A stretch of 64,000 bases of DNA, taken from Spongiivirga citrea. Lineage in GTDB: Bacteria; Bacteroidota; Bacteroidia; Flavobacteriales; Flavobacteriaceae. A program made the position numbers and the translations under genes. The notes below the pieces were generated by a model. That model worked only from the letters and a program-made list of their open reading frames with translations. It was not told where the DNA came from and made no database searches. The DNA lies in contig NZ_JAABOQ010000003.1 of assembly GCF_010671565.1 (NCBI RefSeq), positions 124,001 through 188,000 of the forward strand, read 5' to 3'. Every line of letters begins with the position of its first letter. Position 1 is the first letter of the stretch. Positions 1 through 64,000 of the stretch are shown here, in pieces.

Positions 1-2
1 TT

Positions 3-101
3 GTATTGGGAGTACTAACTTTAGTAGAATTAAATAAACCGGAGGTAAAACGATTATTTGATGATCAATCTGGTTTGGTACCAACAAAAAATCCCTACTA
101 A
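3..101 (+). CDS. 3' end of an unidentified CDS (partial)
   Basis: An open frame enters from the left edge and runs 32 codons to a TAA, ending in ...PTKNPY. The visible part starts hydrophobic (VLGVLTLVEL) and then becomes charged. It is too short to assign to a family. It is taken as a real gene end because an intrinsic terminator hairpin overlaps its stop codon and the next gene is convergent. Everything about its function is unknown from this window. Confidence 0.5.
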   Translation, partial: VLGVLTLVELNKPEVKRLFDDQSGLVPTKNPY

Positions 102-114
102 AAAGCAGGGATTT
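89..114. terminator. Bidirectional terminator hairpin
   Basis: A perfect 8-bp inverted repeat, AAATCCCT (89-96) and AGGGATTT (107-114), lies between the partial plus-strand gene and the convergent DUF3127 gene. It has an A-run on its left side (a U-run when read on the minus strand) and an AT-rich right side, so it can end transcription from both directions. Confidence 0.75.
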
Positions 115-136
115 ATATTATATATGAGCGTACTTT

Positions 137-520
137 CTAAAATGGAAGATCATCATGCTCTTCTTCATTTAAATCGGTAGCTGGTTCAAATGCTTCCATT
201 GGTGGCACGGGTGGTATACCAGCAGCACCGTCAGTCGCTGCAGCTCCAACATTCTCAATACGCCATCCCTGAATAGAGTTAAAATATTTTGTTTCCCCTT
301 GCGGATTTACCCACTCGCGACCTCTAATATTGATACTTACTTTCGCTTGTTGCCCTACTTGATAGCTATTTAATAAATCGCACTTATCCTGAATAAATTC
401 AATTAAAATATGCTGTGGGTATTGCTCATCGGTTGTAATTACCAATTCGCGCTTTCTAAAACCATTGCTTCCGTAGGTTTTAGTTTCATCGATCATCTTA
501 ATGCTTCCTGTAATTTCCAT
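137..520 (-). CDS. DUF3127 family protein (OB-fold-like)
   Basis: The 127-residue protein has a compact beta-rich body (residues 1-88, beginning MEITGSIKMI) and a flexible acidic tail ending EEEHDDLPF. This layout resembles small single-stranded DNA-binding proteins, whose acidic tail ending in a DLPF-like tip contacts partner proteins. It matches what is known as DUF3127 in Bacteroidota. It lies just 8 bp downstream of the flavin reductase gene on the same strand, so the two are probably cotranscribed. DNA binding is inferred from the fold-like pattern and tail, not shown. Confidence 0.75.
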   Translation of the reverse strand: MEITGSIKMIDETKTYGSNGFRKRELVITTDEQYPQHILIEFIQDKCDLLNSYQVGQQAKVSINIRGREWVNPQGETKYFNSIQGWRIENVGAAATDGAAGIPPVPPMEAFEPATDLNEEEHDDLPF

Positions 521-528
521 CGTTATTT

Positions 529-1404
529 TTAATTAATTGCCAACAATACTTTCCAAGCCGAAAGTACTTCATTTTTATTTAAATATTCTTGAGCTTTTAA
601 ATGAACTTTTTCTTCATCATCCGCGCTCAAAATTGCCTTTATTCCTGTTGAATTATTTACAAATTCAGTTACTTCGTCTTCAGTAGGGATGGCTTCAATA
701 TTACCTAACTTCCCTAAGTCGTTTCCCGTTAAAACCGAACTATTTTTAATAGTATATGGTATATTATCTACCCCAATACCCAAAGTAGATAATGGCTTTG
801 GAACCTCAAACATTCCCTTATTTGCACGGCTATACCAACTACCCCCCATTCGAGCAACAAGATCTATTTTATGTTGATCGATACTTCCGTTTTCATCTAA
901 TACGGCCTCATCAATATGTAGCTTAACAACTTCACACATGATAAGGTTACCGGCACCGCCTTCATTTCCCAATTTTATAATATCAGTCACTTTACATTCA
1001 AACTGTACTGGAGATTCTTTTACCCGAAAAGGCTTAACCTGATGCGATCTTAATGGTGTTAGTCCGGACTTTTTAAACTCGTCAATACCCTCAGCATATT
1101 CCGTACTCGATAAAGACATTTGCTGAACGATATCATAATTTACAACATTAATAACTACCTCTTTTGTTGCCTCGGCATTTTCTAAGGTGTGCTTTGTAGT
1201 GTTATTTCTAACACGTCTTGCAGGTGAAAAAATTAATACCGGTGGATTGGCACTAAACACATTAAAAAAACTAAAAGGAGATAAATTTGGGCGTCCCTTT
1301 TCATCTATCGTACTGGCAAATGCAATGGGTCTTGGTCCGATCGCGCCTAGTAAATATCCGTGTAGTTTTGGTGTTGCAAGTTCGTTTGGATCAAGTGATA
1401 ACAT
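529..1404 (-). CDS. Flavin reductase-like FMN-binding protein
   Basis: The 291-residue protein starts with a typical flavin reductase-like (FMN-binding split barrel) domain: GPRPIAFAST followed by NLSPFSFFNVFSANPP at about residues 23-56, and the GGSWYSR segment near residue 186. The C-terminal about 80 residues form a helical extension. Family members bind FMN and often reduce flavins or act as flavoproteins in the cytoplasm; the exact substrate cannot be read here. The gene is the likely promoter-proximal partner of the DUF3127 gene 8 bp downstream and is divergent from the histidine kinase at 1521. Confidence 0.85.
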   Translation of the reverse strand: MLSLDPNELATPKLHGYLLGAIGPRPIAFASTIDEKGRPNLSPFSFFNVFSANPPVLIFSPARRVRNNTTKHTLENAEATKEVVINVVNYDIVQQMSLSSTEYAEGIDEFKKSGLTPLRSHQVKPFRVKESPVQFECKVTDIIKLGNEGGAGNLIMCEVVKLHIDEAVLDENGSIDQHKIDLVARMGGSWYSRANKGMFEVPKPLSTLGIGVDNIPYTIKNSSVLTGNDLGKLGNIEAIPTEDEVTEFVNNSTGIKAILSADDEEKVHLKAQEYLNKNEVLSAWKVLLAIN

Positions 1405-1520
1405 CCTACGGTTTAATTTGTAGCAAATGTAATTAAACTACTGCGGTCAAAAAAAGGAATGTGGATAAAGGTATCATCAAATTAACTTATATTTATTCAT
1501 TGTAAAGCCAATGCACCTAA

Positions 1521-2681
1521 ATGTTATTTGAAGACCAGAAAACAATAACCCGACGCATTATAATTATCTGCTCGTTCATTGTTGTTGTACTTATTGTTTG
1601 GAATACCAATTCTTTGTTCCGTATCATGAAGAATGAAGAACGGGTTAAAATGGAAGGTTGGGTAGTTGCACAATATGAAATTCAACAAAACAGCACCGAA
1701 GATAATATAAGTGAGCTAGCCTATTGGCACACCGTACATGGCAAGTTGAATTCGCCTATGATCATTGTTGACAAAAATGACAGTATTGTTAACTACGACA
1801 ATATCGACAGCATAAAAATTGCTAGAGATCCCAATTACATTTATAAAATTCTCGATCGGATTAAAAAAGATAACGATCCTATTATCATTGATTATGACAA
1901 TTTTTTAAACCAGCGATTGTATTATGGTGATTCGTCTTTGCTTAAAAAATTAACCTATTTCCCAATTGCGTTGGTACTGATTATTGTGCTATTTGCAACG
2001 GTTACCTATTTCTTTTATCGCACCTCTAAAATATCAGAACAAAATAAGCTTTGGGCTGGTATGGCCAAAGAAACTGCTCACCAGATTGGGACACCACTGT
2101 CATCATTATTAGGTTGGATTGAAATACTTCGGTCACAAAATGTAGAAGAGAGCACTCTAGTAGAAATTAATAAAGATGTCGAGCGCTTACAGACTATTAC
2201 AGAGCGATTTTCACAAATCGGATCCATCCCAAAATTAGAACGTACTAATATTATTACTGAAACTACTAATACGTTCAACTATTTAAAAATGAGAAGCTCA
2301 AAACTCATCACTTTTGAGTTATTAGTTCCTGAAGATTTTATTTATGTAAATCTTAATTCACAGCTTTTTAGCTGGACCATTGAAAACTTGGTTAAAAATG
2401 CCATCGATGCGATGAAAGGAAAAGGGCTTTTACGTCTTGTTGTAAAACAGCGAGATAAGGAAGTTAAAATTCAAATTATCGATACAGGGAAAGGTATTCC
2501 AAGAAGTCAGTTTTATCAAATATTCGAGCCAGGATTTACCTCAAAAAAACGAGGTTGGGGACTAGGTTTGTCGTTAGCAAAACGAATTGTTGAGGATTAC
2601 CACCAAGGCAAACTAAGGGTATCGCATTCTGAAATAGGTAAGGGTACGACTATGGAGATCGTCCTAAATATTATTGATTAG
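1521..2681 (+). CDS. Membrane sensor histidine kinase
   Basis: The 386-residue protein has two membrane helices (about 12-33 and 144-166) bracketing a periplasmic sensor of about 110 residues with no recognised fold. The H-box is KETAHQIGTPLSS with the phospho-accepting His187. The N box (NLVKNAIDAM, Asn293), G1 box (DTGKGI, 321-326) and G2 box (GWGLGLS, 345-351) complete a HATPase_c domain. No response regulator is adjacent, so it is an orphan kinase here. Its 3' end overlaps the convergent HIT gene by 4 bp. Signal and partner are unknown. Confidence 0.9.
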   Translation: MLFEDQKTITRRIIIICSFIVVVLIVWNTNSLFRIMKNEERVKMEGWVVAQYEIQQNSTEDNISELAYWHTVHGKLNSPMIIVDKNDSIVNYDNIDSIKIARDPNYIYKILDRIKKDNDPIIIDYDNFLNQRLYYGDSSLLKKLTYFPIALVLIIVLFATVTYFFYRTSKISEQNKLWAGMAKETAHQIGTPLSSLLGWIEILRSQNVEESTLVEINKDVERLQTITERFSQIGSIPKLERTNIITETTNTFNYLKMRSSKLITFELLVPEDFIYVNLNSQLFSWTIENLVKNAIDAMKGKGLLRLVVKQRDKEVKIQIIDTGKGIPRSQFYQIFEPGFTSKKRGWGLGLSLAKRIVEDYHQGKLRVSHSEIGKGTTMEIVLNIID

Positions 2682-3067
2682 AATTGTGAGGCGATTTCGG
2701 ATGCCAAAGCTGCAAATTCTTTTTGAGACCGGGCTTTATTATTTTTAAAGTCCATATCTGTCATAGAATCTATCGGAATTAAGTGCACATGTGCATGAGG
2801 TACTTCTAAACCAACTACTGCAACTCCCACACGGTTGCAAGACACTACCTTTTCAATTGCAAGGGCCACTTTTCTAGAAAAACTCATTAATCCATTATAA
2901 GTATCTTCATCAAGATCGAATAGTCTATCAACTTCCTTTTTAGGTATGCATAAGGTATGTCCCCAAGCATTGGGATTTATGTCTAAAAATGCAAGAAAGT
3001 CGTCAGTTTCTGCGACCTTATGACAAGGGATTTCTCCATTAATAATTTTAGTGAAAATTGAAGCCAT
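2678..3067 (-). CDS. HIT family protein
   Basis: The 129-residue protein carries the histidine triad HAHVHLIPI at residues 91-99; the middle His (93) is the usual nucleophile in this family. The N-terminal MASIFTKIINGEIPCHKV is typical of the Hint/HIT branch, which hydrolyses purine nucleoside phosphoramidates and related nucleotides in the cytoplasm. It follows greA on the same strand with a terminator between them, so it probably has its own promoter. The 3' end overlaps the convergent kinase gene by 4 bp. Confidence 0.92.
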   Translation of the reverse strand: MASIFTKIINGEIPCHKVAETDDFLAFLDINPNAWGHTLCIPKKEVDRLFDLDEDTYNGLMSFSRKVALAIEKVVSCNRVGVAVVGLEVPHAHVHLIPIDSMTDMDFKNNKARSQKEFAALASEIASQF

Positions 3068-3110
3068 TGTATTGTCAAATTAGGGAATTTAAAAGTAAGG
3101 AAAATGAAAT

Positions 3111-3147
3111 AAAAAAACCGGATAACAACATTAATGTGCTAACCGGT
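3111..3147 (-). terminator. Rho-independent terminator of greA
   Basis: An imperfect stem (ACCGG at 3117-3121 to CCGGT at 3143-3147, with further pairing inward to ACATTAATGT) is followed on the minus strand by a run of seven T (3110-3116 as A on plus). It sits 25 bp after the greA stop codon. Confidence 0.8.
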
Positions 3148-3171
3148 CTTCCTGGTTGATAAATAGAATTG

Positions 3172-3648
3172 TTATTCTCGAGTAATCTCTAAGATGTCAA
3201 ATTTTAATGTGCCATTTGGCACTGATATTTCAGCTACTTCACCTACCGACTTTCCTAGAAGTCCTTTTCCTATAGGTGAATTTACCGATATCTTCCCCGA
3301 TTTCAAATCGGCTTCACCATCAGCCACCAAGGTATAATTCATTTCCATACCGTTGGTTTGATTCTTAATCTTAACCGTTGACAATACTAACGCCTTGGAA
3401 GTATCTAATTGGGATTCGTCAATTAAACGCGCTCCGGAAAGCGTTTCCTCTAATTTAGATATCTTCATTTCAAGAAGGCCTTGTGCCTCTTTTGCAGCAT
3501 CATATTCTGCATTTTCCGAAAGGTCTCCTTTATCTCTTGCCTCAGCAATTGCTTGAGAAGCACGAGGACGTTCTACATCCTTCAAGTGACTAAGCTCTTT
3601 TCTAAGCTTTTTTAGTCCTTCTTCAGTATAATAAGATACGTTGCTCAT
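3172..3648 (-). CDS. greA: Transcription elongation factor GreA
   Basis: The 158-residue protein has the full GreA layout. The N-terminal coiled coil (residues 1-75) carries the tip sequence RDKGDLSENAEYDAAKEAQG with the acidic DLSENAEY loop that enters the RNA polymerase secondary channel. The C-terminal FKBP-like domain ends with VNSPIGKGLLGKSVGEVAE. GreA rescues backtracked polymerase by stimulating transcript cleavage. A terminator follows the gene, and a second terminator-like hairpin lies in its leader, 45-50 bp before the start codon. Confidence 0.97.
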   Translation of the reverse strand: MSNVSYYTEEGLKKLRKELSHLKDVERPRASQAIAEARDKGDLSENAEYDAAKEAQGLLEMKISKLEETLSGARLIDESQLDTSKALVLSTVKIKNQTNGMEMNYTLVADGEADLKSGKISVNSPIGKGLLGKSVGEVAEISVPNGTLKFDILEITRE

Positions 3649-3692
3649 AATTTCATTTTCATTTTACTGTGACTCATGCTCACTTATAAACA

Positions 3693-3716
3693 CAAAAAAT
3701 CCCATCATAGCGGGAT
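3693..3716 (-). terminator. Terminator-like hairpin in the greA leader
   Basis: Read on the minus strand, GGGAT is joined to ATCCC through an 8-nt loop in the order ATCCC-GCTATGAT-GGGAT (3712-3716 with 3699-3703), followed by six T (3693-3698). It points toward greA and ends about 45 bp before its ATG. No minus-strand gene lies directly upstream, so it is either an attenuator of greA or the end of a short leader RNA. The stem is only 5 bp, so the call is moderate. Confidence 0.45.
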
Positions 3717-3844
3717 CCTAATCAAATATACAAAATAATTTCAGCTTAAACAGGGGTGAAAATTCTACATTAAAAATAATGTTAATCAAAAATAAACCTG
3801 CCGTACAATGCGTTTTGTTTATTTACCTTGCCAAAAAGAATTGC

Positions 3845-4273
3845 ATGAAACGTTTTTTAACCCTTTTCCTTTTTTTAGCACTATTGTCATGCAAAGATGA
3901 CGACAATAGGCGTAGTAGGAATCCTTTTTTATTAGATACTGCTTTTTCATTTGATATTAATCTCGCTACTAATAGTAATTTATCATTTACTGGAAACAGT
4001 CAGTACTTTTCTAACGCTGGGATAGGTGGTATTATCGTGTTTAATTCGGGAATTGGTTATATCGCATGGGAAGCAAGTTGTCCGAACCATGTACCTAACA
4101 ACTGTAGTACTATGGCAATAAATGGTGTCGAGGCGCAATGCAGTTGCGAAGACTACCGATACACGCTAGGAACTGGTGATTTGCTGAATCCTCCAGGAGG
4201 AGATCAACAAGTATACCCTATGCTTAATTATCGCGCTACCGAAAGTGGCGGGATTATTACAGTTTCGAATTAA
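3845..4273 (+). CDS. Lipoprotein with degenerate Rieske-like domain
   Basis: With the start at 3845 the product is 142 residues and begins MKRFLTLFLFLALLSCKDDD, a lipoprotein signal with Cys16; the frame also opens 66 bp further upstream, but that would bury the signal. Residues 70-110 resemble a Rieske [2Fe-2S] domain: CPNH...C (Cys79, His82, Cys87), then CSCED (Cys99, Cys101, Glu102), and the later NPPGGD and PMLNYRA segments. Canonical Rieske motifs are CxH and CxxH; here the first is CxxH and the second His is replaced by Glu. Cluster binding is therefore doubtful. It stands alone between greA and the TonB receptor. Confidence 0.7.
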   Translation: MKRFLTLFLFLALLSCKDDDNRRSRNPFLLDTAFSFDINLATNSNLSFTGNSQYFSNAGIGGIIVFNSGIGYIAWEASCPNHVPNNCSTMAINGVEAQCSCEDYRYTLGTGDLLNPPGGDQQVYPMLNYRATESGGIITVSN

Positions 4274-4334
4274 GCCCACAACAATTGAGGCTAGATTTAG
4301 AAGGTATTTCTAAACAATGTTTTGAGCTAGAAAA

Positions 4335-4371
4335 CCCCTCTCCCTAGCCCTCTCCTAGAGGGAGAGGGAAC
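4335..4371 (-). repeat. Short palindromic dispersed repeat, copy 1
   Basis: The core at 4348-4368 is a palindrome built on CCCTCTCC and GGAGAGGG, placed 20-55 bp downstream of the TonB receptor stop codon. Related cores occur at 11658-11678, 14770-14789 and 63157-63168, each also just after a stop codon. It could act as a transcript-end hairpin or be a REP-like element. Confidence 0.6.
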
Positions 4372-4390
4372 AGATTGGAGAATTATGAGA

Positions 4391-6850
4391 TTAAAATTTA
4401 AGCGTCATCCCTACTAAAAAGTTCGTCCCAGCCTGTGGGTAAAGAAAATTCTCAGTGATTGCCGGGTCGTTAGATCCTTCTGGCCTGAAAAAATAACTAA
4501 AGGTGTAGCCATTAGATTCGTACAATTCGTTTAAGAAATTATTCACTAATAAATCAAACCTCAACTCTTTAACCCAACCTGGTTTTAGTGTCCAAGAAGC
4601 GTTAAAGTTGTTTACAAAATAACTGTCTATTTTCTTGCTTTCGCTTGACGTGTTATCCAAAAACTGATCACCTACATATTTACTAAGCACGCTAAGCTTA
4701 ACCTGTTCTATAGGTTGATAGCTAATAACACTACCTGCAATTATATTTGGTGAAAAAGCAATATCGGTATCTTCTAAGTTAGTAGTAACGGGCAAGAAAG
4801 AAACAGTATCGAATGTAGCAGGGTCAAACTGTGTATCGAAAATGAGATAATCGAACTCTTTGATTTTATTTTGACTCAAAGTCGTGTTAGCAGAAAACGT
4901 CCATTTTTCAGAAGCTTTGTAAGTTGCCTGTAATTCAATACCAGCTCTATAACTCCTATCAACATTTTGTCTAATCGGACCTCCAGTATCATCAATTGCA
5001 CCAGTTAGTACTAACTGATCTTTATAATCCATAAAATAAAAATTAGCGTTAAAGGCTATTTTACTTTTTTGTAAGCGATATCCAAATTCCCAATCAAACA
5101 ATTGCTCTCTTTTAGCATTGGGATTATTAATTAAATCGTCACGATTAGGCTCTCTATTACCAACAGAAAACGAACCATAAACAGTTTGGCTCTTATCAAA
5201 AGCATACGACAATCCCATTTTTGGATTAAAAAATCCAAAATTTTGATCAACAGCAATAGGCAGCAAATCCGAACTAGTTCCGAAAGTTTCGTAGTTAACA
5301 GTGCGGTATTGTAAATCACCAAAAGCTAAAAGCGCATCATTAATATTATATTCTGCTTTGGCATATATATTTATATCTCTTTTATCACCATTACTGAAAT
5401 AATATTGACTACCAGTTGGAAGTGGTGATGGAAATGTATCAGAAATTACTTCTCCAAAATGATCACCATCGTATCGCGTAAAACTTCCTCCAAAATTGGC
5501 AGTTAATCCTTCCGTGTTATAGTTTAAAGAATAAACCAAGGCATAAAAATCATTATCAAGCCATCTTCTTCTTACAACATCACCACTTTCGTCAGGGTTT
5601 GTGCTATCTGGGAAATAATCACCTAAATCATCATCTTCTCTAAACTGCTCAAAAAAGCCTCGCCCATTTGTGTAGTTAAGTGATAAATTTCCTGATAGCT
5701 TGCTATTAAATTGATGTGTAGCATGAAGCTGATAATGGTCTTGATTGTAATTATCCACCTGGTTTTCGTAAGTGTAAAAATTATAAGTTCTACCAGAATT
5801 TAATAAATTTTCAGCCTCTTCATCACTTAAAAAATTACGATCTATATACGCTTGTATATCTGCCGCACTTCCATTTACTCGAGATTCTGGTGTACCAAAC
5901 CAAGATTGATAGGTTCGTTCTTGACCACCAAAAACGATTGCCTTAATTGCTGTGCGTTCATTTAAATATCCTCCTTCAACATAAAAAGATTTTAGGTCGG
6001 AAGTCGCACGGTCGATATAACCATCTGATTGAATTTTAGACAAGCGTGCCTCAGCATACAATCCGTTTTTAAGTCCGGTTCCTATTTGCACATTATGACG
6101 ATTTGTACCAAAAGAGCCAAATGAATTTATGATAGTCGCATAACTTTCTGAAGATGGTTTGTTGGTTTTCAAGTTGAGTGTTGCACCAAAAGCTGCGGCA
6201 CCATTTGTTGATGTCCCTACTCCTCGTTGTAACTGAATATCATCTACAGAAGAAACAAAATCAGGCATATTTACCCAAAACGTCCCTTGAGATTCTGCAT
6301 CATTATAGGGAATACCATTTATGGTAACATTTACTCGTGTGGCATCTGTGCCTCGAACACGTATTCCGGTATAACCAATGCCAGTACCAGCATCAGAGGT
6401 TGTAACTACAGACGGAAGCTGATCGATAATTATAGGTAAATCTTGACCTAAATTAATTGATTGTAGTTGTTCTTTGGAAATATTAGTAAATGCAATTGGT
6501 GTTTTTGAAGTAACCCGCGTGGCCGATACCAACACTTCATCTAAAGCAAATTCTCTATTTCCTAATTGTACATTTAGAACTGTATTTTTGGAAACATACA
6601 CTTCCTTTTCATAAGGCTCAGGTGCTAAATAGTTAAATTGAAGCACATAATTTCCTTTCACCAAGGTTAATGCATAATTACCTTCAAAATCTGTTGTAGT
6701 TCCTTGTTTTGTTCCTTTAATTATAATAGAAACTCCAGGAAAAGGTTGGTTGTTTTCATCGGTTACAGTACCCGATAGTTCAAATTGTTGTTCTTGTGCA
6801 GTAAGAAATTGAATTAAGAATACTGCAACAAGTGATAATAAACGTTTCAT
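4391..6850 (-). CDS. TonB-dependent receptor, probable thiamine uptake
   Basis: The 819-residue product starts at 6850 with the signal peptide MKRLLSLVAVFLIQFLTAQ; the 33-bp longer frame lacks a sensible signal. After a carboxypeptidase-like regulatory domain (about 20-105) comes the plug, with GIRVRGTDATRVNVTINGIP and NGAAAFGATLNLKTN (about 115-235), then a 22-strand-type barrel ending in Phe. It would move a ligand across the outer membrane using TonB energy. The substrate follows from its leader, which holds a TPP riboswitch, known to precede thiamine-related TonB receptors in Bacteroidota. A hairpin includes its start codon. The nearest other thiamine genes are at 13.2-14.6 kb. Confidence 0.92.
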   Translation of the reverse strand: MKRLLSLVAVFLIQFLTAQEQQFELSGTVTDENNQPFPGVSIIIKGTKQGTTTDFEGNYALTLVKGNYVLQFNYLAPEPYEKEVYVSKNTVLNVQLGNREFALDEVLVSATRVTSKTPIAFTNISKEQLQSINLGQDLPIIIDQLPSVVTTSDAGTGIGYTGIRVRGTDATRVNVTINGIPYNDAESQGTFWVNMPDFVSSVDDIQLQRGVGTSTNGAAAFGATLNLKTNKPSSESYATIINSFGSFGTNRHNVQIGTGLKNGLYAEARLSKIQSDGYIDRATSDLKSFYVEGGYLNERTAIKAIVFGGQERTYQSWFGTPESRVNGSAADIQAYIDRNFLSDEEAENLLNSGRTYNFYTYENQVDNYNQDHYQLHATHQFNSKLSGNLSLNYTNGRGFFEQFREDDDLGDYFPDSTNPDESGDVVRRRWLDNDFYALVYSLNYNTEGLTANFGGSFTRYDGDHFGEVISDTFPSPLPTGSQYYFSNGDKRDINIYAKAEYNINDALLAFGDLQYRTVNYETFGTSSDLLPIAVDQNFGFFNPKMGLSYAFDKSQTVYGSFSVGNREPNRDDLINNPNAKREQLFDWEFGYRLQKSKIAFNANFYFMDYKDQLVLTGAIDDTGGPIRQNVDRSYRAGIELQATYKASEKWTFSANTTLSQNKIKEFDYLIFDTQFDPATFDTVSFLPVTTNLEDTDIAFSPNIIAGSVISYQPIEQVKLSVLSKYVGDQFLDNTSSESKKIDSYFVNNFNASWTLKPGWVKELRFDLLVNNFLNELYESNGYTFSYFFRPEGSNDPAITENFLYPQAGTNFLVGMTLKF

Positions 6851-6871
6851 TCGTATGAAATTTATACGAAT
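6848..6871 (-). promoter_or_regulatory. Hairpin enclosing the TonB receptor start codon
   Basis: A perfect 8-bp inverted repeat, ATTCGTAT (6864-6871 read on minus) and ATACGAAT (6849-6856), with a 7-nt loop, contains the first two bases of the ATG at 6850-6848. Together with the TPP aptamer 60 nt upstream it is a candidate translational expression platform. There is no T-run after it, so it is not a terminator. Confidence 0.5.
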
Positions 6872-6929
6872 AAAAGGGGTCATTATTCAGTTTGTTAATA
6901 AATGATATTCTGGCAACATTTTACAATGT

Positions 6930-7086
6930 GCCAACCGCGTTCCTAAACAGCATTACCTGTTCTAGGTTCAATGGGTATGATCTCAGCCGTTTTTTGAGTT
7001 ATGAGCTATGAGCTATGAGCTATGAGCTTTTCAACTCTGCACTCTGAACTCAACACTCTAAACTAAAAAAAGAGCACCCCTTCGAG
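6930..7086 (-). promoter_or_regulatory. TPP (THI-box) riboswitch
   Basis: Read on the minus strand, the conserved blocks appear in order: GGGGTGC (7080-7074), GGCTGAGATCATACCC, TTGAACCTAGAACAGG, TAATGCTG and TAGGAA (about 6942). GGGGT pairs with ATACCC (P2), and ACAG pairs with CTGT around the TAATG loop (P4/P5). These are the hallmark thi-box bases that contact thiamine pyrophosphate. The P3 arm between GGGGTGC and CTGAGA is about 90 nt, far longer than usual, and closes with a T7/A6 stem. The element lies in the leader of the TonB receptor gene and should repress it when TPP is plentiful. Confidence 0.93.
7001..7028. repeat. Four tandem copies of ATGAGCT within riboswitch P3
   Basis: Four exact 7-bp copies of ATGAGCT run head to tail. 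They are flanked by more low-complexity sequence with CACTC/GAACTC/CACTCT words up to 7062. The whole tract lies in the loop of the P3 arm of the TPP riboswitch. Confidence 0.9.
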
Positions 7087-7181
7087 ATTTGGGGGCAAAA
7101 TTACGACCTAAAATGAAAACAAAAGGTCAAAAATCATTTTAATTTCGAGCTATTTACCAAGCTTTTATCGTATGTATATAG

Positions 7182-9608
7182 ATGCAAAAAAATAAGAAGT
7201 CTATCACCTCAAAAGTAATATTCAGCTATGTGTTGGTCATCGCAATAGCTGGTTTTGCTGTTGTATTTTTGTATAACCAACTTCCGTACTTTACACAGGT
7301 AATCAACAAACCTCAGAAAGAGGATCAACAATTGCTAACTATAAGCAATACGCTTACTAATTTATATGAAGCTGAAAGCTTAGGTCGAACGGCGGCGCAA
7401 ACTGGATCTAAAAAGCAGTTTAATACTTATAAAACTCAAATTGCAGATATCAAACAAACTATCGACACCTTATTAAATGAATATACGAACAAAGAACAAG
7501 CGGGCAGACTTGATAGTATTAAATTATTATTGGATAAAAAGACTACCACAATCCAAGAGCTTTCATCTTTAAAACGAAAGGAATTATCCAAAAATTACTA
7601 CGAAATAGCTATTGACGAGCTATCAAAAACTGATATCATTTTTGAAGATTATGAGAACGATCCTCGCTTGGCAGATTATGATCCTTATGTAAAAAAAGTG
7701 ATTGTAGATTACTTAGAGTTTTTACGAAATGATAATAAAAAGAAGCAAGACACCGATTCTCTAGCACTCAATGTAAAAAATACGCTTGAAAAACTTAATG
7801 CACAAAGCAATAAGTTTAAGCAGTTGCTTTTAAAAAAAGAGGCTGTGTTATTAGAGAACGACCAAACAATCACGGCGAAGGTTCGAGGGCTTTTATCTGA
7901 TATCGAAAAAGAAGTTATTCTAGAATCTATTAAAAGAACAAAACAACTTGAAAATAGAATGGAACGTACCGCCAACACGCTAAAATATGTCGGTTTCGGA
8001 ACGCTATTCATTACTTTAATTTTCATATTTGTTATTGCGCAGGATAGCAAAAAAAGGCAACGTTACCAACAACAGCTGGAAGCTTCAAAACAATATGCAG
8101 AATCCATTTTAAAAAGCAAGGAACAACTCATGGCCGCTGTCACACACGACCTCCGATCACCCTTAACCACCATTTATGGATTTACAGAACTGCTAGAACA
8201 TACAAATCCGACACAGCGCCAGACTCAATATTTAAATCAGTTAAAAAGCTCATCGAACTTTACACTACAATTGGTCAACGACCTGCTCGATCTTTCTAAA
8301 TTAGAGGTGGGTAAAGTGACTATTGAACCAAAAAAATTCGACATCGCACATTTACTAAAACAAACATTTGAAGAACAAACCAATAGCGCAACAAAACCTA
8401 ATATCACCTATCATCTTGAAATAAGTAATGTAAATGGGATAGAAGCAATTAGCGATCCCCTTAGGATAAAGCAAGTATTAACCAACTTAATCTCCAACGC
8501 AATCAAGTTTACCGAAAAAGGAAGCATCGTTCTTAAAGCAAGTTTTACAAAAAATAAGAATAGGCCATATCTTAAAATTGAAGTCACCGATACAGGTATT
8601 GGTATAGCCCAAAACAAACAACAGCTTATTTTCAATGAATTTACTCAGGCAGAAAATGAGACAGAAAAACACTATGGGGGTTCTGGATTAGGCCTAACAA
8701 TAGCAAAAAAACTGTCGCACTTATTACAAGGGATACTTAGTGTTGACAGTAAAATAAATCTAGGAAGCACATTTACTTTGGAAATTCCGTTACAGCTAGA
8801 ATCTATTTCAATTAAGGAACAAAAGATCGTAGAATTAGATGCTGTTAAAAGCACTACATTGAAGGATAAAACAGTCTTAGTAGTCGATGATGATCCTAAT
8901 CAACTTAACTTATTAAAAGCATTATTAGAAAGAAATGGCATTAATGTTCATATGCGGAACAATGCAAAGCGTGCAGTTTCTTTTTTGAATGAACAAAAGA
9001 TTGACCTTATTATTACTGATATTCAAATGCCTATTTATGATGGATTTTGGCTGGTGAATCAGCTTAAAAAAAATAAAGTCGAAATCCCCATACTAGCACT
9101 ATCAGGAAAAACTGACCTTCCGATAAACCACTATTTAAAAGCTGGTTTCACCTCAAAGATTCGCAAACCTTATAAAGCGCAGCATTTATTGTTGGCTATG
9201 GCAAATATCATCGAAGGCAAAGAAGTGGTGACTTCACAAGAAGAAATCAACAGCCTAATTCAAGAAACAGATTATGATCTTTCTGAAATAGCCGAGTTTG
9301 TTCAGGAAGATTATAGTGCAATGCAAAAAATTCTAACCGTTTTCATGGAAAATACTAGAGAACAACTTCATCTTCTTAATTCAAAAAACAATGATCGATC
9401 AGGAATAGGCAATATAGCACATAGAATGAGCCCAATGTTTAAACAAATTAATGCTTCAAAAATCGTTGGAATTCTGAAAACGTTAGAATTCGAAATAAAA
9501 AATATAGATATAAAAGAAGTAAATGTCTTAATTGAAGAACTTCAATTTCTAGTAAAAAACCTATTTCAAAAAATAGAATCAGAGATCAATCAATCCCATA
9601 AAGCTTGA
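7182..9608 (+). CDS. Hybrid sensor histidine kinase (HK-REC-Hpt)
   Basis: The 808-residue protein has membrane helices at about 13-31 and 266-287 around a helical periplasmic sensor of about 235 residues. HisKA carries THDLRSPL with His322; HATPase_c carries NLISNAIKF and the GGSGLGLTIAKKL box. A receiver domain (VLVVDDDPNQ, phospho-acceptor Asp613 in IITDIQMP, Lys in KIRKPYK) and a C-terminal Hpt domain (NIAHRMSPMFK, His747) follow. This gives a complete His-Asp-His relay in one chain, whose natural next step is a separate receiver. The convergent NtrC-type regulator overlapping its 3' end by 23 bp is the obvious partner. Confidence 0.93.
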   Translation: MQKNKKSITSKVIFSYVLVIAIAGFAVVFLYNQLPYFTQVINKPQKEDQQLLTISNTLTNLYEAESLGRTAAQTGSKKQFNTYKTQIADIKQTIDTLLNEYTNKEQAGRLDSIKLLLDKKTTTIQELSSLKRKELSKNYYEIAIDELSKTDIIFEDYENDPRLADYDPYVKKVIVDYLEFLRNDNKKKQDTDSLALNVKNTLEKLNAQSNKFKQLLLKKEAVLLENDQTITAKVRGLLSDIEKEVILESIKRTKQLENRMERTANTLKYVGFGTLFITLIFIFVIAQDSKKRQRYQQQLEASKQYAESILKSKEQLMAAVTHDLRSPLTTIYGFTELLEHTNPTQRQTQYLNQLKSSSNFTLQLVNDLLDLSKLEVGKVTIEPKKFDIAHLLKQTFEEQTNSATKPNITYHLEISNVNGIEAISDPLRIKQVLTNLISNAIKFTEKGSIVLKASFTKNKNRPYLKIEVTDTGIGIAQNKQQLIFNEFTQAENETEKHYGGSGLGLTIAKKLSHLLQGILSVDSKINLGSTFTLEIPLQLESISIKEQKIVELDAVKSTTLKDKTVLVVDDDPNQLNLLKALLERNGINVHMRNNAKRAVSFLNEQKIDLIITDIQMPIYDGFWLVNQLKKNKVEIPILALSGKTDLPINHYLKAGFTSKIRKPYKAQHLLLAMANIIEGKEVVTSQEEINSLIQETDYDLSEIAEFVQEDYSAMQKILTVFMENTREQLHLLNSKNNDRSGIGNIAHRMSPMFKQINASKIVGILKTLEFEIKNIDIKEVNVLIEELQFLVKNLFQKIESEINQSHKA

Positions 9609-10911
9609 GTTTATTATAAAGCGTTTTCCTATCAATTTTCATCAATTGAGCAGCTTTAGTTTTATTTCCATCTGTCTTCTCCAATGCCTTTTTAATCAAT
9701 GTCATTTCATTATCAGCATTGTATAAACTAAATGTATCTTCCTTTTGATTCTGCATTCTTATTTCATTAGGAAGCACTTCAGGCACTATCATTTCAGTTC
9801 TTGATAATAATACTGCTCTTTTTACTGTATTTTTTAATTCTCTAAGATTTCCCGGCCAATTATAATTAGCAAATAGTTGGGTAGTTTCGGTATCAAAACC
9901 TTTAATATCTCTATCTAAATCAATGTTTGATTGATCAAGAAAGTGATTAGCAAATAACATTAGATCATCTTCACGTTCTTTTAGCGATGGTACGTTAATC
10001 GAAAATTCATTTAGCCTATGAAAAAGATCTTCCCTAAATGTTCCATTGCTGGTTGCTTCATTTAAATTTTCATTGGTAGCTGCTATAACTCGAACATCAA
10101 CTGCTATTTCGTCATTACTACCTACAGGTTTTACTCTTAGCTCTTGCAGTGCCCTTAGTAATTGCACTTGCGTTTCATAACTTAAATTACCTATTTCATC
10201 AAGAAATAAAGTTCCTTTATTGGCCGCCTCAAAATGGCCAATCTTATCATTAATAGCCCCTGTAAAGGATCCCTTTAAATGTCCAAAAAATTCGCTAGCC
10301 GCTAGCTCTTTAGGTATTACTCCACAATCCACCGCTACAAAAGAATGATCTTTTCTATTGCTTTTTTCGTGAATAGATCGCGCTACATTTTCCTTTCCTG
10401 TTCCACTTTCACCGATAATTAATACCGACATATCTGTAGGTCCTACAAGGTCAATGAATTCATTTAGGTTTTTCGATTTAGGACTAACCCCTTTCAAAAA
10501 TGTAGAAGAGGACTTATGAATTTTAATTGGTTTAGCTTCAAAAACCTTCGGCTGAATAGTAAGGGCCGACTGTACTTTATTCAGCAATTCATTGGGTTGA
10601 ATAGGTTTCTCGATATAGTCAAATGCACCATTTTTCATTGCGTTAACAGCCGTGGCTATATCTGCATAATTCGTCATTAATATTACCGGCACTATAGCAT
10701 TATTTCCTTTTATAAAATTCAATAACCAAATCCCGTCATTATCTGGTAGTCTTAAATCTGTTATTACAAGATCGAAGCTAATTTCTTCTATTTTTTTTAT
10801 TGCTGACTTGGCGTTATGACATGTTTCAACTCTAAAACCTTTTTTAATAAGGAAAGTAGCAAGCATGCTGCAAAAAGCAACATCGTCGTCAATGATAAGT
10901 AGTTTTGGCAT
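9586..10911 (-). CDS. Sigma-54-dependent response regulator (NtrC family)
   Basis: The 441-residue protein has a receiver domain (residues 1-120, Asp52 in VITDLRLPDNDG), an AAA+ sigma-54 interaction domain and a Fis-type HTH (GNKTKAAQLMKIDRKTLYNK, about 415-434). The AAA+ part shows Walker A GESGTGKE (167-174), the sigma-54 contact loop GSFTGA (214-219, usual form GAFTGA) and Walker B LFLDEIG (235-241). Phosphorylation should permit ATP-driven opening of sigma-54 promoters. The kinase partner is probably the convergent hybrid kinase. A sigma-54-like promoter with an upstream palindrome lies before the neighbouring gene at 11404. Confidence 0.95.
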   Translation of the reverse strand: MPKLLIIDDDVAFCSMLATFLIKKGFRVETCHNAKSAIKKIEEISFDLVITDLRLPDNDGIWLLNFIKGNNAIVPVILMTNYADIATAVNAMKNGAFDYIEKPIQPNELLNKVQSALTIQPKVFEAKPIKIHKSSSTFLKGVSPKSKNLNEFIDLVGPTDMSVLIIGESGTGKENVARSIHEKSNRKDHSFVAVDCGVIPKELAASEFFGHLKGSFTGAINDKIGHFEAANKGTLFLDEIGNLSYETQVQLLRALQELRVKPVGSNDEIAVDVRVIAATNENLNEATSNGTFREDLFHRLNEFSINVPSLKEREDDLMLFANHFLDQSNIDLDRDIKGFDTETTQLFANYNWPGNLRELKNTVKRAVLLSRTEMIVPEVLPNEIRMQNQKEDTFSLYNADNEMTLIKKALEKTDGNKTKAAQLMKIDRKTLYNKLKLYGID

Positions 10912-10979
10912 TTTCAGTAAGGTTATACTATGTACGCAGAATGAGGTGTTAACGGATTTCTAAAATTTGACCAAATCAA

Positions 10980-11008
10980 AAAGAGGCCATTATTATAATG
11001 ACCTCTTT
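10980..11008 (-). terminator. Intrinsic terminator after the small secreted protein gene
   Basis: AAAGAGG (10980-10986) and CCTCTTT (11002-11008) close a stem of about 12 bp with one mismatch and inner CATTA/TAATG pairing. The minus-strand T-run (TTTTTGATTT) follows. It separates the 11090-11404 gene from the response regulator gene downstream, which therefore needs its own promoter. Confidence 0.8.
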
Positions 11009-11089
11009 CTAAGCAGCTCCGTTAAAAGCTAAACTAACCCTAAATGAAAATAATCAACTTATCCTTTACTAAAAAGAATGCGTTATTTT

Positions 11090-11404
11090 TTATTTTTCTT
11101 CTTCTTGCTTGATCCAGTTTCCTTCGGCATCGCAATAAACGGTACTTGTTTCACCAGCCTTATCAGCCAATTCCAACTTAAATGTAAGCGCATCTGCTGT
11201 AGCATATGCTTTTGAGATTGTGTGCTCTGCATAGTCTTTTGCAGCAGCATCTTTTACCGCCTGTGGTAAATTGTCAACAGCGATTTCTACAAAATCTTGA
11301 GTTGCAGAAGCGACTACGGCAGTTTCTGTTTCATCAGCTTGCTGGGCGTTAATGCTAAATACAAATCCTAAGACTAAAGCAGGTACTAACAATAATTTTT
11401 TCAT
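11090..11404 (-). CDS. Small secreted PepSY-like / BLIP-like protein
   Basis: The 104-residue product begins with the signal peptide MKKLLLVPALVLGFVFSINAQ. The mature part is a single alpha/beta unit: a helix (LPQAVKDAAAKDYAEH), a strand (TFKLELADKAG) and the STVYCDAEGNWIKQEEE ending. This pattern is typical of small periplasmic PepSY-like or BLIP-like proteins of Bacteroidota, which have no known catalytic role. It has its own terminator and, upstream, a sequence close to a sigma-54 promoter. That suggests control by the adjacent NtrC-type regulator, but this is inference. Confidence 0.75.
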   Translation of the reverse strand: MKKLLLVPALVLGFVFSINAQQADETETAVVASATQDFVEIAVDNLPQAVKDAAAKDYAEHTISKAYATADALTFKLELADKAGETSTVYCDAEGNWIKQEEEK

Positions 11405-11451
11405 GATATGATTCTTTTAAATGTTACAAAGTGTTTTACTTGCTTACTACT

Positions 11452-11468
11452 AAAGGAATAGTTGTGCC
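11452..11468 (-). promoter_or_regulatory. Candidate sigma-54 promoter
   Basis: Read on minus, TGGCACAACTATTCCTT matches the -24 element (TGGCAC) perfectly and keeps the correct spacing to a -12 element that reads TTCC instead of TTGC. The start point would fall about 35-40 nt before the ATG at 11404. The single mismatch is in a normally conserved base, so the call is tentative. Confidence 0.45.
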
Positions 11469-11496
11469 AAAAAAAGAGATGAGACAATTAATTTAT

Positions 11497-11525
11497 ATTA
11501 ACTATTTGAAAATCAAATAGTTAAT
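11497..11525. promoter_or_regulatory. 12-bp inverted repeat, candidate activator site
   Basis: ATTAACTATTTG (11497-11508) and CAAATAGTTAAT (11514-11525) form a perfect 12-bp inverted repeat with a 5-bp spacer. It lies about 70 bp upstream of the predicted start of the sigma-54-type promoter, a distance and symmetry that fit an NtrC-family enhancer site. A T-run does follow on plus only weakly, so it is less likely to be a terminator. Confidence 0.5.
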
Positions 11526-11644
11526 TTTGTAAAATGAAAATAAGACCTAAATTAGGTTGTGATAATTTGTGTAGATTCTACAATTTTGGTGTGGAAATTG
11601 TCTACGGAATTCGCGCTTGAGGTAAAAATTTTGATGGTTTTATA

Positions 11645-11683
11645 CCTCACCCATAACCCTTCTCCTCAAGGAGAGGGAACGAG
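11645..11683 (-). repeat. Short palindromic dispersed repeat, copy 2
   Basis: The core at 11658-11678 pairs CCCTTCTCC with GGAGAGGG. It lies within 30 bp after the DUF4301 stop codon, in the same orientation relative to the gene as copy 1, and shares the flanking word CACCCATA (TATGGGTG read on minus). Confidence 0.6.
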
Positions 11684-11685
11684 TT

Positions 11686-13242
11686 TTACTCTTCTTTCAC
11701 CTGATGTGGCGGTTTCAAAAGATCGTTAACGGTTTTAACCGGATTAAATGTTACTAAGGGAACTTGGACAAAAACAGTATTCCAGTTCGCCATTGCGCCA
11801 TTCCATAGACCCGGGAGCTCTAATGCTTTTAGTTTTTTTCCGTTTTTCGATTTCGATGCGATGAAGTATGTTTTTTTATCAACATACTTGATTAGATCAT
11901 ATTTATTACCATGATGATCGCGAACTCCACAAACAAGATCAACTGGATTAAAATGAGTAGACTTTTTGAATAGCTTAGTTTGTTCTTTGTCCTTCTTATT
12001 TACTTGGGCAGATTCTACAATCTGTAAGCTTACAATTCCACTTTCGTGCTTCACCCAAAATGGCCCCCCGCCCGGTTCTCCTTCATTTTTGACCATCCCA
12101 CAAACTCGAATTGGTCGGTTTAACTTATCAAGTAGATATTCAACTTGATACTTACGAGCATATTTTTCGAATTCAGTACTCACCTGTACATTTAATTCAC
12201 TATATATAAATTGAAGTACTTCTTCTAAATCTACAACATCGGGATTAGCTTCCAACAATTTTGCATATTGAAATATCTGTTGCTGTAACTTCAGTAATTT
12301 ACCTGCTAATACTTTTTTATTAAACGCTACTGCTTCCTCATAGCGCTGCACCACAACATTATCAATATTTTTGATGAAGATTACATCAGCATCAATCGTA
12401 TTTAAATTCTCAATCAAAGCTCCATGCCCACCAGGACGGAAAATCAAATTCCCATCTTCATCACGAAGGGGGTTATTTTTCATATCGACCGCTACCGTAT
12501 CAGTATATGATTGCTGAAACGAATACTCGCAATTAAATGTAACGCCTGTTTTTTCTACAATTTTATCTTGAATTTCCATTTGTTTCAACTTAAATTTTTC
12601 AAGATGGCCTTTAGAAACTGTAAAATGTAAATTCGCTTTTTCTTTTACAGAAGCATAATTAGCCGCCTCAAACAAATGCTCTTGAAACGGCGTCGCTTGG
12701 TGGTTTTTATATCGATGAAACGGAATAAGCCCTTTAGGAAAAGCTCCATAATTTAATCCATTTACCTTAATCAAGGTCTCGATAAAAAGTAGTCTAAATT
12801 TATCCGCAGGCAATTGCTGAAAATCAGGATTTATTTTTTCTATATAATGTAGGACCTTGTGATAAAAAGGGAATTTTTCTAAACCTGCAAAGTAGGTCCG
12901 TAATGCCGTGTCCTTTTTCCTATTTATGTAAGCGTTGATTGATTGTTCTTTTGGATTGTAATTGTCAATAAACTCAAATAGGAATTTGAACATTCTTGTG
13001 GCAGCGCCAGAAGCCGGCACAAACTTAACAACTGTTATGCTATTTAAGGAATCCTCATACACATTGACCAGATTCTCTGATTCTTCGCCTAGCACAGAAA
13101 TCCCGTTTTCTATTGTAGCGGGCGCTATAATATTTAACGGCATTATTTCTGACTTGAAAATAGCTATTTGTCGATTTAATTCTTTTTCGGTGATGCCTTT
13201 TTCAGCTAATTGTTGTTTATCCTGATCTGTAAGTTTCAGCAT
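11686..13242 (-). CDS. DUF4301 family protein
   Basis: The 518-residue cytoplasmic protein has no signal or membrane helix. Recognisable conserved stretches are VKFVPASGAATRMFK (about residues 72-86), the FRPGGHGALIENLN segment (about 265-278), IFIKNIDNVV, and GEPGGGPFWV (about 388-397). The PASGAATRMF and PGGHGAL stretches resemble nucleotide-sugar pyrophosphorylase-like glycine-rich loops, but the catalytic role is unknown. The gene ends a four-gene overlapping run (thiamine-binding protein, PnuC-like transporter, NadR-like kinase, DUF4301) and overlaps the kinase gene by 26 bp. This points to a role tied to thiamine or a related vitamin. Confidence 0.85.
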   Translation of the reverse strand: MLKLTDQDKQQLAEKGITEKELNRQIAIFKSEIMPLNIIAPATIENGISVLGEESENLVNVYEDSLNSITVVKFVPASGAATRMFKFLFEFIDNYNPKEQSINAYINRKKDTALRTYFAGLEKFPFYHKVLHYIEKINPDFQQLPADKFRLLFIETLIKVNGLNYGAFPKGLIPFHRYKNHQATPFQEHLFEAANYASVKEKANLHFTVSKGHLEKFKLKQMEIQDKIVEKTGVTFNCEYSFQQSYTDTVAVDMKNNPLRDEDGNLIFRPGGHGALIENLNTIDADVIFIKNIDNVVVQRYEEAVAFNKKVLAGKLLKLQQQIFQYAKLLEANPDVVDLEEVLQFIYSELNVQVSTEFEKYARKYQVEYLLDKLNRPIRVCGMVKNEGEPGGGPFWVKHESGIVSLQIVESAQVNKKDKEQTKLFKKSTHFNPVDLVCGVRDHHGNKYDLIKYVDKKTYFIASKSKNGKKLKALELPGLWNGAMANWNTVFVQVPLVTFNPVKTVNDLLKPPHQVKEE

Positions 13243-13810
13243 TTATTTTTTCATTTAGTAAAAGATCAATTTCTTTTACTGCAGTATTAAAACGTTCAGT
13301 TTTGTTTCCTTTTAATAAAATATAAGGTTTACTATTAATCTCTAATGACTCTTTGAAATATTCAAACATCCTTTCACGTTCATCTGGTTTATCTCTAAGA
13401 TCATCAGCTACCCACGGTGTGTCAACATAGGTTAGTAAATATAAATCGTATGTATTAGCTAAAGCATACTTTTCGAGTAAGGGATCACAACTACCGACAT
13501 AATAGGCCTCAGAATATACTTTAGTTTCCAATAAATCAGTATCACAAAAAAGAATATTATTGGCATGCTCGGTCCATTTATTTTCTTCTGCTATCTGCCC
13601 TACAGCAATAGGCAATAAATCTTCTGGCTGGCAAACCTGTTTGGTTCTATTCCATTTTTCTTGCAAATATTCTCTGGCATATTCAGCAACCCATGGCTCT
13701 TTGTAATGCTTTGCAAGTTGCTGTGCCAAGGTCGTCTTGCCAGTTGATTCGGGACCGAACAATACTACCTTTATTATATTGCTAGGCCGCTGTTTAAGTT
13801 TTTCTTCCAT
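13217..13810 (-). CDS. NadR-like P-loop kinase (possible thiamine kinase)
   Basis: The 197-residue protein matches the C-terminal ribosylnicotinamide-kinase domain of NadR: P-loop VVLFGPESTGKTTLAQQ (about 15-31), WVAEYAREYLQEKW, LFCDTDLLETKVY, and WVADDLRDKPDER in the lid. The nucleotidyltransferase and HTH parts of full NadR are absent. In NadR systems this kinase traps nicotinamide riboside brought in by PnuC. Here it overlaps a PnuC-like transporter gene by 37 bp, next to a thiamine-binding protein, so phosphorylation of thiamine is a reasonable inference. Nicotinamide riboside remains possible. Confidence 0.85.
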   Translation of the reverse strand: MEEKLKQRPSNIIKVVLFGPESTGKTTLAQQLAKHYKEPWVAEYAREYLQEKWNRTKQVCQPEDLLPIAVGQIAEENKWTEHANNILFCDTDLLETKVYSEAYYVGSCDPLLEKYALANTYDLYLLTYVDTPWVADDLRDKPDERERMFEYFKESLEINSKPYILLKGNKTERFNTAVKEIDLLLNEKINAETYRSG

Positions 13811-14403
13811 TCTTTATACCCAAAAATCGCAATAATAGTTAACACAGCGTACAAGATACTCGAAAATGTAAGTCCTTTGTAAAAATATAAAGGAACAGTA
13901 ATGATATTACCGATGATCCAATAAATCCAGTTTTCAATTTTTCGTTTTGCCATTAACCACATTCCTACAAAGAAAATAGCTGTTGTAATTGTATCAACAT
14001 AGGCTGTCCAGTTTGTCCATTTGTCAAAAGACTCATATATAAATGCTACGAATACTAAAGCGCTAAGCCCTATTACAACTGATATAATATGCTCTTTCCT
14101 TGTAGTCATAGAAATTGGTGTAAAATGATCTTCATCTACTTTTCGGGTCCAAACATACCATCCATAAATGCTCATTCCAAAGTAATATGCATTGATCATC
14201 ATATCTCCCAGCAACCCCCATTTTAATAATAGATAAACAAAAATAGCGGTACAAATCATTCCTGTAGGATATACCCAAATGCTGTTTTTCTTAGAAAACC
14301 AGACAGACAATAATGTAAAAATAGCTGCAATGATCTCCAGTACGATATCGAGTGTTTCATAATCGGCATATTGGCCGAATAGAAAGTCAAAAATTTGGCT
14401 CAT
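13774..14403 (-). CDS. pnuC: PnuC/PnuT family vitamin transporter
   Basis: The 209-residue inner membrane protein has about seven hydrophobic segments and the PnuC marks: YGWYVWTRK (about 80-88), FVGMWLMAKRKIENWIYW (about 143-160), and GNIITVPLYFYKGL. PnuC proteins carry nicotinamide riboside; PnuT relatives in Bacteroidota carry thiamine and often sit with TPP-controlled TonB receptors. The start overlaps the end of the thiamine-binding protein gene by 17 bp and the stop overlaps the kinase gene by 37 bp. The context favours thiamine, but the sequence alone does not separate PnuT from PnuC. Confidence 0.9.
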   Translation of the reverse strand: MSQIFDFLFGQYADYETLDIVLEIIAAIFTLLSVWFSKKNSIWVYPTGMICTAIFVYLLLKWGLLGDMMINAYYFGMSIYGWYVWTRKVDEDHFTPISMTTRKEHIISVVIGLSALVFVAFIYESFDKWTNWTAYVDTITTAIFFVGMWLMAKRKIENWIYWIIGNIITVPLYFYKGLTFSSILYAVLTIIAIFGYKEWKKNLNSGLAI

Positions 14404-14647
14404 AATCGCTACGATCTGATTTTACTATTTTCATGTTGACCAAGATATGCTCTACATTTTCAAAAGCTGTCTTTATTTCTTCCTGAATAAAAGGCATCAC
14501 CTCATCATAAACACCATATACTTGGGTGCTTAATGGGTTTTCTAAAATGGTGAATTTAGACGCTCGTAAACGTTTTATAAAATCGATTATAGGCTGCTCA
14601 AAATTATCTTGTAAGGGAGTCAATGTGAGTTCTATTGATATTTGCAT
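14387..14647 (-). CDS. Thiamine-binding protein (YkoF/MTH1187 family)
   Basis: The 86-residue protein has the ferredoxin-like layout of the COG0011 family: a first strand MQISIELTLTPL, helix with PIIDFIKRLRASKF, strand TILENPLSTQVYGVYDEV and closing strand VEHILVNMKIV. Family members bind thiamine or its pyrimidine part (HMP) in the cytoplasm. It is the first gene of the four-gene overlapping operon. No TPP riboswitch is visible in the 160 bp upstream, so the operon is under other control or read from elsewhere. Confidence 0.85.
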   Translation of the reverse strand: MQISIELTLTPLQDNFEQPIIDFIKRLRASKFTILENPLSTQVYGVYDEVMPFIQEEIKTAFENVEHILVNMKIVKSDRSDYEPNF

Positions 14648-14756
14648 ATTATTTGCTAGTGCTATTATTTCTTAAAGTGTAAAATTCCAAAAAACAAATT
14701 CCAAATCCCAATAAGAAATTGATGAATTATTAAGCTAGTTTTCTGTTACAGGCGGA

Positions 14757-14792
14757 CACCCATCCACAGCCCTTCCCTCAAGGGAAGGGAGT
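14757..14792 (-). repeat. Short palindromic dispersed repeat, copy 3
   Basis: CCCTTCCCTCAAGGGAAGGG (14770-14789) is a near-perfect palindrome. It lies 15-50 bp after the phosphopantetheinyl transferase stop codon on minus, with the flanking word CACCCATCCAC (copies 1 and 2 have related words). Confidence 0.65.
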
Positions 14793-14806
14793 CTTTTATC
14801 TTCATT

Positions 14807-15436
14807 TTACAATCCTTCCTCAGAAGAGTACACGCACGTATAACCATCGAACTCTAACCATTCAAGCTGATATTTTTGGGCTACTTCTTCAAAATGCGCC
14901 CAAGCCCTTCCGGCTTGATCGCCTATCTTAAACGGAATTACTTTAATATGATCTTTAAAACTTAACCCTCGTGGTGGGAACATTTTATAAATGGCTTCTT
15001 TTGCTCCCCAGATTACGGTGAGCATTCTTACATAATCCGCCTCTGATGTATACTCAAACTCATATTTTAGAAATTTATGGGCGATGATTTCGATTTTCTC
15101 TCGTTGCATTTCAATATCAATGCCAACATTTTCATCACTTACAATAATTCCAGAATAACTGAATGAATGAGTGATTGAAATGTGCTTTCCATCTTTTAAG
15201 TGAGGCTTCCCTTCTTCATCATAAAATAGATCGAAGTCAGAATAACCCGCCGCCGCTAACAACATTCTTACACTTAAAAACCCACGCTGGTGCTGTATCG
15301 ATTTCATGCCATCAACCCGTTCTTGCGACTCTGGTTTTAATTGAATTTTATTCAATAATTCATCTAGGCTTTCGTCAATCTTCCAGATATAAACAAAACT
15401 ATGCTGATTTGGTGTTATTCTTTTATAAAGAGGCAT
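14807..15436 (-). CDS. 4'-phosphopantetheinyl transferase
   Basis: The 209-residue protein shows the Sfp-type motifs: NVGIDIEMQRE (about 103-113, Mg-binding Asp and Glu) and IWGAKEAIYKMF (about 142-153, the WxxKEAxxK signature). Such enzymes move the phosphopantetheine arm of CoA onto acyl carrier proteins. Only one such gene is seen in the window, so it may serve fatty acid synthesis or a specialised carrier. It is divergent from sahH, with 66 bp between the starts. Confidence 0.92.
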   Translation of the reverse strand: MPLYKRITPNQHSFVYIWKIDESLDELLNKIQLKPESQERVDGMKSIQHQRGFLSVRMLLAAAGYSDFDLFYDEEGKPHLKDGKHISITHSFSYSGIIVSDENVGIDIEMQREKIEIIAHKFLKYEFEYTSEADYVRMLTVIWGAKEAIYKMFPPRGLSFKDHIKVIPFKIGDQAGRAWAHFEEVAQKYQLEWLEFDGYTCVYSSEEGL

Positions 15437-15456
15437 GAAGTCAAATAGTTATTATG

Positions 15457-15464
15457 TACCTTTG
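15457..15464 (+). promoter_or_regulatory. TAnnTTTG -7 box of sahH
   Basis: TACCTTTG fits the Bacteroidota -7 element TAnnTTTG exactly and lies 38 bp before the sahH ATG. No clear TTG is visible at the expected -33 distance. Confidence 0.6.
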
Positions 15465-15502
15465 CACCGCAAAAGTTACAAACGAAAGTAAACATAAATA
15501 GC

Positions 15503-16813
15503 ATGAGTACAAATACAGTTCCGTACACGGCATATAAAGTAAAAGATATTACACTTGCTGACTGGGGAAGAAAAGAAATTGAATTGGCTGAGGCTGAAAT
15601 GCCTGGATTAATGTCTCTTCGTGAAGAATACAAAAATGAGCAGCCATTAAAAGGAGCTCGAATTGCAGGTTGTTTGCACATGACTATTCAAACTGCAGTA
15701 TTAATTGAAACTTTGGTTGCATTAGGTGCTGAAGTAACTTGGAGTTCATGTAACATTTTCTCTACTCAGGATCAAGCTGCCGCCGCTATTGCTGCTGTTG
15801 GTATTCCTGTATATGCATGGAAAGGGATGAATGAAGAGGAATTTGATTGGTGTATTGAGCAGACACTTTTCTTTGGTGAAGACAGAAAACCATTGAACAT
15901 GATCCTTGATGATGGTGGTGATTTGACCAATATGGTGCTAGATCGTTATCCTGAATTAGTTGATGGAATTAACGGACTTTCTGAAGAAACGACTACTGGA
16001 GTTCACAGATTATATGAGCGTATGGCAAATGGGACGTTACCAATGCCAGCCATCAACATAAACGACAGTGTTACCAAATCAAAATTTGACAACAAATACG
16101 GTTGCAAAGAAAGTGCAGTAGATGCGATTCGTCGTGCGACGGATGTAATGCTAGCTGGAAAACGTGTTACCGTTTGTGGTTACGGAGATGTTGGTAAAGG
16201 TACAGCCGCTTCATTTAAAGGTGCAGGTTCAATCGTTACTGTTACTGAAGTAGATCCTATCTGTGCACTACAAGCGGCAATGGATGGTTTTGAAGTAAAA
16301 AGATTAGAAACGGTTGTTGGTAATTCGGACATTGTGATTACAACTACAGGAAATAAAGATATCGTTCGTGGTGAGCACTTCGAAGCAATGAAAGACAAGA
16401 CTATCGTATGTAATATTGGTCATTTTGATAATGAGATCGATGTTGCTTGGTTAAATAGTAAAAGTCAAAAAGTAGAGATCAAACCTCAGGTTGACAAATA
16501 CAATATTAATGGCAAAGACATTATTTTATTAGCAGAAGGTCGTTTGGTAAACCTTGGTTGTGCGACTGGACACCCAAGTTTTGTAATGAGTAACTCATTT
16601 ACTAATCAAACACTAGCGCAAATTGAACTTTGGAATAATATAAAAAACTACAAAAACGAAGTTTATATGTTACCAAAGCATCTTGATGAGAAAGTAGCGA
16701 AACTGCACCTTGCAAAAATTGGTGTTGAATTAACAGAGCTTCGTAAAGATCAAGCAGACTATATCGGTGTAAAGGTTGAAGGACCGTTTAAGCCTGAGTA
16801 TTACAGATACTAA
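15503..16813 (+). CDS. sahH: Adenosylhomocysteinase
   Basis: The 436-residue protein is full length for the family. Marks are the N-terminal [19 protein letters not shown], the substrate-pocket sequence [10 protein letters not shown], the NAD-binding loop [20 protein letters not shown] and the C-terminal tail ending FKPEYYRY, whose Lys-Tyr pair closes over NAD in the neighbouring subunit. It splits S-adenosylhomocysteine into adenosine and homocysteine and so relieves inhibition of methyltransferases. A TAnnTTTG box precedes it and a terminator follows, so it is a single-gene unit. Confidence 0.98.
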
Positions 16814-16877
16814 ATAGGCAGTTAGCGCAACTAGAGATAAGACTCAAGACCGCTTAGCTTTTATATATTAGACTAAG

Positions 16878-16905
16878 ACCCTCGCCAATTATGGTGAGGG
16901 TTTTG
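16878..16905 (+). terminator. Terminator of sahH
   Basis: ACCCTCGCC (16878-16886) pairs with GGTGAGGGT (16893-16901) over a 6-nt loop, with one G-U pair, followed by TTTTGATTT. Confidence 0.85.
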
Positions 16906-16944
16906 ATTTATTATTAGCTGGAAACTTTACACAGGTAGGTTTGT

Positions 16945-16952
16945 TACTTTTG
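16945..16952 (+). promoter_or_regulatory. TAnnTTTG box directly before a start codon
   Basis: TACTTTTG ends 4 bp before the ATG at 16957. With the usual distance from -7 box to start point, transcription would begin at or next to the ATG, giving a leaderless mRNA. Confidence 0.55.
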
Positions 16953-16956
16953 GCGT

Positions 16957-17769
16957 ATGAAAAACACGATTAAAATTCTGTGTACGGATATAGACGGTAC
17001 TTTATTAAATGAAGAACGGTGGCTAAGTAATCGTACCATTACTGCTTTTTCGAAAATCCAATTACCTACCATACTTGCGTCATCAAGACCACCTCAAGCA
17101 ATGCGATATTTACAGGAAGGACTTGGCATTTCCGGAAGCGCGCTTATTGCGTTTAATGGCGGATTGATTTTGGGTGAAAATGGAAAGCTTATAGAAAGTA
17201 ATAAGTTATCTACGAAAATATTAGAAACACTCAAAAAACATCATTCAAATCACAATTACAACTTAAGTATTTACAGCTTCGAACACTGGTTTACTGCCAG
17301 AGAAGATCAGCATACCAAACATGAAATCTTTACTACAAGAGATTCTCCGAAAATTCAGTCGGTAGCTCAAACCTTAGACTTTCTTGTTTCTAAAGAGCTG
17401 GGAATCCATAAACTTATGTGTATGGGAACTCCAGATGAACTGGATAGCATCGTACAATTTCTTTCTCCTATACACGGAAATGAAGTTCACTTATATCGAT
17501 CTAAAGACACCTATCTCGAAATTACACCGAAGTATATTGATAAGGCAAAAGCACTAAAAAAATTGCTCGATACAGACTTTGACCACGGAATTGATACAGT
17601 AATAGCCTTTGGAGATAATCATAATGACGATGAATTATTGCGTAATGCTCGTTATGGAGTTGCCGTAGCAAACGCAACGGATAACTTAAAATCTATGGCA
17701 GATTATGTAAGCCCCTACACAAATAAAGAGGATGCAGTAGCTAGAACTATGGAAAAGATGCTTCTTTAA
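16957..17769 (+). CDS. Cof-type HAD-superfamily phosphatase
   Basis: The 270-residue protein has HAD motif I TDIDGTLLN (Asp11 nucleophile, Asp13), motif II LASSRPP, a Lys in DKAKALKKLL (motif III) and motif IV FGDNHNDDELL. The cap domain lies between motifs II and III, as in the Cof/type IIB branch that dephosphorylates sugar phosphates and similar metabolites in the cytoplasm. The substrate is not readable. Its -7 box ends 4 bp before the ATG, which suggests a leaderless transcript. Confidence 0.92.
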   Translation: MKNTIKILCTDIDGTLLNEERWLSNRTITAFSKIQLPTILASSRPPQAMRYLQEGLGISGSALIAFNGGLILGENGKLIESNKLSTKILETLKKHHSNHNYNLSIYSFEHWFTAREDQHTKHEIFTTRDSPKIQSVAQTLDFLVSKELGIHKLMCMGTPDELDSIVQFLSPIHGNEVHLYRSKDTYLEITPKYIDKAKALKKLLDTDFDHGIDTVIAFGDNHNDDELLRNARYGVAVANATDNLKSMADYVSPYTNKEDAVARTMEKMLL

Positions 17770-17812
17770 AAGAACAGAGCTTTGTTAACTCATAAATGAT
17801 ACTGCAACTATA

Positions 17813-18505
17813 TCAACATTCTTTCGTATTCGAATCACAATGATCACCTTCAGCAATCACTTCAATTGGTGATACTTTGGCAAAGGCATCTAAAAATACA
17901 TGCGGTGGTTGCGCACCACTAAATCCGTATTTGTCATTAAGTATAAAAAATGGGACTCCTGTTACACCTCGTTGTTGATAATGAGCTATTTCTTGTTTTA
18001 CGGTGTATCCAATGCTGTCATCGGCAATGATGCGTTTTGTTTTTTCAGCATCCCATCCGTATTCTGACATCACCTCAACTAAAACATCGATGTCATTTAA
18101 GTGAAGGTTTTCGTCAAAGTAAGCCTTTAAGAAACGCTCCTTAAGCGTATCTCTAAACCCTTCTTCTCCGGCAACATGTAATAATTGATGTAGTGGTAGC
18201 GTATTTACTGCTAACCATTTATCACCAAAATTAAAGGTGATCCCTTCCTCCTTTCCGGCTTCTACAAGACGATCAGTCATGCTTTTGGTTCGTTCCAAAT
18301 CACCAAACTTATTAAGTAAATAGGTGTCCCTGTTTAAACCGGATTCAGGCATACTAGGATCTAATTGAAATGGATGCCAAGTCACCTCCACAGTCGCTCC
18401 TTTCCATTCGGTCAGCGCTTTTTCTAATCGGCGTTTACCTACATAACACCAAGGACAAGCAACATCAGAGACCACATCAAGTTTTATTATTTGTTTTTGC
18501 ACCAT
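17813..18505 (-). CDS. DsbA family oxidoreductase (FrnE-like)
   Basis: The 230-residue protein has no signal peptide. Its thioredoxin-fold start reads DVVSDVACPWCYVGKRRLE with Cys17 and Cys20 (CPWC), followed by the helical insertion and the cis-Pro loop GVTGVPFFI with GFSGAQPPHVF. This is the cytoplasmic FrnE / 2-hydroxychromene isomerase-like branch of DsbA proteins, involved in disulfide or quinone-type redox chemistry. It stands alone between the HAD gene (convergent) and the LytTR regulator gene. Confidence 0.88.
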   Translation of the reverse strand: MVQKQIIKLDVVSDVACPWCYVGKRRLEKALTEWKGATVEVTWHPFQLDPSMPESGLNRDTYLLNKFGDLERTKSMTDRLVEAGKEEGITFNFGDKWLAVNTLPLHQLLHVAGEEGFRDTLKERFLKAYFDENLHLNDIDVLVEVMSEYGWDAEKTKRIIADDSIGYTVKQEIAHYQQRGVTGVPFFILNDKYGFSGAQPPHVFLDAFAKVSPIEVIAEGDHCDSNTKEC

Positions 18506-18578
18506 GCAATTTTAGTTTAAGTTATGTGATGTTGGTCGGAAAGATTTTATAAAACCTACTTTTTGAAAATTGAATATA

Positions 18579-19328
18579 CTACATATCCAACCACTTTTTG
18601 AAGTTGGAAGCACGCTCTCTAGACACGATTATCTGTTCTTCATCTTTTGGTTGCAGTTTTAGTAGTAACCTGCTGTTAAAATAGCTGTGAATCTCCACTA
18701 CTGAGTTAACAGAAACCACGTATTTGCGGTTTACTCTAAAAAACTGAATGGGATTTAAAATCTCTTCTAATTGATCTAATGAATATTCTACCGGGTAGCT
18801 TTTTCCTGTATTTGTAAACAAATAAATAAGTCCATCATTACTTTTAAAATACGCTATGTCTGCTACCTTGAAGGTAATAAATTGGTTACCAATTTTGATC
18901 ATAAAACGACGCTTATACTCCTTGGTAAACATTGACCGCAATTGATCGATTTTATCAGTCGAATTTTGAACGGGTTTTAGTTTATGAAACTTACTAAGCG
19001 CATTTTCAAGATCTTTTTTATCAATAGGCTTTAATAAATAATCCAATCCATTATACTTAAATCCGCGTATGGCGTATTCATTAAATGCGGTTGTGAAAAT
19101 TACTGGAGGATGTTCATCCAAAGCATCTAGAATATCAAAACCATAACCATCATTTAATTGAATGTCTAAAAAAACAATATCCGGTTGCTTTTCTTTCTTA
19201 AACCACTTTAATCCGCTTTCAACCGAAGTTAATTGCGCCAAAATTTTAATATCTGGTGCCAATTCGCCAATAAGATTGGCCAATCTTCTAGATGCAATAT
19301 TTTCATCTTCAACAATTACTGCAGTCAT
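18579..19328 (-). CDS. LytTR-type response regulator
   Basis: The 249-residue protein has a receiver domain with the phospho-acceptor Asp55 in IVFLDIQL and the switch Lys in YLLKPIDKKDL, then a LytTR DNA-binding domain (about 140-249) with FKVADIAYFKSNDGL and FFRVNRKYVVSV. Its start is 2 bp from the stop of the upstream kinase gene, so the two are translationally coupled. The pair is divergent from the TonB receptor gene at 20665, which may be its target. Confidence 0.93.
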   Translation of the reverse strand: MTAVIVEDENIASRRLANLIGELAPDIKILAQLTSVESGLKWFKKEKQPDIVFLDIQLNDGYGFDILDALDEHPPVIFTTAFNEYAIRGFKYNGLDYLLKPIDKKDLENALSKFHKLKPVQNSTDKIDQLRSMFTKEYKRRFMIKIGNQFITFKVADIAYFKSNDGLIYLFTNTGKSYPVEYSLDQLEEILNPIQFFRVNRKYVVSVNSVVEIHSYFNSRLLLKLQPKDEEQIIVSRERASNFKKWLDM

Positions 19329-19330
19329 AA

Positions 19331-20413
19331 CTAACTAACGGCTAATAGCGATAATGGTTTAACATTTTTGGATAACAGTGGAATAGTAACCCTAAAAAAA
19401 CCTTCAGCAACCACGCAGCCTACTTTTTTATCAGTATAAAACGAATAGCGCTTTTGAATATTTTTTAAGCCTAGCTGAGTGCTTGGTTCTTCCGCTGGTC
19501 TTTTGTGTAAATTATTCTTTATTGATATCTCAAAATCCTTAGCTTCTATTCGAATTTGCAGTGGCTTTTCTTTAGAAAAATAATTATGCTTTAACGCATT
19601 TTCCACAAGCATTTGTAATGATAAAGTTGGGAGCACAAAATCTTTAGGATTTACCATAATATTGGTTGATATGACCACCGCATCTTTGTGCCTCACATCC
19701 ATCATGAAAATAAACGAATCTAAAAAGTTTAACTCCTTTTCTAAACTTACCAAATCTTGCTCTCTATTATCTAAAATATACCGATAGCACGATGCCAATC
19801 TAGAAACAAAGTCTGATGCCAAATCCCTATCTTCATACATGAGTGACGTTAAGGTATTTAAACTGTTAAATAAAAAATGCGGACTAATTTGATCCTTTAA
19901 TGACTTGTACTTAGACAGCGTAGCCTCTTTCGCAACCTCATGTAACTTATTTTCAACTTCTTTACTTTGTTTTAATGAATAATAAAAAAGATTAAATGCC
20001 ATTAGACCTAAACACAATACTATAGATCGCAAAAAATCTATCCGGAATCGCAACCAAGGGTCGTCTGGATTTAACCGACAAAGATCATCAAAAACAAAAA
20101 TGCCCGAATAATATATTGTAGCAGAAACCGGCAAAAACAAGGCTATATTGATAAATAAAATCCGTAAACTGCTAGAAAGATCTAGTGCACTATTTGGGTG
20201 TAGACGGGTGTATCTTTTTACCATCCAATCATTCGTCTCCCAAGTATAGAAAAAAAGAAAAACCGCAGTTGCAAAGTAAAATGAAGCAGTTGCAATATGT
20301 TCTTCATCATCGGTTACACTGCTCTCGTCAATGGTAAGTTTTATTAACGAAAAGATAATCGCGACGACTAATAATCGCAAACTATATTTCTTTAATTTTT
20401 GTTTAAAACGCAT
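19331..20413 (-). CDS. LytS-type membrane histidine kinase
   Basis: With the ATG at 20413 the product is 360 residues; the frame opens 12 bp earlier only at a TTG. Four membrane helices fill the first about 150 residues, followed by the His_kinase domain with QISPHFLFNSLNTL (His about 179) and an ATPase part with MLVENALKHN. No extracellular domain is visible, so it probably senses through the membrane helices or a partner. It is the upstream gene of the LytTR regulator. The divergent 251-bp gap to the TonB receptor holds no clear promoter match. Confidence 0.9.
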   Translation of the reverse strand: MRFKQKLKKYSLRLLVVAIIFSLIKLTIDESSVTDDEEHIATASFYFATAVFLFFYTWETNDWMVKRYTRLHPNSALDLSSSLRILFINIALFLPVSATIYYSGIFVFDDLCRLNPDDPWLRFRIDFLRSIVLCLGLMAFNLFYYSLKQSKEVENKLHEVAKEATLSKYKSLKDQISPHFLFNSLNTLTSLMYEDRDLASDFVSRLASCYRYILDNREQDLVSLEKELNFLDSFIFMMDVRHKDAVVISTNIMVNPKDFVLPTLSLQMLVENALKHNYFSKEKPLQIRIEAKDFEISIKNNLHKRPAEEPSTQLGLKNIQKRYSFYTDKKVGCVVAEGFFRVTIPLLSKNVKPLSLLAVS

Positions 20414-20664
20414 TTCTTGCACCAATTGCTAACCATAAAGATAGCCAACCAGTATTCAAAGTAATATCCCATTTTACATAAACTGACTTATTTAGTGTTG
20501 AATTGTTGATTTATACACTTTAATTGTATTTGCTGTCCGAAACTTCAAGCTAGAACGACTTAATACGATTATTAGACAGCTTAATAAACTAAATCACCAC
20601 TTAAGAATTTTATATTTCTACAACGCAATGCTGTTTTTCATATTTGGGTAAAAATTGATCAATC

Positions 20665-23049
20665 ATGAAAAAACTACTTGTAATATCATTGATACTGTTT
20701 TCTTTCTGTATCCATGCGCAAACGGGCATTATTAAAGGATTAGTAACCGATAAACAATCAGAAATTCCATTAGAAGGAGCAACAATTGAATTGTTCAACA
20801 CCCAATCTTCCAAAGGCGTGGTAACCGATAGCGATGGCTATTTTAGATTAGAAAACGTTCCAGTAGGTAGACAAACCATACGCGTAAGTTATATAGGTTT
20901 TGAAACTACCACCATTCCCAATATCGTAGTTACTTCGGGAAAGGATGCAGTAGTTAATATCAATTTGGTTGAATCATTCAATCAACTAGATGAAGTGGTT
21001 TTAACTACAGAAACCAATAAAGACAGGGCTTTGAATAAATTAGCTGCGGTATCGGCCAGACAATTTAGTGTTGAAGAGGTAAATCGCTTCTCAGGAGGGC
21101 GCAGTGATGTTGGGCGGCTTGCGGCAAATTTTGCCGGAGTATCAGCTCCTGATGATAGTCGAAATGATATTGTAGTAAGAGGAAATAGCCCAACCGGATT
21201 ATTATGGCGATTAGAAGGGGTGCCTATCCCCAGTCCTAACCATTATTCAACTGCAGGAACTACTGGCGGTCCAGTATCTGCTCTAAACACAAATATGCTG
21301 AAAAACTCAGATTTTATTACTTCTGCTTTTCCTTCGGAGTACGGCAATGCACTTGGTGGAGTATTTGACCTAGGGTTTAGAAAAGGTAATATTGATGATT
21401 ATGAATATACAGCACAGGTTGGAGTATTTACTGGCGTCGAAGTAATGGCTGAAGGGCCACTTGGGAAGAACAAAGGGTCCTTTTTAATAGCCGGAAGATA
21501 CTCTTTGGTAGGTCTCTTAGGCGTAGGAGCTGGTGGTACTGCTGCTACGCCAAATTATAATGATGTTTCATTCAATCTTGATTTTGGCAAAGGAAAGCTA
21601 GGAAACTTTAGTTTATTCGGAATTATCGGAAATTCTGATATAGAGTTTTTGGGTGATGACATTGATGAAGACGATCTTTTCTCAGCCGAAGATGAAAATG
21701 CATTTGTCGACTCTGGTTTTGGCGTGGTTGGACTAAAACATAGAATCCTTATTGGCAATAGCTCATATTTAAGGACGGTACTTTCCGGTTCATTTTCTTC
21801 AAGTGAGTTTACTGCCGACAGATTTATAGATAAAGACACTCCGCAAGAGCGTACTATCTTATTTAATGAAGCGGATAATACGGAAAATCGCTTTAGTTTT
21901 TCAACTTTATTCAATTCAAAGCTCAGTAGTAAAAGCACTTTACGCATAGGCGTTTTGGCAGAAACCTTTGGAATTGATTATAACGAAAGTACTCGCGAAG
22001 AGCAACCAGATAGTGATGGTGATGGCGATCCTGATCTTTTTAACTTCACCAATATTGATGATAATCTAAGTATCATACAACCTTATATTCAGGGACAATT
22101 TAGACTTACTGAAAAATTAACGCTTAATACCGGTTTGCATGGTCAGTACAGTTCTTTAAATGAGCAATTCGTTTTTGAGCCACGTACCGCAATTAATTAT
22201 ACAGTAGCTAATAATCATAAAATAAACATTGGTTATGGACTTCACCATCAATCAATACCCCTACCCTTATTATTTTTAAATGAAAATATAAGTGGTTCAT
22301 TGATTCAAACCAATCGCAATCTTGACTTTGTACGAAGCGATCATTATGTACTTGGTTATGATGCCAAACTTTCAAATAGCTGGAGAGCTAAACTTGAGGT
22401 GTATTACCAAGATATCTCAAAAGCTGGAGTAGAATCGTTCCCGTCATTCTACTCGACCTTAACAGAGGGTGCCGATTTCGGTTTCAGCAACGATAAAGTA
22501 TCCCTAGTTAATAATGGCAGAGGTTTTAACCAAGGTATCGAACTGACTATTGAGAAATTTTTTGACAATGGATACTATGGACTACTCACTACGTCATTAT
22601 TTGAAAGTAAGTATGAAGGAAGCGATGGTATCGAACGCAACTCTCCATTCAACAATGGCTATGTTCTAAACCTCTTGACCGGAAGAGAATTCAAAATAGG
22701 CAAAGCAAAACAAAACACTCTGTTTTTTGATACTAGAATTACGGCTTCAGGTGGACGCTATTTTACGCCTATCGACCTTGAAGCATCCCAAGTCGCTGGC
22801 TTTGAAGTAACTCAGGATGATATTGCTTTTAGTGAACAATACAATGGTTATTTTAGATGGGATGTAAAATTCGGAATAAAACTAAACAGCAAATCCAAAA
22901 AGCGATCGCATCAATTTTATTTAGACTTACAAAACGTAACAGCAAACGAAAATATATTTGCCAGACGTTATAACCGCTTAACAAACGAAATCAATCAGGT
23001 TGATCAAATAGGCTTCTTCCCAGATTTTGGGTATAAATTTCAATTCTAA
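20665..23049 (+). CDS. TonB-dependent receptor, substrate unknown
   Basis: The 794-residue outer membrane protein starts MKKLLVISLILFSFCIHAQ, a signal peptide cut after HAQ. A carboxypeptidase-like domain (about 20-105) precedes a plug with the segments DIVVRGNSPTGLLWRLEGVP (about 170-189) and SAFPSEYGNALGGVFDL. A beta barrel follows, ending FGYKFQF. An EF-hand-like Asp run, DSDGDGDPD, lies in a barrel loop near residue 452. It is divergent from a LytTR two-component pair and is followed 15 bp later by two small genes, probably in one operon. No riboswitch is seen upstream. Confidence 0.9.
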   Translation: MKKLLVISLILFSFCIHAQTGIIKGLVTDKQSEIPLEGATIELFNTQSSKGVVTDSDGYFRLENVPVGRQTIRVSYIGFETTTIPNIVVTSGKDAVVNINLVESFNQLDEVVLTTETNKDRALNKLAAVSARQFSVEEVNRFSGGRSDVGRLAANFAGVSAPDDSRNDIVVRGNSPTGLLWRLEGVPIPSPNHYSTAGTTGGPVSALNTNMLKNSDFITSAFPSEYGNALGGVFDLGFRKGNIDDYEYTAQVGVFTGVEVMAEGPLGKNKGSFLIAGRYSLVGLLGVGAGGTAATPNYNDVSFNLDFGKGKLGNFSLFGIIGNSDIEFLGDDIDEDDLFSAEDENAFVDSGFGVVGLKHRILIGNSSYLRTVLSGSFSSSEFTADRFIDKDTPQERTILFNEADNTENRFSFSTLFNSKLSSKSTLRIGVLAETFGIDYNESTREEQPDSDGDGDPDLFNFTNIDDNLSIIQPYIQGQFRLTEKLTLNTGLHGQYSSLNEQFVFEPRTAINYTVANNHKINIGYGLHHQSIPLPLLFLNENISGSLIQTNRNLDFVRSDHYVLGYDAKLSNSWRAKLEVYYQDISKAGVESFPSFYSTLTEGADFGFSNDKVSLVNNGRGFNQGIELTIEKFFDNGYYGLLTTSLFESKYEGSDGIERNSPFNNGYVLNLLTGREFKIGKAKQNTLFFDTRITASGGRYFTPIDLEASQVAGFEVTQDDIAFSEQYNGYFRWDVKFGIKLNSKSKKRSHQFYLDLQNVTANENIFARRYNRLTNEINQVDQIGFFPDFGYKFQF

Positions 23050-23064
23050 TCAAACAAAATTATC

Positions 23065-23610
23065 GTGATAAAAAGAATAATAATATCAATCACATTAGTA
23101 CTAGTTATGTTATTTGTAACCGCTGCAATTGTAAATAATAAAGAGCAAGATCCTGATTTTCTAAATGATGAAATCATCACATTAGAAAAATATATTCAGC
23201 ATCGAGATGTAAAGAACACCAATGTGTCTCAAGTAGCGGTTGCTTGGCATCTAGATCATACTTTAAAGACTATTAACAGGATTGCTGAAAATCTAGAAAC
23301 ATCAGATCCTAATTTATATGAAAGTAGCTTCAGTGTGCCACGATTAATGTCTAATACATTTGGTTTTATTCCTAGGGGTCGGGCAGAATCCCCACAAAAT
23401 GTTAGGCCTCCAGAGATTATTAAAACCGAAGATATTTACAATCAAATAAAGGAAGTAAAACAAAATCTAGAAAAAATAGATTCATTAGATGAAAAGGTTT
23501 TTTTTGAACATCCTGTATTTAATAATTTAAATAGAGATCAAACCAGAAGATTTTTAAAGGTACATACCCAACATCATTTAAAGATTATACGGGATATATT
23601 GAATGACTAG
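23065..23610 (+). CDS. DinB/DUF1569-like protein with N-terminal membrane anchor
   Basis: The start is GTG, 15 bp after the TonB receptor stop. The 181-residue product has a hydrophobic N-terminus (residues 5-26) and then a helical bundle with conserved His positions, VAWHLDHTLKTI (about 63-74) and RFLKVHTQHHLKII (about 163-176). These resemble the metal-binding His set of DinB-like / DUF1569 proteins, which have no settled function. The close spacing suggests cotranscription with the receptor gene. Confidence 0.65.
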   Translation: MIKRIIISITLVLVMLFVTAAIVNNKEQDPDFLNDEIITLEKYIQHRDVKNTNVSQVAVAWHLDHTLKTINRIAENLETSDPNLYESSFSVPRLMSNTFGFIPRGRAESPQNVRPPEIIKTEDIYNQIKEVKQNLEKIDSLDEKVFFEHPVFNNLNRDQTRRFLKVHTQHHLKIIRDILND

Positions 23611-23630
23611 AAAATTAAAATTTAAGAAGT

Positions 23631-23981
23631 ATGTCTTACATGATTAAAATATCGTTACTCCTAAACATCTTTGTTTTAGCACCTGTTTGTTATGGGCTAC
23701 TCTCTAAAGCCAGTTGGGTCGATGTGAGTTATGGAAGTGCTACTGCCGCCAGAGGGATCCTACTTTCAGTTTATATCGCAATTTTATTGAGCTCCATTCT
23801 GCTATTTTTTAAGGCAGACCCAAAGTTCGTAGCTGCGTTATTGTTTGCACAAGTGATATACAAATTAACAACACCATTTACGGTAGGAACGGTTACTAAT
23901 TCGGTAGTGATTAGTAACCTGTTTATTGCGTTTTTTCATACAGTAACGCTATTTATTATTTGGAAAGAGGGCCACATTTAA
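23631..23981 (+). CDS. Small four-helix membrane protein
   Basis: The 116-residue protein consists almost wholly of four hydrophobic helices (about 5-23, 40-58, 65-83, 92-112). I do not recognise the family. It starts 20 bp after the DinB-like gene and appears to close the operon with the TonB receptor. The final helix ends in FIIWKEGHI. Confidence 0.6.
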   Translation: MSYMIKISLLLNIFVLAPVCYGLLSKASWVDVSYGSATAARGILLSVYIAILLSSILLFFKADPKFVAALLFAQVIYKLTTPFTVGTVTNSVVISNLFIAFFHTVTLFIIWKEGHI

Positions 23982-24035
23982 TTTCAGTCGTAATAGGTTT
24001 ACTTTATTGTCTGTATTACCAAGAAAACCCTTTTA

Positions 24036-24632
24036 TTAAAGTTTCATCTTTGGATCATTCTCATAAGCCGAATCAATATGAACTAATTGATCAAGAATCT
24101 CAGTGAATAATCGAAATAGTAGTTTTAAGGTTTCTTTGTCCTTTAAAATACCCGTTTGTTCAAAATACAATACATGAACCCCTTGTGGGTATTTTCGGCC
24201 AAACCAACCTTCATCTTTTCTGATGGATACATGAATTTTAGGAACCATTTCAAAAAGCATTTTTAGCTTAGGCTCTTTAAGCAGCTTTCTTACCTTGTTA
24301 TTATTGTTCGATTGAATGATATAGTTATCATCAAAACGAGGATCGCCAATTTCAATATCCTGCATGCCGAAGAATTTTCCTATATCGCTAAAAAACCCTT
24401 CACGGTAAATCTTGAAATACAAATTGTCCTTGTTCAAAAAAGGAACTCGCAAACGCGTAAAGGTCATTTTATCCCTATGAATGGTATCTAACAACAACTC
24501 CCACTCTTTATGCGAGTAACGCAACACATTTGTTTTCCAAAAACCGCGATCAATAAATTCACCATCGATGTCTTTGGCAATTTGTTGCCAGATTTCGTCT
24601 TTAGACGGACCGAAAAGGGAGTGGAGTGCCAT
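24036..24632 (-). CDS. Conserved hypothetical protein (DUF3137-like)
   Basis: The 198-residue soluble protein has no signal and begins MALHSLFGPSKDEIWQQIA. It contains a central FDDNYIIQSNNNNKVRKLL segment (about 100-118), which resembles the DxxFxVxSxN pattern of DUF3137-type proteins, and a VHLEIRKDE-like strand (HVSIRKDEGWF). Function is unknown. It is convergent with the small membrane protein gene at 23981 and marks the left end of the accessory block. Confidence 0.6.
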   Translation of the reverse strand: MALHSLFGPSKDEIWQQIAKDIDGEFIDRGFWKTNVLRYSHKEWELLLDTIHRDKMTFTRLRVPFLNKDNLYFKIYREGFFSDIGKFFGMQDIEIGDPRFDDNYIIQSNNNNKVRKLLKEPKLKMLFEMVPKIHVSIRKDEGWFGRKYPQGVHVLYFEQTGILKDKETLKLLFRLFTEILDQLVHIDSAYENDPKMKL

Positions 24633-24753
24633 TATTTATATTTTCTAATTAGTATTTATTACCGTATAAATGTTACATTATTCTATTCCTAAAACATCTG
24701 ATTAAAAGTAATTGTAGTTCTATATGAAATCTACTTTGACTCTAAGCTTAGAA

Positions 24754-25497
24754 TTAACTTTTACCTTTTCTTATTACATTTTTAATTGAATCACATGGTT
24801 TTACATATGTTTCCTTAATATACTGCGTCATTTCCTTTAACGTTTTTCCATTTGTAGGATGCTTTCCCGGATATGTAAATGTAGTCACCTTGTTATCTGA
24901 TTTATCATACCACAAAACCAGCCTATCATTTCTAATAATGGTAGTAGTATCACATAATGGGACTTGCTTAAAATTTTCTAACATTACTGGATTAAATTTC
25001 ACTTCATTGTCTAGTCCAGAACATCGAATCTTTTCATAGTGATCATCCACCCAAATCATACAGTTTTTCTTATAATACTTTGAAATGAAAAAGATCAAAA
25101 AGACAGAAAGTAAAAAACTAAAAAACCAACTTATTGTTAACTTTCTTTTGCATCTTTTTTTTACCTCTTCAAATTCTCTCTTCACCTTTTCAAACTCACT
25201 TTCATTTCTCTCCACAAAATCCTTAAAATCTTTGTATTTCAAATACCTACTCAAAATATCCAAAGTTTTGTCGTATGGTTTCGTCCTTCTAGATGTACTG
25301 TTAGCTATATGTTGATTAAAGTAACGATTAAAAGTCTCCTTGGTTATTCTATCTCCAAATTGTTTCTCTATTGTATCAGACAAATACTCAGATAATCCAT
25401 TTCCAGTATTTTTTTTAGAATCTTTCTCTGCTTTTTTAAATATTTCTTCAATTAATAAAATAATTCTTTTTCCTCTTTCGGTTTTTACCCAGCTCAT
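24754..25497 (-). CDS. Membrane-anchored protein with N-terminal HTH-like region
   Basis: The 247-residue protein has a soluble N-terminal part (1-95) with FGDRITKETFNRYFNQHI and KTLDILSRYLKYKDFKDFV, a pattern seen at the N-terminus of many unassigned Bacteroidota proteins. A charged coiled-coil stretch (98-118), one membrane helix (about 121-139) and a C-terminal outer domain of about 105 residues with two Cys (145, 158) follow. The layout, inside helix-turn-helix-like and outside sensor-like, recalls one-component membrane regulators, but DNA binding is unproven. It is divergent from the structured leader at 25679. Confidence 0.55.
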   Translation of the reverse strand: MSWVKTERGKRIILLIEEIFKKAEKDSKKNTGNGLSEYLSDTIEKQFGDRITKETFNRYFNQHIANSTSRRTKPYDKTLDILSRYLKYKDFKDFVERNESEFEKVKREFEEVKKRCKRKLTISWFFSFLLSVFLIFFISKYYKKNCMIWVDDHYEKIRCSGLDNEVKFNPVMLENFKQVPLCDTTTIIRNDRLVLWYDKSDNKVTTFTYPGKHPTNGKTLKEMTQYIKETYVKPCDSIKNVIRKGKS

Positions 25498-25678
25498 TTT
25501 AGGTTAGTTAAAGTGTTGTTTTTCATTGTGATATATAGAAAAATAATTCTTGTCGAATACTTTTCCAAAACATGTCGATAAGATGTCTAACATCTACTTC
25601 TAAATCTGCCGTTAATTCGCTTTCGAACAGTTCAAGTAACGCTTTACTAACATAACAAAAGCAATAGATCTGTTCATG

Positions 25679-25844
25679 TGGAAATCCGTAATACGGCTAG
25701 TTATTAGCCAAATGGGAAGAAGCTATTAGCTACCGTATTACACTTTCCATTCTTCCCAAAAACGCAGACGTACGCTGCCATTTAGCGGGTTGCTGAAAAC
25801 CCTAGGAATATCTGAGTCATGGACCCGGACAGCAACCCTTTTTT
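25679..25844 (+). ncRNA. Unassigned structured RNA / structured 5' leader
   Basis: The 370-bp gap 25498-25866 has no gene but strong predicted structure. A long imperfect hairpin pairs TGGAAA (25679-25684) with TTTCCA (25744-25749), GTAATACGG (25688-25696) with CCGTATTAC (25733-25741), and TAGTTATTAGC with GCTATTAGCTA inside. Its loop segment TGGGAAGAA (25713-25721) is fully complementary to TTCTTCCCA (25750-25758) just after the stem, which would make a 9-bp pseudoknot. Then GGGTTGCTG (25787-25795) pairs with CAGCAACCC (25830-25838), followed by six T (25839-25844): a terminator form. GGGTT can instead pair with AACCC (25798-25802). No known RNA family was recognised. The ATG of the lipoprotein gene lies 22 bp after the T-run. 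Confidence 0.6.
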
Positions 25845-25866
25845 CAAATTTTTAAAACAAATAATC

Positions 25867-26028
25867 ATGAAAAAAGTGTTCCTGGCAGTAATTGCCATCG
25901 TATTTAATATGTTATTATTTTCTTGCAATCCTGATAGTGTTGCTGAAACAACTGATTTGTATGAAAATCAAACAGCAACCGGAGGAGAAGAAGGACATGG
26001 TGAAGAGGAAGAAGAAGAAAACCCTTAG
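25867..26028 (+). CDS. 53-residue acidic lipoprotein
   Basis: With the start at 25867 the product begins MKKVFLAVIAIVFNMLLFSC, a lipoprotein signal with Cys20. The mature part is about 33 residues and ends in a Gly/Glu-rich tail with one His (GGEEGHGEEEEEENP). An in-frame ATG at 25819 lies inside the predicted terminator stem and would spoil the signal, so it was not chosen. I do not recognise a family. The gene lies between a structured leader and an intrinsic terminator, so it is a separate transcription unit upstream of the TPR kinase. Confidence 0.7.
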   Translation: MKKVFLAVIAIVFNMLLFSCNPDSVAETTDLYENQTATGGEEGHGEEEEEENP

Positions 26029-26047
26029 TCGATTTCTTCATTAAATA

Positions 26048-26076
26048 AAAAAGCCGCAGTAATGTGGCTTTTTCTT
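26048..26076 (+). terminator. Terminator after the acidic lipoprotein gene
   Basis: GCCGCA (26053-26058) and TGTGGC (26063-26068) form a short stem with one G-U pair and a 4-nt loop, framed by A-runs and T-runs. It ends about 12 bp before the kinase start codon. Confidence 0.75.
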
Positions 26077-26087
26077 ATTTTAGGAAT

Positions 26088-27992
26088 ATGATTATAAGAA
26101 GATTATCGCTTTCCAATATTAAATATTTTCTATTCCTTTTTATTTCCTATTGTATTAGTTGTGATTCTAGCGAAAGAAAAGTCAATGTAACTGACTTTAA
26201 TTCTGTTCCAGAGATATTAGAGGATAAAAGAAAAAGTTCTGAGGAAAAATTGACATTCATCAATCATGAACTAGAAAAAAGAAAACTTCAAAAAGACTCT
26301 TTCACATTATATCTGCTATCCAAAAAAATATTTCATCAGAACAAATTGAAAATGCATAGAAACTCAGTATTAACATGTGATACTATGATTTCTATTGCGA
26401 ATGAAACCAAGAACATTAAATATCTAGCAGAAGCATTTTATCGCAAAGGCTCCACATATAGAGTTCTAAATAACAATTTAGAAGCTTATCTTAATTTTCA
26501 AGAATCCACCAAAAACTATCAAAAACTAAGCGATAACCAAAGAGCTGGTAAAAGGTTTGTTGATATGGCGATTTTACAGGAAAAACTTGGTGATTATTTG
26601 GGCTCCGAATCAAGTGCAGTTAATGCACTAAACTATCTCGATTTAGTAGTGAATAAAAAATACGGTTATAAGGCGTACAACGCCATAGCAATAAGTCAAA
26701 AAAAGAGAACATTGTTCGACGATGCTATTAAATCATATAAACAGGCACTGTCTACCTCAAGCAACAGAATTGATTCGGCAAGGGTTCTGATAAATATGGC
26801 AAATACTTACAGCGCAAAAAAGGACTATCAAGCATCTATTCAAATCCTAACATCTGTTGAAACACCAATTAATAATGCTAAGATTAAAGCCCGCTTAATA
26901 GATAATCTTGCCTTTACCCAATGGCGATTCAACCCGACTTATAATCCTACAGACGAATATAAAAAAGCTTTAGAAATTCGAGAAAATAACAACTTAACAT
27001 ATGATTTACAAGCAAGTTATTCGCACTTGTCTGATTATTATAGAACTAAAGACACCGCAAAAGCTATTGATTTTTCCGAACGCTATTTAAGAACTGCCAA
27101 ACAGCAAAATAGTACTGAAGATGTTCTTTTAGCATTACAAAAGTTAATTGCATTATCCAACCCTACAGTATCCAAAAATTATGGGGTGGAGTATGTTAGA
27201 TTAAGTGATAGTTTGAATAAAGTAAAAGAGGTTGCCAAAAATCAGTTCGCTAAAGTTAAATATGAAGTTGATAAAAAAGAAAATGAAAATCAACTACTGA
27301 TAACGGAAAATCTAAAAAAGGAAAAGACAATACTATTTTATTTAGCATTATTACTTTCTCTAATTTTTGGGGCTGCCTTTTTATTCCTCTATTTAAAATC
27401 AAAACACAGAAAAGAAAAACTACTTGCTGCCTACATTACAGAAACCCGAATTTCTAAAAAGGTTCATGACGAGATTGCTAACGATATGTTCAACGTCATG
27501 ACACAACTTGAAAATGAACAAACCAATCCCAAAGTGATTGATGAATTAGAAGATATTTATCATCGTACTAGAGATATTTCTAAAGAAAATACTAACATTC
27601 ATATTGGAGAACACTATGGAAAAAACTTGACCAGCATGATCGGCAGTTATGGTCAAAGTGGAGTGAAAATTATCTTAAAAGGAATTGACACCATACAATG
27701 GAAGCAACTTTCGAATGAGAAAAAGGTGATACTATACCGAGTATTACAGGAGTTTATGACCAACATGAGAAAACACAGCAATGCTAAGTGGGTCACATTG
27801 AGTTTTACAAAATCTTCTAAAAAGTTAACAGTGTTATATGCCGATCAAGGAGTCGGCATTAGTAATGGTAAATTGATTTTGGGAAATGGTTTACAAAATG
27901 TGGAAAACCGTATTTTATCCGTCAATGGAACACTTACTTTTGATACTGAAAATGAAAATGGCTTTAATGCCCACATTCAAATTCCTTATTAA
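26088..27992 (+). CDS. TPR-containing histidine kinase (HisKA_3 type)
   Basis: The chosen ATG at 26088 gives 634 residues; an earlier in-frame start lies inside the terminator of the previous gene. The N-terminus is hydrophobic and ends FISYCISCDSS, a possible lipobox. Residues about 40-390 form TPR-like helical repeats (for example AFYRKGSTYRVLNNNLEAYL), followed by one membrane helix (about 414-436). The kinase part has KKVHDEIANDM with His460 and a HATPase domain with LYRVLQEFMTNMRKHSNA and GNGLQNVENRI. Output goes to the response regulator 12 bp downstream. The TPR part would face the periplasm and probably senses a protein or peptide. Confidence 0.9.
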   Translation: MIIRRLSLSNIKYFLFLFISYCISCDSSERKVNVTDFNSVPEILEDKRKSSEEKLTFINHELEKRKLQKDSFTLYLLSKKIFHQNKLKMHRNSVLTCDTMISIANETKNIKYLAEAFYRKGSTYRVLNNNLEAYLNFQESTKNYQKLSDNQRAGKRFVDMAILQEKLGDYLGSESSAVNALNYLDLVVNKKYGYKAYNAIAISQKKRTLFDDAIKSYKQALSTSSNRIDSARVLINMANTYSAKKDYQASIQILTSVETPINNAKIKARLIDNLAFTQWRFNPTYNPTDEYKKALEIRENNNLTYDLQASYSHLSDYYRTKDTAKAIDFSERYLRTAKQQNSTEDVLLALQKLIALSNPTVSKNYGVEYVRLSDSLNKVKEVAKNQFAKVKYEVDKKENENQLLITENLKKEKTILFYLALLLSLIFGAAFLFLYLKSKHRKEKLLAAYITETRISKKVHDEIANDMFNVMTQLENEQTNPKVIDELEDIYHRTRDISKENTNIHIGEHYGKNLTSMIGSYGQSGVKIILKGIDTIQWKQLSNEKKVILYRVLQEFMTNMRKHSNAKWVTLSFTKSSKKLTVLYADQGVGISNGKLILGNGLQNVENRILSVNGTLTFDTENENGFNAHIQIPY

Positions 27993-28004
27993 ACCCCGTT
28001 ACCT

Positions 28005-28670
28005 ATGTTTAAAAAAATTCTGGTCGCCGAGGATATTGAAAGTATTAATCAAGGTGTCCATTCTATTCTTGAAAGACTTCAGGTTCAACATATTTCTCAC
28101 GCACAATATTGTGATGACGCCTTATTAAGAATAAAGCGTGCTATTTATGACAAAAACCCTTTCGAATTATTGATCTGTGACCTTTCTTTTAAAAAAGATC
28201 ATAGAAATGTGACGCTTTCCTCAGGACAAGAATTAATAGCCCTTTTAAAAAAGGAACAACCCAACTTAAAAATAATAGTATTTACCATTGAGGACCATCC
28301 ACAAATTGCGAGTACATTAATTAATGATTGCGAGGTTGAAGGTTATGTTTTAAAAAATCGAAAAGGACTTGCTGAATTAGAAGAAGCTATTAAAAAAGTA
28401 GCACAAAATAAATCATATATATCTCCTCAACTAGCGACTACTCTAAAAAGAAATAATCTAGTCGTATTGCCCGAATACGAAATACAACTTCTCACTCATT
28501 TAGCCAACGGGCTCACTCAAGATCAAATAGAGCTACACTTTAAAAAACAGGGCATCACACCTAACAGTCGCAGTGCCATTGAAAAACGACTAAAAGACCT
28601 ACGCGACGATTTTAATGCACAAACTACAGTGCACTTAGTTACCATAGTAAAAGACTTACAACTTATTTAA
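28005..28670 (+). CDS. Response regulator with divergent C-terminal HTH
   Basis: The 221-residue protein starts 12 bp after its kinase. The receiver domain shows ILVAEDIESI and the phospho-acceptor Asp59 in LLICDLSFKKD, with a switch Lys in GYVLKNRKG. The C-terminal 60 residues hold a LuxR/sigma-70 region 4-like helix set (LLTHLANGLTQDQIELHFKK, then SRSAIEKRLKDLRDDF). This C-terminus is more divergent than a normal NarL/FixJ domain. The genes on both sides of the pair carry the shared word GGAAATCCGTAA within inverted repeats, a candidate operator. Confidence 0.88.
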   Translation: MFKKILVAEDIESINQGVHSILERLQVQHISHAQYCDDALLRIKRAIYDKNPFELLICDLSFKKDHRNVTLSSGQELIALLKKEQPNLKIIVFTIEDHPQIASTLINDCEVEGYVLKNRKGLAELEEAIKKVAQNKSYISPQLATTLKRNNLVVLPEYEIQLLTHLANGLTQDQIELHFKKQGITPNSRSAIEKRLKDLRDDFNAQTTVHLVTIVKDLQLI

Positions 28671-28675
28671 ACAGC

Positions 28676-28778
28676 TTACACTGTATTGTTAGGGGATACT
28701 ACTTTTTGTGGTTAACAGTGTAATACCCAATCATTTTTTTAATGATTAAAACATCCCTTACGGAAATCCGTAAGGGAT
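28676..28778 (+). terminator. Three consecutive hairpins after the response regulator
   Basis: TTACACTGT (28676-28684) pairs with ACAGTGTAA (28715-28723). AATCATT (28729-28735) pairs with AATGATT (28741-28747) over T5. A 12-bp arm pair (28753-28764 and 28767-28778) is centred on the palindrome TTACGGAAATCCGTAA. The last could end transcription (TGTCTTTT follows) or be a protein-binding site. Confidence 0.55.
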
Positions 28779-28833
28779 TGTCTTTTAATGGGTTTAGGTT
28801 TGGAGTGCGAAAATTAATAATCTAAAAAAAGTT

Positions 28834-29040
28834 ATGCCAAGATACTACGTAAACAGAAACGCCCAATCTAATGGAGACCATGAAGTACATAAATCAGGTT
28901 GTTCCTGGCTTCCTCAAGAAGAAAATCGAATCTATTTAGGTCTTTTTGATAATTGTAAACCTGCTGTCCGCGAAGCTAAAAAATACTACTCCCAAGTAAA
29001 TGGATGCTACTATTGTTCTAGAGATTGCCATACCAGCTAA
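28834..29040 (+). CDS. Small Cys/His-rich protein
   Basis: The 68-residue protein has a conserved-looking pattern HEVHKSGCSWLP, IYLGLFDNCKPAVREAKKYY and NGCYYCSRDCHTS, with five Cys and four His placed as in a small zinc-binding fold. I have seen similar short proteins as conserved hypotheticals in many bacteria, but no function is known. It has no signal peptide. It opens a run of small plus-strand genes of the accessory block. Confidence 0.7.
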   Translation: MPRYYVNRNAQSNGDHEVHKSGCSWLPQEENRIYLGLFDNCKPAVREAKKYYSQVNGCYYCSRDCHTS

Positions 29041-29096
29041 ACAAAACACATCAAATGCTAGAGGTCTTATATGATCTCTTTATTAACAATACAATC

Positions 29097-29633
29097 ATGA
29101 AAGGAATAATAGTATCCATTTTTTTGTTAGCCACTACTCATCTAACACTTTCTCAAAATAAAAATATTGAAGAGCATGCAAGCAATACAGAAAAATTCTC
29201 TTCTAGAGCTGGAGCCTTAATCGAAAAGGAATTTATTGAACTTGGAACAATCAACAAAATGGAAGTACAAATTCTTAAGATTACCGATATGATTTCTGGA
29301 GATTCTATAAGTTCTTTAAGAGTCCAAAATTATGCCGCTAGTAATTATTCCAGTACAAAGATTGCAAATTTAGATACCGATGAAATAGATGGTTTAATAA
29401 AATCATTAAAAATAATAAACGGAAATGTTCTTACCTCGACTGTGGAAAATTACACTGAAATTTCATTTAAAAGTAGAAGCGGTTTCGAAGCTGGCTGCTA
29501 TTGGAGCAAAGGTAAATGGATTCTTTATTTGAAAATCGACAAAAATGATAGAAACTCTATGATTTTGTTAAAACAGAATGATTATATCAAACTCATTAGG
29601 CTATTAGAATTAGCAAAAAATCAATTGAAGTAG
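29097..29633 (+). CDS. Secreted hypothetical protein
   Basis: The ATG at 29097 gives a 178-residue product with the signal peptide MKGIIVSIFLLATTHLTLSQ; the frame opens 72 bp earlier but that start lies in the previous gene's end. The mature protein alternates strands and charged turns (EFIELGTINKMEVQILKITD, EISFKSRSGFEAGCYWSKGK) and ends in a helix. No family is recognised. It is 57 bp after the small Cys/His gene. Confidence 0.6.
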   Translation: MKGIIVSIFLLATTHLTLSQNKNIEEHASNTEKFSSRAGALIEKEFIELGTINKMEVQILKITDMISGDSISSLRVQNYAASNYSSTKIANLDTDEIDGLIKSLKIINGNVLTSTVENYTEISFKSRSGFEAGCYWSKGKWILYLKIDKNDRNSMILLKQNDYIKLIRLLELAKNQLK

Positions 29634-29658
29634 GATTTATTAATTAACAGATGGCAAA

Positions 29659-30489
29659 ATGAATATTAAGATTTGCTTTTTTTTAGTATCGCTTTTTTCA
29701 TTTTTCTCATGTAATAACACAAATTACTATGAGGAAGGTAAAATTCTTTACGATAACGGAGATTATGAAAATGCGATCAAGAAATTTAAAAAAATAAAAG
29801 AAAAAGAAGAAACGTACAAGATCTCCATACTTTTAATTTCCAAGGCAGATAGCATTATAGAAGTACAAAAACGTGAAAATTTTGTAAACGATAGTATTGC
29901 ATGGGTAGATGAACTTAAGAGAATTGATAGCTTAAAAGTAATTCAAGCTAAAGCTCTAGATAGTATAAAAATTGTTCAAATCAAGGCTAATGAAAAAAAA
30001 GAAATTGAAAAGCTGAAGAAAGAATTAGCATCAATCAAATCATTTAATGGTGACGAATACAGAGGTCATGTTTCTAGTCTTATAATCGAAGTAGCCCTGT
30101 TCTCAACATGGGGGAAAATGGCAAAAGAAGCCAAAATGGAAAATAATCAAGTTATTAAAAAACTAAGGCAGGACATTTCAATCAATCTAAAAAAATTACA
30201 AATCCGAGAGTTTCCAAAAATAAGAGTGGAGTATGTGAAAATTTTGAAAAAGAAATTATGGGAAACCAATATTGAGGTGGTAAGTTTTGGGAAGAGAAAA
30301 TCTACCATTCAATTTACTGGGGGTCTTTTTGCTAATAATAAAAATATTAAAGACATGCAATCAACAATATTTGAAACACTGGATGATTTTCGATTCAAAA
30401 GGGCAAATTACAAGTGGTATAAGTACGACAATGAATATACCTATTATTCCATAAACTCGGAAAGAGATAGTAAGATAATCATATACTAA
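29659..30489 (+). CDS. Lipoprotein with TPR-like start and coiled coil
   Basis: The 276-residue product starts MNIKICFFLVSLFSFFSCNN, a lipoprotein signal with Cys18. Residues 23-60 hold one TPR-like pair (YYEEGKILYDNGDYENAIKK), and residues about 75-130 a charged coiled coil rich in Lys/Glu. The C-terminal about 140 residues contain strand-rich sequence (IEVVSFGKRKSTIQFTGGLF) of unknown fold. It follows the secreted protein gene by 25 bp and is likely cotranscribed. Function is unknown. Confidence 0.6.
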   Translation: MNIKICFFLVSLFSFFSCNNTNYYEEGKILYDNGDYENAIKKFKKIKEKEETYKISILLISKADSIIEVQKRENFVNDSIAWVDELKRIDSLKVIQAKALDSIKIVQIKANEKKEIEKLKKELASIKSFNGDEYRGHVSSLIIEVALFSTWGKMAKEAKMENNQVIKKLRQDISINLKKLQIREFPKIRVEYVKILKKKLWETNIEVVSFGKRKSTIQFTGGLFANNKNIKDMQSTIFETLDDFRFKRANYKWYKYDNEYTYYSINSERDSKIIIY

Positions 30490-30627
30490 AACCAATATAA
30501 AATGTTATCCTCATAACACTAAATAATTATGTCAACGACATCATATCAAACTATTACTTATGGATTGAAACACAAGTTTCAAAAAATCCAGACTTGTCAG
30601 AGGCTTTTAAAAATCAAGAAATCTAAA

Positions 30628-30996
30628 ATGAAAAAGTTCGCGTTATTCCTAGTCTTTGGATTCTCCTTTTGTTCTATTACCATTTCACAAGAAGTGAGTT
30701 GTGAAGACCTGCAAGAGTTCATAGAAGATAATGGATATAGAAAATCTACACTTAGCAGTTATACTCTTGATTCGTCTTGGTTGCATAAGGTTACAGCATA
30801 CAGTTATGACTACAAGATCTATGTTGTTGCCGAAATCAAGAAAAACGAATATAGTTTTTCAACTAAGACATACATTTTCTGTGGGATTCCATCTCAAAAT
30901 TGGTCAAATTTTCAATACGGAAGCTACAGGGAATCAGACTCATACGGAAAACGTTTTCATAAATACATAATGGACTATTTATGCAATTGTTATTAG
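30628..30996 (+). CDS. Secreted KTSC-like domain protein
   Basis: With the ATG at 30628 the product is 122 residues with the signal peptide MKKFALFLVFGFSFCSITISQ. The mature part follows the KTSC pattern: SSWLHKVTAYSYDYKIYVV, a strand with YSFSTKTYIFCGIP, W-S-N-F, and SYGKRFHKYIMDYLCNC. KTSC domains are usually cytoplasmic or phage-associated with no proven activity; a secreted version is less common. The similarity was judged by eye, so it is moderate. Confidence 0.5.
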   Translation: MKKFALFLVFGFSFCSITISQEVSCEDLQEFIEDNGYRKSTLSSYTLDSSWLHKVTAYSYDYKIYVVAEIKKNEYSFSTKTYIFCGIPSQNWSNFQYGSYRESDSYGKRFHKYIMDYLCNCY

Positions 30997-31009
30997 AATA
31001 AAAATATTT

Positions 31010-32065
31010 ATGGAATTAATAAACTCACTCAAATCTCTAGCTGAAAAAATAAATCAGTTAAAAGACAAGATAAATACGGAAGAATCAACAAAACATGCCT
31101 TTGTATTGCCTTTTATTAATGTATTAGGTTACGACACTTATAACCCTACTGAGGTAATGCCAGAATTCACTGCTGATATTGGTCTCAAAAAAGGTGAAAA
31201 AGTTGATTATGCTATCTTTCAAAATGGGAAACCCATCCTTATCATAGAATGCAAACATTGGGAAGAAAATTTAAATTCTCACAATTCTCAATTATTTCGG
31301 TATTTCCATACGACACATTCTCGCTTTGCTCTTTTAACCAATGGTATTGAATACAGGTTTTTCACCGATTTAGATGTTGCTAATAAAATGGATGAAAAGC
31401 CATTTTTAGAATTTGATATTACACGATTAAAAGAGAATACCGTTAATGAAATTGCCAAGTTTCATAAATCAAATTTTGACGAAGAAAAAATTGTTGATAA
31501 TGCAAGTTCATTAAAATATACTAAAGAGATAAAAAAACTAATTCATGAGGAGTTAAAAGCACCAACGGAGCCTTTGGTAAGATTATTTGCTAGTCAGATA
31601 TATTCAGGCAGATTAACCGAGCGTGTTATTGATGAATTCCAAGATTTAGTACAGAAAGCATTCAGTCAAACTATTAGCGATAATGTAAATGATAGATTGA
31701 ATGCCGCCATTAATAAAGAAGCTGAAAAGCAACAACTGGAAACAAATAGCGACATTGAAGAAGAAAGCAAAATCATCACAACCGAAGAAGAGTTAGACGG
31801 CTTTAGAATTGTCGTTGCCATTTTAAGACGCAGGATAGATGTTGGTAGAATAGTCCATCGTGACACCCAATCATACTTTGGAATATTGTTGGATAATAAT
31901 AACAGAAAACCACTTTGCCGACTTCATTTAAATGGAGGCAAAAAATACTTAGGCCTTTTTGACGAGAATAAAAAGGAAGCTAAGCAATATCTCCAGTCAA
32001 TTGATGACATCTATCAATTTGAAGAACAGTTATTAACTACAGTAAATTATTACGAAAAAGAGTAA
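31010..32065 (+). CDS. Orphan HsdR N-terminal-type nuclease domain protein
   Basis: The 351-residue protein resembles the HsdR_N domain of type I restriction enzymes. After a helical start with ESTKHAFVLPFINVLGYD it shows the PD-(D/E)xK residues Asp66 (VDYAIFQNG), Glu80 and Lys82 (IIECKHW), then FALLTNGIEYRFFTDLD. The C-terminal half (about 170-351) is helical and then strand-rich (CRLHLNGGKKYLGLFDENKK). No helicase, HsdM or HsdS gene is nearby, so it is not a working type I system. Defence or DNA repair is possible but unproven. Confidence 0.75.
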   Translation: MELINSLKSLAEKINQLKDKINTEESTKHAFVLPFINVLGYDTYNPTEVMPEFTADIGLKKGEKVDYAIFQNGKPILIIECKHWEENLNSHNSQLFRYFHTTHSRFALLTNGIEYRFFTDLDVANKMDEKPFLEFDITRLKENTVNEIAKFHKSNFDEEKIVDNASSLKYTKEIKKLIHEELKAPTEPLVRLFASQIYSGRLTERVIDEFQDLVQKAFSQTISDNVNDRLNAAINKEAEKQQLETNSDIEEESKIITTEEELDGFRIVVAILRRRIDVGRIVHRDTQSYFGILLDNNNRKPLCRLHLNGGKKYLGLFDENKKEAKQYLQSIDDIYQFEEQLLTTVNYYEKE

Positions 32066-32072
32066 AACAAAA

Positions 32073-32294
32073 ATGAAAAAATTCCCTAACAGAAAAGTAT
32101 TCGAGGAGCAACATAATGGCGATACGGATGGGCAAATATTACGTGAAATATTGTACGACCTTAAGGTTAACATTCATAAAAATGAATTAATCCGCAGCAA
32201 CACTTCTAAACTAGTTTTTTGGTTCGTTACCATTCCATTAATAATATTTTTGTTCACCGTATTTCTGTTCTTAATAGGGATTGCTCAATTCTAA
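32073..32294 (+). CDS. Small single-helix membrane protein
   Basis: The 73-residue protein has a charged start and one membrane helix near its end (about 47-71, WFVTIPLIIFLFTVFLFLIG). It starts 7 bp after the HsdR-like gene and is probably cotranscribed with it. No family is recognised. Confidence 0.55.
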   Translation: MKKFPNRKVFEEQHNGDTDGQILREILYDLKVNIHKNELIRSNTSKLVFWFVTIPLIIFLFTVFLFLIGIAQF

Positions 32295-32305
32295 TCTTTC
32301 TTTAG

Positions 32306-32665
32306 ATGAAAATAAAGAGGCTTAAAGATCCTCTGTTTCTACTTGTAGTTGCACTTTCCTTTTTCTTGGGTAGAGAATCAAAAGAGCTCAATCTTTTTAA
32401 TGATAATGAACCACCACATAACGCCAATATTCGTGCTGTAATTCCTAATAATGTTGACAATTCTTATTTCACAATTCCATTAGAAAGTATTAAGGATAGC
32501 GTTTATCGCTGCGGGAAAAGCAAAGTATACCATCCTACATTAAAACATGGAGCATTTAAAATATGCAAATCAAAAGTGACAAAGCTTACACAAGAAAAAG
32601 CAATTGAACAAGGGTTGCGGCATTGCAAATGCCCAGGTAGTAAGATTAAGGTCAAACAAAAATAA
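32306..32665 (+). CDS. Small exported or membrane-anchored Cys-rich protein
   Basis: The 119-residue protein has an N-terminal hydrophobic segment (PLFLLVVALSFFLG, about 9-22). The C-terminal half has four Cys in KVYHP...FKICKSKVTKLTQEKAIEQG...HCKCPG, a pattern seen in small Ada-like or phage Cys-rich domains that bind metal. The start is 11 bp after the previous gene's stop. Family and role are unknown. Confidence 0.5.
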   Translation: MKIKRLKDPLFLLVVALSFFLGRESKELNLFNDNEPPHNANIRAVIPNNVDNSYFTIPLESIKDSVYRCGKSKVYHPTLKHGAFKICKSKVTKLTQEKAIEQGLRHCKCPGSKIKVKQK

Positions 32666-32678
32666 ATACTTAGGGCTA

Positions 32679-33017
32679 TTATCCCTTCTTCTTCCTAAAA
32701 ATATAGCTCATCCAAACAGGGTCATTCTCTTCAGATACTACCGACTGTCTATCTACAAACTCCCAGTTAGCTGCGTTCATGTAGTTTAGTAAATCAGAAG
32801 TCCCCTTTAATTTTTCAAGTTCTTTAATCGTAATTACCTTGCCTACTAATGATTTTTGCTCTTCGACTTTAATACGCTTAATCTTACCACTATTATTAGC
32901 TTTTTGAATTACAATAATTTCCAAATAGTCATACTTTGTAATCTCCTGTGCCACCATTTTTGCCGAAGTGCCAATCAAGATCACTGTAAATAAGAAAACT
33001 GTCAATACTTTTTTCAT
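32679..33017 (-). CDS. Secreted hypothetical protein
   Basis: The 112-residue product has a signal peptide (MKKVLTVFLFTVILIGTSAKMVAQ). The mature domain has a strand-helix-strand core with YDYLEIIVIQ, LLNYMNAANWEFVDRQ and WMSYIFRKKKG. The phrase LNxMNxxGWEFV...YIFxK is common in small Bacteroidota secreted proteins of unknown role. It is convergent with the Cys-rich gene at 32665 and marks the right end of the accessory block. Confidence 0.65.
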   Translation of the reverse strand: MKKVLTVFLFTVILIGTSAKMVAQEITKYDYLEIIVIQKANNSGKIKRIKVEEQKSLVGKVITIKELEKLKGTSDLLNYMNAANWEFVDRQSVVSEENDPVWMSYIFRKKKG

Positions 33018-33144
33018 AAACTTATATTTTAATTAAAAACAATTTACAATTATATACTTAATCACCCCTAGACAAAGGTCTATTTGCATTAGTCATTGAT
33101 GCCAGCTATTTTAAAACGGGGGCAGTTGAAGGAACTTCATAAAA

Positions 33145-33178
33145 AAACCCTTTCCCCGAACTAACGGAAAAAGGGTTT
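33145..33178 (-). terminator. Terminator of rplU-rpmA
   Basis: AAACCCTTT (33145-33153) pairs with AAAGGGTTT (33170-33178), and on minus the stem is followed by a run of T. It lies 30 bp after the rpmA stop codon. Confidence 0.85.
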
Positions 33179-33206
33179 CTAAATTCTTGTAAAGAAAAAC
33201 TATTTC

Positions 33207-33467
33207 TTAAGCCTCAAAAGGCTCAATAGAAACATACGACTTGTTGTCTTTTTTCTTCGTAAACTTTACAATACCATCTACTTTGGCATGTAAAGAATGA
33301 TCTTTACCGGCATACACATTTTCACCAGGATTGTGCGCAGTACCTCTTTGTCTTACGATGATGTTTCCTGCAACGGCAGCTTGACCACCAAATATCTTAA
33401 CACCCAAGCGTTTCGATTCTGATTCTCTACCGTTTTTAGAACTACCTACTCCTTTTTTATGAGCCAT
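33207..33467 (-). CDS. rpmA: 50S ribosomal protein L27
   Basis: The 86-residue protein begins [20 protein letters not shown] and contains [26 protein letters not shown] split over residues 37-62, the typical L27 body. The N-terminal tail reaches the peptidyl transferase centre. No N-terminal cleavage extension of the Firmicutes kind is present. It follows rplU by 39 bp in the usual L21-L27 order. Confidence 0.98.
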
Positions 33468-33506
33468 TGTCTAAAGTTTTATATTGTTAGTACTTGATGG
33501 AGAAAA

Positions 33507-34229
33507 TTACTTTTCTACTCCACCGTCTAATTTGTCTTGTAATTCTTTTAATTCATCCCACTTACCATCAGCAGCTAATTTAGCTTGTTTTGGCCATGTG
33601 TCAGTAACGTGATTTCCACGAACACCTTCGATGATCTCAGAAATTTTAGCTGGTTTTGCTTTAGCAAGATCTGCAAAGGTTGCAATTCCTGCAGCAACTA
33701 ATGTCTCAGCAATCTTAGGCCCAATACCTTCGATTTTTTTAAGATCATCAGCCTTAGCAGCTTTCTTAGGAGCGGCTTTCTTTGGCGCAGCTTCTTTTTT
33801 AGGAGCAACAGCTTTCGCTTTTGCAGCTGGCTTAGCTTCTTCCTTCTTAGGAGCAGCAGCCTTTTTAGCTACTGGCTTTTCAGCTTTTGCTTTAGCAGGT
33901 GCAGCTTTTTTAGCACCACTTGCTTTAATTTCTTCAATAATGATCTCAGTCAATGACTGACGGTGACCATTTTTTACTTTGTAACCTTTACGTCTTTTCT
34001 TTTTGAAAACGATTACTTTGTCACCTTTCAGGTGCTTTAAGACTTTTGCCTCAACAGCGGCACCGTCTATAGCTGGGGCGCCAATGGTTACTTTGCCAGC
34101 ATCGTCTAATAACATTACATTGTTAAAAGAAACTTTAGCTCCTTCTTCAGAAGCTAAACGATGTACAAAAACCTTTTGGTCTTTCGCAACTTTAAATTGC
34201 TGCCCTGCTATCTCTACAATTGCATACAT
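33507..34229 (-). CDS. rplU: 50S ribosomal protein L21 with C-terminal HhH extension
   Basis: The 240-residue product starts with a full L21 domain (1-102, MYAIVEIAGQQFKVAKDQK, KKRRKGYKVKNGHRQ). A linker of about 55 residues rich in Ala, Lys and Pro follows, then a helix-hairpin-helix-like domain (about 160-240) with LKKIEGIGPKIAETLVAAGI. L21 alone is about 103 residues; such fusions are known in Bacteroidota. The extra domain could bind nucleic acid, but its role is not established. It is the upstream gene of rpmA. Confidence 0.96.
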   Translation of the reverse strand: MYAIVEIAGQQFKVAKDQKVFVHRLASEEGAKVSFNNVMLLDDAGKVTIGAPAIDGAAVEAKVLKHLKGDKVIVFKKKRRKGYKVKNGHRQSLTEIIIEEIKASGAKKAAPAKAKAEKPVAKKAAAPKKEEAKPAAKAKAVAPKKEAAPKKAAPKKAAKADDLKKIEGIGPKIAETLVAAGIATFADLAKAKPAKISEIIEGVRGNHVTDTWPKQAKLAADGKWDELKELQDKLDGGVEK

Positions 34230-34360
34230 AGCGTACGTGTTAATTAAAAATTGTTATTTTTTTACAACTAAACCTTTAACAAAAGGACATACCTTTCCTC
34301 AAAAGCGGTTGCAAATATACTTCTATTTAATTAATTGGCAAAGGGTTTTTCGAGCTGTTT

Positions 34361-34816
34361 TTAAGTGGCTTGAGGAATATTTCTGCTTCTTTTAAACAGT
34401 TGCATAAAAGCAAGCGTTAAGACCACTGAAGAAGCGAAGCCCTCTATGATAAGAATCGCAATTAATATACCGGGGCCTTGTGCATATGAGGACCTCCAAT
34501 AGTCTAATAAAGTATCAACAAATGCTGGGTCTAGGTGATACATATAAATAGCCATAAAAACCACAAAAAGTACAGTAGCAATGAAACCCGTTAACAGTCC
34601 TGTTCTAAATCCGCTACCATAACTAAAATTTTCATCAGTGTCTGCCTTATGAAACTTGATAGAACTATAAATACCAAATGATACAATTATCCCATTAAAT
34701 AAGCGCAACCATGGATTTTCGTGCAAACCAAATAATCTTAATATCAAAAAATAAGCAACCAAGCCTGCGAAGATAAATAGTGCATAACGTATAGAAGATC
34801 CTGCCTCTTTTAACAT
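34361..34816 (-). CDS. DUF4199 family membrane protein
   Basis: The 151-residue protein has four hydrophobic helices (about 10-27, 36-50, 68-92, 118-140), with the conserved-looking FSYGSGFRTGLLTGF and YMYHLDPAF stretches of DUF4199. The domain is widespread in Bacteroidota, often near prenyl or glycosyl genes, with no known activity. It stands alone between rplU and the M16 peptidases. Confidence 0.8.
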   Translation of the reverse strand: MLKEAGSSIRYALFIFAGLVAYFLILRLFGLHENPWLRLFNGIIVSFGIYSSIKFHKADTDENFSYGSGFRTGLLTGFIATVLFVVFMAIYMYHLDPAFVDTLLDYWRSSYAQGPGILIAILIIEGFASSVVLTLAFMQLFKRSRNIPQAT

Positions 34817-34933
34817 AATTATCTGATTTTATGATTTATACCACCAAAAAGGTACTGATTTTATCTCAAATAAGGAAACCTAACTTTCTTCAAATTCTAT
34901 TCATCATTCAATCATCATTACTTTAACTATGGT

Positions 34934-34941
34934 TATTTTTG
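34934..34941 (+). promoter_or_regulatory. TAnnTTTG -7 box of the M16 peptidase pair
   Basis: TATTTTTG lies 78 bp before the first M16 gene's ATG in an otherwise empty 200-bp gap; this leaves a leader of about 70 nt. Confidence 0.5.
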
Positions 34942-35018
34942 CAAAAAAGATGTAACAATCCCATTTAGGGTACGTCCTATTACCAGTTAAAAATTCATTT
35001 TAAACAAAAAAAACACTA

Positions 35019-36338
35019 ATGAAAAAACATTTGCTAGCTGCTTCTGTTTTACTTGCCGGATTTACAGCAAGTGCACAAGAAGTACAATTTGAAGAATACG
35101 ACCTTGACAATGGTCTTCATGTTATTCTTCATCAAGATAACACGGCGCCGGTAGTAACCACATCGGTGATGTATGAAGTTGGAGGGAAAGATGGCGATCG
35201 AGAAAGAACTGGTTTTGCTCACTTTTTCGAGCATTTATTATTTGAAGGCACCAAAAATATCGAACGCGGTTCATGGTTTAAAATTGTAAGTTCTAATGGA
35301 GGAACTAACAACGCTACAACCTCTTTAGATAGAACCTATTATTACGAAGTATTTCCATCAAACAATCTTCAACTAGGACTTTGGATGGAATCTGAGCGTA
35401 TGCTGCACCCAGTAATTGATACTGTAGGTGTAAATACACAAAACGAAGTTGTAAAAGAAGAAAGACGCCAGAGTTATGACAATCGTCCCTATGCCGGAAT
35501 CCTAGAAGCTATTCAAAAAAACTTATTTGTAAAGCATCCGTACAAAGATCCTAATGTTGGATATATGGATCATTTAGATGCTGCAACTTTAGAAGAGTTT
35601 TTGGCATTTAAGGAAAAATACTATGTTCCTAATAATGCTGTTCTGGTTGTCGCAGGTGATTTTGAAACAGCCTCTACCAAAAAAATGATTAAAGATTATT
35701 TTGAAGCTGTTCCTAGAGGAAAAGATGTTGAACGTAATTATCCAGTAGAAACTGATATTACAGAGGCTATTAAAGCAAAAGCATATGACTCGAACATTCA
35801 AATACCCGCTTTGGTAAACGGATACCGAACTCCAGGTTTCGCTTCAAGAGACGCTCGTGTGTTAGACATGATCTCTTCTTATTTAAGTGATGGTAAAAGT
35901 TCTAAATTATACAAACGCTTAGTTGACGAGAAAAAAATGGCATTAGCTGTTCAAGCAATCAACTTAGGCCTTCAAGATTATAGCATGTACATTTTGTTTG
36001 CACTGCCTCAAGGTGAAAACACCATGGCAGATCTTCAAAAAGAGATTGATGACGAAATTGTAAAGCTTCAAACTGAATTAATTTCTGATCGTGATTATCA
36101 AAAACTTCAAAATAAGTTTGAAAACAGATTTGTAAGTTCAAACTCAAGTGTAGAAGGAATTGCTAGTTCATTGGCTACATATTATATGTTGTATGATGAT
36201 GTCAATCTAATTAATACTGAAATTGATATTTACCGTTCAATCACTCCACAAGAGATTATGAGTGTTGCTAAAAAATACTTGAAGCCAAACGCACGTGTTG
36301 AGTTAGAGTACTTACCTGAAAGCGCTAAAGAAAACTAA
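35019..36338 (+). CDS. M16 zinc peptidase (catalytic subunit)
   Basis: The 439-residue product has a signal peptide (MKKHLLAASVLLAGFTASAQ) and the inverted zinc motif HFFEHLLFEG (His68, Glu71, His72) with the distal Glu in NEVVKEERRQ. The C-terminal half keeps the M16 second domain (SRDARVLDMISSYLSDGKSSKLY). M16 enzymes degrade peptides in a two-domain clam. It is followed 6-21 bp later by a second M16 gene without the motif, so the pair probably forms one enzyme in the periplasm. Confidence 0.95.
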   Translation: MKKHLLAASVLLAGFTASAQEVQFEEYDLDNGLHVILHQDNTAPVVTTSVMYEVGGKDGDRERTGFAHFFEHLLFEGTKNIERGSWFKIVSSNGGTNNATTSLDRTYYYEVFPSNNLQLGLWMESERMLHPVIDTVGVNTQNEVVKEERRQSYDNRPYAGILEAIQKNLFVKHPYKDPNVGYMDHLDAATLEEFLAFKEKYYVPNNAVLVVAGDFETASTKKMIKDYFEAVPRGKDVERNYPVETDITEAIKAKAYDSNIQIPALVNGYRTPGFASRDARVLDMISSYLSDGKSSKLYKRLVDEKKMALAVQAINLGLQDYSMYILFALPQGENTMADLQKEIDDEIVKLQTELISDRDYQKLQNKFENRFVSSNSSVEGIASSLATYYMLYDDVNLINTEIDIYRSITPQEIMSVAKKYLKPNARVELEYLPESAKEN

Positions 36339-36359
36339 AAAGCATTGAAAACAGAACAC

Positions 36360-38435
36360 ATGAAAAGTAAAATCTTAAGTCTTGCATTTCTATTTTTATT
36401 TACAATAGTCGCGCAAGCACAAATAGACAGAAGCAAACAACCTGAACCAGGCCCTGCTCCTACCATAAACTTAGGAAAACCATACACTTTTAAGTTAAGT
36501 AACGGCTTAAAAGTATTAGTTGTAGAAAATCATAAACTGCCTCGAGTTTCGGCTAGTTTGCGAATTGACAATCCGCCACATCTAGAAGGAGACAAAGCCG
36601 GATTATCTGGTTTAATATCTTCAATGATGGGTAATGGTACAACCACTATTCCAAAAGATGAATATAATGACGAAGTTGATTTTCTAGGGGCTCGTATTGG
36701 CTTTGGATCTAGTAGTGCATTTGCTTCTTCATTATCAAAATACTTCCCAAGAGTACTAGAATTAATGGCCGATGGCGTAAAAAATCCATTATTAACTCAG
36801 GAAGAATTAGACGCAAAACGAGATCAGGCTATCGAAGGACTAAAAGCTGATGAGAAAAATGTTGGTGCAGCGGCAGGTCGTGTTCGAAGCGCTCTTGCAT
36901 ACGGTACAAATCACCCTTATGGTGAATTTGAGACTAAAGAAACATACGGCAATGTAACGCTTGAAGACGTAAAGAAATATCACCGTGATTTCTTCGCAGC
37001 AGAGAATGCTTATCTGGTTGTTGTGGGTGATGTGGATGCAAAGGATGTGAAAAAATTAGTGAAAAAGGAATTTCAGGACTGGAGAAAAGCAGCTGCTCCT
37101 TCAGTGACATATTCCGATCCTAATAACGTACAGTACACACAGATCAATTTTGTTGACATGTCAAATGCTGTTCAATCTGAAATTTCAGTTGTCAACACCA
37201 CTGATCTTAAAATGAATGATGCAGATTACTTTCCGACATTAATCGCTAATCAAATTTTAGGTGGCGGTGGAGAAGGTCGTTTATTTCTAAACTTAAGAGA
37301 AGATAAGGCCTTTACGTACGGTGCATATTCTAGTGTAGGTAGCAACAAATATGGTAAATCATTATTTAGAGCAGGCGCCACTGTAAGGAATGCGGTGACC
37401 GATAGTGCAGTAGTTGAGTTTTTAAATGAGATCAATAAAATTAGAAACGAAAAGGTTTCTGCTGAAGATCTTAAAAACACAAAAGCAAAATATGTTGGTC
37501 GATTTGTACGTGCACTTGAGCGCCCACAAACTATTGCGAACTATGCGCTAAATATCGAAATTCAAAACTTGCCAGATGATTATTATGAGACCTATCTTCA
37601 AAAAATTGAAGCGGTTACTATTGATGATGTTCAGCAAGCAGCGCAAAAGCACTTTGCAGCTAAAAATGCACGTGTTATTGTAACTGGAAAAGGAAGCGAA
37701 ATCGCTGAGTCACTTTCGAATATGCGATATGATGGCAAACCACTTCCTATCAAATTTTATGACAAGAACGGAAAGTCGGTTCCAAAACCAGATTTCAATA
37801 AAGCAGCACCTGAAGGTGTTACGGCTAAATCGGTACTTCAAAAATATATTGATGCTATTGGCGGAGCTGACAAACTTTCAAAAGTAACTTCTGTTTTAAT
37901 TGTTGGTGAAGCGAAAGCTTCTGGTATGACTTTGGGTTATGAGTTGCGTAAGACTAGCAAAAAACAATTTTCTCAAGATATTAAAATGGGGGGGAATTCT
38001 GTTTCAAAACAAGTTGTCAACAAGGATAAAGGGTACATGATGATCCAAGGTCAAAAGAGAGATATGGATGCAAACATGCTTAATGGCTTTGTAACTGAAT
38101 CATATCCATTTTATGAAATGAAATTTGTTGATAATGCCAATATCAAATTCGAAGGAATTGAGAAGGTTGATGGCAAAGACGCTTATAAGATTAAGCTAAA
38201 CGATTCCAAATCGGCTTTATATGATGTTGAAACTGGCTTAAAAGTAAAAGACCTTACCAAAGTAAGTATGGGTGGTCAAACTATGGAAAGTGGTTTAAGC
38301 CTTGGTGATTATAAAGAAGTAGGTGGAATAAAATTCCCATTCCTATACAAGCAGTCTCAAATGGGACAAACTATTGAAACTATTGTAAAAGAAATTAAAG
38401 TAAATGAAGGAGTAAGCGACGCTGACTTTAACTAA
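36360..38435 (+). CDS. M16-like subunit without zinc motif, with C-terminal LolA-like domain
   Basis: The ATG at 36360 gives 691 residues with the signal MKSKILSLAFLFLFTIVAQAQ; the TTG 15 bp upstream is an alternative. Residues about 40-460 are two M16 domains, but the HxxEH position reads GLSGLISSMMG, so it should be inactive. GGGGEGRLFLNLREDKAFTY is the conserved substrate-side loop. Residues about 480-691 form an extra domain like those in outer-membrane lipoprotein-sorting proteins (YIDAIGGADKLSKVTS). It partners the catalytic subunit just upstream. A terminator follows. Confidence 0.92.
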   Translation: MKSKILSLAFLFLFTIVAQAQIDRSKQPEPGPAPTINLGKPYTFKLSNGLKVLVVENHKLPRVSASLRIDNPPHLEGDKAGLSGLISSMMGNGTTTIPKDEYNDEVDFLGARIGFGSSSAFASSLSKYFPRVLELMADGVKNPLLTQEELDAKRDQAIEGLKADEKNVGAAAGRVRSALAYGTNHPYGEFETKETYGNVTLEDVKKYHRDFFAAENAYLVVVGDVDAKDVKKLVKKEFQDWRKAAAPSVTYSDPNNVQYTQINFVDMSNAVQSEISVVNTTDLKMNDADYFPTLIANQILGGGGEGRLFLNLREDKAFTYGAYSSVGSNKYGKSLFRAGATVRNAVTDSAVVEFLNEINKIRNEKVSAEDLKNTKAKYVGRFVRALERPQTIANYALNIEIQNLPDDYYETYLQKIEAVTIDDVQQAAQKHFAAKNARVIVTGKGSEIAESLSNMRYDGKPLPIKFYDKNGKSVPKPDFNKAAPEGVTAKSVLQKYIDAIGGADKLSKVTSVLIVGEAKASGMTLGYELRKTSKKQFSQDIKMGGNSVSKQVVNKDKGYMMIQGQKRDMDANMLNGFVTESYPFYEMKFVDNANIKFEGIEKVDGKDAYKIKLNDSKSALYDVETGLKVKDLTKVSMGGQTMESGLSLGDYKEVGGIKFPFLYKQSQMGQTIETIVKEIKVNEGVSDADFN

Positions 38436-38453
38436 TATTACTTTAATGATATC

Positions 38454-38481
38454 AAAAAAGGAGCTTTAGGGCTCCTTTTTT
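38454..38481. terminator. Bidirectional terminator
   Basis: AAAAAAGGAGC (38454-38464) and GCTCCTTTTTT (38471-38481) make a strong stem with a 6-nt loop. It serves the M16 pair and the convergent EamA gene, whose stop codon lies inside it. Confidence 0.9.
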
Positions 38482-39452
38482 TGTGCTTTCTTGTTCACTA
38501 AATACACGCCACCTAAAATTAATCCGGCTGCCAATATTTGAACAAGCGTAATTCGCTCTCCATCTAACAGTCCCCAAAAAATAGCTACGACAGGCATTAA
38601 GTAAGTAACGGATGTAGAAAAGACAGGATTCGATATTTGTATCAATCTATTAAATAACACTTTTGCCAAGGCTGTACCAAAAACCGATAACAAGAGTACA
38701 TAACCAATGGAGACTAGAACCTTATTCGAAGTCATCACTTCAGTTTTAAAAAAGCCCGTATATATCAAAACTCCCAATGCAAAAGGAACAATAAACAAAA
38801 AAGTCCCAGCTGTTAATCCCAATGCATTTAGATTTTGCAAATAACGCTTTACGATATTCACGTTAAGTGCATACATCACAGTGGAACTAATTACAAATAA
38901 AGAATAATAGTAGTTTTGGTCAGGATTGATACTCGCTCCTTTGAGAATTAGGATTGCTGTACCGCTTAACCCAATTAGTACACCCAATACCTGCATCCAT
39001 CCAGTTTTAATTCTAAACAATAAAACGCCCGTTATGATAGTAATTAAAGGCACTAGTGAATTAAGCATAGATGCCACAGCACTATCAATTTCTGTTTCCG
39101 CATAAGCGAAGAAAAAAGATGGGAAAAATGTACCTAAAAACCCGGCCAAAATGAGATATTTCCAGGAAGCCTTAGGCATTTCTTTTAATTGTTTATACCC
39201 CAAACCAATAACCACAATTCCGGACATGATGATACGCAAAGCCCCTAATTGCATTGCGCTAAGACCAACAAGTCCTTTTTTAATGAGAATGAAGGAACTT
39301 CCCCAAATCAACGAAAGGATAATAATTAAAGCCCATTTATTCGCGTAAATCTGTTTGCGGTACTTTATAAATAAAAAAGCAGCAAGTAAAACAGCAATAA
39401 TTGACTTAATGACTCTCGCGTCCATCCAATCACTAATCGATAAAAGAGTCAT
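38466..39452 (-). CDS. EamA/DMT family transporter
   Basis: The 328-residue protein has about ten membrane helices in two similar halves, each an EamA repeat (IWGSSFILIKKGL near residue 50 and VFSTSVTYLMPVVAIFWG near 275). An extra helix precedes the first repeat. Such drug/metabolite transporters export small molecules or amino acids; the substrate is not readable. The last residues overlap the shared terminator. Confidence 0.9.
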   Translation of the reverse strand: MTLLSISDWMDARVIKSIIAVLLAAFLFIKYRKQIYANKWALIIILSLIWGSSFILIKKGLVGLSAMQLGALRIIMSGIVVIGLGYKQLKEMPKASWKYLILAGFLGTFFPSFFFAYAETEIDSAVASMLNSLVPLITIITGVLLFRIKTGWMQVLGVLIGLSGTAILILKGASINPDQNYYYSLFVISSTVMYALNVNIVKRYLQNLNALGLTAGTFLFIVPFALGVLIYTGFFKTEVMTSNKVLVSIGYVLLLSVFGTALAKVLFNRLIQISNPVFSTSVTYLMPVVAIFWGLLDGERITLVQILAAGLILGGVYLVNKKAQKKEP

Positions 39453-39592
39453 AGGCTTAGTTTACAGGTAATTGATTGGCTTTTTTAACAGGCATCAGCC
39501 AAATTTTAACGCAAAAGTGGCAATTTTCGCTTGAATTAATAGGCCCATTTGATATAATTTTGTCATATTCGCAAATAGATGGCTAAAAAATC

Positions 39593-40093
39593 ATGAAAAA
39601 AGTATTTCCCCTTATGCTTGTAGCACTTTTGGTGTTTACATGCAAAAAACAAACAAGTAATACAAATCCTATTGTAGATAAAAGCACAACTGCCAAAGCT
39701 AGTTTTGCTACTACTGAAAAAGCTGAACTTGTTATAAATGGTATGACCTGTGCTGTAGGATGTGCCGGAACAATTCAAAAAAGCCTTGCTAAGGTTGAAG
39801 GTGTTCAATCAGTAGAAGTAGATTTTGACAAGAGACTAGCAATGGTCGAGTTCAATCCTTCTAAAATTGAATTAAGCGATTTAGAAAATACTGTTCATAA
39901 TACCGCTGACTCTTATAAGGTGGTTCTTGCAAAAAAGGTTGACAGTTTTACAAAAGCAGTCGAAAACAAGGAACACACAAAGTGCGCCAAAGATTGCACA
40001 AAGGATTGTTGTAAAGACAAAAAAGAAAAGGCTGAAGCGCCAAATGTTTGCGCAGAAACATGCACTAAGGAATGTTGCAGCGATAAACTTTAA
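39593..40093 (+). CDS. Heavy-metal-associated lipoprotein with Cys-rich tail
   Basis: The 166-residue product begins MKKVFPLMLVALLVFTCKKQ, a lipoprotein signal with Cys17. Residues about 44-110 form an HMA domain with GMTCAVGCAGT (Cys53, Cys57), a CxxxC form instead of the usual CxxC. Residues 131-164 form a tail with ten Cys (CAKDCTKDCC and CAETCTKECC), like a small metallothionein. It should bind soft metals such as copper at the envelope. The neighbours give no further clue, apart from the following DUF7079-like gene. Confidence 0.85.
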   Translation: MKKVFPLMLVALLVFTCKKQTSNTNPIVDKSTTAKASFATTEKAELVINGMTCAVGCAGTIQKSLAKVEGVQSVEVDFDKRLAMVEFNPSKIELSDLENTVHNTADSYKVVLAKKVDSFTKAVENKEHTKCAKDCTKDCCKDKKEKAEAPNVCAETCTKECCSDKL

Positions 40094-40101
40094 TTACCTC
40101 T

Positions 40102-40106
40102 GGAGG
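40102..40106 (+). promoter_or_regulatory. Strong Shine-Dalgarno GGAGG before DUF7079-like gene
   Basis: GGAGG lies 4 nt before the ATG at 40111. Strong Shine-Dalgarno sites are rare in this window and in Bacteroidota, so it is worth noting; it also fixes the start at 40111 over the TTG at 40108. Confidence 0.6.
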
Positions 40107-40110
40107 TTTG

Positions 40111-40473
40111 ATGAAAGAATCGGGCAGAAAACAACTTTGGATCGCCTTGTCAAACTTCTATCTCGATACTGAACTTCAAAATTATCAGTATCTTCATATT
40201 GCTGATGTTTGTAAAGAAATACAATGCTCTTTTGAAGAGGCAAAGGAAATCGATCGAACTGAAGTATTCCCTGTATTATATAAAAATTTATTGTCTGTAG
40301 CTGGTGTTTGGGATGGCTTTGATGAAGAATGGCTTGTAGCTTGTTGCAGCAAAAACCAGGGTAAAAAAGACCAGCCTTTTTTCAAATTTAAAAACTATAT
40401 AAAACTGCTAATCGCTGGCGGTCATTTTAAAGAAAACTGGAAGTCTTTTGACCAAATAGTAAACCCTAAATAA
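40111..40473 (+). CDS. DUF7079-like protein
   Basis: The 120-residue soluble protein has the helical pattern RKQLWIALSNFYLDTELQ, then TEVFPVLYKNLLSVAGVWDG and FDEEWL. This matches small proteins I know as DUF7079, found beside many unrelated genes, with no known function. It begins 18 bp after the metal-binding lipoprotein and may be cotranscribed. The start is supported by a GGAGG site. Confidence 0.7.
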   Translation: MKESGRKQLWIALSNFYLDTELQNYQYLHIADVCKEIQCSFEEAKEIDRTEVFPVLYKNLLSVAGVWDGFDEEWLVACCSKNQGKKDQPFFKFKNYIKLLIAGGHFKENWKSFDQIVNPK

Positions 40474-40520
40474 ACTGAATTTCTGATAGCCTTTTTCAAT
40501 CAAAAGCAAAAAGTCCTTCT

Positions 40521-40528
40521 TATTTTTG
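40521..40528 (+). promoter_or_regulatory. TAnnTTTG -7 box of the 40548 lipoprotein gene
   Basis: TATTTTTG ends 19 bp before the ATG at 40548, giving a leader of about 13 nt. Confidence 0.5.
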
Positions 40529-40547
40529 TGGTAACTAAAAACTCATC

Positions 40548-40973
40548 ATGAAAAACTCATTTTTATTATTAGCTACTTTTCTTCTTGTTTTTGTAAGCTG
40601 CAAAAAGAAAGAAGACACTAAAAAAACACCTGAACTTACCCAAATGCAGCGCGTTATGGAAGTACATGACGAAGTAATGCCAGAAATGGGTACCATAGGA
40701 AGACTTATAAAACAATTGGAATCACAACCGGACAGTATCAGCAGTAAAACGGAATATAAAAATGCGGTTGCCGACCTAAAAGACGCACATGACTATATGA
40801 TGACCTGGATGGGGGACTTTAGCAAGCGTTTTGATTATGATGAATCAATGAAAGGAAAACCATTATCGGAAGAAAAGAAAGTTTGGTTAAATGAGGAGGA
40901 AGAAAAAGTAAAGATTATGCGCGATAAAGTGGTCAACAGTATCGCAAATGCAAAAACCCTATTAGGTAATTAG
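40548..40973 (+). CDS. Helical lipoprotein, often called viral A-type inclusion protein
   Basis: The 141-residue product begins MKNSFLLLATFLLVFVSCKK, a lipoprotein signal with Cys18. The mature part is one long helical unit with MEVHDEVMPEMGTIGRL (about 38-54) and a central DAHDYMMTWMGDFSKRF (about 87-103), rich in Met and His. Similar proteins are labelled viral A-type inclusion protein by weak similarity; no function is proven. It is a single-gene unit with its own -7 box and terminator. Confidence 0.7.
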   Translation: MKNSFLLLATFLLVFVSCKKKEDTKKTPELTQMQRVMEVHDEVMPEMGTIGRLIKQLESQPDSISSKTEYKNAVADLKDAHDYMMTWMGDFSKRFDYDESMKGKPLSEEKKVWLNEEEEKVKIMRDKVVNSIANAKTLLGN

Positions 40974-40982
40974 TTAAAATAA

Positions 40983-41010
40983 AAAAGGAGCGATTTAAAT
41001 CGCTCCTTTT
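40983..41010. terminator. Perfect palindromic bidirectional terminator
   Basis: A 28-bp perfect palindrome built on AAAAGGAGCGATTT and its complement lies between the convergent genes at 40973 and 41015. Confidence 0.92.
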
Positions 41011-41014
41011 AAAA

Positions 41015-41251
41015 TTACATCGGCCGTCCTTTCAACCGTTTTTCAATCTTCCGCTTTACTACGGTTAAGCGCTTCATCAAATCCATGATTTGCGCGTCGC
41101 GATTCTTTTTATATAGTTCATTTAAACTCAAGATCAATTCTTTTACCTCTCTAGAAGCAACTATGCGCTCGCTAGTGGTTTGAAATGATGTTTTTCTCGT
41201 TTCGAATTCTTCTGCTCTTGCAATTAAATCCATGTCTTCTTCTGTTAACAT
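41015..41251 (-). CDS. Small helical protein, hypothetical
   Basis: The 78-residue cytoplasmic protein is almost wholly helical and highly charged: MLTEEDMDLIARAEEF, then ELILSLNELYKKNRDAQIMD and a basic C-terminus VKRKIEKRLKGRPM. Family and role are unknown. It lies 55 bp downstream of brnQ and may be cotranscribed with it. Confidence 0.65.
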   Translation of the reverse strand: MLTEEDMDLIARAEEFETRKTSFQTTSERIVASREVKELILSLNELYKKNRDAQIMDLMKRLTVVKRKIEKRLKGRPM

Positions 41252-41306
41252 TTATGCTCCTAAATTACAATCCAACGCGATTTTGCTAAGTACATTTAAC
41301 AAATGT

Positions 41307-42587
41307 TTAGATATTTTTATTTCTTATACTATTATTGATCAAATTGATAACTAAAAATACTGCTAATGAAGGTAATAACCAACCCATGCTTACATCGCCT
41401 AACGGAATTTTGGTTTTTATTGATGCCATCTCGCTTCCAAAGCCAATTGTTGAAAGAAAATCAGGCAAACTAAATACAATGGTTGTGATAACAACAGCTC
41501 TAAAAACCATCGGTGTTGCCCATTTTTTATTGAGAACATTAAGCAAGATTAATACGATGGTAATTGGATAAATAAACATTAGTGCAGGCACTGCAATATC
41601 TATGATATAATGCACATCAAACTGCCCAACTGCTACGCCTAATATGGAACCTATAACAGCAGTTACCTTATAGGCAAAATCAGATTGACCAAATAATCCT
41701 TTTATAAAATCTGCCGTTCCTGTTACAATTCCTACTGCCGTTGTGAAACAAGCAAGAGAGACCAAAACCCCTAAAAATACTGTTCCAATATTACCCAACG
41801 TATTTTTACTTAAAAGCGTCACTAAAGCAGTTCGGTTTTCGGCATCAACCGCATCGCTATTTAATGCTCCTAATAAAATAAGTCCTCCATAAATAAGTAG
41901 CAGACCAAGTCCCGCAATAATACCAGCTTTAGCAATTATTTCCTTTTTGGCAGAAAAGCTTTCCGTTTTAAATCCTAATGAAATAACTATTACGCCACCA
42001 ACAACAACACCGCCAATAGCATCAAAAGTTTGATACCCCTCGATTATTCCGCTAGTAAAGGTATTATCAAATATAGAAGGTCGCATATCGGGGTAGTCAG
42101 CAAAAACCCCAATCCCAATGATGGCCAATAAAATGAGAATTATTGCCGGTGTTAAATATTTACCGACAACATCTAATATTTTAGATCGATTCAATACAAA
42201 TACCAAGACAAGCACAAAATAGATAGTACTAAACCAAAGACTACCAAAATCAAAATAAGGCTGAATGGCAATTTCATAGGCGACTGATGCTGTACGAGGC
42301 GCCGGTAAAGCAATTGAAATTAGATAAACTAATATGCAATAAATTAGTGCAAATAAGGGCGAGATCTTGTTAGCAAAATCCATCATTGTGCCCTGCAACC
42401 TTGCATGACCTATAATAGCTATTATAGGAATGATAACGGCGGACAAAGCAAAACCAATGGTCACCCAGGCCCAGCCGCTTCCGGCATTAAATCCTAAAAA
42501 TGGTGGTAAAATTAAGTTTCCTGCTCCAAAAAAAAGGGAGAATAGGGCGAAGGCGGTCACCCAAATGTGTACTTGTTGTTTACTCAT
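41307..42587 (-). CDS. brnQ: Branched-chain amino acid Na+-coupled carrier BrnQ
   Basis: The 426-residue membrane protein has about twelve helices and the BrnQ start ALFSLFFGAGNLILPPFLGF (about 14-33), plus GYQTFDAIGGVVVG (about 164-177) in the middle. The LIVCS family takes up Leu, Ile and Val with sodium or protons. It is divergent from the hydrolase gene at 42682. Confidence 0.95.
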   Translation of the reverse strand: MSKQQVHIWVTAFALFSLFFGAGNLILPPFLGFNAGSGWAWVTIGFALSAVIIPIIAIIGHARLQGTMMDFANKISPLFALIYCILVYLISIALPAPRTASVAYEIAIQPYFDFGSLWFSTIYFVLVLVFVLNRSKILDVVGKYLTPAIILILLAIIGIGVFADYPDMRPSIFDNTFTSGIIEGYQTFDAIGGVVVGGVIVISLGFKTESFSAKKEIIAKAGIIAGLGLLLIYGGLILLGALNSDAVDAENRTALVTLLSKNTLGNIGTVFLGVLVSLACFTTAVGIVTGTADFIKGLFGQSDFAYKVTAVIGSILGVAVGQFDVHYIIDIAVPALMFIYPITIVLILLNVLNKKWATPMVFRAVVITTIVFSLPDFLSTIGFGSEMASIKTKIPLGDVSMGWLLPSLAVFLVINLINNSIRNKNI

Positions 42588-42681
42588 GGAATTTGGTTGT
42601 CAGCGACAAGATACAGTTTTGACTTAAATTTTATCAAATTCAGTTTAAATTAGCCGATTTTTGTTTCAATTTTAACTACTC

Positions 42682-43461
42682 ATGACCAACACAATTCCTT
42701 ATAAAAACATCGATATTCATTACGCCCTTTCTGGAAAAGGACAAGCCGTAGTCCTGCTTCACGGCTTTTTAGAAAATAAGGAAATGTGGCAATTTGCTCA
42801 TGATGAGTTTTCTCAATCTCATCAAATAATTAGTATTGATTTGTTAGGCCATGGCAAAACTGAATGCCTTTCATCCAATCACCGTATGGAAGAAATGGCT
42901 CACGCTGTTAAGGTAGTTTGTAACCATTTAAAAATCGAAAAGGTTTCGATAATAGGGCATAGTATGGGCGGTTATGTTGCATTAGAACTAGCAAAAAATT
43001 ATCCTGATTTGGTAAGCGCTATTTGTTTGATGAATTCTAATTATTATGCAGATGACGAGGATAAAAAAATACTGCGAAGACGTGCCAATGAAATGGCAAA
43101 AACCCAATTTCAAAGTTTAGTTCGGATGTCTTTTGTAAATCTATTTGCACCAAGCAGTACTACCACTTTCAAAAATGAGATTGATTCAGTTTTAAACCAA
43201 GCTTTACAAACACCGATTGATGGATATATAAAGGGCCAAGAAGGAATGATTAACCGAAACGATTATTCTGATTTTTTCGCTAAGCTGTCAATCTCTAAAA
43301 TGGTAATTCTAGGTAAAAAAGACCCCGTTATGCCTGCAGATCCTATTGAAGCGTTTTGTAAGATAAATGCTATTCCTATAAAGGTATTACCAAACGGACA
43401 TATGTCTCATATTGAGGATAAAAACAGCCTGATCGAAGTATTAAAGACCTTTTTAGTCTGA
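42682..43461 (+). CDS. Alpha/beta hydrolase
   Basis: The 259-residue protein has the oxyanion-hole loop VVLLHGFLENKEMW (about 23-36), the nucleophile elbow GHSMGGYVALELA (Ser96), the acid Asp in LGKKDPVMPAD (about 215) and the catalytic His in NGHMSHIED (about 239). These complete the triad of an esterase-like hydrolase in the cytoplasm. The substrate is unknown. The 3' end overlaps the convergent TlpA-like gene by 9 bp. Confidence 0.93.
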   Translation: MTNTIPYKNIDIHYALSGKGQAVVLLHGFLENKEMWQFAHDEFSQSHQIISIDLLGHGKTECLSSNHRMEEMAHAVKVVCNHLKIEKVSIIGHSMGGYVALELAKNYPDLVSAICLMNSNYYADDEDKKILRRRANEMAKTQFQSLVRMSFVNLFAPSSTTTFKNEIDSVLNQALQTPIDGYIKGQEGMINRNDYSDFFAKLSISKMVILGKKDPVMPADPIEAFCKINAIPIKVLPNGHMSHIEDKNSLIEVLKTFLV

Positions 43462-44451
43462 CCCTAAGAGTTGGGCTATCTTGTTATCAAGATTTTCTCC
43501 TCTCAAATTCCTACCCACGATAACACCATTCTCATCAATAAGAAAGTTATCCGGAATTCCATTTACGCCATAAATTAAACCCGCTTTGTTCTCGGCACCA
43601 TTTAATTCGCTTACATGACTCCAAGGTAAATTGTCTTGCTCAATAGCTTTTAACCAATTTTCCTTTTCAGTGTCTAATGAAACCGCAAATACTTCAAATC
43701 CTTTTGGATTGTACTCCTTGTAAGTTGCCACTAAATTGGGGTTCTCTTCCCTGCATGGTGCACACCAAGATGCCCAGAACTCTAACAAAGTAAGCTTAGC
43801 TCTTACCCGAGACAGCTGTTTTTGTTGTCCGAACTGATCGTTCATTTCAAAATCAATATATGAATCACCAATTTTAGGCTCTTTATTTAAGTCTAAATAG
43901 CGTTGAATTTTCTTTCCATACCTAGAAGTTCTATTTTCTTCAGTAAAATTCTCAAATAACTGATTACTCTTTTCTCTTCCCCATGTTGTAGTGTAAATCG
44001 CTAGCATATTGGCACTGATAATACTTTCCGGATGATCACGAACAAACTCTTGTTCCGCTTTCATATGATCTTTCTCAGGAATAGAATCCATTTTCGCACT
44101 TAGAGTCATACTCAAAGTTTCGGTATCGGAACCCTCAACAATAGCTTCCCTAAAACCTGTAGCCGAAGCATCGAAAGACATCGGTTTATTTTCTAGCCAT
44201 AAAAACCGGTAGTTGGAATAGTCTTTAGTGTGAAGAACTGTACGGACAACATCTTTTTTAAGATCGAACTTAAACTCAAATGCGTCTTGAGTTACAATAC
44301 AAGAATCTAATACAGTATTGGAATCAACATCATTGAGGTATAAAGTTGTACCGTCAATAATTCCATTGGTCTTTCCGCTTAGTAAAAAAGTTTCTTCTTC
44401 TTTTGCGCATGAAACTATCGCCAACAAGCTTATCAATATGAATTTTTTCAT
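43453..44451 (-). CDS. TlpA-like thioredoxin lipoprotein with DUF4369
   Basis: The 332-residue product begins MKKFILISLLAIVSCAKEEE, a lipoprotein signal with Cys15. A DUF4369-like beta domain (about 22-115) precedes a linker and a TlpA/ResA thioredoxin domain (about 195-332) with the active site WASWCAPCREENP and the cis-Pro loop GVNGIPDNFLI. It would reduce disulfides in the envelope, for example in cytochrome maturation. It starts 19 bp downstream of the Gfo/Idh/MocA gene. Confidence 0.93.
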   Translation of the reverse strand: MKKFILISLLAIVSCAKEEETFLLSGKTNGIIDGTTLYLNDVDSNTVLDSCIVTQDAFEFKFDLKKDVVRTVLHTKDYSNYRFLWLENKPMSFDASATGFREAIVEGSDTETLSMTLSAKMDSIPEKDHMKAEQEFVRDHPESIISANMLAIYTTTWGREKSNQLFENFTEENRTSRYGKKIQRYLDLNKEPKIGDSYIDFEMNDQFGQQKQLSRVRAKLTLLEFWASWCAPCREENPNLVATYKEYNPKGFEVFAVSLDTEKENWLKAIEQDNLPWSHVSELNGAENKAGLIYGVNGIPDNFLIDENGVIVGRNLRGENLDNKIAQLLGSD

Positions 44452-44470
44452 AATGTGTTACTTTAAATAA

Positions 44471-45451
44471 TTAATATTCAAGTCCGATTTTTTCTCTTAC
44501 AGCATCCAGCAACCTCATTAAATCGGCACTATTTTGGTGTGACCAATGTTCACTTTGTTTTCTGTTACCTCTAATACATTCATGGCATTCTATAATCTCA
44601 TGTGTATAGCCTCTTCCCAATTTCGGTACTTCAAATTTTTCTGTTTCACCATCCTTAAAAATCGAATATGATTCAGATTGATACCACTGATCATGAATAA
44701 TAATTTCCCCTTCAGTGCCACTTATTCTAGCCGCGGTCCCGCTATTCGAATTGAAATTACAATATAAAAGCGCTTGTGCATTTGGGTAATCAAAAATCAT
44801 GGCTGTTTGCATGTCAACACCTGTTATTGGATGAAACTTTGCCGTCGCCGTAATTTCCTCGGGAATTCCCAGAACTGAATAGGCTAAATAAATAGGATAG
44901 ATTCCTATATCCAATAGGGCGCCACCGGCTAATTTTTTATCAAGAAGCCTGCTTGTTAACGGCCTATCAACCTTAAATGCAAATTGAGCGTTCAGGTATT
45001 TTACCTCGCCAATTTCTCTGTTGCTAATTTTTTGTTTTATTTCATTTAAACACGGATTGAATTCACTCCACAGTCCTTCCATAAAAAAGCGATTGCTTTC
45101 ATCTGCAGTCTTTTCTATTTCCTGAAATTCATCAGCACTAATCGAAACTGGTTTTTCGCATAAAACATGCTTGCCAGCCCGAAGGGCCTTTATACTTATT
45201 GCTGCATGAGAATCATGAGGGGTTGCGATATACACAATGTCAACTTTAGGATCTGCTAATAAGGCATCATATGAACCATAACATTTTTGCGCCTTGAACT
45301 CCTCCCCAAAAGTCTTCGCCTTTTCTTCTGACCTCGAACCTACGGCATAAAGTGATGCATCTTCAACCAATTGAAGGTCTTCAGCAAAACTTCTTGCAAT
45401 ATGCCCTAATCCGATTATACCCCAATGTATATTGTTAATAAGTTCACTCAT
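44471..45451 (-). CDS. Gfo/Idh/MocA family oxidoreductase
   Basis: The 326-residue protein has a Rossmann start WGIIGLGHIARSFAEDL (about 10-26), the conserved LCEKPVS (about 96-102) containing the catalytic Lys, and GGALLDIGIYPIYLAYSVLG (about 176-195) of the dehydrogenase C-terminal domain. Family members oxidise or reduce sugars and related polyols with NAD(P). The actual sugar is unknown. It lies just upstream of the TlpA-like gene on the same strand. Confidence 0.93.
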   Translation of the reverse strand: MSELINNIHWGIIGLGHIARSFAEDLQLVEDASLYAVGSRSEEKAKTFGEEFKAQKCYGSYDALLADPKVDIVYIATPHDSHAAISIKALRAGKHVLCEKPVSISADEFQEIEKTADESNRFFMEGLWSEFNPCLNEIKQKISNREIGEVKYLNAQFAFKVDRPLTSRLLDKKLAGGALLDIGIYPIYLAYSVLGIPEEITATAKFHPITGVDMQTAMIFDYPNAQALLYCNFNSNSGTAARISGTEGEIIIHDQWYQSESYSIFKDGETEKFEVPKLGRGYTHEIIECHECIRGNRKQSEHWSHQNSADLMRLLDAVREKIGLEY

Positions 45452-45546
45452 TATGTAAGATGAAATATGATTTTTATAGCTAAAGTGTTAAAAAATTACA
45501 TTAAACCTGATTTTAACTTCTTTTATCTAAAAAAATTTGACACAAA

Positions 45547-45576
45547 TTTGTTAACAAAAATATTTTTTTTACTTTG
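45547..45576 (+). promoter_or_regulatory. Promoter of the 45617 gene
   Basis: TTTG at 45547-45550 and TACTTTG at 45570-45576 are 19 bp apart, close to the Bacteroidota TTTG-N19-TAnnTTTG pattern (one T short in the -7 box). The predicted start point fits the ATG at 45617 and argues against the longer frame beginning at 45467. Confidence 0.55.
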
Positions 45577-45616
45577 GTACAACCCTAAACTAAAAGTTAC
45601 CAAGATTCCCCAAATT

Positions 45617-45871
45617 ATGGAAAAAAGAGCAAACCCCCATCACTTCTCAATTTCCGGCGTAATGTGTTCCGTTTTCGGACACAATTTTAAAGTTACACGT
45701 CAAGTTACTCGTCACATTAAAGAATATGAATGTTCGCATTGTAAGACGCAAGCCACTACAGATGTGCGAGGTAATTTAGCTTCGCTAACGAACAAACGAA
45801 AAGAGATTAACCAATCACTTTCCGAATTGTATCAAAAAAAGCTTTCAAGAAAAAGAAAGTTAGCTGTCTAA
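45617..45871 (+). CDS. Small protein with CxxC zinc-ribbon-like motif
   Basis: With the ATG at 45617 the product is 84 residues: MEKRANPHHFSISGVMCSVF, GHNFKVTRQVTRHIKEYECS, then CSHCKTQATTD (Cys-x2-Cys) and a basic C-terminal tail. The Cys/His set CSVFGHNF...ECSHC recalls DUF1660-type zinc ribbons of phage and chromosome origin. The frame is open 150 bp further upstream, but the promoter lies inside that extension. The last 12 bp overlap the convergent thiL gene. Confidence 0.65.
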   Translation: MEKRANPHHFSISGVMCSVFGHNFKVTRQVTRHIKEYECSHCKTQATTDVRGNLASLTNKRKEINQSLSELYQKKLSRKRKLAV

Positions 45872-46909
45872 TAGTGCATTCCAGCCCTGTGCTTTTAACG
45901 GTATTTTAGTATTATTTCTTGTAATTAGGTGATTCCCTTCTTGCTTATCTGCTATATGTCCTATTACCGTTAGGTTTGGATTCGCTTTAATTTTTGGATA
46001 ATCTTCTTGAGCAATGGTGAATAGTAGTTCATAATCTTCACCTCCGCTTAAGGCAACCATTGTACTATCTATTTTAAACTCTTCGCAAGTAGATATAACT
46101 TGTGGGTCTAGCGGAATTTTTTCTTCAAATATATTAACCCCTACTGCAGATTGATCAGCAATGTGAAGCGCTTCAGAAGCTAGTCCGTCACTAATATCAA
46201 TCATTGATGTTGGCTTTACCTCAAGATCCACTAATAATTGTATAATATCTTTTCGAGCTTCAGGTTTTAACTGACGTTCTATGATATAGCTGTACATATC
46301 AAGATCAGGTTGCGACTGCGGATTTACTTTAAAAACTTCTTTTTCACGCTCCAATACCTGTAGCCCTAAATAGGCTCCACCTAGGTCGCCAGTTACAACT
46401 AATAGGTCGTTTGGTTTTGCCCCAGATCTATATACTTCATCTCCCTCTTGAACTTGACCTATGGCAGTAACTGAAATAAGTAATCCTTTATTTGATGATG
46501 TTGTATCACCACCAATCAGTTCAACATTATATATTTTACACGCTTGTTTTATACCATCGTATAATTCCTCGAGTGCCTCTAAAGGAAAACGATTGGAGAC
46601 AGCAATACTAACGGTAATTTGACTAGCGACAGCATTCATCGCATAAATATCGGACAGATTAACCATTACCGCCTTGTATCCCAAATGCTTTAAAGGCATG
46701 TAGGCTAAATCAAAATGCACACCTTCAACAAGTAAGTCGGTAGAAACAACAGCTTGCTTATCCTTAAAATCGATTACCGCAGCATCGTCACCATTTCCTT
46801 TAACGGTCGATTCATGTATAAAATCAAACTCTTTTGTAAGATGCTTTATGAGCCCGAACTCGCCTAGTTCTGAAAGCGATGTACGCTTTTGGTTTTTATC
46901 TTCAATCAT
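45860..46909 (-). CDS. thiL: Thiamine-monophosphate kinase
   Basis: The 349-residue protein has the AIRS/ThiL fold with GDDAAVID (about 40-47), VSTDLLVEGVHFDL (about 55-68), IGGDTTSS (about 130-137) and the DISDGLASEALHIA stretch (about 239-252). ThiL adds the second phosphate to thiamine monophosphate to make TPP in the cytoplasm. It completes the thiamine salvage set suggested at 4.4-14.6 kb. Its last 12 bp overlap the convergent zinc-ribbon gene. Confidence 0.96.
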   Translation of the reverse strand: MIEDKNQKRTSLSELGEFGLIKHLTKEFDFIHESTVKGNGDDAAVIDFKDKQAVVSTDLLVEGVHFDLAYMPLKHLGYKAVMVNLSDIYAMNAVASQITVSIAVSNRFPLEALEELYDGIKQACKIYNVELIGGDTTSSNKGLLISVTAIGQVQEGDEVYRSGAKPNDLLVVTGDLGGAYLGLQVLEREKEVFKVNPQSQPDLDMYSYIIERQLKPEARKDIIQLLVDLEVKPTSMIDISDGLASEALHIADQSAVGVNIFEEKIPLDPQVISTCEEFKIDSTMVALSGGEDYELLFTIAQEDYPKIKANPNLTVIGHIADKQEGNHLITRNNTKIPLKAQGWNALLDS

Positions 46910-47002
46910 TTTGCAAAAATAGTCCTATCTCATTTATAATTTAAAATTACAGTAATAAAATAACGTGGTTTTCTTTTGTGTCAATTTGAAGTAGAAGTCC
47001 CA

Positions 47003-47037
47003 TTTTGAATTTAGCTGGTTAAAAATCATATTTTTGT
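47003..47037 (+). promoter_or_regulatory. Promoter of the 47075 lipoprotein gene
   Basis: TTTTG (47003-47007) and TATTTTTG (47030-47037) are 22 bp apart, fitting the Bacteroidota promoter pattern. The leader would be about 32 nt. Confidence 0.6.
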
Positions 47038-47074
47038 CAAAATTGCGTTCTTAATTGTACAATCCTCATTATAT

Positions 47075-48322
47075 ATGAAAAAGATACTTCTACTAATTTT
47101 CAGTATTATCCTGCTGTTTTCTTGTAACGATGATGATGGCCCTATAGTAAATCCAACTGAAGGCCTGCCCAACAGTGATATGGACTTAATCGGCAGACTA
47201 GTATGCGAAAATGGCATGGCTGGCGATTTCCCATGCAATGATTATGATTTGATGAGTAGAGTCACCTTGAGCACGATGAGTGCACAAGGTGGAAACGACG
47301 TATGGGGCTGGACCGATACTACTACGGGTAAGGAATATGCAATAATGGGATTGACTAATGGCACCTCATTTGTAGATATTTCTGATGCGGAAAATCCCAT
47401 TTATTTAGGAAAACTTCCTACTGCAACCTCATCAAGTTCATGGCGTGATATTAAAGTATATCAAGATCATGCTTTTATAGTTAGTGAAGCAAATGGTCAT
47501 GGTATGCAAGTTTTCGACCTTACCAGATTGAGAGGTGTTACTACAGCAGAATCCTTTAATGCCGACACCACTTTTAATGAATTTGGTAGTGCGCATAACA
47601 TTGTTATTAATGAAGAAACTGGTTATGCATATCCGGTAGGTGCAGCTAACCAGGACGGATCAAGTAGACTATTTAATGGCGGACCGATATTTTTAAATAT
47701 TAACGATCCTAAAAATCCCGTTGGCGAAGGTGGCTATGCGATGGATGCTTATAGTCATGACGCTCAAGTTGTCACTTACAATGGGCCAGATACTGATTAC
47801 TCGGGTAGAGAAATACTTATTGGTAGTAATGAAAATGAAGTGGTGATTGTCGATATTACTGATAAAGCAAATCCAGTAAGCATTTCTAAAATTTCATACC
47901 CAAATGTTGGGTATACGCATCAAGGATGGTTTACTGAAGATGAGCGTTATTTTATTTTAGGAGATGAGACAGATGAACAAAACTTCGGATTTGCTACTAG
48001 AACAATTGTATTTGATTTTAATGATTTAGATGCTCCTGTAAGAGCATACGATTATACAGGTCCAACACCAGCGATCGATCATAATGGTTATGTAAAAGGT
48101 GATACATTCTACTTAGCGAATTACACAGCCGGCGTTCGAATGCTAGATGTTTCTGATGTTGGCAATAGTTTGAATGAAATTGGATTTTTCGATACATTTC
48201 CATCAAACAACAGCGCTAATTTTTCTGGGAATTGGAGTGTATATCCGTTTTTTCCAAGCGGAAATATCGTGCTGAGTGATATTGAAGGTGGCCTTTTTAT
48301 TATTAGAAAAACAGGAATGTAA
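47075..48322 (+). CDS. Choice-of-anchor B / LVIVD repeat lipoprotein
   Basis: The 415-residue product begins MKKILLLIFSIILLFSCNDD, a lipoprotein signal with Cys17. The mature part is a beta-propeller-like protein with LVIVD-type repeats (TSFVDISDAENPIYLGKLP, FLNINDPKNPVGEGG, VVIVDITDKANPVSISKI, VRMLDVSDVGNSLNEIGFF). It ends without a sorting domain. Such proteins are surface-exposed with unknown ligands. The gene ends 1 bp before the next lipoprotein gene, so they form an operon. Confidence 0.88.
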   Translation: MKKILLLIFSIILLFSCNDDDGPIVNPTEGLPNSDMDLIGRLVCENGMAGDFPCNDYDLMSRVTLSTMSAQGGNDVWGWTDTTTGKEYAIMGLTNGTSFVDISDAENPIYLGKLPTATSSSSWRDIKVYQDHAFIVSEANGHGMQVFDLTRLRGVTTAESFNADTTFNEFGSAHNIVINEETGYAYPVGAANQDGSSRLFNGGPIFLNINDPKNPVGEGGYAMDAYSHDAQVVTYNGPDTDYSGREILIGSNENEVVIVDITDKANPVSISKISYPNVGYTHQGWFTEDERYFILGDETDEQNFGFATRTIVFDFNDLDAPVRAYDYTGPTPAIDHNGYVKGDTFYLANYTAGVRMLDVSDVGNSLNEIGFFDTFPSNNSANFSGNWSVYPFFPSGNIVLSDIEGGLFIIRKTGM

Positions 48323-48323
48323 T

Positions 48324-49676
48324 ATGGTATTGTTAAGAAAGATCGGGTTAAGTCTTGCCATCATTGTTTTCCTGATTAGTTGTGAGGATAGTCAATCAGA
48401 TACAGATACCCTTATTATTGAACCTATTTTAGGAGAAGTTGATTGGCTAAAAACGTTTGGCGGTAGTGATGATGAAACTGCACGGGCAGTCATTGAAACT
48501 GCTGATGGAGGGTTAGCCGTTCTCGGTTACACAAAAAGCACTGATGGGGATGTTATTGGAAAAAACACCCCAGTAAATGATTTCTGGTTGCTAAAGTTAG
48601 ATAATGAAGGAACAGTACAATGGCAGCAAACATACGGAGGTAGTGATGATGATCGGGGTCGCGATATTATTCAAACGTTAGATGGTGGTTATGCCATTGC
48701 CGGATACAGCAAAAGTAGCGATGGTGATGCAAGTAATAACGAAGGGCAACACGATAATTGGATTTTAAAATTGGATGCAACTGGCTCCGTTCAATGGGAA
48801 AAAAGCTTTGGTTTTTCTGGACACGACCACTTGTACTCTATTCTTCAAACAAATGATGGCGGCTATTTTTTAGGTGGCTTTCTTGACGTTACCGAAAGTA
48901 ATGGAGAAGGAAGTACAGGAAAAAAAGGAATAAGTACCAGTCACGGTGTTGGTGAATTTTGGGGGCAAAAGTTAGACAGCAATGGAAATTTAGAATGGCG
49001 CCGGTATTTTGGCGGCACCAATAACGATAGAATACACAAAGTACTACAAGCTAATGATAGCGGTTTTGTGCTTGTAGGTTTTACAGAAAGTAATGATTTC
49101 GATATTACCCAAACCAATGGAAGCTATGATTTTTGGGTGGTAAAAATTGATAATAATGGTGAAATGGTTTGGCAGAAAACCTTTGGAGGCTCTGGACTTG
49201 ACATTGCATACGGAGCTGCAAATTCACATGATAATGCCTACGTAATAGCAGGACAAACTATTAGCACCGATGGTGATATTACCAATAGCAAAGGAGAATC
49301 CGATTTTTGGGTTATCAAAGTGAATGATTCAGGCGATTTAGTGTGGCAAAAAACCTTTGGCGGTTCCGATTTTGATGCTGCTTGGTCCATTAGTCCTAGT
49401 GCTGATAAGGGTTTTATAATTGCTGGCAACAGCAAGAGTGTCGATAATGATGTTGCATCCAACCATGGCGAAAACGACTTTTGGATCATCAAAATAAATC
49501 AAAATGGTACTTTACTTAACGAAGTAAATACTGGCGGTAGCACGCTGGATTTTGCATATGGCATTACTGAGACTTCCGATGGAAAGATTGTTGCAGTTGG
49601 AGACACTGACAGTAACGACCAAGATATAACCGGTAATCAAGGTAAAAAAGACGTTATGATTGTAAAAATTAAGTAG
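48324..49676 (+). CDS. Repeat-rich surface lipoprotein (beta-propeller-like)
   Basis: The ATG at 48324, 1 bp after the previous stop, gives 450 residues with the lipoprotein signal MVLLRKIGLSLAIIVFLISC (Cys20). About seven repeats of 55-60 residues follow, each with the pattern W-x-KTFGGSDxD, then DGGYxIAGxSxSxDGD and DFWIxKLD. This is like a seven-bladed propeller. The Asp-rich DGD turns may bind calcium. Role unknown; the tight coupling with the choice-of-anchor B gene suggests a shared surface task. Confidence 0.8.
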   Translation: MVLLRKIGLSLAIIVFLISCEDSQSDTDTLIIEPILGEVDWLKTFGGSDDETARAVIETADGGLAVLGYTKSTDGDVIGKNTPVNDFWLLKLDNEGTVQWQQTYGGSDDDRGRDIIQTLDGGYAIAGYSKSSDGDASNNEGQHDNWILKLDATGSVQWEKSFGFSGHDHLYSILQTNDGGYFLGGFLDVTESNGEGSTGKKGISTSHGVGEFWGQKLDSNGNLEWRRYFGGTNNDRIHKVLQANDSGFVLVGFTESNDFDITQTNGSYDFWVVKIDNNGEMVWQKTFGGSGLDIAYGAANSHDNAYVIAGQTISTDGDITNSKGESDFWVIKVNDSGDLVWQKTFGGSDFDAAWSISPSADKGFIIAGNSKSVDNDVASNHGENDFWIIKINQNGTLLNEVNTGGSTLDFAYGITETSDGKIVAVGDTDSNDQDITGNQGKKDVMIVKIK

Positions 49677-49810
49677 TATTCCTTCGACTACACCCCTTCT
49701 AATTGCTACGTAAACTATGGATGAACAATTGATTATCTTCCATAAAGAACCCCTATAATTTCATTTGTTATATATATGTTAGGTTTTTCGATTAAAACCT
49801 ACTTATAGTG

Positions 49811-49818
49811 TATATTTG
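49811..49818 (+). promoter_or_regulatory. TAnnTTTG -7 box of sufA
   Basis: TATATTTG lies 28 bp before the sufA ATG and begins the SUF locus; no good -33 TTG is visible. Confidence 0.55.
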
Positions 49819-49846
49819 CACTTATTTAGAAGTAATCTAGATTAAT

Positions 49847-50176
49847 ATGATTAAAGTTTCTGAAAACGCTCGTAAAAAAGTTGTCGAATTGATGACTGAC
49901 GATGGTTTTGACAGCTCCACAGATTATGTACGCGTAGGCGTAAAAAGTGGTGGTTGCTCTGGTTTGTCTTACGACCTGAAATTTGATAAAGAACAACACG
50001 AAGGCGATAAGGTTTTTGAAGATAATAATGTACGCATTATTATTGACAAAAAGAGCTTTTTGTATTTGGTAGGCACAACACTAGAATATTCTGGTGGACT
50101 AAACGGCACCGGATTTGTTTTCAACAACCCAAATGCACAACGAACTTGTGGTTGTGGCGAAAGTTTCTCGCTGTAA
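49847..50176 (+). CDS. sufA: Fe-S assembly A-type protein SufA/IscA
   Basis: The 109-residue protein has the A-type carrier fold with the three cluster ligands Cys37 (SGGCSGLSYDL) and Cys101, Cys103 (RTCGCGESF). It carries Fe-S clusters from the SufBCD scaffold to target proteins. It is the first gene of the locus and lies 42 bp upstream of sufB. Confidence 0.96.
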   Translation: MIKVSENARKKVVELMTDDGFDSSTDYVRVGVKSGGCSGLSYDLKFDKEQHEGDKVFEDNNVRIIIDKKSFLYLVGTTLEYSGGLNGTGFVFNNPNAQRTCGCGESFSL

Positions 50177-50205
50177 GCCGTTCACCTACTAACTTGATAA
50201 CTTTT

Positions 50206-50213
50206 TAACTTTG
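50206..50213 (+). promoter_or_regulatory. TAnnTTTG box directly before sufB
   Basis: TAACTTTG ends 5 bp before the sufB ATG. It may give a leaderless sufB transcript in addition to read-through from sufA. Confidence 0.45.
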
Positions 50214-50218
50214 CCCAA

Positions 50219-51667
50219 ATGAGCAAGTATACTGAAGAGGATTTAGAAAAAGATTTAGCAACAAAAGAATACGAATACGGGTTTTATACTGATATAGAAT
50301 CTGAAACATTTCCTATTGGGTTAAACGAAGATATAGTTCGAGCCATCTCTAAGAAAAAAGAGGAGCCCGAATGGATGACAGAATGGCGACTAGAAGCTTT
50401 TAAGGTTTGGAAAGAAATGGAAGAGCCAGATTGGGCCAATGTACATTATGAAAAGCCCGATTTTCAGTCAATCGCTTACTATTCTGCACCAGTCGCAGTA
50501 GATCCTAATAAGACATTAGATGATGTAGATCCTGAACTGCTAGCCATGTACAAGAAACTAGGTATTTCTGTAGATGAGCAAAAGAAAATGAACAATATCG
50601 CCATGGATATTGTTGTCGATTCAGTTTCAGTTGCTACGACTTTCAAAAAGACATTAGCTGAGAAAGGTATTATTTTCATGAGTATTTCTGAAGCTATTAA
50701 AGAGCATCCGGAATTAGTGAAAAAACATTTAGGAACTGTGGTTCCGCAAAAAGATAATTTTTATGCAGCATTGAATTCTGCTGTGTTTAGTGACGGATCG
50801 TTCTGTTATATTCCTAAGGGTGTTCGATGCCCGATGGAATTATCGACTTATTTTAGAATTAATCAAGCGGGTACTGGCCAGTTTGAAAGAACATTGGTGA
50901 TTGCTGACGAAGGTAGTTATGTGTCTTACCTAGAAGGTTGTACTGCACCAAGTCGTGATGAAAATCAGTTACATGCCGCTGTTGTAGAGCTAATTGCTTT
51001 AGATGATGCTGAAATAAAATATAGTACCGTTCAAAACTGGTATCCAGGAAATGCTGAAGGTAAAGGCGGCGTTTTCAACTTTGTTACTAAGCGAGGACTT
51101 TGCGAGAAGAATGCAAAAATTAGCTGGACACAAGTTGAAACAGGAAGTGCTGTAACTTGGAAATACCCTTCTTGTATTCTGAAAGGAGATAACTCAGTCG
51201 GAGAATTCTACTCCATCGCTGTTACCAATAATTTTCAACAAGCAGATACAGGTACGAAAATGATTCACCTTGGAAAAAACACCAAGAGTACGATCATTTC
51301 TAAAGGTATTTCTGCTGGTCAATCGCAAAATAGTTATCGTGGTTTAGTGCAAATAAACAGTCGCGCAGAGAATGCTCGGAACTTCTCTCAGTGTGATAGT
51401 TTATTAATGGGTAACAAATGTGGAGCTCATACTTTCCCGTATATAGAGGCAAAAAATAAAACTGCTCAAATCGAGCATGAGGCGACAACTAGTAAAATTG
51501 GTGAAGACCAAATTTTCTATTGTAACCAACGAGGTATCGATACTGAAAAGGCAATTGCATTAATTGTAAATGGCTTTAGTAAAGAAGTGTTGAATAAACT
51601 TCCTATGGAGTTTGCTGTAGAGGCTCAAAAATTATTAGAAATAAGTTTAGAAGGATCTGTAGGATAA
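50219..51667 (+). CDS. sufB: Fe-S cluster scaffold subunit SufB
   Basis: The 482-residue protein is full length and shows the SufB marks: [18 protein letters not shown] (about 199-216), [20 protein letters not shown] (about 240-259), and the C-terminal core [19 protein letters not shown] with the Cys used in cluster assembly. SufB with SufC and SufD forms the scaffold on which Fe-S clusters are built. The next suf gene is displaced by an inserted lipoprotein gene. Confidence 0.98.
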
Positions 51668-51680
51668 TTGCGACTGAGAA

Positions 51681-51710
51681 ATGTCATACCGAGCGCAATC
51701 GAGATGTAAT
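51681..51710. repeat. Intergenic short repeat between sufB and the MBL gene
   Basis: ATGTCATACCGAGCGCAATC and the following GAGATG match a short element I know from many Bacteroidota genomes (of the type GTCATTTCGAGCGCAGTCGAGA), here with a few changes. It lies right between sufB and the inserted metallo-beta-lactamase gene. Confidence 0.5.
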
Positions 51711-51726
51711 CAAACTGAACGGTCAA

Positions 51727-52602
51727 ATGAAAAAACTCTTAATAGCCTTTAGCCTTATAGCCATAGTTGCTTGTAAGCAAAATAAAAAAGAATCTGATAC
51801 AGCTGATACGACTCAAGAAAAAGCAGTAAAACCAGCGGTGAAGCTTTATGCATTTAGTGGCGGTACTGTACAGGCAAATATGCTTGAATTATTTTCACAG
51901 GATACCACTTATACAGGACAGTCGAAAACATTTGCTGATGCCTTTTATGTGATTGAGCATCCGGATGGCGTGTTAGTTTGGGATGGCGGTTTGCCAGAAG
52001 CTCTTACCACTTTAGAAGAACCATTTACCGATCCGAGCGGTGCCTTTACCGTTTCTAGAAAAGACTCCGTTAAAAATCAGTTGGCGTCAATCGGAATGAA
52101 GATTGATTCTGTAAAATATTTCTCGTTATCACATACTCATTTTGATCATACGGGACATGCCAACGCATTTAAAAATTCAACCTGGATCGTTCAAGAAGCC
52201 GAACATAGCTTTATTACAAGCGATTCAATTAAAGTACAACAAGCTGATAATTACAATGCAGTAAAAGAATTGACCAATGTAATGAAAATAGATGGCGACC
52301 ATGATGTGTTTGCTGATGGATCGGTCATCATTAAATCATACCCAGGGCATACGCCAGGGCATTCAGCTTTGTACATTGATTTACCAAAAACAGGTCCAGT
52401 TTTATTAACTGGTGACCTATATCATTTTGAAGAAAACAGAGAATTTAAAAGAGTTCCTAGTTTCAATTATGATGTTGAAATGACAAAGAAAAGCATGTAT
52501 GCTTTTGAAGCTTTTGCAAAAGAAAAAGGCGCACAAGTATTCATTCAACATTCACCAAACGATTTTAAGAAAATACCGGCAGCTCCGGCATATTTAGAGT
52601 AA
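51727..52602 (+). CDS. Metallo-beta-lactamase-fold lipoprotein (AHL lactonase-like)
   Basis: The 291-residue product begins MKKLLIAFSLIAIVACKQNK, a lipoprotein signal with Cys16. The fold shows the metal motif SHTHFDHTGHA (His136, His138, Asp140, His141), a third-ligand region SYPGHTPGHSALYI and TGDLYHF, as in N-acyl homoserine lactonases and related hydrolases. The true substrate is unknown. It interrupts the usual sufB-sufC order, lying 59 bp after sufB and 19 bp before sufC, and is flanked by a dispersed repeat, which suggests insertion. Confidence 0.88.
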   Translation: MKKLLIAFSLIAIVACKQNKKESDTADTTQEKAVKPAVKLYAFSGGTVQANMLELFSQDTTYTGQSKTFADAFYVIEHPDGVLVWDGGLPEALTTLEEPFTDPSGAFTVSRKDSVKNQLASIGMKIDSVKYFSLSHTHFDHTGHANAFKNSTWIVQEAEHSFITSDSIKVQQADNYNAVKELTNVMKIDGDHDVFADGSVIIKSYPGHTPGHSALYIDLPKTGPVLLTGDLYHFEENREFKRVPSFNYDVEMTKKSMYAFEAFAKEKGAQVFIQHSPNDFKKIPAAPAYLE

Positions 52603-52621
52603 TACAGATTAAATAGACACT

Positions 52622-53374
52622 ATGTTATCTATAAAAAACTTACACGCTAGTGTAGAAGACAAAGAAATATTAAGAGGGATTGACCTTGAGGTAAAACCAG
52701 GAGAAGTACACGCAATTATGGGGCCTAACGGCTCAGGAAAAAGTACACTTTCTTCAGTTATTGCTGGTAAGGAAGAATATGAAGTTACCGAAGGAGAAAT
52801 ATTTCTTCAAGGTGAAGATATTGGCGAATTAGAAGCTGATGAACGTGCACATAAAGGCATCTTTATGTCATTTCAGTATCCAGTTGAAATACCCGGGGTG
52901 ACGGTTACCAACTTCTTGAAAACTGCAATCAACGAAACACGTAAAGCGCGCGGTCAGGAAGAAATGCCTGCTAAAGATATGTTGAAGATGATTCGTGAAA
53001 AATCGGAATTGTTAGAGATTGATCGCAAGTTTTTATCTCGTTCATTAAATGAAGGTTTTTCTGGTGGTGAGAAAAAGCGTAATGAGATCTTCCAAATGGC
53101 AATGTTAGAGCCAAAATTAGCCATCCTAGATGAGACCGATTCTGGTTTAGATATCGATGCCCTGCGCATTGTTGCAAACGGAGTAAACAAATTAAGAAGT
53201 AAGGATAATGCTGTTGTGGTTATTACACACTACCAGCGTTTGTTGGAATATATTGTGCCTGATTTTGTGCATGTATTATACAATGGTAAAATTGTAAAAT
53301 CTGGCACAAAAGAACTAGCACTAGAGCTAGAAGAAAAAGGTTACGACTGGATTAAAGAAGAAGTTGGAGTATAA
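52622..53374 (+). CDS. sufC: Fe-S assembly ATPase SufC
   Basis: The 250-residue ABC-type ATPase has Walker [11 protein letters not shown] (about 33-42), the Q-loop [13 protein letters not shown], the signature [11 protein letters not shown] and Walker [13 protein letters not shown]. SufC powers the SufBCD scaffold. It is downstream of the inserted lipoprotein gene and 74 bp upstream of sufD. Confidence 0.98.
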
Positions 53375-53384
53375 TTTTAGTATG

Positions 53385-53440
53385 CAGTTCGCAGTAATCA
53401 GTCCGCAGTGACTGAAGACTGAAGACTGCTAACTGAAGAC
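53385..53440. repeat. Low-complexity repeat between sufC and sufD
   Basis: Overlapping words of the type GCAGT and ACTGAAGACTGA recur about every 7-11 bp through the gap before sufD. It resembles in style, not sequence, the ATGAGCT tract inside the TPP riboswitch. Confidence 0.6.
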
Positions 53441-53448
53441 TGAAAAAA

Positions 53449-54762
53449 ATGAGTTTAAAAGATAAATTAGTATCATCGTTTATAGCATTTGAAAATCAAA
53501 TTGATGTAGATGCACCTGTACACAATGTTCGTACTGAGGCGATGAAGCGTTTTGAAGAAGAAGGTTTTCCTAATAAAAAGCAGGAAGCCTGGAAATATAC
53601 TTCCTTAAATAGCCTATTGAAGCACGATTACAGTGTATTCCCGAAAAAGGATTCTGCTGTCGCATATGCTGATGTTAAACGCTATTTTTTACATGATATT
53701 GACACCTATAAGATTGTGTTTGTTGATGGCATTTACTCATCGCACCTTTCAGAAACTACTCATGATGGTATCGATGTTTGCTTAATGTCTTCGGCATTGA
53801 CAAAAGATATGTATCGACCAATAATCGATAACTATTTTGACAAGATTGCCGAAAAAGATGGGCTATCATCTTTAAATACAGCATTTTCTAAAGAAGGCGC
53901 CTATATCTATATTCCAAAAAACAAGCTTGCAAATAAACCAATTGAGGTCGTATTCTTTTCAACAGGAAATGAATCTTCATTGATGCTTCAACCAAGAAAT
54001 TTGATTGTGGTAGAAGAGAATTCACAGGTTCAAATAATCGAAAGACATCAGAGTCTAACTGATAATCCAGTATTAACGAATTCAGTTACTGAAATATTTG
54101 CCGATAAACGTGCTATTGTTGATTATTACAAGATTCAAAATGACAATAGCAATGCATCGTTAATAGACAATACATATATAGAGCAACAACGCGAAAGCAA
54201 TTGTTCTGTTCACACCTTTTCCTTTGGTGGAAATTTGACCCGTAATAACCTGAACTTCTATCAAAAAGGAGAACACATTGATTCTACTTTAAAAGGAGTT
54301 ACTATAATTAAGGGTAAACAACACGTTGATCATAATACCTTAGTGCATCATATAGAACCAAATTGTGAAAGCCATCAAGATTATAAAGGTATTTTCGCTG
54401 ATCGTTCCACGGGTGTTTTTAATGGGAAAGTTGTGGTTGAAAAAGAAGCACAAAAAACAAATGCTTTTCAAGCAAACAACAACATTCTTATTGATGATAA
54501 AGCATCGATAAATACCAAACCTCAACTGGAGATATTTGCAGATGATGTAAAGTGTTCGCATGGTTGTACGATCGGACAGCTTGATGATAGTGCCTTATTC
54601 TATATGAAAACCCGAGGTATTCCTGAAAAAGAAGCGAGAGCCTTATTGATGTACGCCTTTTCAAATAATGTATTGGCTAGTGTTAAGATTCCTCAATTAA
54701 AATCAAGAATTACCACATTAATCGCCAAGAAATTAGGCGTTAATATTGGCTTCGATTTGTAA
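53449..54762 (+). CDS. sufD: Fe-S assembly subunit SufD
   Basis: The 437-residue protein follows the SufD pattern: KKQEAWKYTSLNSLLKHDY (about 44-62), then the beta-helix core with VVVEKEAQKTNAFQANNNIL (about 324-343), KCSHGCTIGQLD (about 364-375) and the C-terminal FYMKTRGIPEKEARALL. SufD pairs with SufB in the scaffold and is linked to iron entry. A strong terminator follows, closing the first suf transcription unit. Confidence 0.97.
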   Translation: MSLKDKLVSSFIAFENQIDVDAPVHNVRTEAMKRFEEEGFPNKKQEAWKYTSLNSLLKHDYSVFPKKDSAVAYADVKRYFLHDIDTYKIVFVDGIYSSHLSETTHDGIDVCLMSSALTKDMYRPIIDNYFDKIAEKDGLSSLNTAFSKEGAYIYIPKNKLANKPIEVVFFSTGNESSLMLQPRNLIVVEENSQVQIIERHQSLTDNPVLTNSVTEIFADKRAIVDYYKIQNDNSNASLIDNTYIEQQRESNCSVHTFSFGGNLTRNNLNFYQKGEHIDSTLKGVTIIKGKQHVDHNTLVHHIEPNCESHQDYKGIFADRSTGVFNGKVVVEKEAQKTNAFQANNNILIDDKASINTKPQLEIFADDVKCSHGCTIGQLDDSALFYMKTRGIPEKEARALLMYAFSNNVLASVKIPQLKSRITTLIAKKLGVNIGFDL

Positions 54763-54783
54763 GAACACTTCAAAACACAACTC

Positions 54784-54818
54784 AACCTGTCAATGCAATT
54801 TATTTGACAGGTTTTTTT
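54784..54818 (+). terminator. Terminator of the suf operon
   Basis: AACCTGTCAA (54784-54793) and TTGACAGGTT (54804-54813) make a perfect 10-bp stem with a 10-nt loop, followed by T7. Confidence 0.92.
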
Positions 54819-54844
54819 ATGCCCTCATATTCTATGTAAGTTGT

Positions 54845-54852
54845 TATATTTG
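54845..54852 (+). promoter_or_regulatory. TAnnTTTG box directly before a start codon
   Basis: TATATTTG ends 2 bp before the ATG at 54855, again implying a leaderless transcript or a start codon further inside. Confidence 0.5.
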
Positions 54853-54854
54853 AA

Positions 54855-55568
54855 ATGCATAACCAGACTATTAGAGTGAAAAGAAAAACAGCAAGCCATC
54901 CCAACCATAAAAAAGTCTTAGAAATTGTAGTCTGGATAACTTGCTTGATGATTATTGTTTGGGCGTTTCTTGACTTTCGCGATCAGTTCAAGGAAAATAA
55001 TGCTTTTGAAGCTGCCAAAAAAGAGCTTATAGAAGAATTAGAATATAACTATTACGCCATGGTGCAAGGCGAATTACTTTACTGGCGGCCATTTTACAAT
55101 CGTATTTCTAGCGACCAAGGATATCCACCTTACAGCATAAGTAAACGGGGGTTTAATAAAGAGTTTGGTCTCGGCTTTAATTATACCAGTTTCAGAGTCT
55201 ATACACCAAAAAATGCTACTTGGAATGCTTTTAAAACTGCAGGATTTGTAAATCAATTAGATTTCAACACTATAAAATATATAGAGGAGTATTATACCGA
55301 GCAGGAAATTTTCAATAAACGTATGGAAGACTTTATCAAAGTACCATATGAACTTGCTCGAAATAATAAAAACCCTGCGGTATTAAACGAATACCATAAA
55401 ACCGCCGGCAGTTTTTATCACAACATCTTTCTAATTAACATTAGTAAAAATAACCACCTGTTTTTGATTGAAAGCGCCTTAGAAAATCTAGGCGAAGACC
55501 TTAACAAAAATATGACTGAACTTCGTGAGCTATATACGGAATCAGCAAATGCCGAAGTTTCTAAATAA
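54855..55568 (+). CDS. DUF6090-like membrane-anchored protein
   Basis: The 237-residue protein has a short basic start, one membrane helix (about 21-40, VLEIVVWITCLMIIVWAFLD) and a long helical outer domain with LIEELEYNYYAMVQGELLYW. The N-terminal helix followed by ...AKKELIEELE... is typical of DUF6090-type Bacteroidota proteins, role unknown. It follows the suf operon terminator and has its own -7 box. Confidence 0.65.
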   Translation: MHNQTIRVKRKTASHPNHKKVLEIVVWITCLMIIVWAFLDFRDQFKENNAFEAAKKELIEELEYNYYAMVQGELLYWRPFYNRISSDQGYPPYSISKRGFNKEFGLGFNYTSFRVYTPKNATWNAFKTAGFVNQLDFNTIKYIEEYYTEQEIFNKRMEDFIKVPYELARNNKNPAVLNEYHKTAGSFYHNIFLINISKNNHLFLIESALENLGEDLNKNMTELRELYTESANAEVSK

Positions 55569-55608
55569 TACAACAATACTTCCTTCTTCCGCTCAAGCGG
55601 GCACTCGA

Positions 55609-55645
55609 GATTCTGAATAATTACTAGTGGCTGATTTTCAGAATC
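55609..55645. other. Hairpin without T-run in the gap before the Ppx gene
   Basis: GATTCTGAA (55609-55617) and TTCAGAATC (55637-55645) form a perfect 9-bp stem with a 19-nt loop, just before the -7 box of the next gene. It could be a protein-binding site or a terminator for the previous gene. Confidence 0.4.
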
Positions 55646-55682
55646 ATAGGTTAAAAAATATATCGAACTCGCCTTAATTAAA

Positions 55683-55690
55683 TACTTTTG
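55683..55690 (+). promoter_or_regulatory. TAnnTTTG -7 box of the Ppx/GppA gene
   Basis: TACTTTTG lies 22 bp before the TTG start at 55713. Confidence 0.5.
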
Positions 55691-55712
55691 CAGTAATTAG
55701 AATAATAGAATT

Positions 55713-56627
55713 TTGCTGAAAATTGAAAAATACGGAGCGATCGATATTGGAACTAATGCGATAAGATTACTAATCGCTACGGTAATCAAAAAAGCTGGTG
55801 TTCCACCACAAATAAAAAAGACTTCTTTAGTCCGAGTTCCAATTCGCTTAGGTGTTGATGTATTTTTAAAAGGTGAAATTTCTGAGTCTAATTACAAAAG
55901 AATGAGAGATGCCATGAATGCTTTCAGTCTTTTAATGAAAACTCATTATGTAAAGCGATTTCGAGCTTGTGCCACCTCAGCAATGCGCGAAGCAAAAAAT
56001 GGTAAATCAATAAGAAAAAGTATCCTAAAAGAAACAGGTATTAACATTCAGATTATTTCTGGAACAGATGAGGCCGCAATTATTGCCTCAACCGACCTCA
56101 TGGATTTATTAAATACGAATAACGCATTCCTGTATGTCGATGTGGGAGGAGGAAGTACAGAGTTCACAGTATTTTCTAATAAACAGACGATTGTTTCTAA
56201 GTCATTTAAACTAGGAACAGTACGAATATTAAATGAGCAAGTGGGTGAATCTACATGGGATAATGTGAAAAAATGGATAAAAAAGAACACTAAGAATTAT
56301 GAAAAAATAAGTCTTATTGGCTCCGGGGGAAACATCAATAGTATTTACAAAAACAGTAGAGAAAAATCAGGGAAACCACTTACCTATTTCTATCTATCAG
56401 AGTATTACAAAAAGCTAAAATCATACAATTACGAGCAACGTATTTTTAATTTAAAAATGAATCCGGATCGTGCTGACGTTATTGTCCCTGCGGCCAAAAT
56501 TTATCTTTCATCTATGAAATGGAGCAAAGCCAAAGATATATACGTGCCTAAAATCGGACTTTCAGACGGAATTATTAAAACTCTTTATAACGAACAAGCA
56601 GCAAAAGATATTGAAGTAGTCTTTTAA
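55713..56627 (+). CDS. Exopolyphosphatase / GppA family protein
   Basis: The start is TTG; no ATG is available before the conserved first motif KYGAIDIGTNAIRLL (about 6-20). The 304-residue protein has the sugar-kinase-like Ppx fold: ATSAMREAKNG, the phosphate loop YVDVGGGSTEFTVF (about 138-151), and GSGGNINSIY. It hydrolyses polyphosphate or (p)ppGpp phosphates; the short length (no HD domain) favours a small Ppx-type enzyme. It lies within the SUF region without an obvious link. Confidence 0.9.
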   Translation: MLKIEKYGAIDIGTNAIRLLIATVIKKAGVPPQIKKTSLVRVPIRLGVDVFLKGEISESNYKRMRDAMNAFSLLMKTHYVKRFRACATSAMREAKNGKSIRKSILKETGINIQIISGTDEAAIIASTDLMDLLNTNNAFLYVDVGGGSTEFTVFSNKQTIVSKSFKLGTVRILNEQVGESTWDNVKKWIKKNTKNYEKISLIGSGGNINSIYKNSREKSGKPLTYFYLSEYYKKLKSYNYEQRIFNLKMNPDRADVIVPAAKIYLSSMKWSKAKDIYVPKIGLSDGIIKTLYNEQAAKDIEVVF

Positions 56628-56696
56628 CTTTTAAGCCTTGGGCTTCCTTTTCTTACTAGCCTTCGCCAATGGATTAAATGCTAAGCACAGGTTTAA

Positions 56697-57003
56697 CTAA
56701 TATTCTAGATCTTCATCAAGATCAAAACCTTCAGGAGAAATAAATACATAGCCTTTCATAGGTCTACCAGTAAAATCCATTGGATGACAGCCTTCTCTTT
56801 TCATGGCTTCAGGACTAGCATCTTCTCCAATGCGCGCCATTAAAAGATCCGTTTGTCTTTTTTTTATCAAAATGAATGCCACAGCACATCTTATCATCAA
56901 CCATAAAACACAAACCGCCCATCATTTTCTTCTCATAAAAATTTGATTTTTGATCTTGAAAGAATCTTCTGATTCTGTCTGCTAAAAACTCATTATACGC
57001 CAT
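56697..57003 (-). pseudogene. TfoX N-terminal domain protein, frameshifted at A8 run
   Basis: Two reading frames together spell one TfoX-N-terminal domain. From the ATG at 57003: MAYNEFLADRIRRFFQDQKS then MMGGLCFMVDDKMCCGIHFD. After a run of eight A (56856-56865 region, T8 on plus at 56858-56865) the frame breaks; deleting one A restores RQTDLLMARIGEDASPEA and GCHPMDFTGRPMKGYVF. The restored protein ends FDLDEDLEY with no usual Trp-containing tail, about 10-12 residues short. It may be a true pseudogene, a slippage-controlled gene, or an assembly error. Confidence 0.75.
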
Positions 57004-57069
57004 GATAATTTTATATGTAGGATAAGTTAATACTATTGAAACAATATAAAAAATGAATGCCATAACACG

Positions 57070-57077
57070 TATCTTTG
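57070..57077 (+). promoter_or_regulatory. TAnnTTTG box directly before sufS
   Basis: TATCTTTG ends 4 bp before the sufS ATG at 57082, as at 16957, 50219 and 54855. Confidence 0.55.
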
Positions 57078-57081
57078 CACC

Positions 57082-58296
57082 ATGATTGATGTACAAAAAA
57101 TAAGGAATGATTTTCCTATTCTTAGGCGAGAAGTTAATGGTAAACCTCTCGTGTATTTTGATAATGCAGCTACCTCACAAACGCCGCAACAAGTAATAGA
57201 TGTTATTGTAGATTATTATTCAAACTATAATGCCAATATTCACCGTGGTGTACATGCACTAAGTCAAGAAGCGACAGATGCTTATGAACAAGCGCGCATT
57301 AAAATTCAGAAGCACTTTAACGCTGCAAAGGCACATGAGATTATTTTTACATCAGGTACTACGCATAGCATCAACCTAGTCGCAAACGGATTTGCATCTA
57401 TTTTGCAGAAAGGAGATGAAATTATCGTATCAGCTTTAGAGCACCATTCAAATATTGTACCATGGCAAATGCTTTGTGAAAAAACTGGAGCTGTTTTAAA
57501 GGTCATCCCAATGAATCAAGATGGTGAATTGATGATGAATGCATATGACGATCTTCTTTCATCAAAAACAAAATTGGTTTTTACAAATCACATTTCGAAT
57601 GCACTGGGTACAATCAATCCAATAGAAGAGATTATTAGAAAAGCACATACTGTAGGTGCGGCTGTTTTAATTGACGGTGCACAAGCATGTCCTCATATAA
57701 AACCTGATGTTCAAGCATTAGATGCTGACTTCTATGTAGCCTCAGCTCATAAAATATGCGGCCCTACCGGCCAAGGAATGTTATATGGTAAAGAAGAATG
57801 GTTGAATAAGCTTCCACCCTATCAAGGTGGTGGTGAAATGATCGAAGAAGTTACTTTCGAAAAAACTACTTATGCCGATCTACCTCATAAATTTGAAGCA
57901 GGGACGCCCAATATTTGTGGTGGTATCGCATTTGGTGCCGCAATAGACTATATGAATTCGATCGGTTTTGATGAAATCGCAGCTTACGAACATGAGCTAT
58001 TGGAATATGCCACTGAACAATTATTAAATATCGAAGGACTGAAAATTTACGGTACTTCAAAAAATAAGACCTCTGTAATTTCATTCAATATTGAAGGTAT
58101 TCACCCCTATGATATCGGCACCATTCTAGATAAATTAGGAATCGCAGTTCGAACAGGCCACCACTGTGCACAACCAATTATGGATTATTATAAAATTCCA
58201 GGAACGGTTCGTGCTTCATTCTCATTTTACAATACAAAAGAAGAAATCGATTTGTTAGTAGCTGGCGTTGAACGAGCAGTTGGTATGCTGGTCTAA
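57082..58296 (+). CDS. sufS: Cysteine desulfurase SufS
   Basis: The 404-residue PLP enzyme shows LVYFDNAATSQTPQQVI (about 23-39), the PLP Lys in ASAHKICGPTG (about 221-231) and the active-site Cys in RTGHHCAQPIM (about 356-366). It takes sulfur from cysteine and passes it to SufE for cluster building. It is separated from sufE by three metalloprotease genes and a lipoprotein gene. The -7 box before it suggests its own transcript. Confidence 0.98.
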   Translation: MIDVQKIRNDFPILRREVNGKPLVYFDNAATSQTPQQVIDVIVDYYSNYNANIHRGVHALSQEATDAYEQARIKIQKHFNAAKAHEIIFTSGTTHSINLVANGFASILQKGDEIIVSALEHHSNIVPWQMLCEKTGAVLKVIPMNQDGELMMNAYDDLLSSKTKLVFTNHISNALGTINPIEEIIRKAHTVGAAVLIDGAQACPHIKPDVQALDADFYVASAHKICGPTGQGMLYGKEEWLNKLPPYQGGGEMIEEVTFEKTTYADLPHKFEAGTPNICGGIAFGAAIDYMNSIGFDEIAAYEHELLEYATEQLLNIEGLKIYGTSKNKTSVISFNIEGIHPYDIGTILDKLGIAVRTGHHCAQPIMDYYKIPGTVRASFSFYNTKEEIDLLVAGVERAVGMLV

Positions 58297-58411
58297 CCAT
58301 TCCGTTGTTTATTTAAAATTCACAATTACTTACTTTTTTTAACAATTAGTTAGCGTTTCGTTATATTTTTATATATTCGGCCGATTAAAATTAACTAAAA
58401 TTTAAGATTTT

Positions 58412-59485
58412 ATGAAAAAAGTAATTCTTGGTATGGCCGCTTTGGCTTTACTGTTTGTAGCATGTAAAGACGATCAAAGCGATCTACCAGACCCCCAAGA
58501 AATTGCAGTAGATATGAGTGACTTTTATTTATATACTGATGCTGCATCAACCTCTAAAGGCGACAAAGGAAATGGTAGAGATTGCCAATCGATGAGTGTA
58601 TTAAATCGAAACCTCGATGCCAACCCTGGTCTTTTCAAAAAAATGTATGACATTGAAAAACAAGTTCGTCAGTTTATTGCAGCTAAAAAACCTTCTAATC
58701 CAGGAAATGGTGGAGGTCCAGGTGGAGGTGATGACGGAGGTGGAAGCCCGGTTGATGATGGCCTAGGTTCTCTTACAATTCCTGTTGTTGTGCATGTAAT
58801 CTATAGCAATAGCAATGAAAATATCTCAGATACACAAATTAGATCTCAAATAGATGTTTTAAATCGTGATTTTAATGCAACCAATAATGATGTAAACCAG
58901 GTTCCTCAGGAGTTTGCTGACCGTGTTGCTAATTCTGATATTAATTTCAGTCTAGCCCAAACTATCCGAGTATCTTCAACAAGAACTTCTTGGGGTACAA
59001 GAGATGACATGAAGTCATCAGCAAATGGAGGATCTGATGCGGTTGACCCTGCAAATTTCATGAATATTTGGGTTTGTAATATTGGCGGTGGAATTCTTGG
59101 TTACGCACAGTTTCCAGGTGGCAATGCATCCACAGACGGAATTGTCGTTTCTCCACAATATTTTGGCACAACAGGATTTGTATCCGCTCCATTTGATGGT
59201 GGTCGCACAACTACACATGAAGTGGGACACTACCTAAACCTACGACATATTTGGGGTGACGGAAGATGTAACCGTGATGATTTCGTTGCCGATACTCCAA
59301 CATCTGATGCTCCTAACTATAGTTGCCCATCGTACCCAACTGTTAATTGTAGATCAAACGATATGACAATGAACTACATGGATTACGTTGATGATGCATG
59401 TATGTACATGTTCTCTGAAGGTCAGAAAGCTAGAATGCGCGCATTATTTGCCGCAGGTGGAGCAAGAGCTGATCTGGTTAACTAA
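58412..59485 (+). CDS. M43-type zinc metalloprotease lipoprotein, copy 1
   Basis: The 357-residue product begins MKKVILGMAALALLFVACKD, a lipoprotein signal with Cys18. A Gly/Pro-rich hinge (about 95-118, GNGGGPGGG) precedes the catalytic domain with HEVGHYLNLRHIWGDG (zinc His269, His273, His279; Glu270) and the Met-turn MNYMDYVDD. This is the pappalysin/cytophagalysin group, with Asn in place of the usual Gly in HExxHxxGxxH. No T9SS sorting tail is seen, so it is surface- or periplasm-anchored. Two related genes follow in tandem. Confidence 0.93.
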   Translation: MKKVILGMAALALLFVACKDDQSDLPDPQEIAVDMSDFYLYTDAASTSKGDKGNGRDCQSMSVLNRNLDANPGLFKKMYDIEKQVRQFIAAKKPSNPGNGGGPGGGDDGGGSPVDDGLGSLTIPVVVHVIYSNSNENISDTQIRSQIDVLNRDFNATNNDVNQVPQEFADRVANSDINFSLAQTIRVSSTRTSWGTRDDMKSSANGGSDAVDPANFMNIWVCNIGGGILGYAQFPGGNASTDGIVVSPQYFGTTGFVSAPFDGGRTTTHEVGHYLNLRHIWGDGRCNRDDFVADTPTSDAPNYSCPSYPTVNCRSNDMTMNYMDYVDDACMYMFSEGQKARMRALFAAGGARADLVN

Positions 59486-59509
59486 TTAGTTCAAGTTAAA
59501 ATAAATTTC

Positions 59510-59537
59510 AAAGGCACCATAACTGGTGCCTTTTTAT
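59510..59537 (+). terminator. Terminator of metalloprotease copy 1
   Basis: AAAGGCACCA (59510-59519) pairs with TGGTGCCTTT (59524-59533) over a 4-nt loop, followed by T-rich sequence. Confidence 0.92.
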
Positions 59538-59753
59538 TTCTTATATCCTATGTGTTCTACTTGAAGCGCATTTAATACCAATTCATCAAAAATTCACCTC
59601 TATTAAGTATGGATATTACCAATAATATCTTTTTTTAATATATAATTAACAATTCTATATTTTTAACAGATAATCATAAAATAGGGTTTTTTCTGGCATT
59701 ATCAACAATTTTATATGATTTTATAAGTTTTTTTTACACATTTATTAACAATT

Positions 59754-59785
59754 TGATTGTGATTTGCACAATTTTAATATCTTCG
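59754..59785 (+). promoter_or_regulatory. Promoter-like boxes in the AT-rich gap before metalloprotease copy 2
   Basis: The gap 59534-59818 is very AT-rich with poly-A/T runs and holds no gene. TTG at 59754-59756 and TATCTTCG at 59778-59785 (one change from TAnnTTTG) are 21 bp apart; the same TAnnTTCG form, TATATTCG, precedes copy 1 at about 58373-58380. Confidence 0.4.
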
Positions 59786-59818
59786 ACGCGTTGAAAATTT
59801 AACTATTAATTAAGAATT

Positions 59819-60778
59819 ATGAAAAAAATGATTCTCGGCTTCGCAGCCTTATCCCTCATGTTTACCTCTTGTGAAAAAGAAGGAGACCAAATTGTTAACG
59901 ATGAAACCCTTGACGGAGAAGTAGCCTTCGCACTTGCATTAGACCAATGTGGATCTATGGGTGTATTAGAAGAAAAACTTGCCGCTGATCCTACTTTAGC
60001 CGAAAGAATGTCTGAAGTTGAAGCACATACTAAATACGCCATATCTAGCGGAATGACTCAACGACTAGTCAATGGTCAGATTGAAATACCTGTTGTTTAT
60101 CATATTATTTACCGCACAGCAAGTGAAAATATCAGTGCTGCACAAATTGAATCACAAACAGTAGCCCTAAATGAAGATTTTAATCTCCAAAACCCGGGAA
60201 GAAATACAATTCCTGCTGAGTTTGCTGCTGTTGAATCTAACGTAGGTATTTCTTTTGTTACCGAGCAAGTAATACGAGTATATGACAGAAAGAGGAGCTG
60301 GAGACCTGATGATTCAATGAAGTTTGTTTCGCCAGCAGTAAATCCAGAGCAATTTTTAAACGTTTGGGTGGTAAATAACATGCCATACAGAGGCGGTAAT
60401 ATTTTAGGATATGCACAATTCCCTGGTGGTAACAGAGCGACAGATGGTATCGTAATGGATCATAGATTTACAGGTGAAACACAATATTCTACCGGTCGTA
60501 CTGCTACTCACGAAGTAGGTCACTGGCTGAACTTACGCCATATTTGGGGCGACGGTGGTTGTGGTGCAACTGACTTTGTTGATGACACTCCTGATGCTTC
60601 TGGTAATAGCAGAGGCTGTCCAGTTTATCCTCAAAACTCATGTGGAACTAACGACATGACTATGAATTTCATGGATTATTCTGATGACCCATGTTTAAAT
60701 ATGTTTACCAACGGACAGACGGCTAGAATGAAGTCAGTATTTGCTGCAGGTGGTTACAGAGAGGCTATGGCGCAATAA
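59819..60778 (+). CDS. M43-type zinc metalloprotease lipoprotein, copy 2
   Basis: The 319-residue product begins MKKMILGFAALSLMFTSCEK, a lipoprotein signal with Cys18. It lacks the Gly-rich hinge of copy 1. The N-terminal CGSMGVLEEKLAADPTLAER block is shared with the other copies, and the catalytic motif is HEVGHWLNLRHIWGDG (His231, His235, His241), followed by MNFMDYSDD. Its own promoter-like boxes and a perfect palindromic terminator show that it is transcribed separately. Confidence 0.93.
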   Translation: MKKMILGFAALSLMFTSCEKEGDQIVNDETLDGEVAFALALDQCGSMGVLEEKLAADPTLAERMSEVEAHTKYAISSGMTQRLVNGQIEIPVVYHIIYRTASENISAAQIESQTVALNEDFNLQNPGRNTIPAEFAAVESNVGISFVTEQVIRVYDRKRSWRPDDSMKFVSPAVNPEQFLNVWVVNNMPYRGGNILGYAQFPGGNRATDGIVMDHRFTGETQYSTGRTATHEVGHWLNLRHIWGDGGCGATDFVDDTPDASGNSRGCPVYPQNSCGTNDMTMNFMDYSDDPCLNMFTNGQTARMKSVFAAGGYREAMAQ

Positions 60779-60799
60779 TTGCCAAAATCATACAACTTT

Positions 60800-60831
60800 A
60801 AAAAAGGCATTAACTAGTTAATGCCTTTTTT
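60800..60831 (+). terminator. Perfect palindromic terminator
   Basis: A 32-bp perfect palindrome built on AAAAAAGGCATTAA and its complement around CTAG ends metalloprotease copy 2. Confidence 0.93.
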
Positions 60832-60905
60832 GTTCATTTAATTTTAACATCTTCTTCAAGCTAAAAGTAACTTTAAAAACGTATCTATTAAAATCCCTCG
60901 ATATT

Positions 60906-61886
60906 ATGAGACCTCTTTTAGTAGTACTACCGATGTTATTTATAATACTTGTATCTTGTGATAATGTCAAAAAGAAAAATGGCACAGTAAGACATGTCAA
61001 AAATGACACAAATTCTATTTCAAGAAAATGCGCCACAATGAAAGTCTTGGAAGAACATTTAGCTAAAGACTCGTTGTTCAGAAAGAGAATGCAAAACATT
61101 GAGGAAGCAACTCAACGATATATAACCTTATCAAAGACGCAAACCAATCTTGCCGAAGACACTATTACCATTCCAGTAGTTGTAAATGTTATATATAGTA
61201 ATGAGGATCAAAACATAAGTGACGCCCAAATAAAATCACAAATTGATGTTCTAAACAAGGATTTCAGCAAGAAGAATATGGATATAGATCAAATACCTGA
61301 AGAATTTAAAGAGATAGCATCAAACATCAAGGTTCAATTTGATTTGCGACAAACTCAAAGAAAGTTAAGTACACGAAATTCATGGGGAACTAACGATGAA
61401 ATGAAATTTTCTTCAAGCGGAGGTATTGATGTTGCCGATCCTACAGGTCACTTGAATATTTGGGTATGCAATATTGGAAGTGGAATTTTGGGCTATGCAC
61501 AATTTCCAGGAGATAATCCCCTTACCGATGGAGTCGTAGTTTCTCCACAATTCTTTGGCACTACCGGTTTTGTTCAAGCCCCATTTGATAAAGGTAGAAC
61601 CTTAACTCATGAAATAGGACATTGGCTTAATTTAAGGCATATTTGGGGAGATGGTGACTGTAATTCCGACGATTTTGTAAGCGACACTCCAATTTCAGAT
61701 CGCCCCAATAATGGCTGTCCTGCATATCCTACAATTAATTGTGAGACTAATGACATGACAATGAATTATATGGATTATGTTGATGATGCCTGTATGTTTA
61801 TGTTTACTGAAGGACAAAAAACAAGAATGAGAGCCGTTTTTGAAGCAGATGGCCCTCGTGCCTCCTTCGTTCAAAAAATGAATTGA
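60906..61886 (+). CDS. M43-type zinc metalloprotease lipoprotein, copy 3
   Basis: The 326-residue product begins MRPLLVVLPMLFIILVSCDN, a lipoprotein signal with Cys18. It keeps the N-terminal CATMKVLEEHLAKD block and the catalytic HEIGHWLNLRHIWGDG (His235, His239, His245) with MNYMDYVDD. It is closer to copy 1 than to copy 2 in the region SPQFFGTTGFVQAPFDKGRT. The next lipoprotein gene starts 3 bp after its stop, so these two form an operon. Confidence 0.93.
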   Translation: MRPLLVVLPMLFIILVSCDNVKKKNGTVRHVKNDTNSISRKCATMKVLEEHLAKDSLFRKRMQNIEEATQRYITLSKTQTNLAEDTITIPVVVNVIYSNEDQNISDAQIKSQIDVLNKDFSKKNMDIDQIPEEFKEIASNIKVQFDLRQTQRKLSTRNSWGTNDEMKFSSSGGIDVADPTGHLNIWVCNIGSGILGYAQFPGDNPLTDGVVVSPQFFGTTGFVQAPFDKGRTLTHEIGHWLNLRHIWGDGDCNSDDFVSDTPISDRPNNGCPAYPTINCETNDMTMNYMDYVDDACMFMFTEGQKTRMRAVFEADGPRASFVQKMN

Positions 61887-61889
61887 AAA

Positions 61890-62324
61890 ATGAAACAAAT
61901 ATTAAGTATTATAGTAAGCTTAGCCTTTTTTGGTGCATGTGCGCAAGAGCGACCTATAGATAAAAGTAATATACAGTTAGAATATACTTCAGAATCAAGA
62001 GGTTTTTTTCATTTAATACTGGTTGATAAAGAAACGATCAAACAATCTAGCGATTTCAACCGAAATGATGTTGATAGCAAGAAATGCACCACTAAACAGT
62101 GGAAAAAAATACAAGAGCATTTAGAAAATATTGATCTTAACAAATTAGCTACTTACAAGCCTTCTACCGAAAACCGTTTTTCCGATAGAGCAGCCCATGC
62201 AAGCCTAAAAGTAATTTATAAAGACAGTATATACGGCGAATCTTTATTCGATCATGGTAACCCCCCATCAGAATTAAAACCATTGGTTGAACTAATCTTG
62301 TCATTGGCAGAAACTGTTGAATAG
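61890..62324 (+). CDS. Lipoprotein of unknown function
   Basis: The 144-residue product begins MKQILSIIVSLAFFGACAQE, a lipoprotein signal with Cys17. The mature domain has LEYTSESRGFFHLILVDKET and HASLKVIYKDSIYGESLFDHG, a beta-rich fold I do not recognise. Its start is 3 bp after metalloprotease copy 3, so it could be a regulator, inhibitor or partner of that enzyme; this is a guess from position only. Confidence 0.65.
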   Translation: MKQILSIIVSLAFFGACAQERPIDKSNIQLEYTSESRGFFHLILVDKETIKQSSDFNRNDVDSKKCTTKQWKKIQEHLENIDLNKLATYKPSTENRFSDRAAHASLKVIYKDSIYGESLFDHGNPPSELKPLVELILSLAETVE

Positions 62325-62339
62325 CAGTAATTCTTATCG

Positions 62340-62347
62340 TACTTTTG
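62340..62347 (+). promoter_or_regulatory. TAnnTTTG -7 box of sufE
   Basis: TACTTTTG lies 17 bp before the ATG at 62365. It falls after the earlier in-frame ATG at 62317, which supports the shorter SufE start. Confidence 0.6.
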
Positions 62348-62364
62348 CCTCAAAGTACAAGGTA

Positions 62365-62787
62365 ATGACCATAAAAGAAATACAAGACGAGATTGTTGAT
62401 GAGTTTTCTATGTTCGACGACTGGATGCAGCGCTATGAATATATGATTGATCTTGGTAAGTCTTTGCCTATTATTGACGACCAATATAAAATAGATGAAA
62501 ACATCATTAAAGGTTGTCAAAGCAAAGTGTGGGTGCATGCTGAAATGGAAGATGACAAATTAAAATTCACCGCAGATAGCGATGCGATTATTACCAAGGG
62601 AATCATCGCCATTTTAATACGTGCTTTTTCTAATCAGCACCCAAAAGATATTATAGAAGCTAATACTGATTTCATAGACGAGATCGGACTAAAAGAACAT
62701 CTTTCTCCTACCCGGGCAAACGGATTGGTATCGATGATCAAACAATTAAAAATGTATGCAATTGCGTATCAAACGCAATTGAATTGA
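62365..62787 (+). CDS. sufE: Sulfur acceptor SufE
   Basis: Starting at 62365 the product is 140 residues and begins MTIKEIQDEIVDEFSMFDDW, the normal SufE start; the longer frame from 62317 overlaps the previous gene and the promoter. The sulfur-accepting Cys51 lies in IIKGCQSKVWV. SufE takes sulfur from SufS and hands it to SufB. Stop and the next start are 1 bp apart, coupling it to sufT. Confidence 0.97.
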   Translation: MTIKEIQDEIVDEFSMFDDWMQRYEYMIDLGKSLPIIDDQYKIDENIIKGCQSKVWVHAEMEDDKLKFTADSDAIITKGIIAILIRAFSNQHPKDIIEANTDFIDEIGLKEHLSPTRANGLVSMIKQLKMYAIAYQTQLN

Positions 62788-62788
62788 T

Positions 62789-63112
62789 ATGAGTGAAGAA
62801 AAAAATACTGAAGAATTAGGAGAAAAGATCGTAAGAGTTTTAAAGACTATTTACGATCCTGAAATTCCTGTTGATATATACGAGCTAGGCCTTATTTACG
62901 ATGTTTTGGTAAATGAAGATGATGAAGTTAAGATTTTAATGACCTTAACAACACCCAACTGCCCGGTTGCCGAAACATTACCAGCCGAAGTTGAAGATAA
63001 AGTAAAGTCCCTCAAAGACATTAAAGACGCCGAGGTAGAAATCACTTTTGATCCGCCGTGGAGCCAAGACCTAATGAGCGAAGAAGCGAAGCTAGAGTTG
63101 GGAATGCTTTAA
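62789..63112 (+). CDS. sufT: SufT-like DUF59 (MIP18) Fe-S assembly protein
   Basis: The 107-residue protein has the DUF59 pattern VLKTIYDPEIPVDIYELGLI (about 14-33), TLTTPNCPVAETLP with the conserved Cys and EITFDPPWSQDLMSEEAKLEL at the end (split here). Members help load Fe-S clusters into target proteins. It is coupled to sufE by a 1-bp gap. Confidence 0.95.
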   Translation: MSEEKNTEELGEKIVRVLKTIYDPEIPVDIYELGLIYDVLVNEDDEVKILMTLTTPNCPVAETLPAEVEDKVKSLKDIKDAEVEITFDPPWSQDLMSEEAKLELGML

Positions 63113-63150
63113 GCTTCTACCTAGGTGTTTTTCGTTTGTATTTATTTTAG

Positions 63151-63176
63151 TAGTCTCCCCTTGAGGGGTGCTTACT
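63151..63176 (+). repeat. Short palindromic dispersed repeat, copy 4
   Basis: CCCCTTGAGGGG (63157-63168) lies 45-60 bp after the sufT stop and has the TTGAGG/CCTCAA centre of copies 2 and 3 (the form CCCTTGAGGG). It is shorter than the others. Confidence 0.45.
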
Positions 63177-63197
63177 CCTTTTAAATCATTTTTTTGA

Positions 63198-63707
63198 ATG
63201 GAAAAAGAAATCATAAATAGAGTTGCGAATAGCAAATTAATAACCATCGACCTTGAGGATTTTTATCCGGAAGGAAAACGAGTATTGTTTGATATTAAAG
63301 ATTGGCTTTATGAAGGTTTCGTATTGCGCGAAAAAGAGTTTAGAGCGCATGTAAAAAATCATGATTGGGGTCAATATCAAGATTTCTATGTTGCGCTTAC
63401 CTGCTCTTCTGATGCCATTATTCCGGGTTGGGCCTATATGCTATTGACTATTCAACTAAGTCCTTTTGCCAAAAAAGCAGTCACCGGAGATCTTGAAACG
63501 CTTGAAACTGCTATTTACCAGGAAATCATCAGCGACCTTCCTGTAGCAGAATATCAAGACAAGCCTATTATCATTAAAGGCTGTTCTAATAAACCAGTAC
63601 CAGCAAATGCTTACTTATTTCTTTCTTCAAAACTTGAGGGTATTGCAAAGTCAATAATGTATGGCGAAGCTTGCTCTTCAGTACCGCTTTACAAGAAGCG
63701 TTCATAA
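63198..63707 (+). CDS. DUF2480 family protein
   Basis: The 169-residue cytoplasmic protein has the DUF2480 pattern with LEDFYPEGKRVLFDIKDWLY (about 20-39), REKEFRAHVKNHDWGQYQDF and a C-terminal KPIIIKGCSNKPVPANAYLF. It is common near sufE/sufT in Flavobacteriaceae. The conserved Cys and the location suggest a link to Fe-S biology, but no role is known. Confidence 0.88.
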   Translation: MEKEIINRVANSKLITIDLEDFYPEGKRVLFDIKDWLYEGFVLREKEFRAHVKNHDWGQYQDFYVALTCSSDAIIPGWAYMLLTIQLSPFAKKAVTGDLETLETAIYQEIISDLPVAEYQDKPIIIKGCSNKPVPANAYLFLSSKLEGIAKSIMYGEACSSVPLYKKRS

Positions 63708-63818
63708 AATTGTTTATTTCTTCTTCATACTTCTAAAAACTTGAAAGTCAAGTGGTCTAATTTTAGATATGTAATCGTACATAAATAAATAACAAAACAT
63801 AAACCTTAAAAAATCATT

Positions 63819-64000
63819 ATGAAAAAACACCTCTTATGCGGAGTAATGCTACTGGTAGGTAGCATAACATTTGCCCAAACTGTAGAAGAACTAAAAGCGC
63901 AACAAGCGCCAAAAAAAGACTCAATTGCCAAATTACAAGGTGAGGTTGATGCCATCCAGGCAAAAATAGACGCTATGCCAGGATGGAAAACTGGTGCTTT
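63819..64000 (+). CDS. DUF3078-type secreted protein, 5' part
   Basis: The frame starts at 63819 and runs off the right edge after 60 codons. The start MKKHLLCGVMLLVGSITFAQ is a signal peptide, then KAQQAPKKDSIAKLQGEVDA and a final MPGWKTGA, the N-terminal pattern of DUF3078 outer-membrane-type proteins. The rest is outside the window. Confidence 0.75.
   Translation, partial: MKKHLLCGVMLLVGSITFAQTVEELKAQQAPKKDSIAKLQGEVDAIQAKIDAMPGWKTGA

Follow-up and report, generated by a model that had tools for sequence, protein, structure and literature searches.

A pseudoknotted RNA ahead of a tiny lipoprotein gene in a two-component signalling locus of Flavobacteriaceae

Genes, promoter and terminator of the locus

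The window, that is, the whole stretch of 64,000 nucleotides analysed here, comes from Spongiivirga citrea (NCBI RefSeq assembly GCF_010671565.1, contig NZ_JAABOQ010000003.1, positions 124,001 to 188,000). On its plus strand, a tiny acidic lipoprotein gene (25867–26028), identified from its open reading frame and its homologues, encodes 53 aa with the lipobox FSC and is of the SC..S.AET..LY...ATEGDDG type. According to the domain matches, it is followed on the same strand by the genes for a TPR-containing membrane histidine kinase with a UhpB/LiaS-like ATPase domain (26088–27992) and a NarL/RcsB-like response regulator (28005–28670). A divergent gene on the minus strand (24754–25497), likewise identified from its open reading frame and homologues, encodes 247 aa with one predicted membrane span, and its product has no match in Pfam or NCBIfam. 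The 53-aa protein matches the PG1828 family lipoprotein model (NF050142) over its N-terminal 30 residues with 15.8 bits (E 0.017), below the cut-off of 50 bits. A preliminary description of the window had placed a new cis-regulatory RNA at 25679–25844, just before the lipoprotein gene. That stretch does lie inside an RNA, but the true feature is larger: based on covariation and context, the whole structured leader RNA extends on the plus strand from the predicted transcription start to the lipoprotein ATG (about 25625–25866, roughly 240 bases). The outer helix, the palindromes, the promoter box and the tandem operator-like repeats presented below had all been missed.

The flavobacterial −7 promoter box has the consensus TAnnTTTG / TAnnTTGY (PMC9723704), and a likely variant of it, TAATTCGC, is located at 25613–25620 on the plus strand. 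In the homologous loci, the box TTTACTTTGT and its variants are found ahead of the outer helix. From the position of the box, transcription would start at about 25625, which coincides with the 5' end of the outer helix. Farther upstream, four tandem 11-bp units (TTGTCGAATAC, TTTTCCAAAAC, ATGTCGATAAG and ATGTCTAACAT) occupy 25550–25593 on the plus strand. Upstream of the promoters of the loci, a 4-mer is repeated 11 nt away at 8.7% of positions and 22 nt away at 5.3%, compared with 0.2–2.2% for the other offsets; the 11-bp repeats are probably response-regulator sites. The repeat unit differs between groups (TGTCnA, GGAAT, TTTCC) and the 11-bp period is constant, which suggests that operator and regulator co-evolve.

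An intrinsic terminator was identified by terminator scan after the lipoprotein gene (26048–26073, plus strand), and 46 of 47 loci have a strong terminator-like hairpin with a T-run 3' of the lipoprotein gene. Since the terminator follows the lipoprotein gene, the leader, the lipoprotein gene and the terminator constitute a predicted transcript unit of ~450 nt, and the kinase would need terminator read-through or another promoter. At least 19 of the 47 loci have the kinase start codon within the 5' arm of the terminator, and therefore the kinase signal peptide (TSFLFF) is encoded there by the terminator stem and the T-tract. Loci of this configuration (AGAGGAATGAAA...TTTCATTCCTCTTTTTTT) include L009, L257–L259, L269–L277 and others.

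Homologous loci and their distribution

A search at the DNA level across 99 related genomes yielded a single clear partial homologue, L009. There, too, a tiny lipoprotein gene and a TPR kinase lie 3' of the RNA, and the upstream gene is a relative of the divergent one. The full RNA was recovered in Leptobacterium flavescens (L052/L039) by a pattern search based on the closing stem. The exact pattern GTTGCTGAAAAC...CAGCAAC is present in at least 117 stretches across GTDB, and among the listed matches inspected the sole true homologue is again that of Leptobacterium flavescens. With the kinase protein as the query, loci were found in 144 of 397 family genomes, and for the kinase loci with a lipoprotein gene, most of the upstream regions contain the same RNA. 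In 26 of 29 kinase loci, the gene after the kinase encodes a NarL/RcsB-like response regulator. In a set of 70 kinase loci, no convincing RNA was seen where the small lipoprotein is absent; six further loci of the set have a related lipoprotein gene preceded by other leaders, with no recognisable copy of the RNA. These six loci (L202, L210, L215, L216, L218 and L221) carry ATEGDDEK-type acidic lipoproteins before TPR kinases. In L202, two acidic lipoprotein genes are arranged in tandem, and in L202, L218 and L221 a perfect palindrome (of the GAGAGGCCTCTC or GAGGGCCCTC type) is located near the lipoprotein start codon.

A covariance model of the long hairpin only (13 sequences, 81 positions and 22 pairs, with the pseudoknot omitted) was searched against the 397 Flavobacteriaceae genomes. 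It matched 53 genomes at E≤0.1, generally with a single copy in each, and 43 of the matches were strong (E<0.004); the RNA is common to dozens of related genera. The proposed placement before a tiny lipoprotein gene holds for all 43 strong matches: the next gene on the same strand is each time one for a lipoprotein (about 47–66 codons), at a narrow distance, 82–113 nt 3' of the pseudoknot. After it comes the TPR histidine kinase in nearly all of these loci, as far as the fetched DNA extends. A homologue of the divergent gene (~230–266 aa, single-span) is present in 42 of 48 RNA loci. The matches weaker than E<0.004 are mixed, several with the lipoprotein gene and at least one (L275) without it. 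An enlarged model, R2, was run on a sample of 295 genomes from across the class and added one match, L278, in another family of the same order, where a small PPPP-tailed protein, the kinase and the divergent gene accompany the RNA. Within this sampling, the RNA family hardly extends beyond Flavobacteriaceae and near relatives, it being noted that the strict filters used on many genomes lose weak family members.

As the preliminary description had anticipated, the RNA corresponds to no known family in Rfam 15, where no match at the gathering threshold, including Flavo-1 and 6S-flavo, was found in the window or in 20 homologous loci; permissive filters gave only chance matches in the window. Flavo-1 (RF01705) and 6S-flavo (RF01685) are likewise structured RNAs of Bacteroidetes, and in F. 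psychrophilum several 5' leaders coincide with the former (PMC9723704), but both differ from the present RNA in context and anatomy. The tRNA/tmRNA scan found none. By DNA similarity, the RNA is a single copy in its own genome, with no copy in plasmids or phages and no mobile association. No paper on the locus or the RNA was found among the open-access papers searched, and the family is apparently undescribed, although it may have been discovered earlier under another name.

Structure of the leader RNA

All the nested blocks from which a long hairpin had been proposed were found in the window. They are TGGAAA (25679–25684) with TTTCCA (25744–25749), GTAATACGG (25688–25696) with CCGTATTAC (25733–25741), and TAGTTATTAGC (25698–25708) with GCTATTAGCTA (25722–25732), the last pair having one internal mismatch, and together they form P3, a long interrupted hairpin on the plus strand (25679–25749). 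The loop segment TGGGAAGAA (25713–25721) and its downstream complement TTCTTCCCA (25750–25758) are also present, and the pseudoknot is composed of TGGGAAGA (25713–25720) and TCTTCCCA (25751–25758), on the same strand. The final stem, GGGTTGCTG (25787–25795) with CAGCAACCC (25830–25838), is followed by T6 at 25839–25844. The folding energy of the 166-nt stretch is −51.0 kcal/mol compared with −35.0 ± 3.8 for 200 dinucleotide shuffles (z −4.2), none of which was as good (0/200).

For 45 distinct sequences, 88.1% of the cells pair, and both sides have changed in 26 of the 30 pairs. Covariation scored 0.411, whereas shuffling the partners gave 0.215 ± 0.009 and sliding them 0.05–0.122, in an alignment that was fitted to the hairpin and so favours its pairs. 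The pseudoknot is the cleaner test because it was left out of the covariance model, and it is 95.5% paired, with several compensated versions. Outside the training set, a complete 7-bp Watson-Crick pseudoknot helix is found in 26 of 33 loci, whereas 9.3 would be expected when strands are swapped between loci, and none of 10,000 such shuffles was as high; note that some seed sequences were chosen by a pattern requiring the pseudoknot, and that a few of the 33 loci also belong to an earlier pattern-picked collection, so that independence is imperfect. The compensated forms are GGGAAGU/ACUUCCC, GAGAAGU/ACUUCUC, AAGAAGU/ACUUCUU, AGGAAGU/ACUUCCU and GGAAAGU/ACUUUCC, the last of which was found by the model only, and the window has its own form, GGGAAGA/UCUUCCC. 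With compensatory changes beyond both the shuffled and the slid controls, the hairpin and the pseudoknot, both of which had been claimed for the window, are on comparative grounds real RNA structure.

The outer helix P1 (25625–25675, plus strand) pairs GAACAG (25625–25630) with CTGTTC (25670–25675), and its arms covary: their energy is −10.2 kcal/mol with their own partners and −6.5 ± 0.3 when swapped between loci. RNAalifold on MAFFT alignments, in which lengths were misaligned, gave no structure for the P1 region. A hairpin inside P1, P2, is plausible by eye, and the arm-swap test gave it no support. Between P2 and the 3' arm of P1, a 6-nt perfect palindrome is present in 34 of 48 loci, compared with 13.7 expected. 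It varies among TGTACA, TCTAGA, AGCGCT, GTATAC, CTATAG and TGCGCA (for example, in L230, L241 and L254), and is not clear in the window. Such changing 6-base palindromes are compatible with self-association of the RNA.

Farther 3' on the plus strand is a short hairpin, P5 (25764–25778), with the stem GCAG/CTGC and the palindromic loop CGTACG (25769–25774). In the P5 region, palindromes of at least 8 nt occur in 31 of 48 loci (5.4 expected), and 24 of 48 have one of 10 nt (1.3 expected), the cores being of several unrelated kinds. These counts, like those for P1, are inflated by relatedness, and more weight should be given to how many different palindromic cores there are. In a few loci, GNRA-like loops replace the palindrome. 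The closing stem GGGTTGCTG/CAGCAACCC with its inner stem (P6/P7, 25787–25838, plus strand) passed the arm-swap test, with −13.1 kcal/mol for its own arms and −10.3 ± 0.4 for swapped ones. Thus hairpin, pseudoknot, outer helix and closing stem are each supported by covariation. An A/U-rich stretch separates the closing stem from the lipoprotein start codon. The start region has a moderate predicted accessibility (0.57 unpaired), and no conserved masking of the lipoprotein start codon was found among the loci examined.

A possible extra helix, GGAC/GUCC, is located just 5' of the lipoprotein start in L241, L246, L251, L253, L260 and L268, the version in L260 being GGGC/GCCC. It would compete with the closing stem; the window has no such helix. 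The minimum-energy fold of the whole transcript pairs the 3' strand of the pseudoknot with the GAAGAAGG codons of the lipoprotein tail, which was rejected as an artefact of pseudoknot-free folding.

Possible roles of the RNA

What role could this RNA play? Of the earlier proposal of a new cis-regulatory RNA, the structured RNA and its strict linkage to the lipoprotein gene are borne out, and action in cis is the best reading of them. Our preferred reading, with a probability of about 0.62, is a structured 5' leader that acts in cis on a short lipoprotein message, transcribed under two-component control as far as the terminator. Transcription would probably be driven by the response regulator of the locus itself from the four 11-bp repeats. 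The leader would fold into the outer helix, the long hairpin with its apical-loop pseudoknot, the short hairpin and the closing stem, followed by the A/U-rich stretch. Because the linkage is strict and the spacing narrow, this fold would most likely set the translation or stability of the lipoprotein message in cis, while read-through of the terminator would feed the kinase. The leader may have two states, the pseudoknot and the fully paired hairpin, since only a few bases link the base of the hairpin to the 3' strand of the pseudoknot. From simple geometry, formation of the pseudoknot should require that the hairpin bends sharply at its internal loop or that its lower part opens, and it is sterically doubtful that the full P3 and the pseudoknot are formed simultaneously. 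Possible partners of the leader are a protein, a metabolite, or a second copy of the RNA bound through the palindromes.

In staphylococci, the RNAIII/agr system includes a short transcript under two-component control, encoded next to the kinase and regulator that belong to it; this transcript is both a structured RNA and the source of a tiny exported product, and RNAIII is divergent from the agrBDCA operon. The unit described here is also short and predicted to be under two-component control, and its product is a tiny exported protein. By analogy, the ~450-nt transcript could be a dual-function RNA, acting in trans, perhaps as a homodimer joined at its palindromes, and encoding the small exported product. 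Consistent with this, a discrete unit of structured RNA, small lipoprotein ORF and terminator adjoins, as read from the sequence, a two-component system with operator-like repeats, and the RNA has palindromic elements with changing cores and is usually present in one copy per genome. However, no strong match lacks the lipoprotein gene, and the narrow distance to the start codon is more simply explained by action in cis, which makes a trans-acting RNA unlikely. In addition, the two RNAs have no sequence relation, the present one precedes its ORF and does not surround it, and the kinase here lies downstream of the terminator.

In that it may self-associate through its palindromic loops, the RNA resembles the homo-oligomeric bacterial RNAs GOLLD, ROOL and OLE (PMC12286853) and palindrome-mediated RNA dimers (PMC7357161). 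The present RNA is much smaller than GOLLD, ROOL and OLE and is tied to one gene, and its putative dimerisation is suggested by the palindromes. A decidedly speculative extension is that a self-associating pseudoknotted RNA is the regulated output of the two-component locus, with the lipoprotein or the RNA dimer feeding back on the TPR kinase and the loop being closed by read-through of the terminator lying across the kinase start codon, i.e., an RNAIII-like circuit of separate origin in Bacteroidota.

A metabolite-binding riboswitch, in which the pseudoknot would control lipoprotein translation, is quite improbable. The large conserved leader, with a pseudoknot, nested helices and possibly mutually exclusive states, is in line with such a role, and pseudoknot riboswitches and leader RNAs as a class likewise have a long hairpin and a loop-to-3' pseudoknot near the start codon. 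Nevertheless, the RNA is found in a single narrow context, the lipoprotein gene and the two-component system, rather than with metabolic genes. Its helices vary freely, and within the leader there is neither a conserved expression platform that masks the start nor a conserved terminator. In the alignment, the strands of the pseudoknot are conserved, and there was no sign of a compact unpaired core of high conservation.

The preliminary description had also suggested a switchable terminator, that is, a transcription attenuator ending at 25844. Such a reading could be drawn from the window, where T6 comes after the closing stem and AACCC is a possible alternative partner for GGGTT in the 5' arm of that stem, but neither part is conserved in the relatives. 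The T-run is peculiar to the genome of the window, most homologues having a AUUGUUUAAUUUUUAAA-like sequence in its place, and the alternative pairing is lost, as in Leptobacterium flavescens (L229/L052), which has GGGTTGCTGAAAACAAAA at that site. Moreover, the terminator scan of the window did not list the closing-stem site, and the conserved terminator is the one 3' of the lipoprotein gene. A conserved leader terminator with an alternative anti-terminator was thus not found; the switch was rejected, and attenuation at this site is very improbable. Scarcely tenable is a DNA-level element, such as protein-binding palindromes or a mobile repeat, for although the palindromes could bind a protein in DNA, the nested helices and the pseudoknot covary in exact register, and the element is a single copy in its own genome with none in plasmids or phages.

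Few regulatory RNAs have been described in this group of bacteria, where translation initiation is unusual (non-Shine-Dalgarno). The leader proposed here to act in cis adds to them an RNA family that is apparently undescribed, covaries strongly and is strictly tied to one gene. The RNA also exposes a conserved, unnamed signalling locus that comprises a divergent membrane protein, operator-like repeats, the RNA itself, a lipoprotein, a terminator, a TPR kinase and a response regulator.
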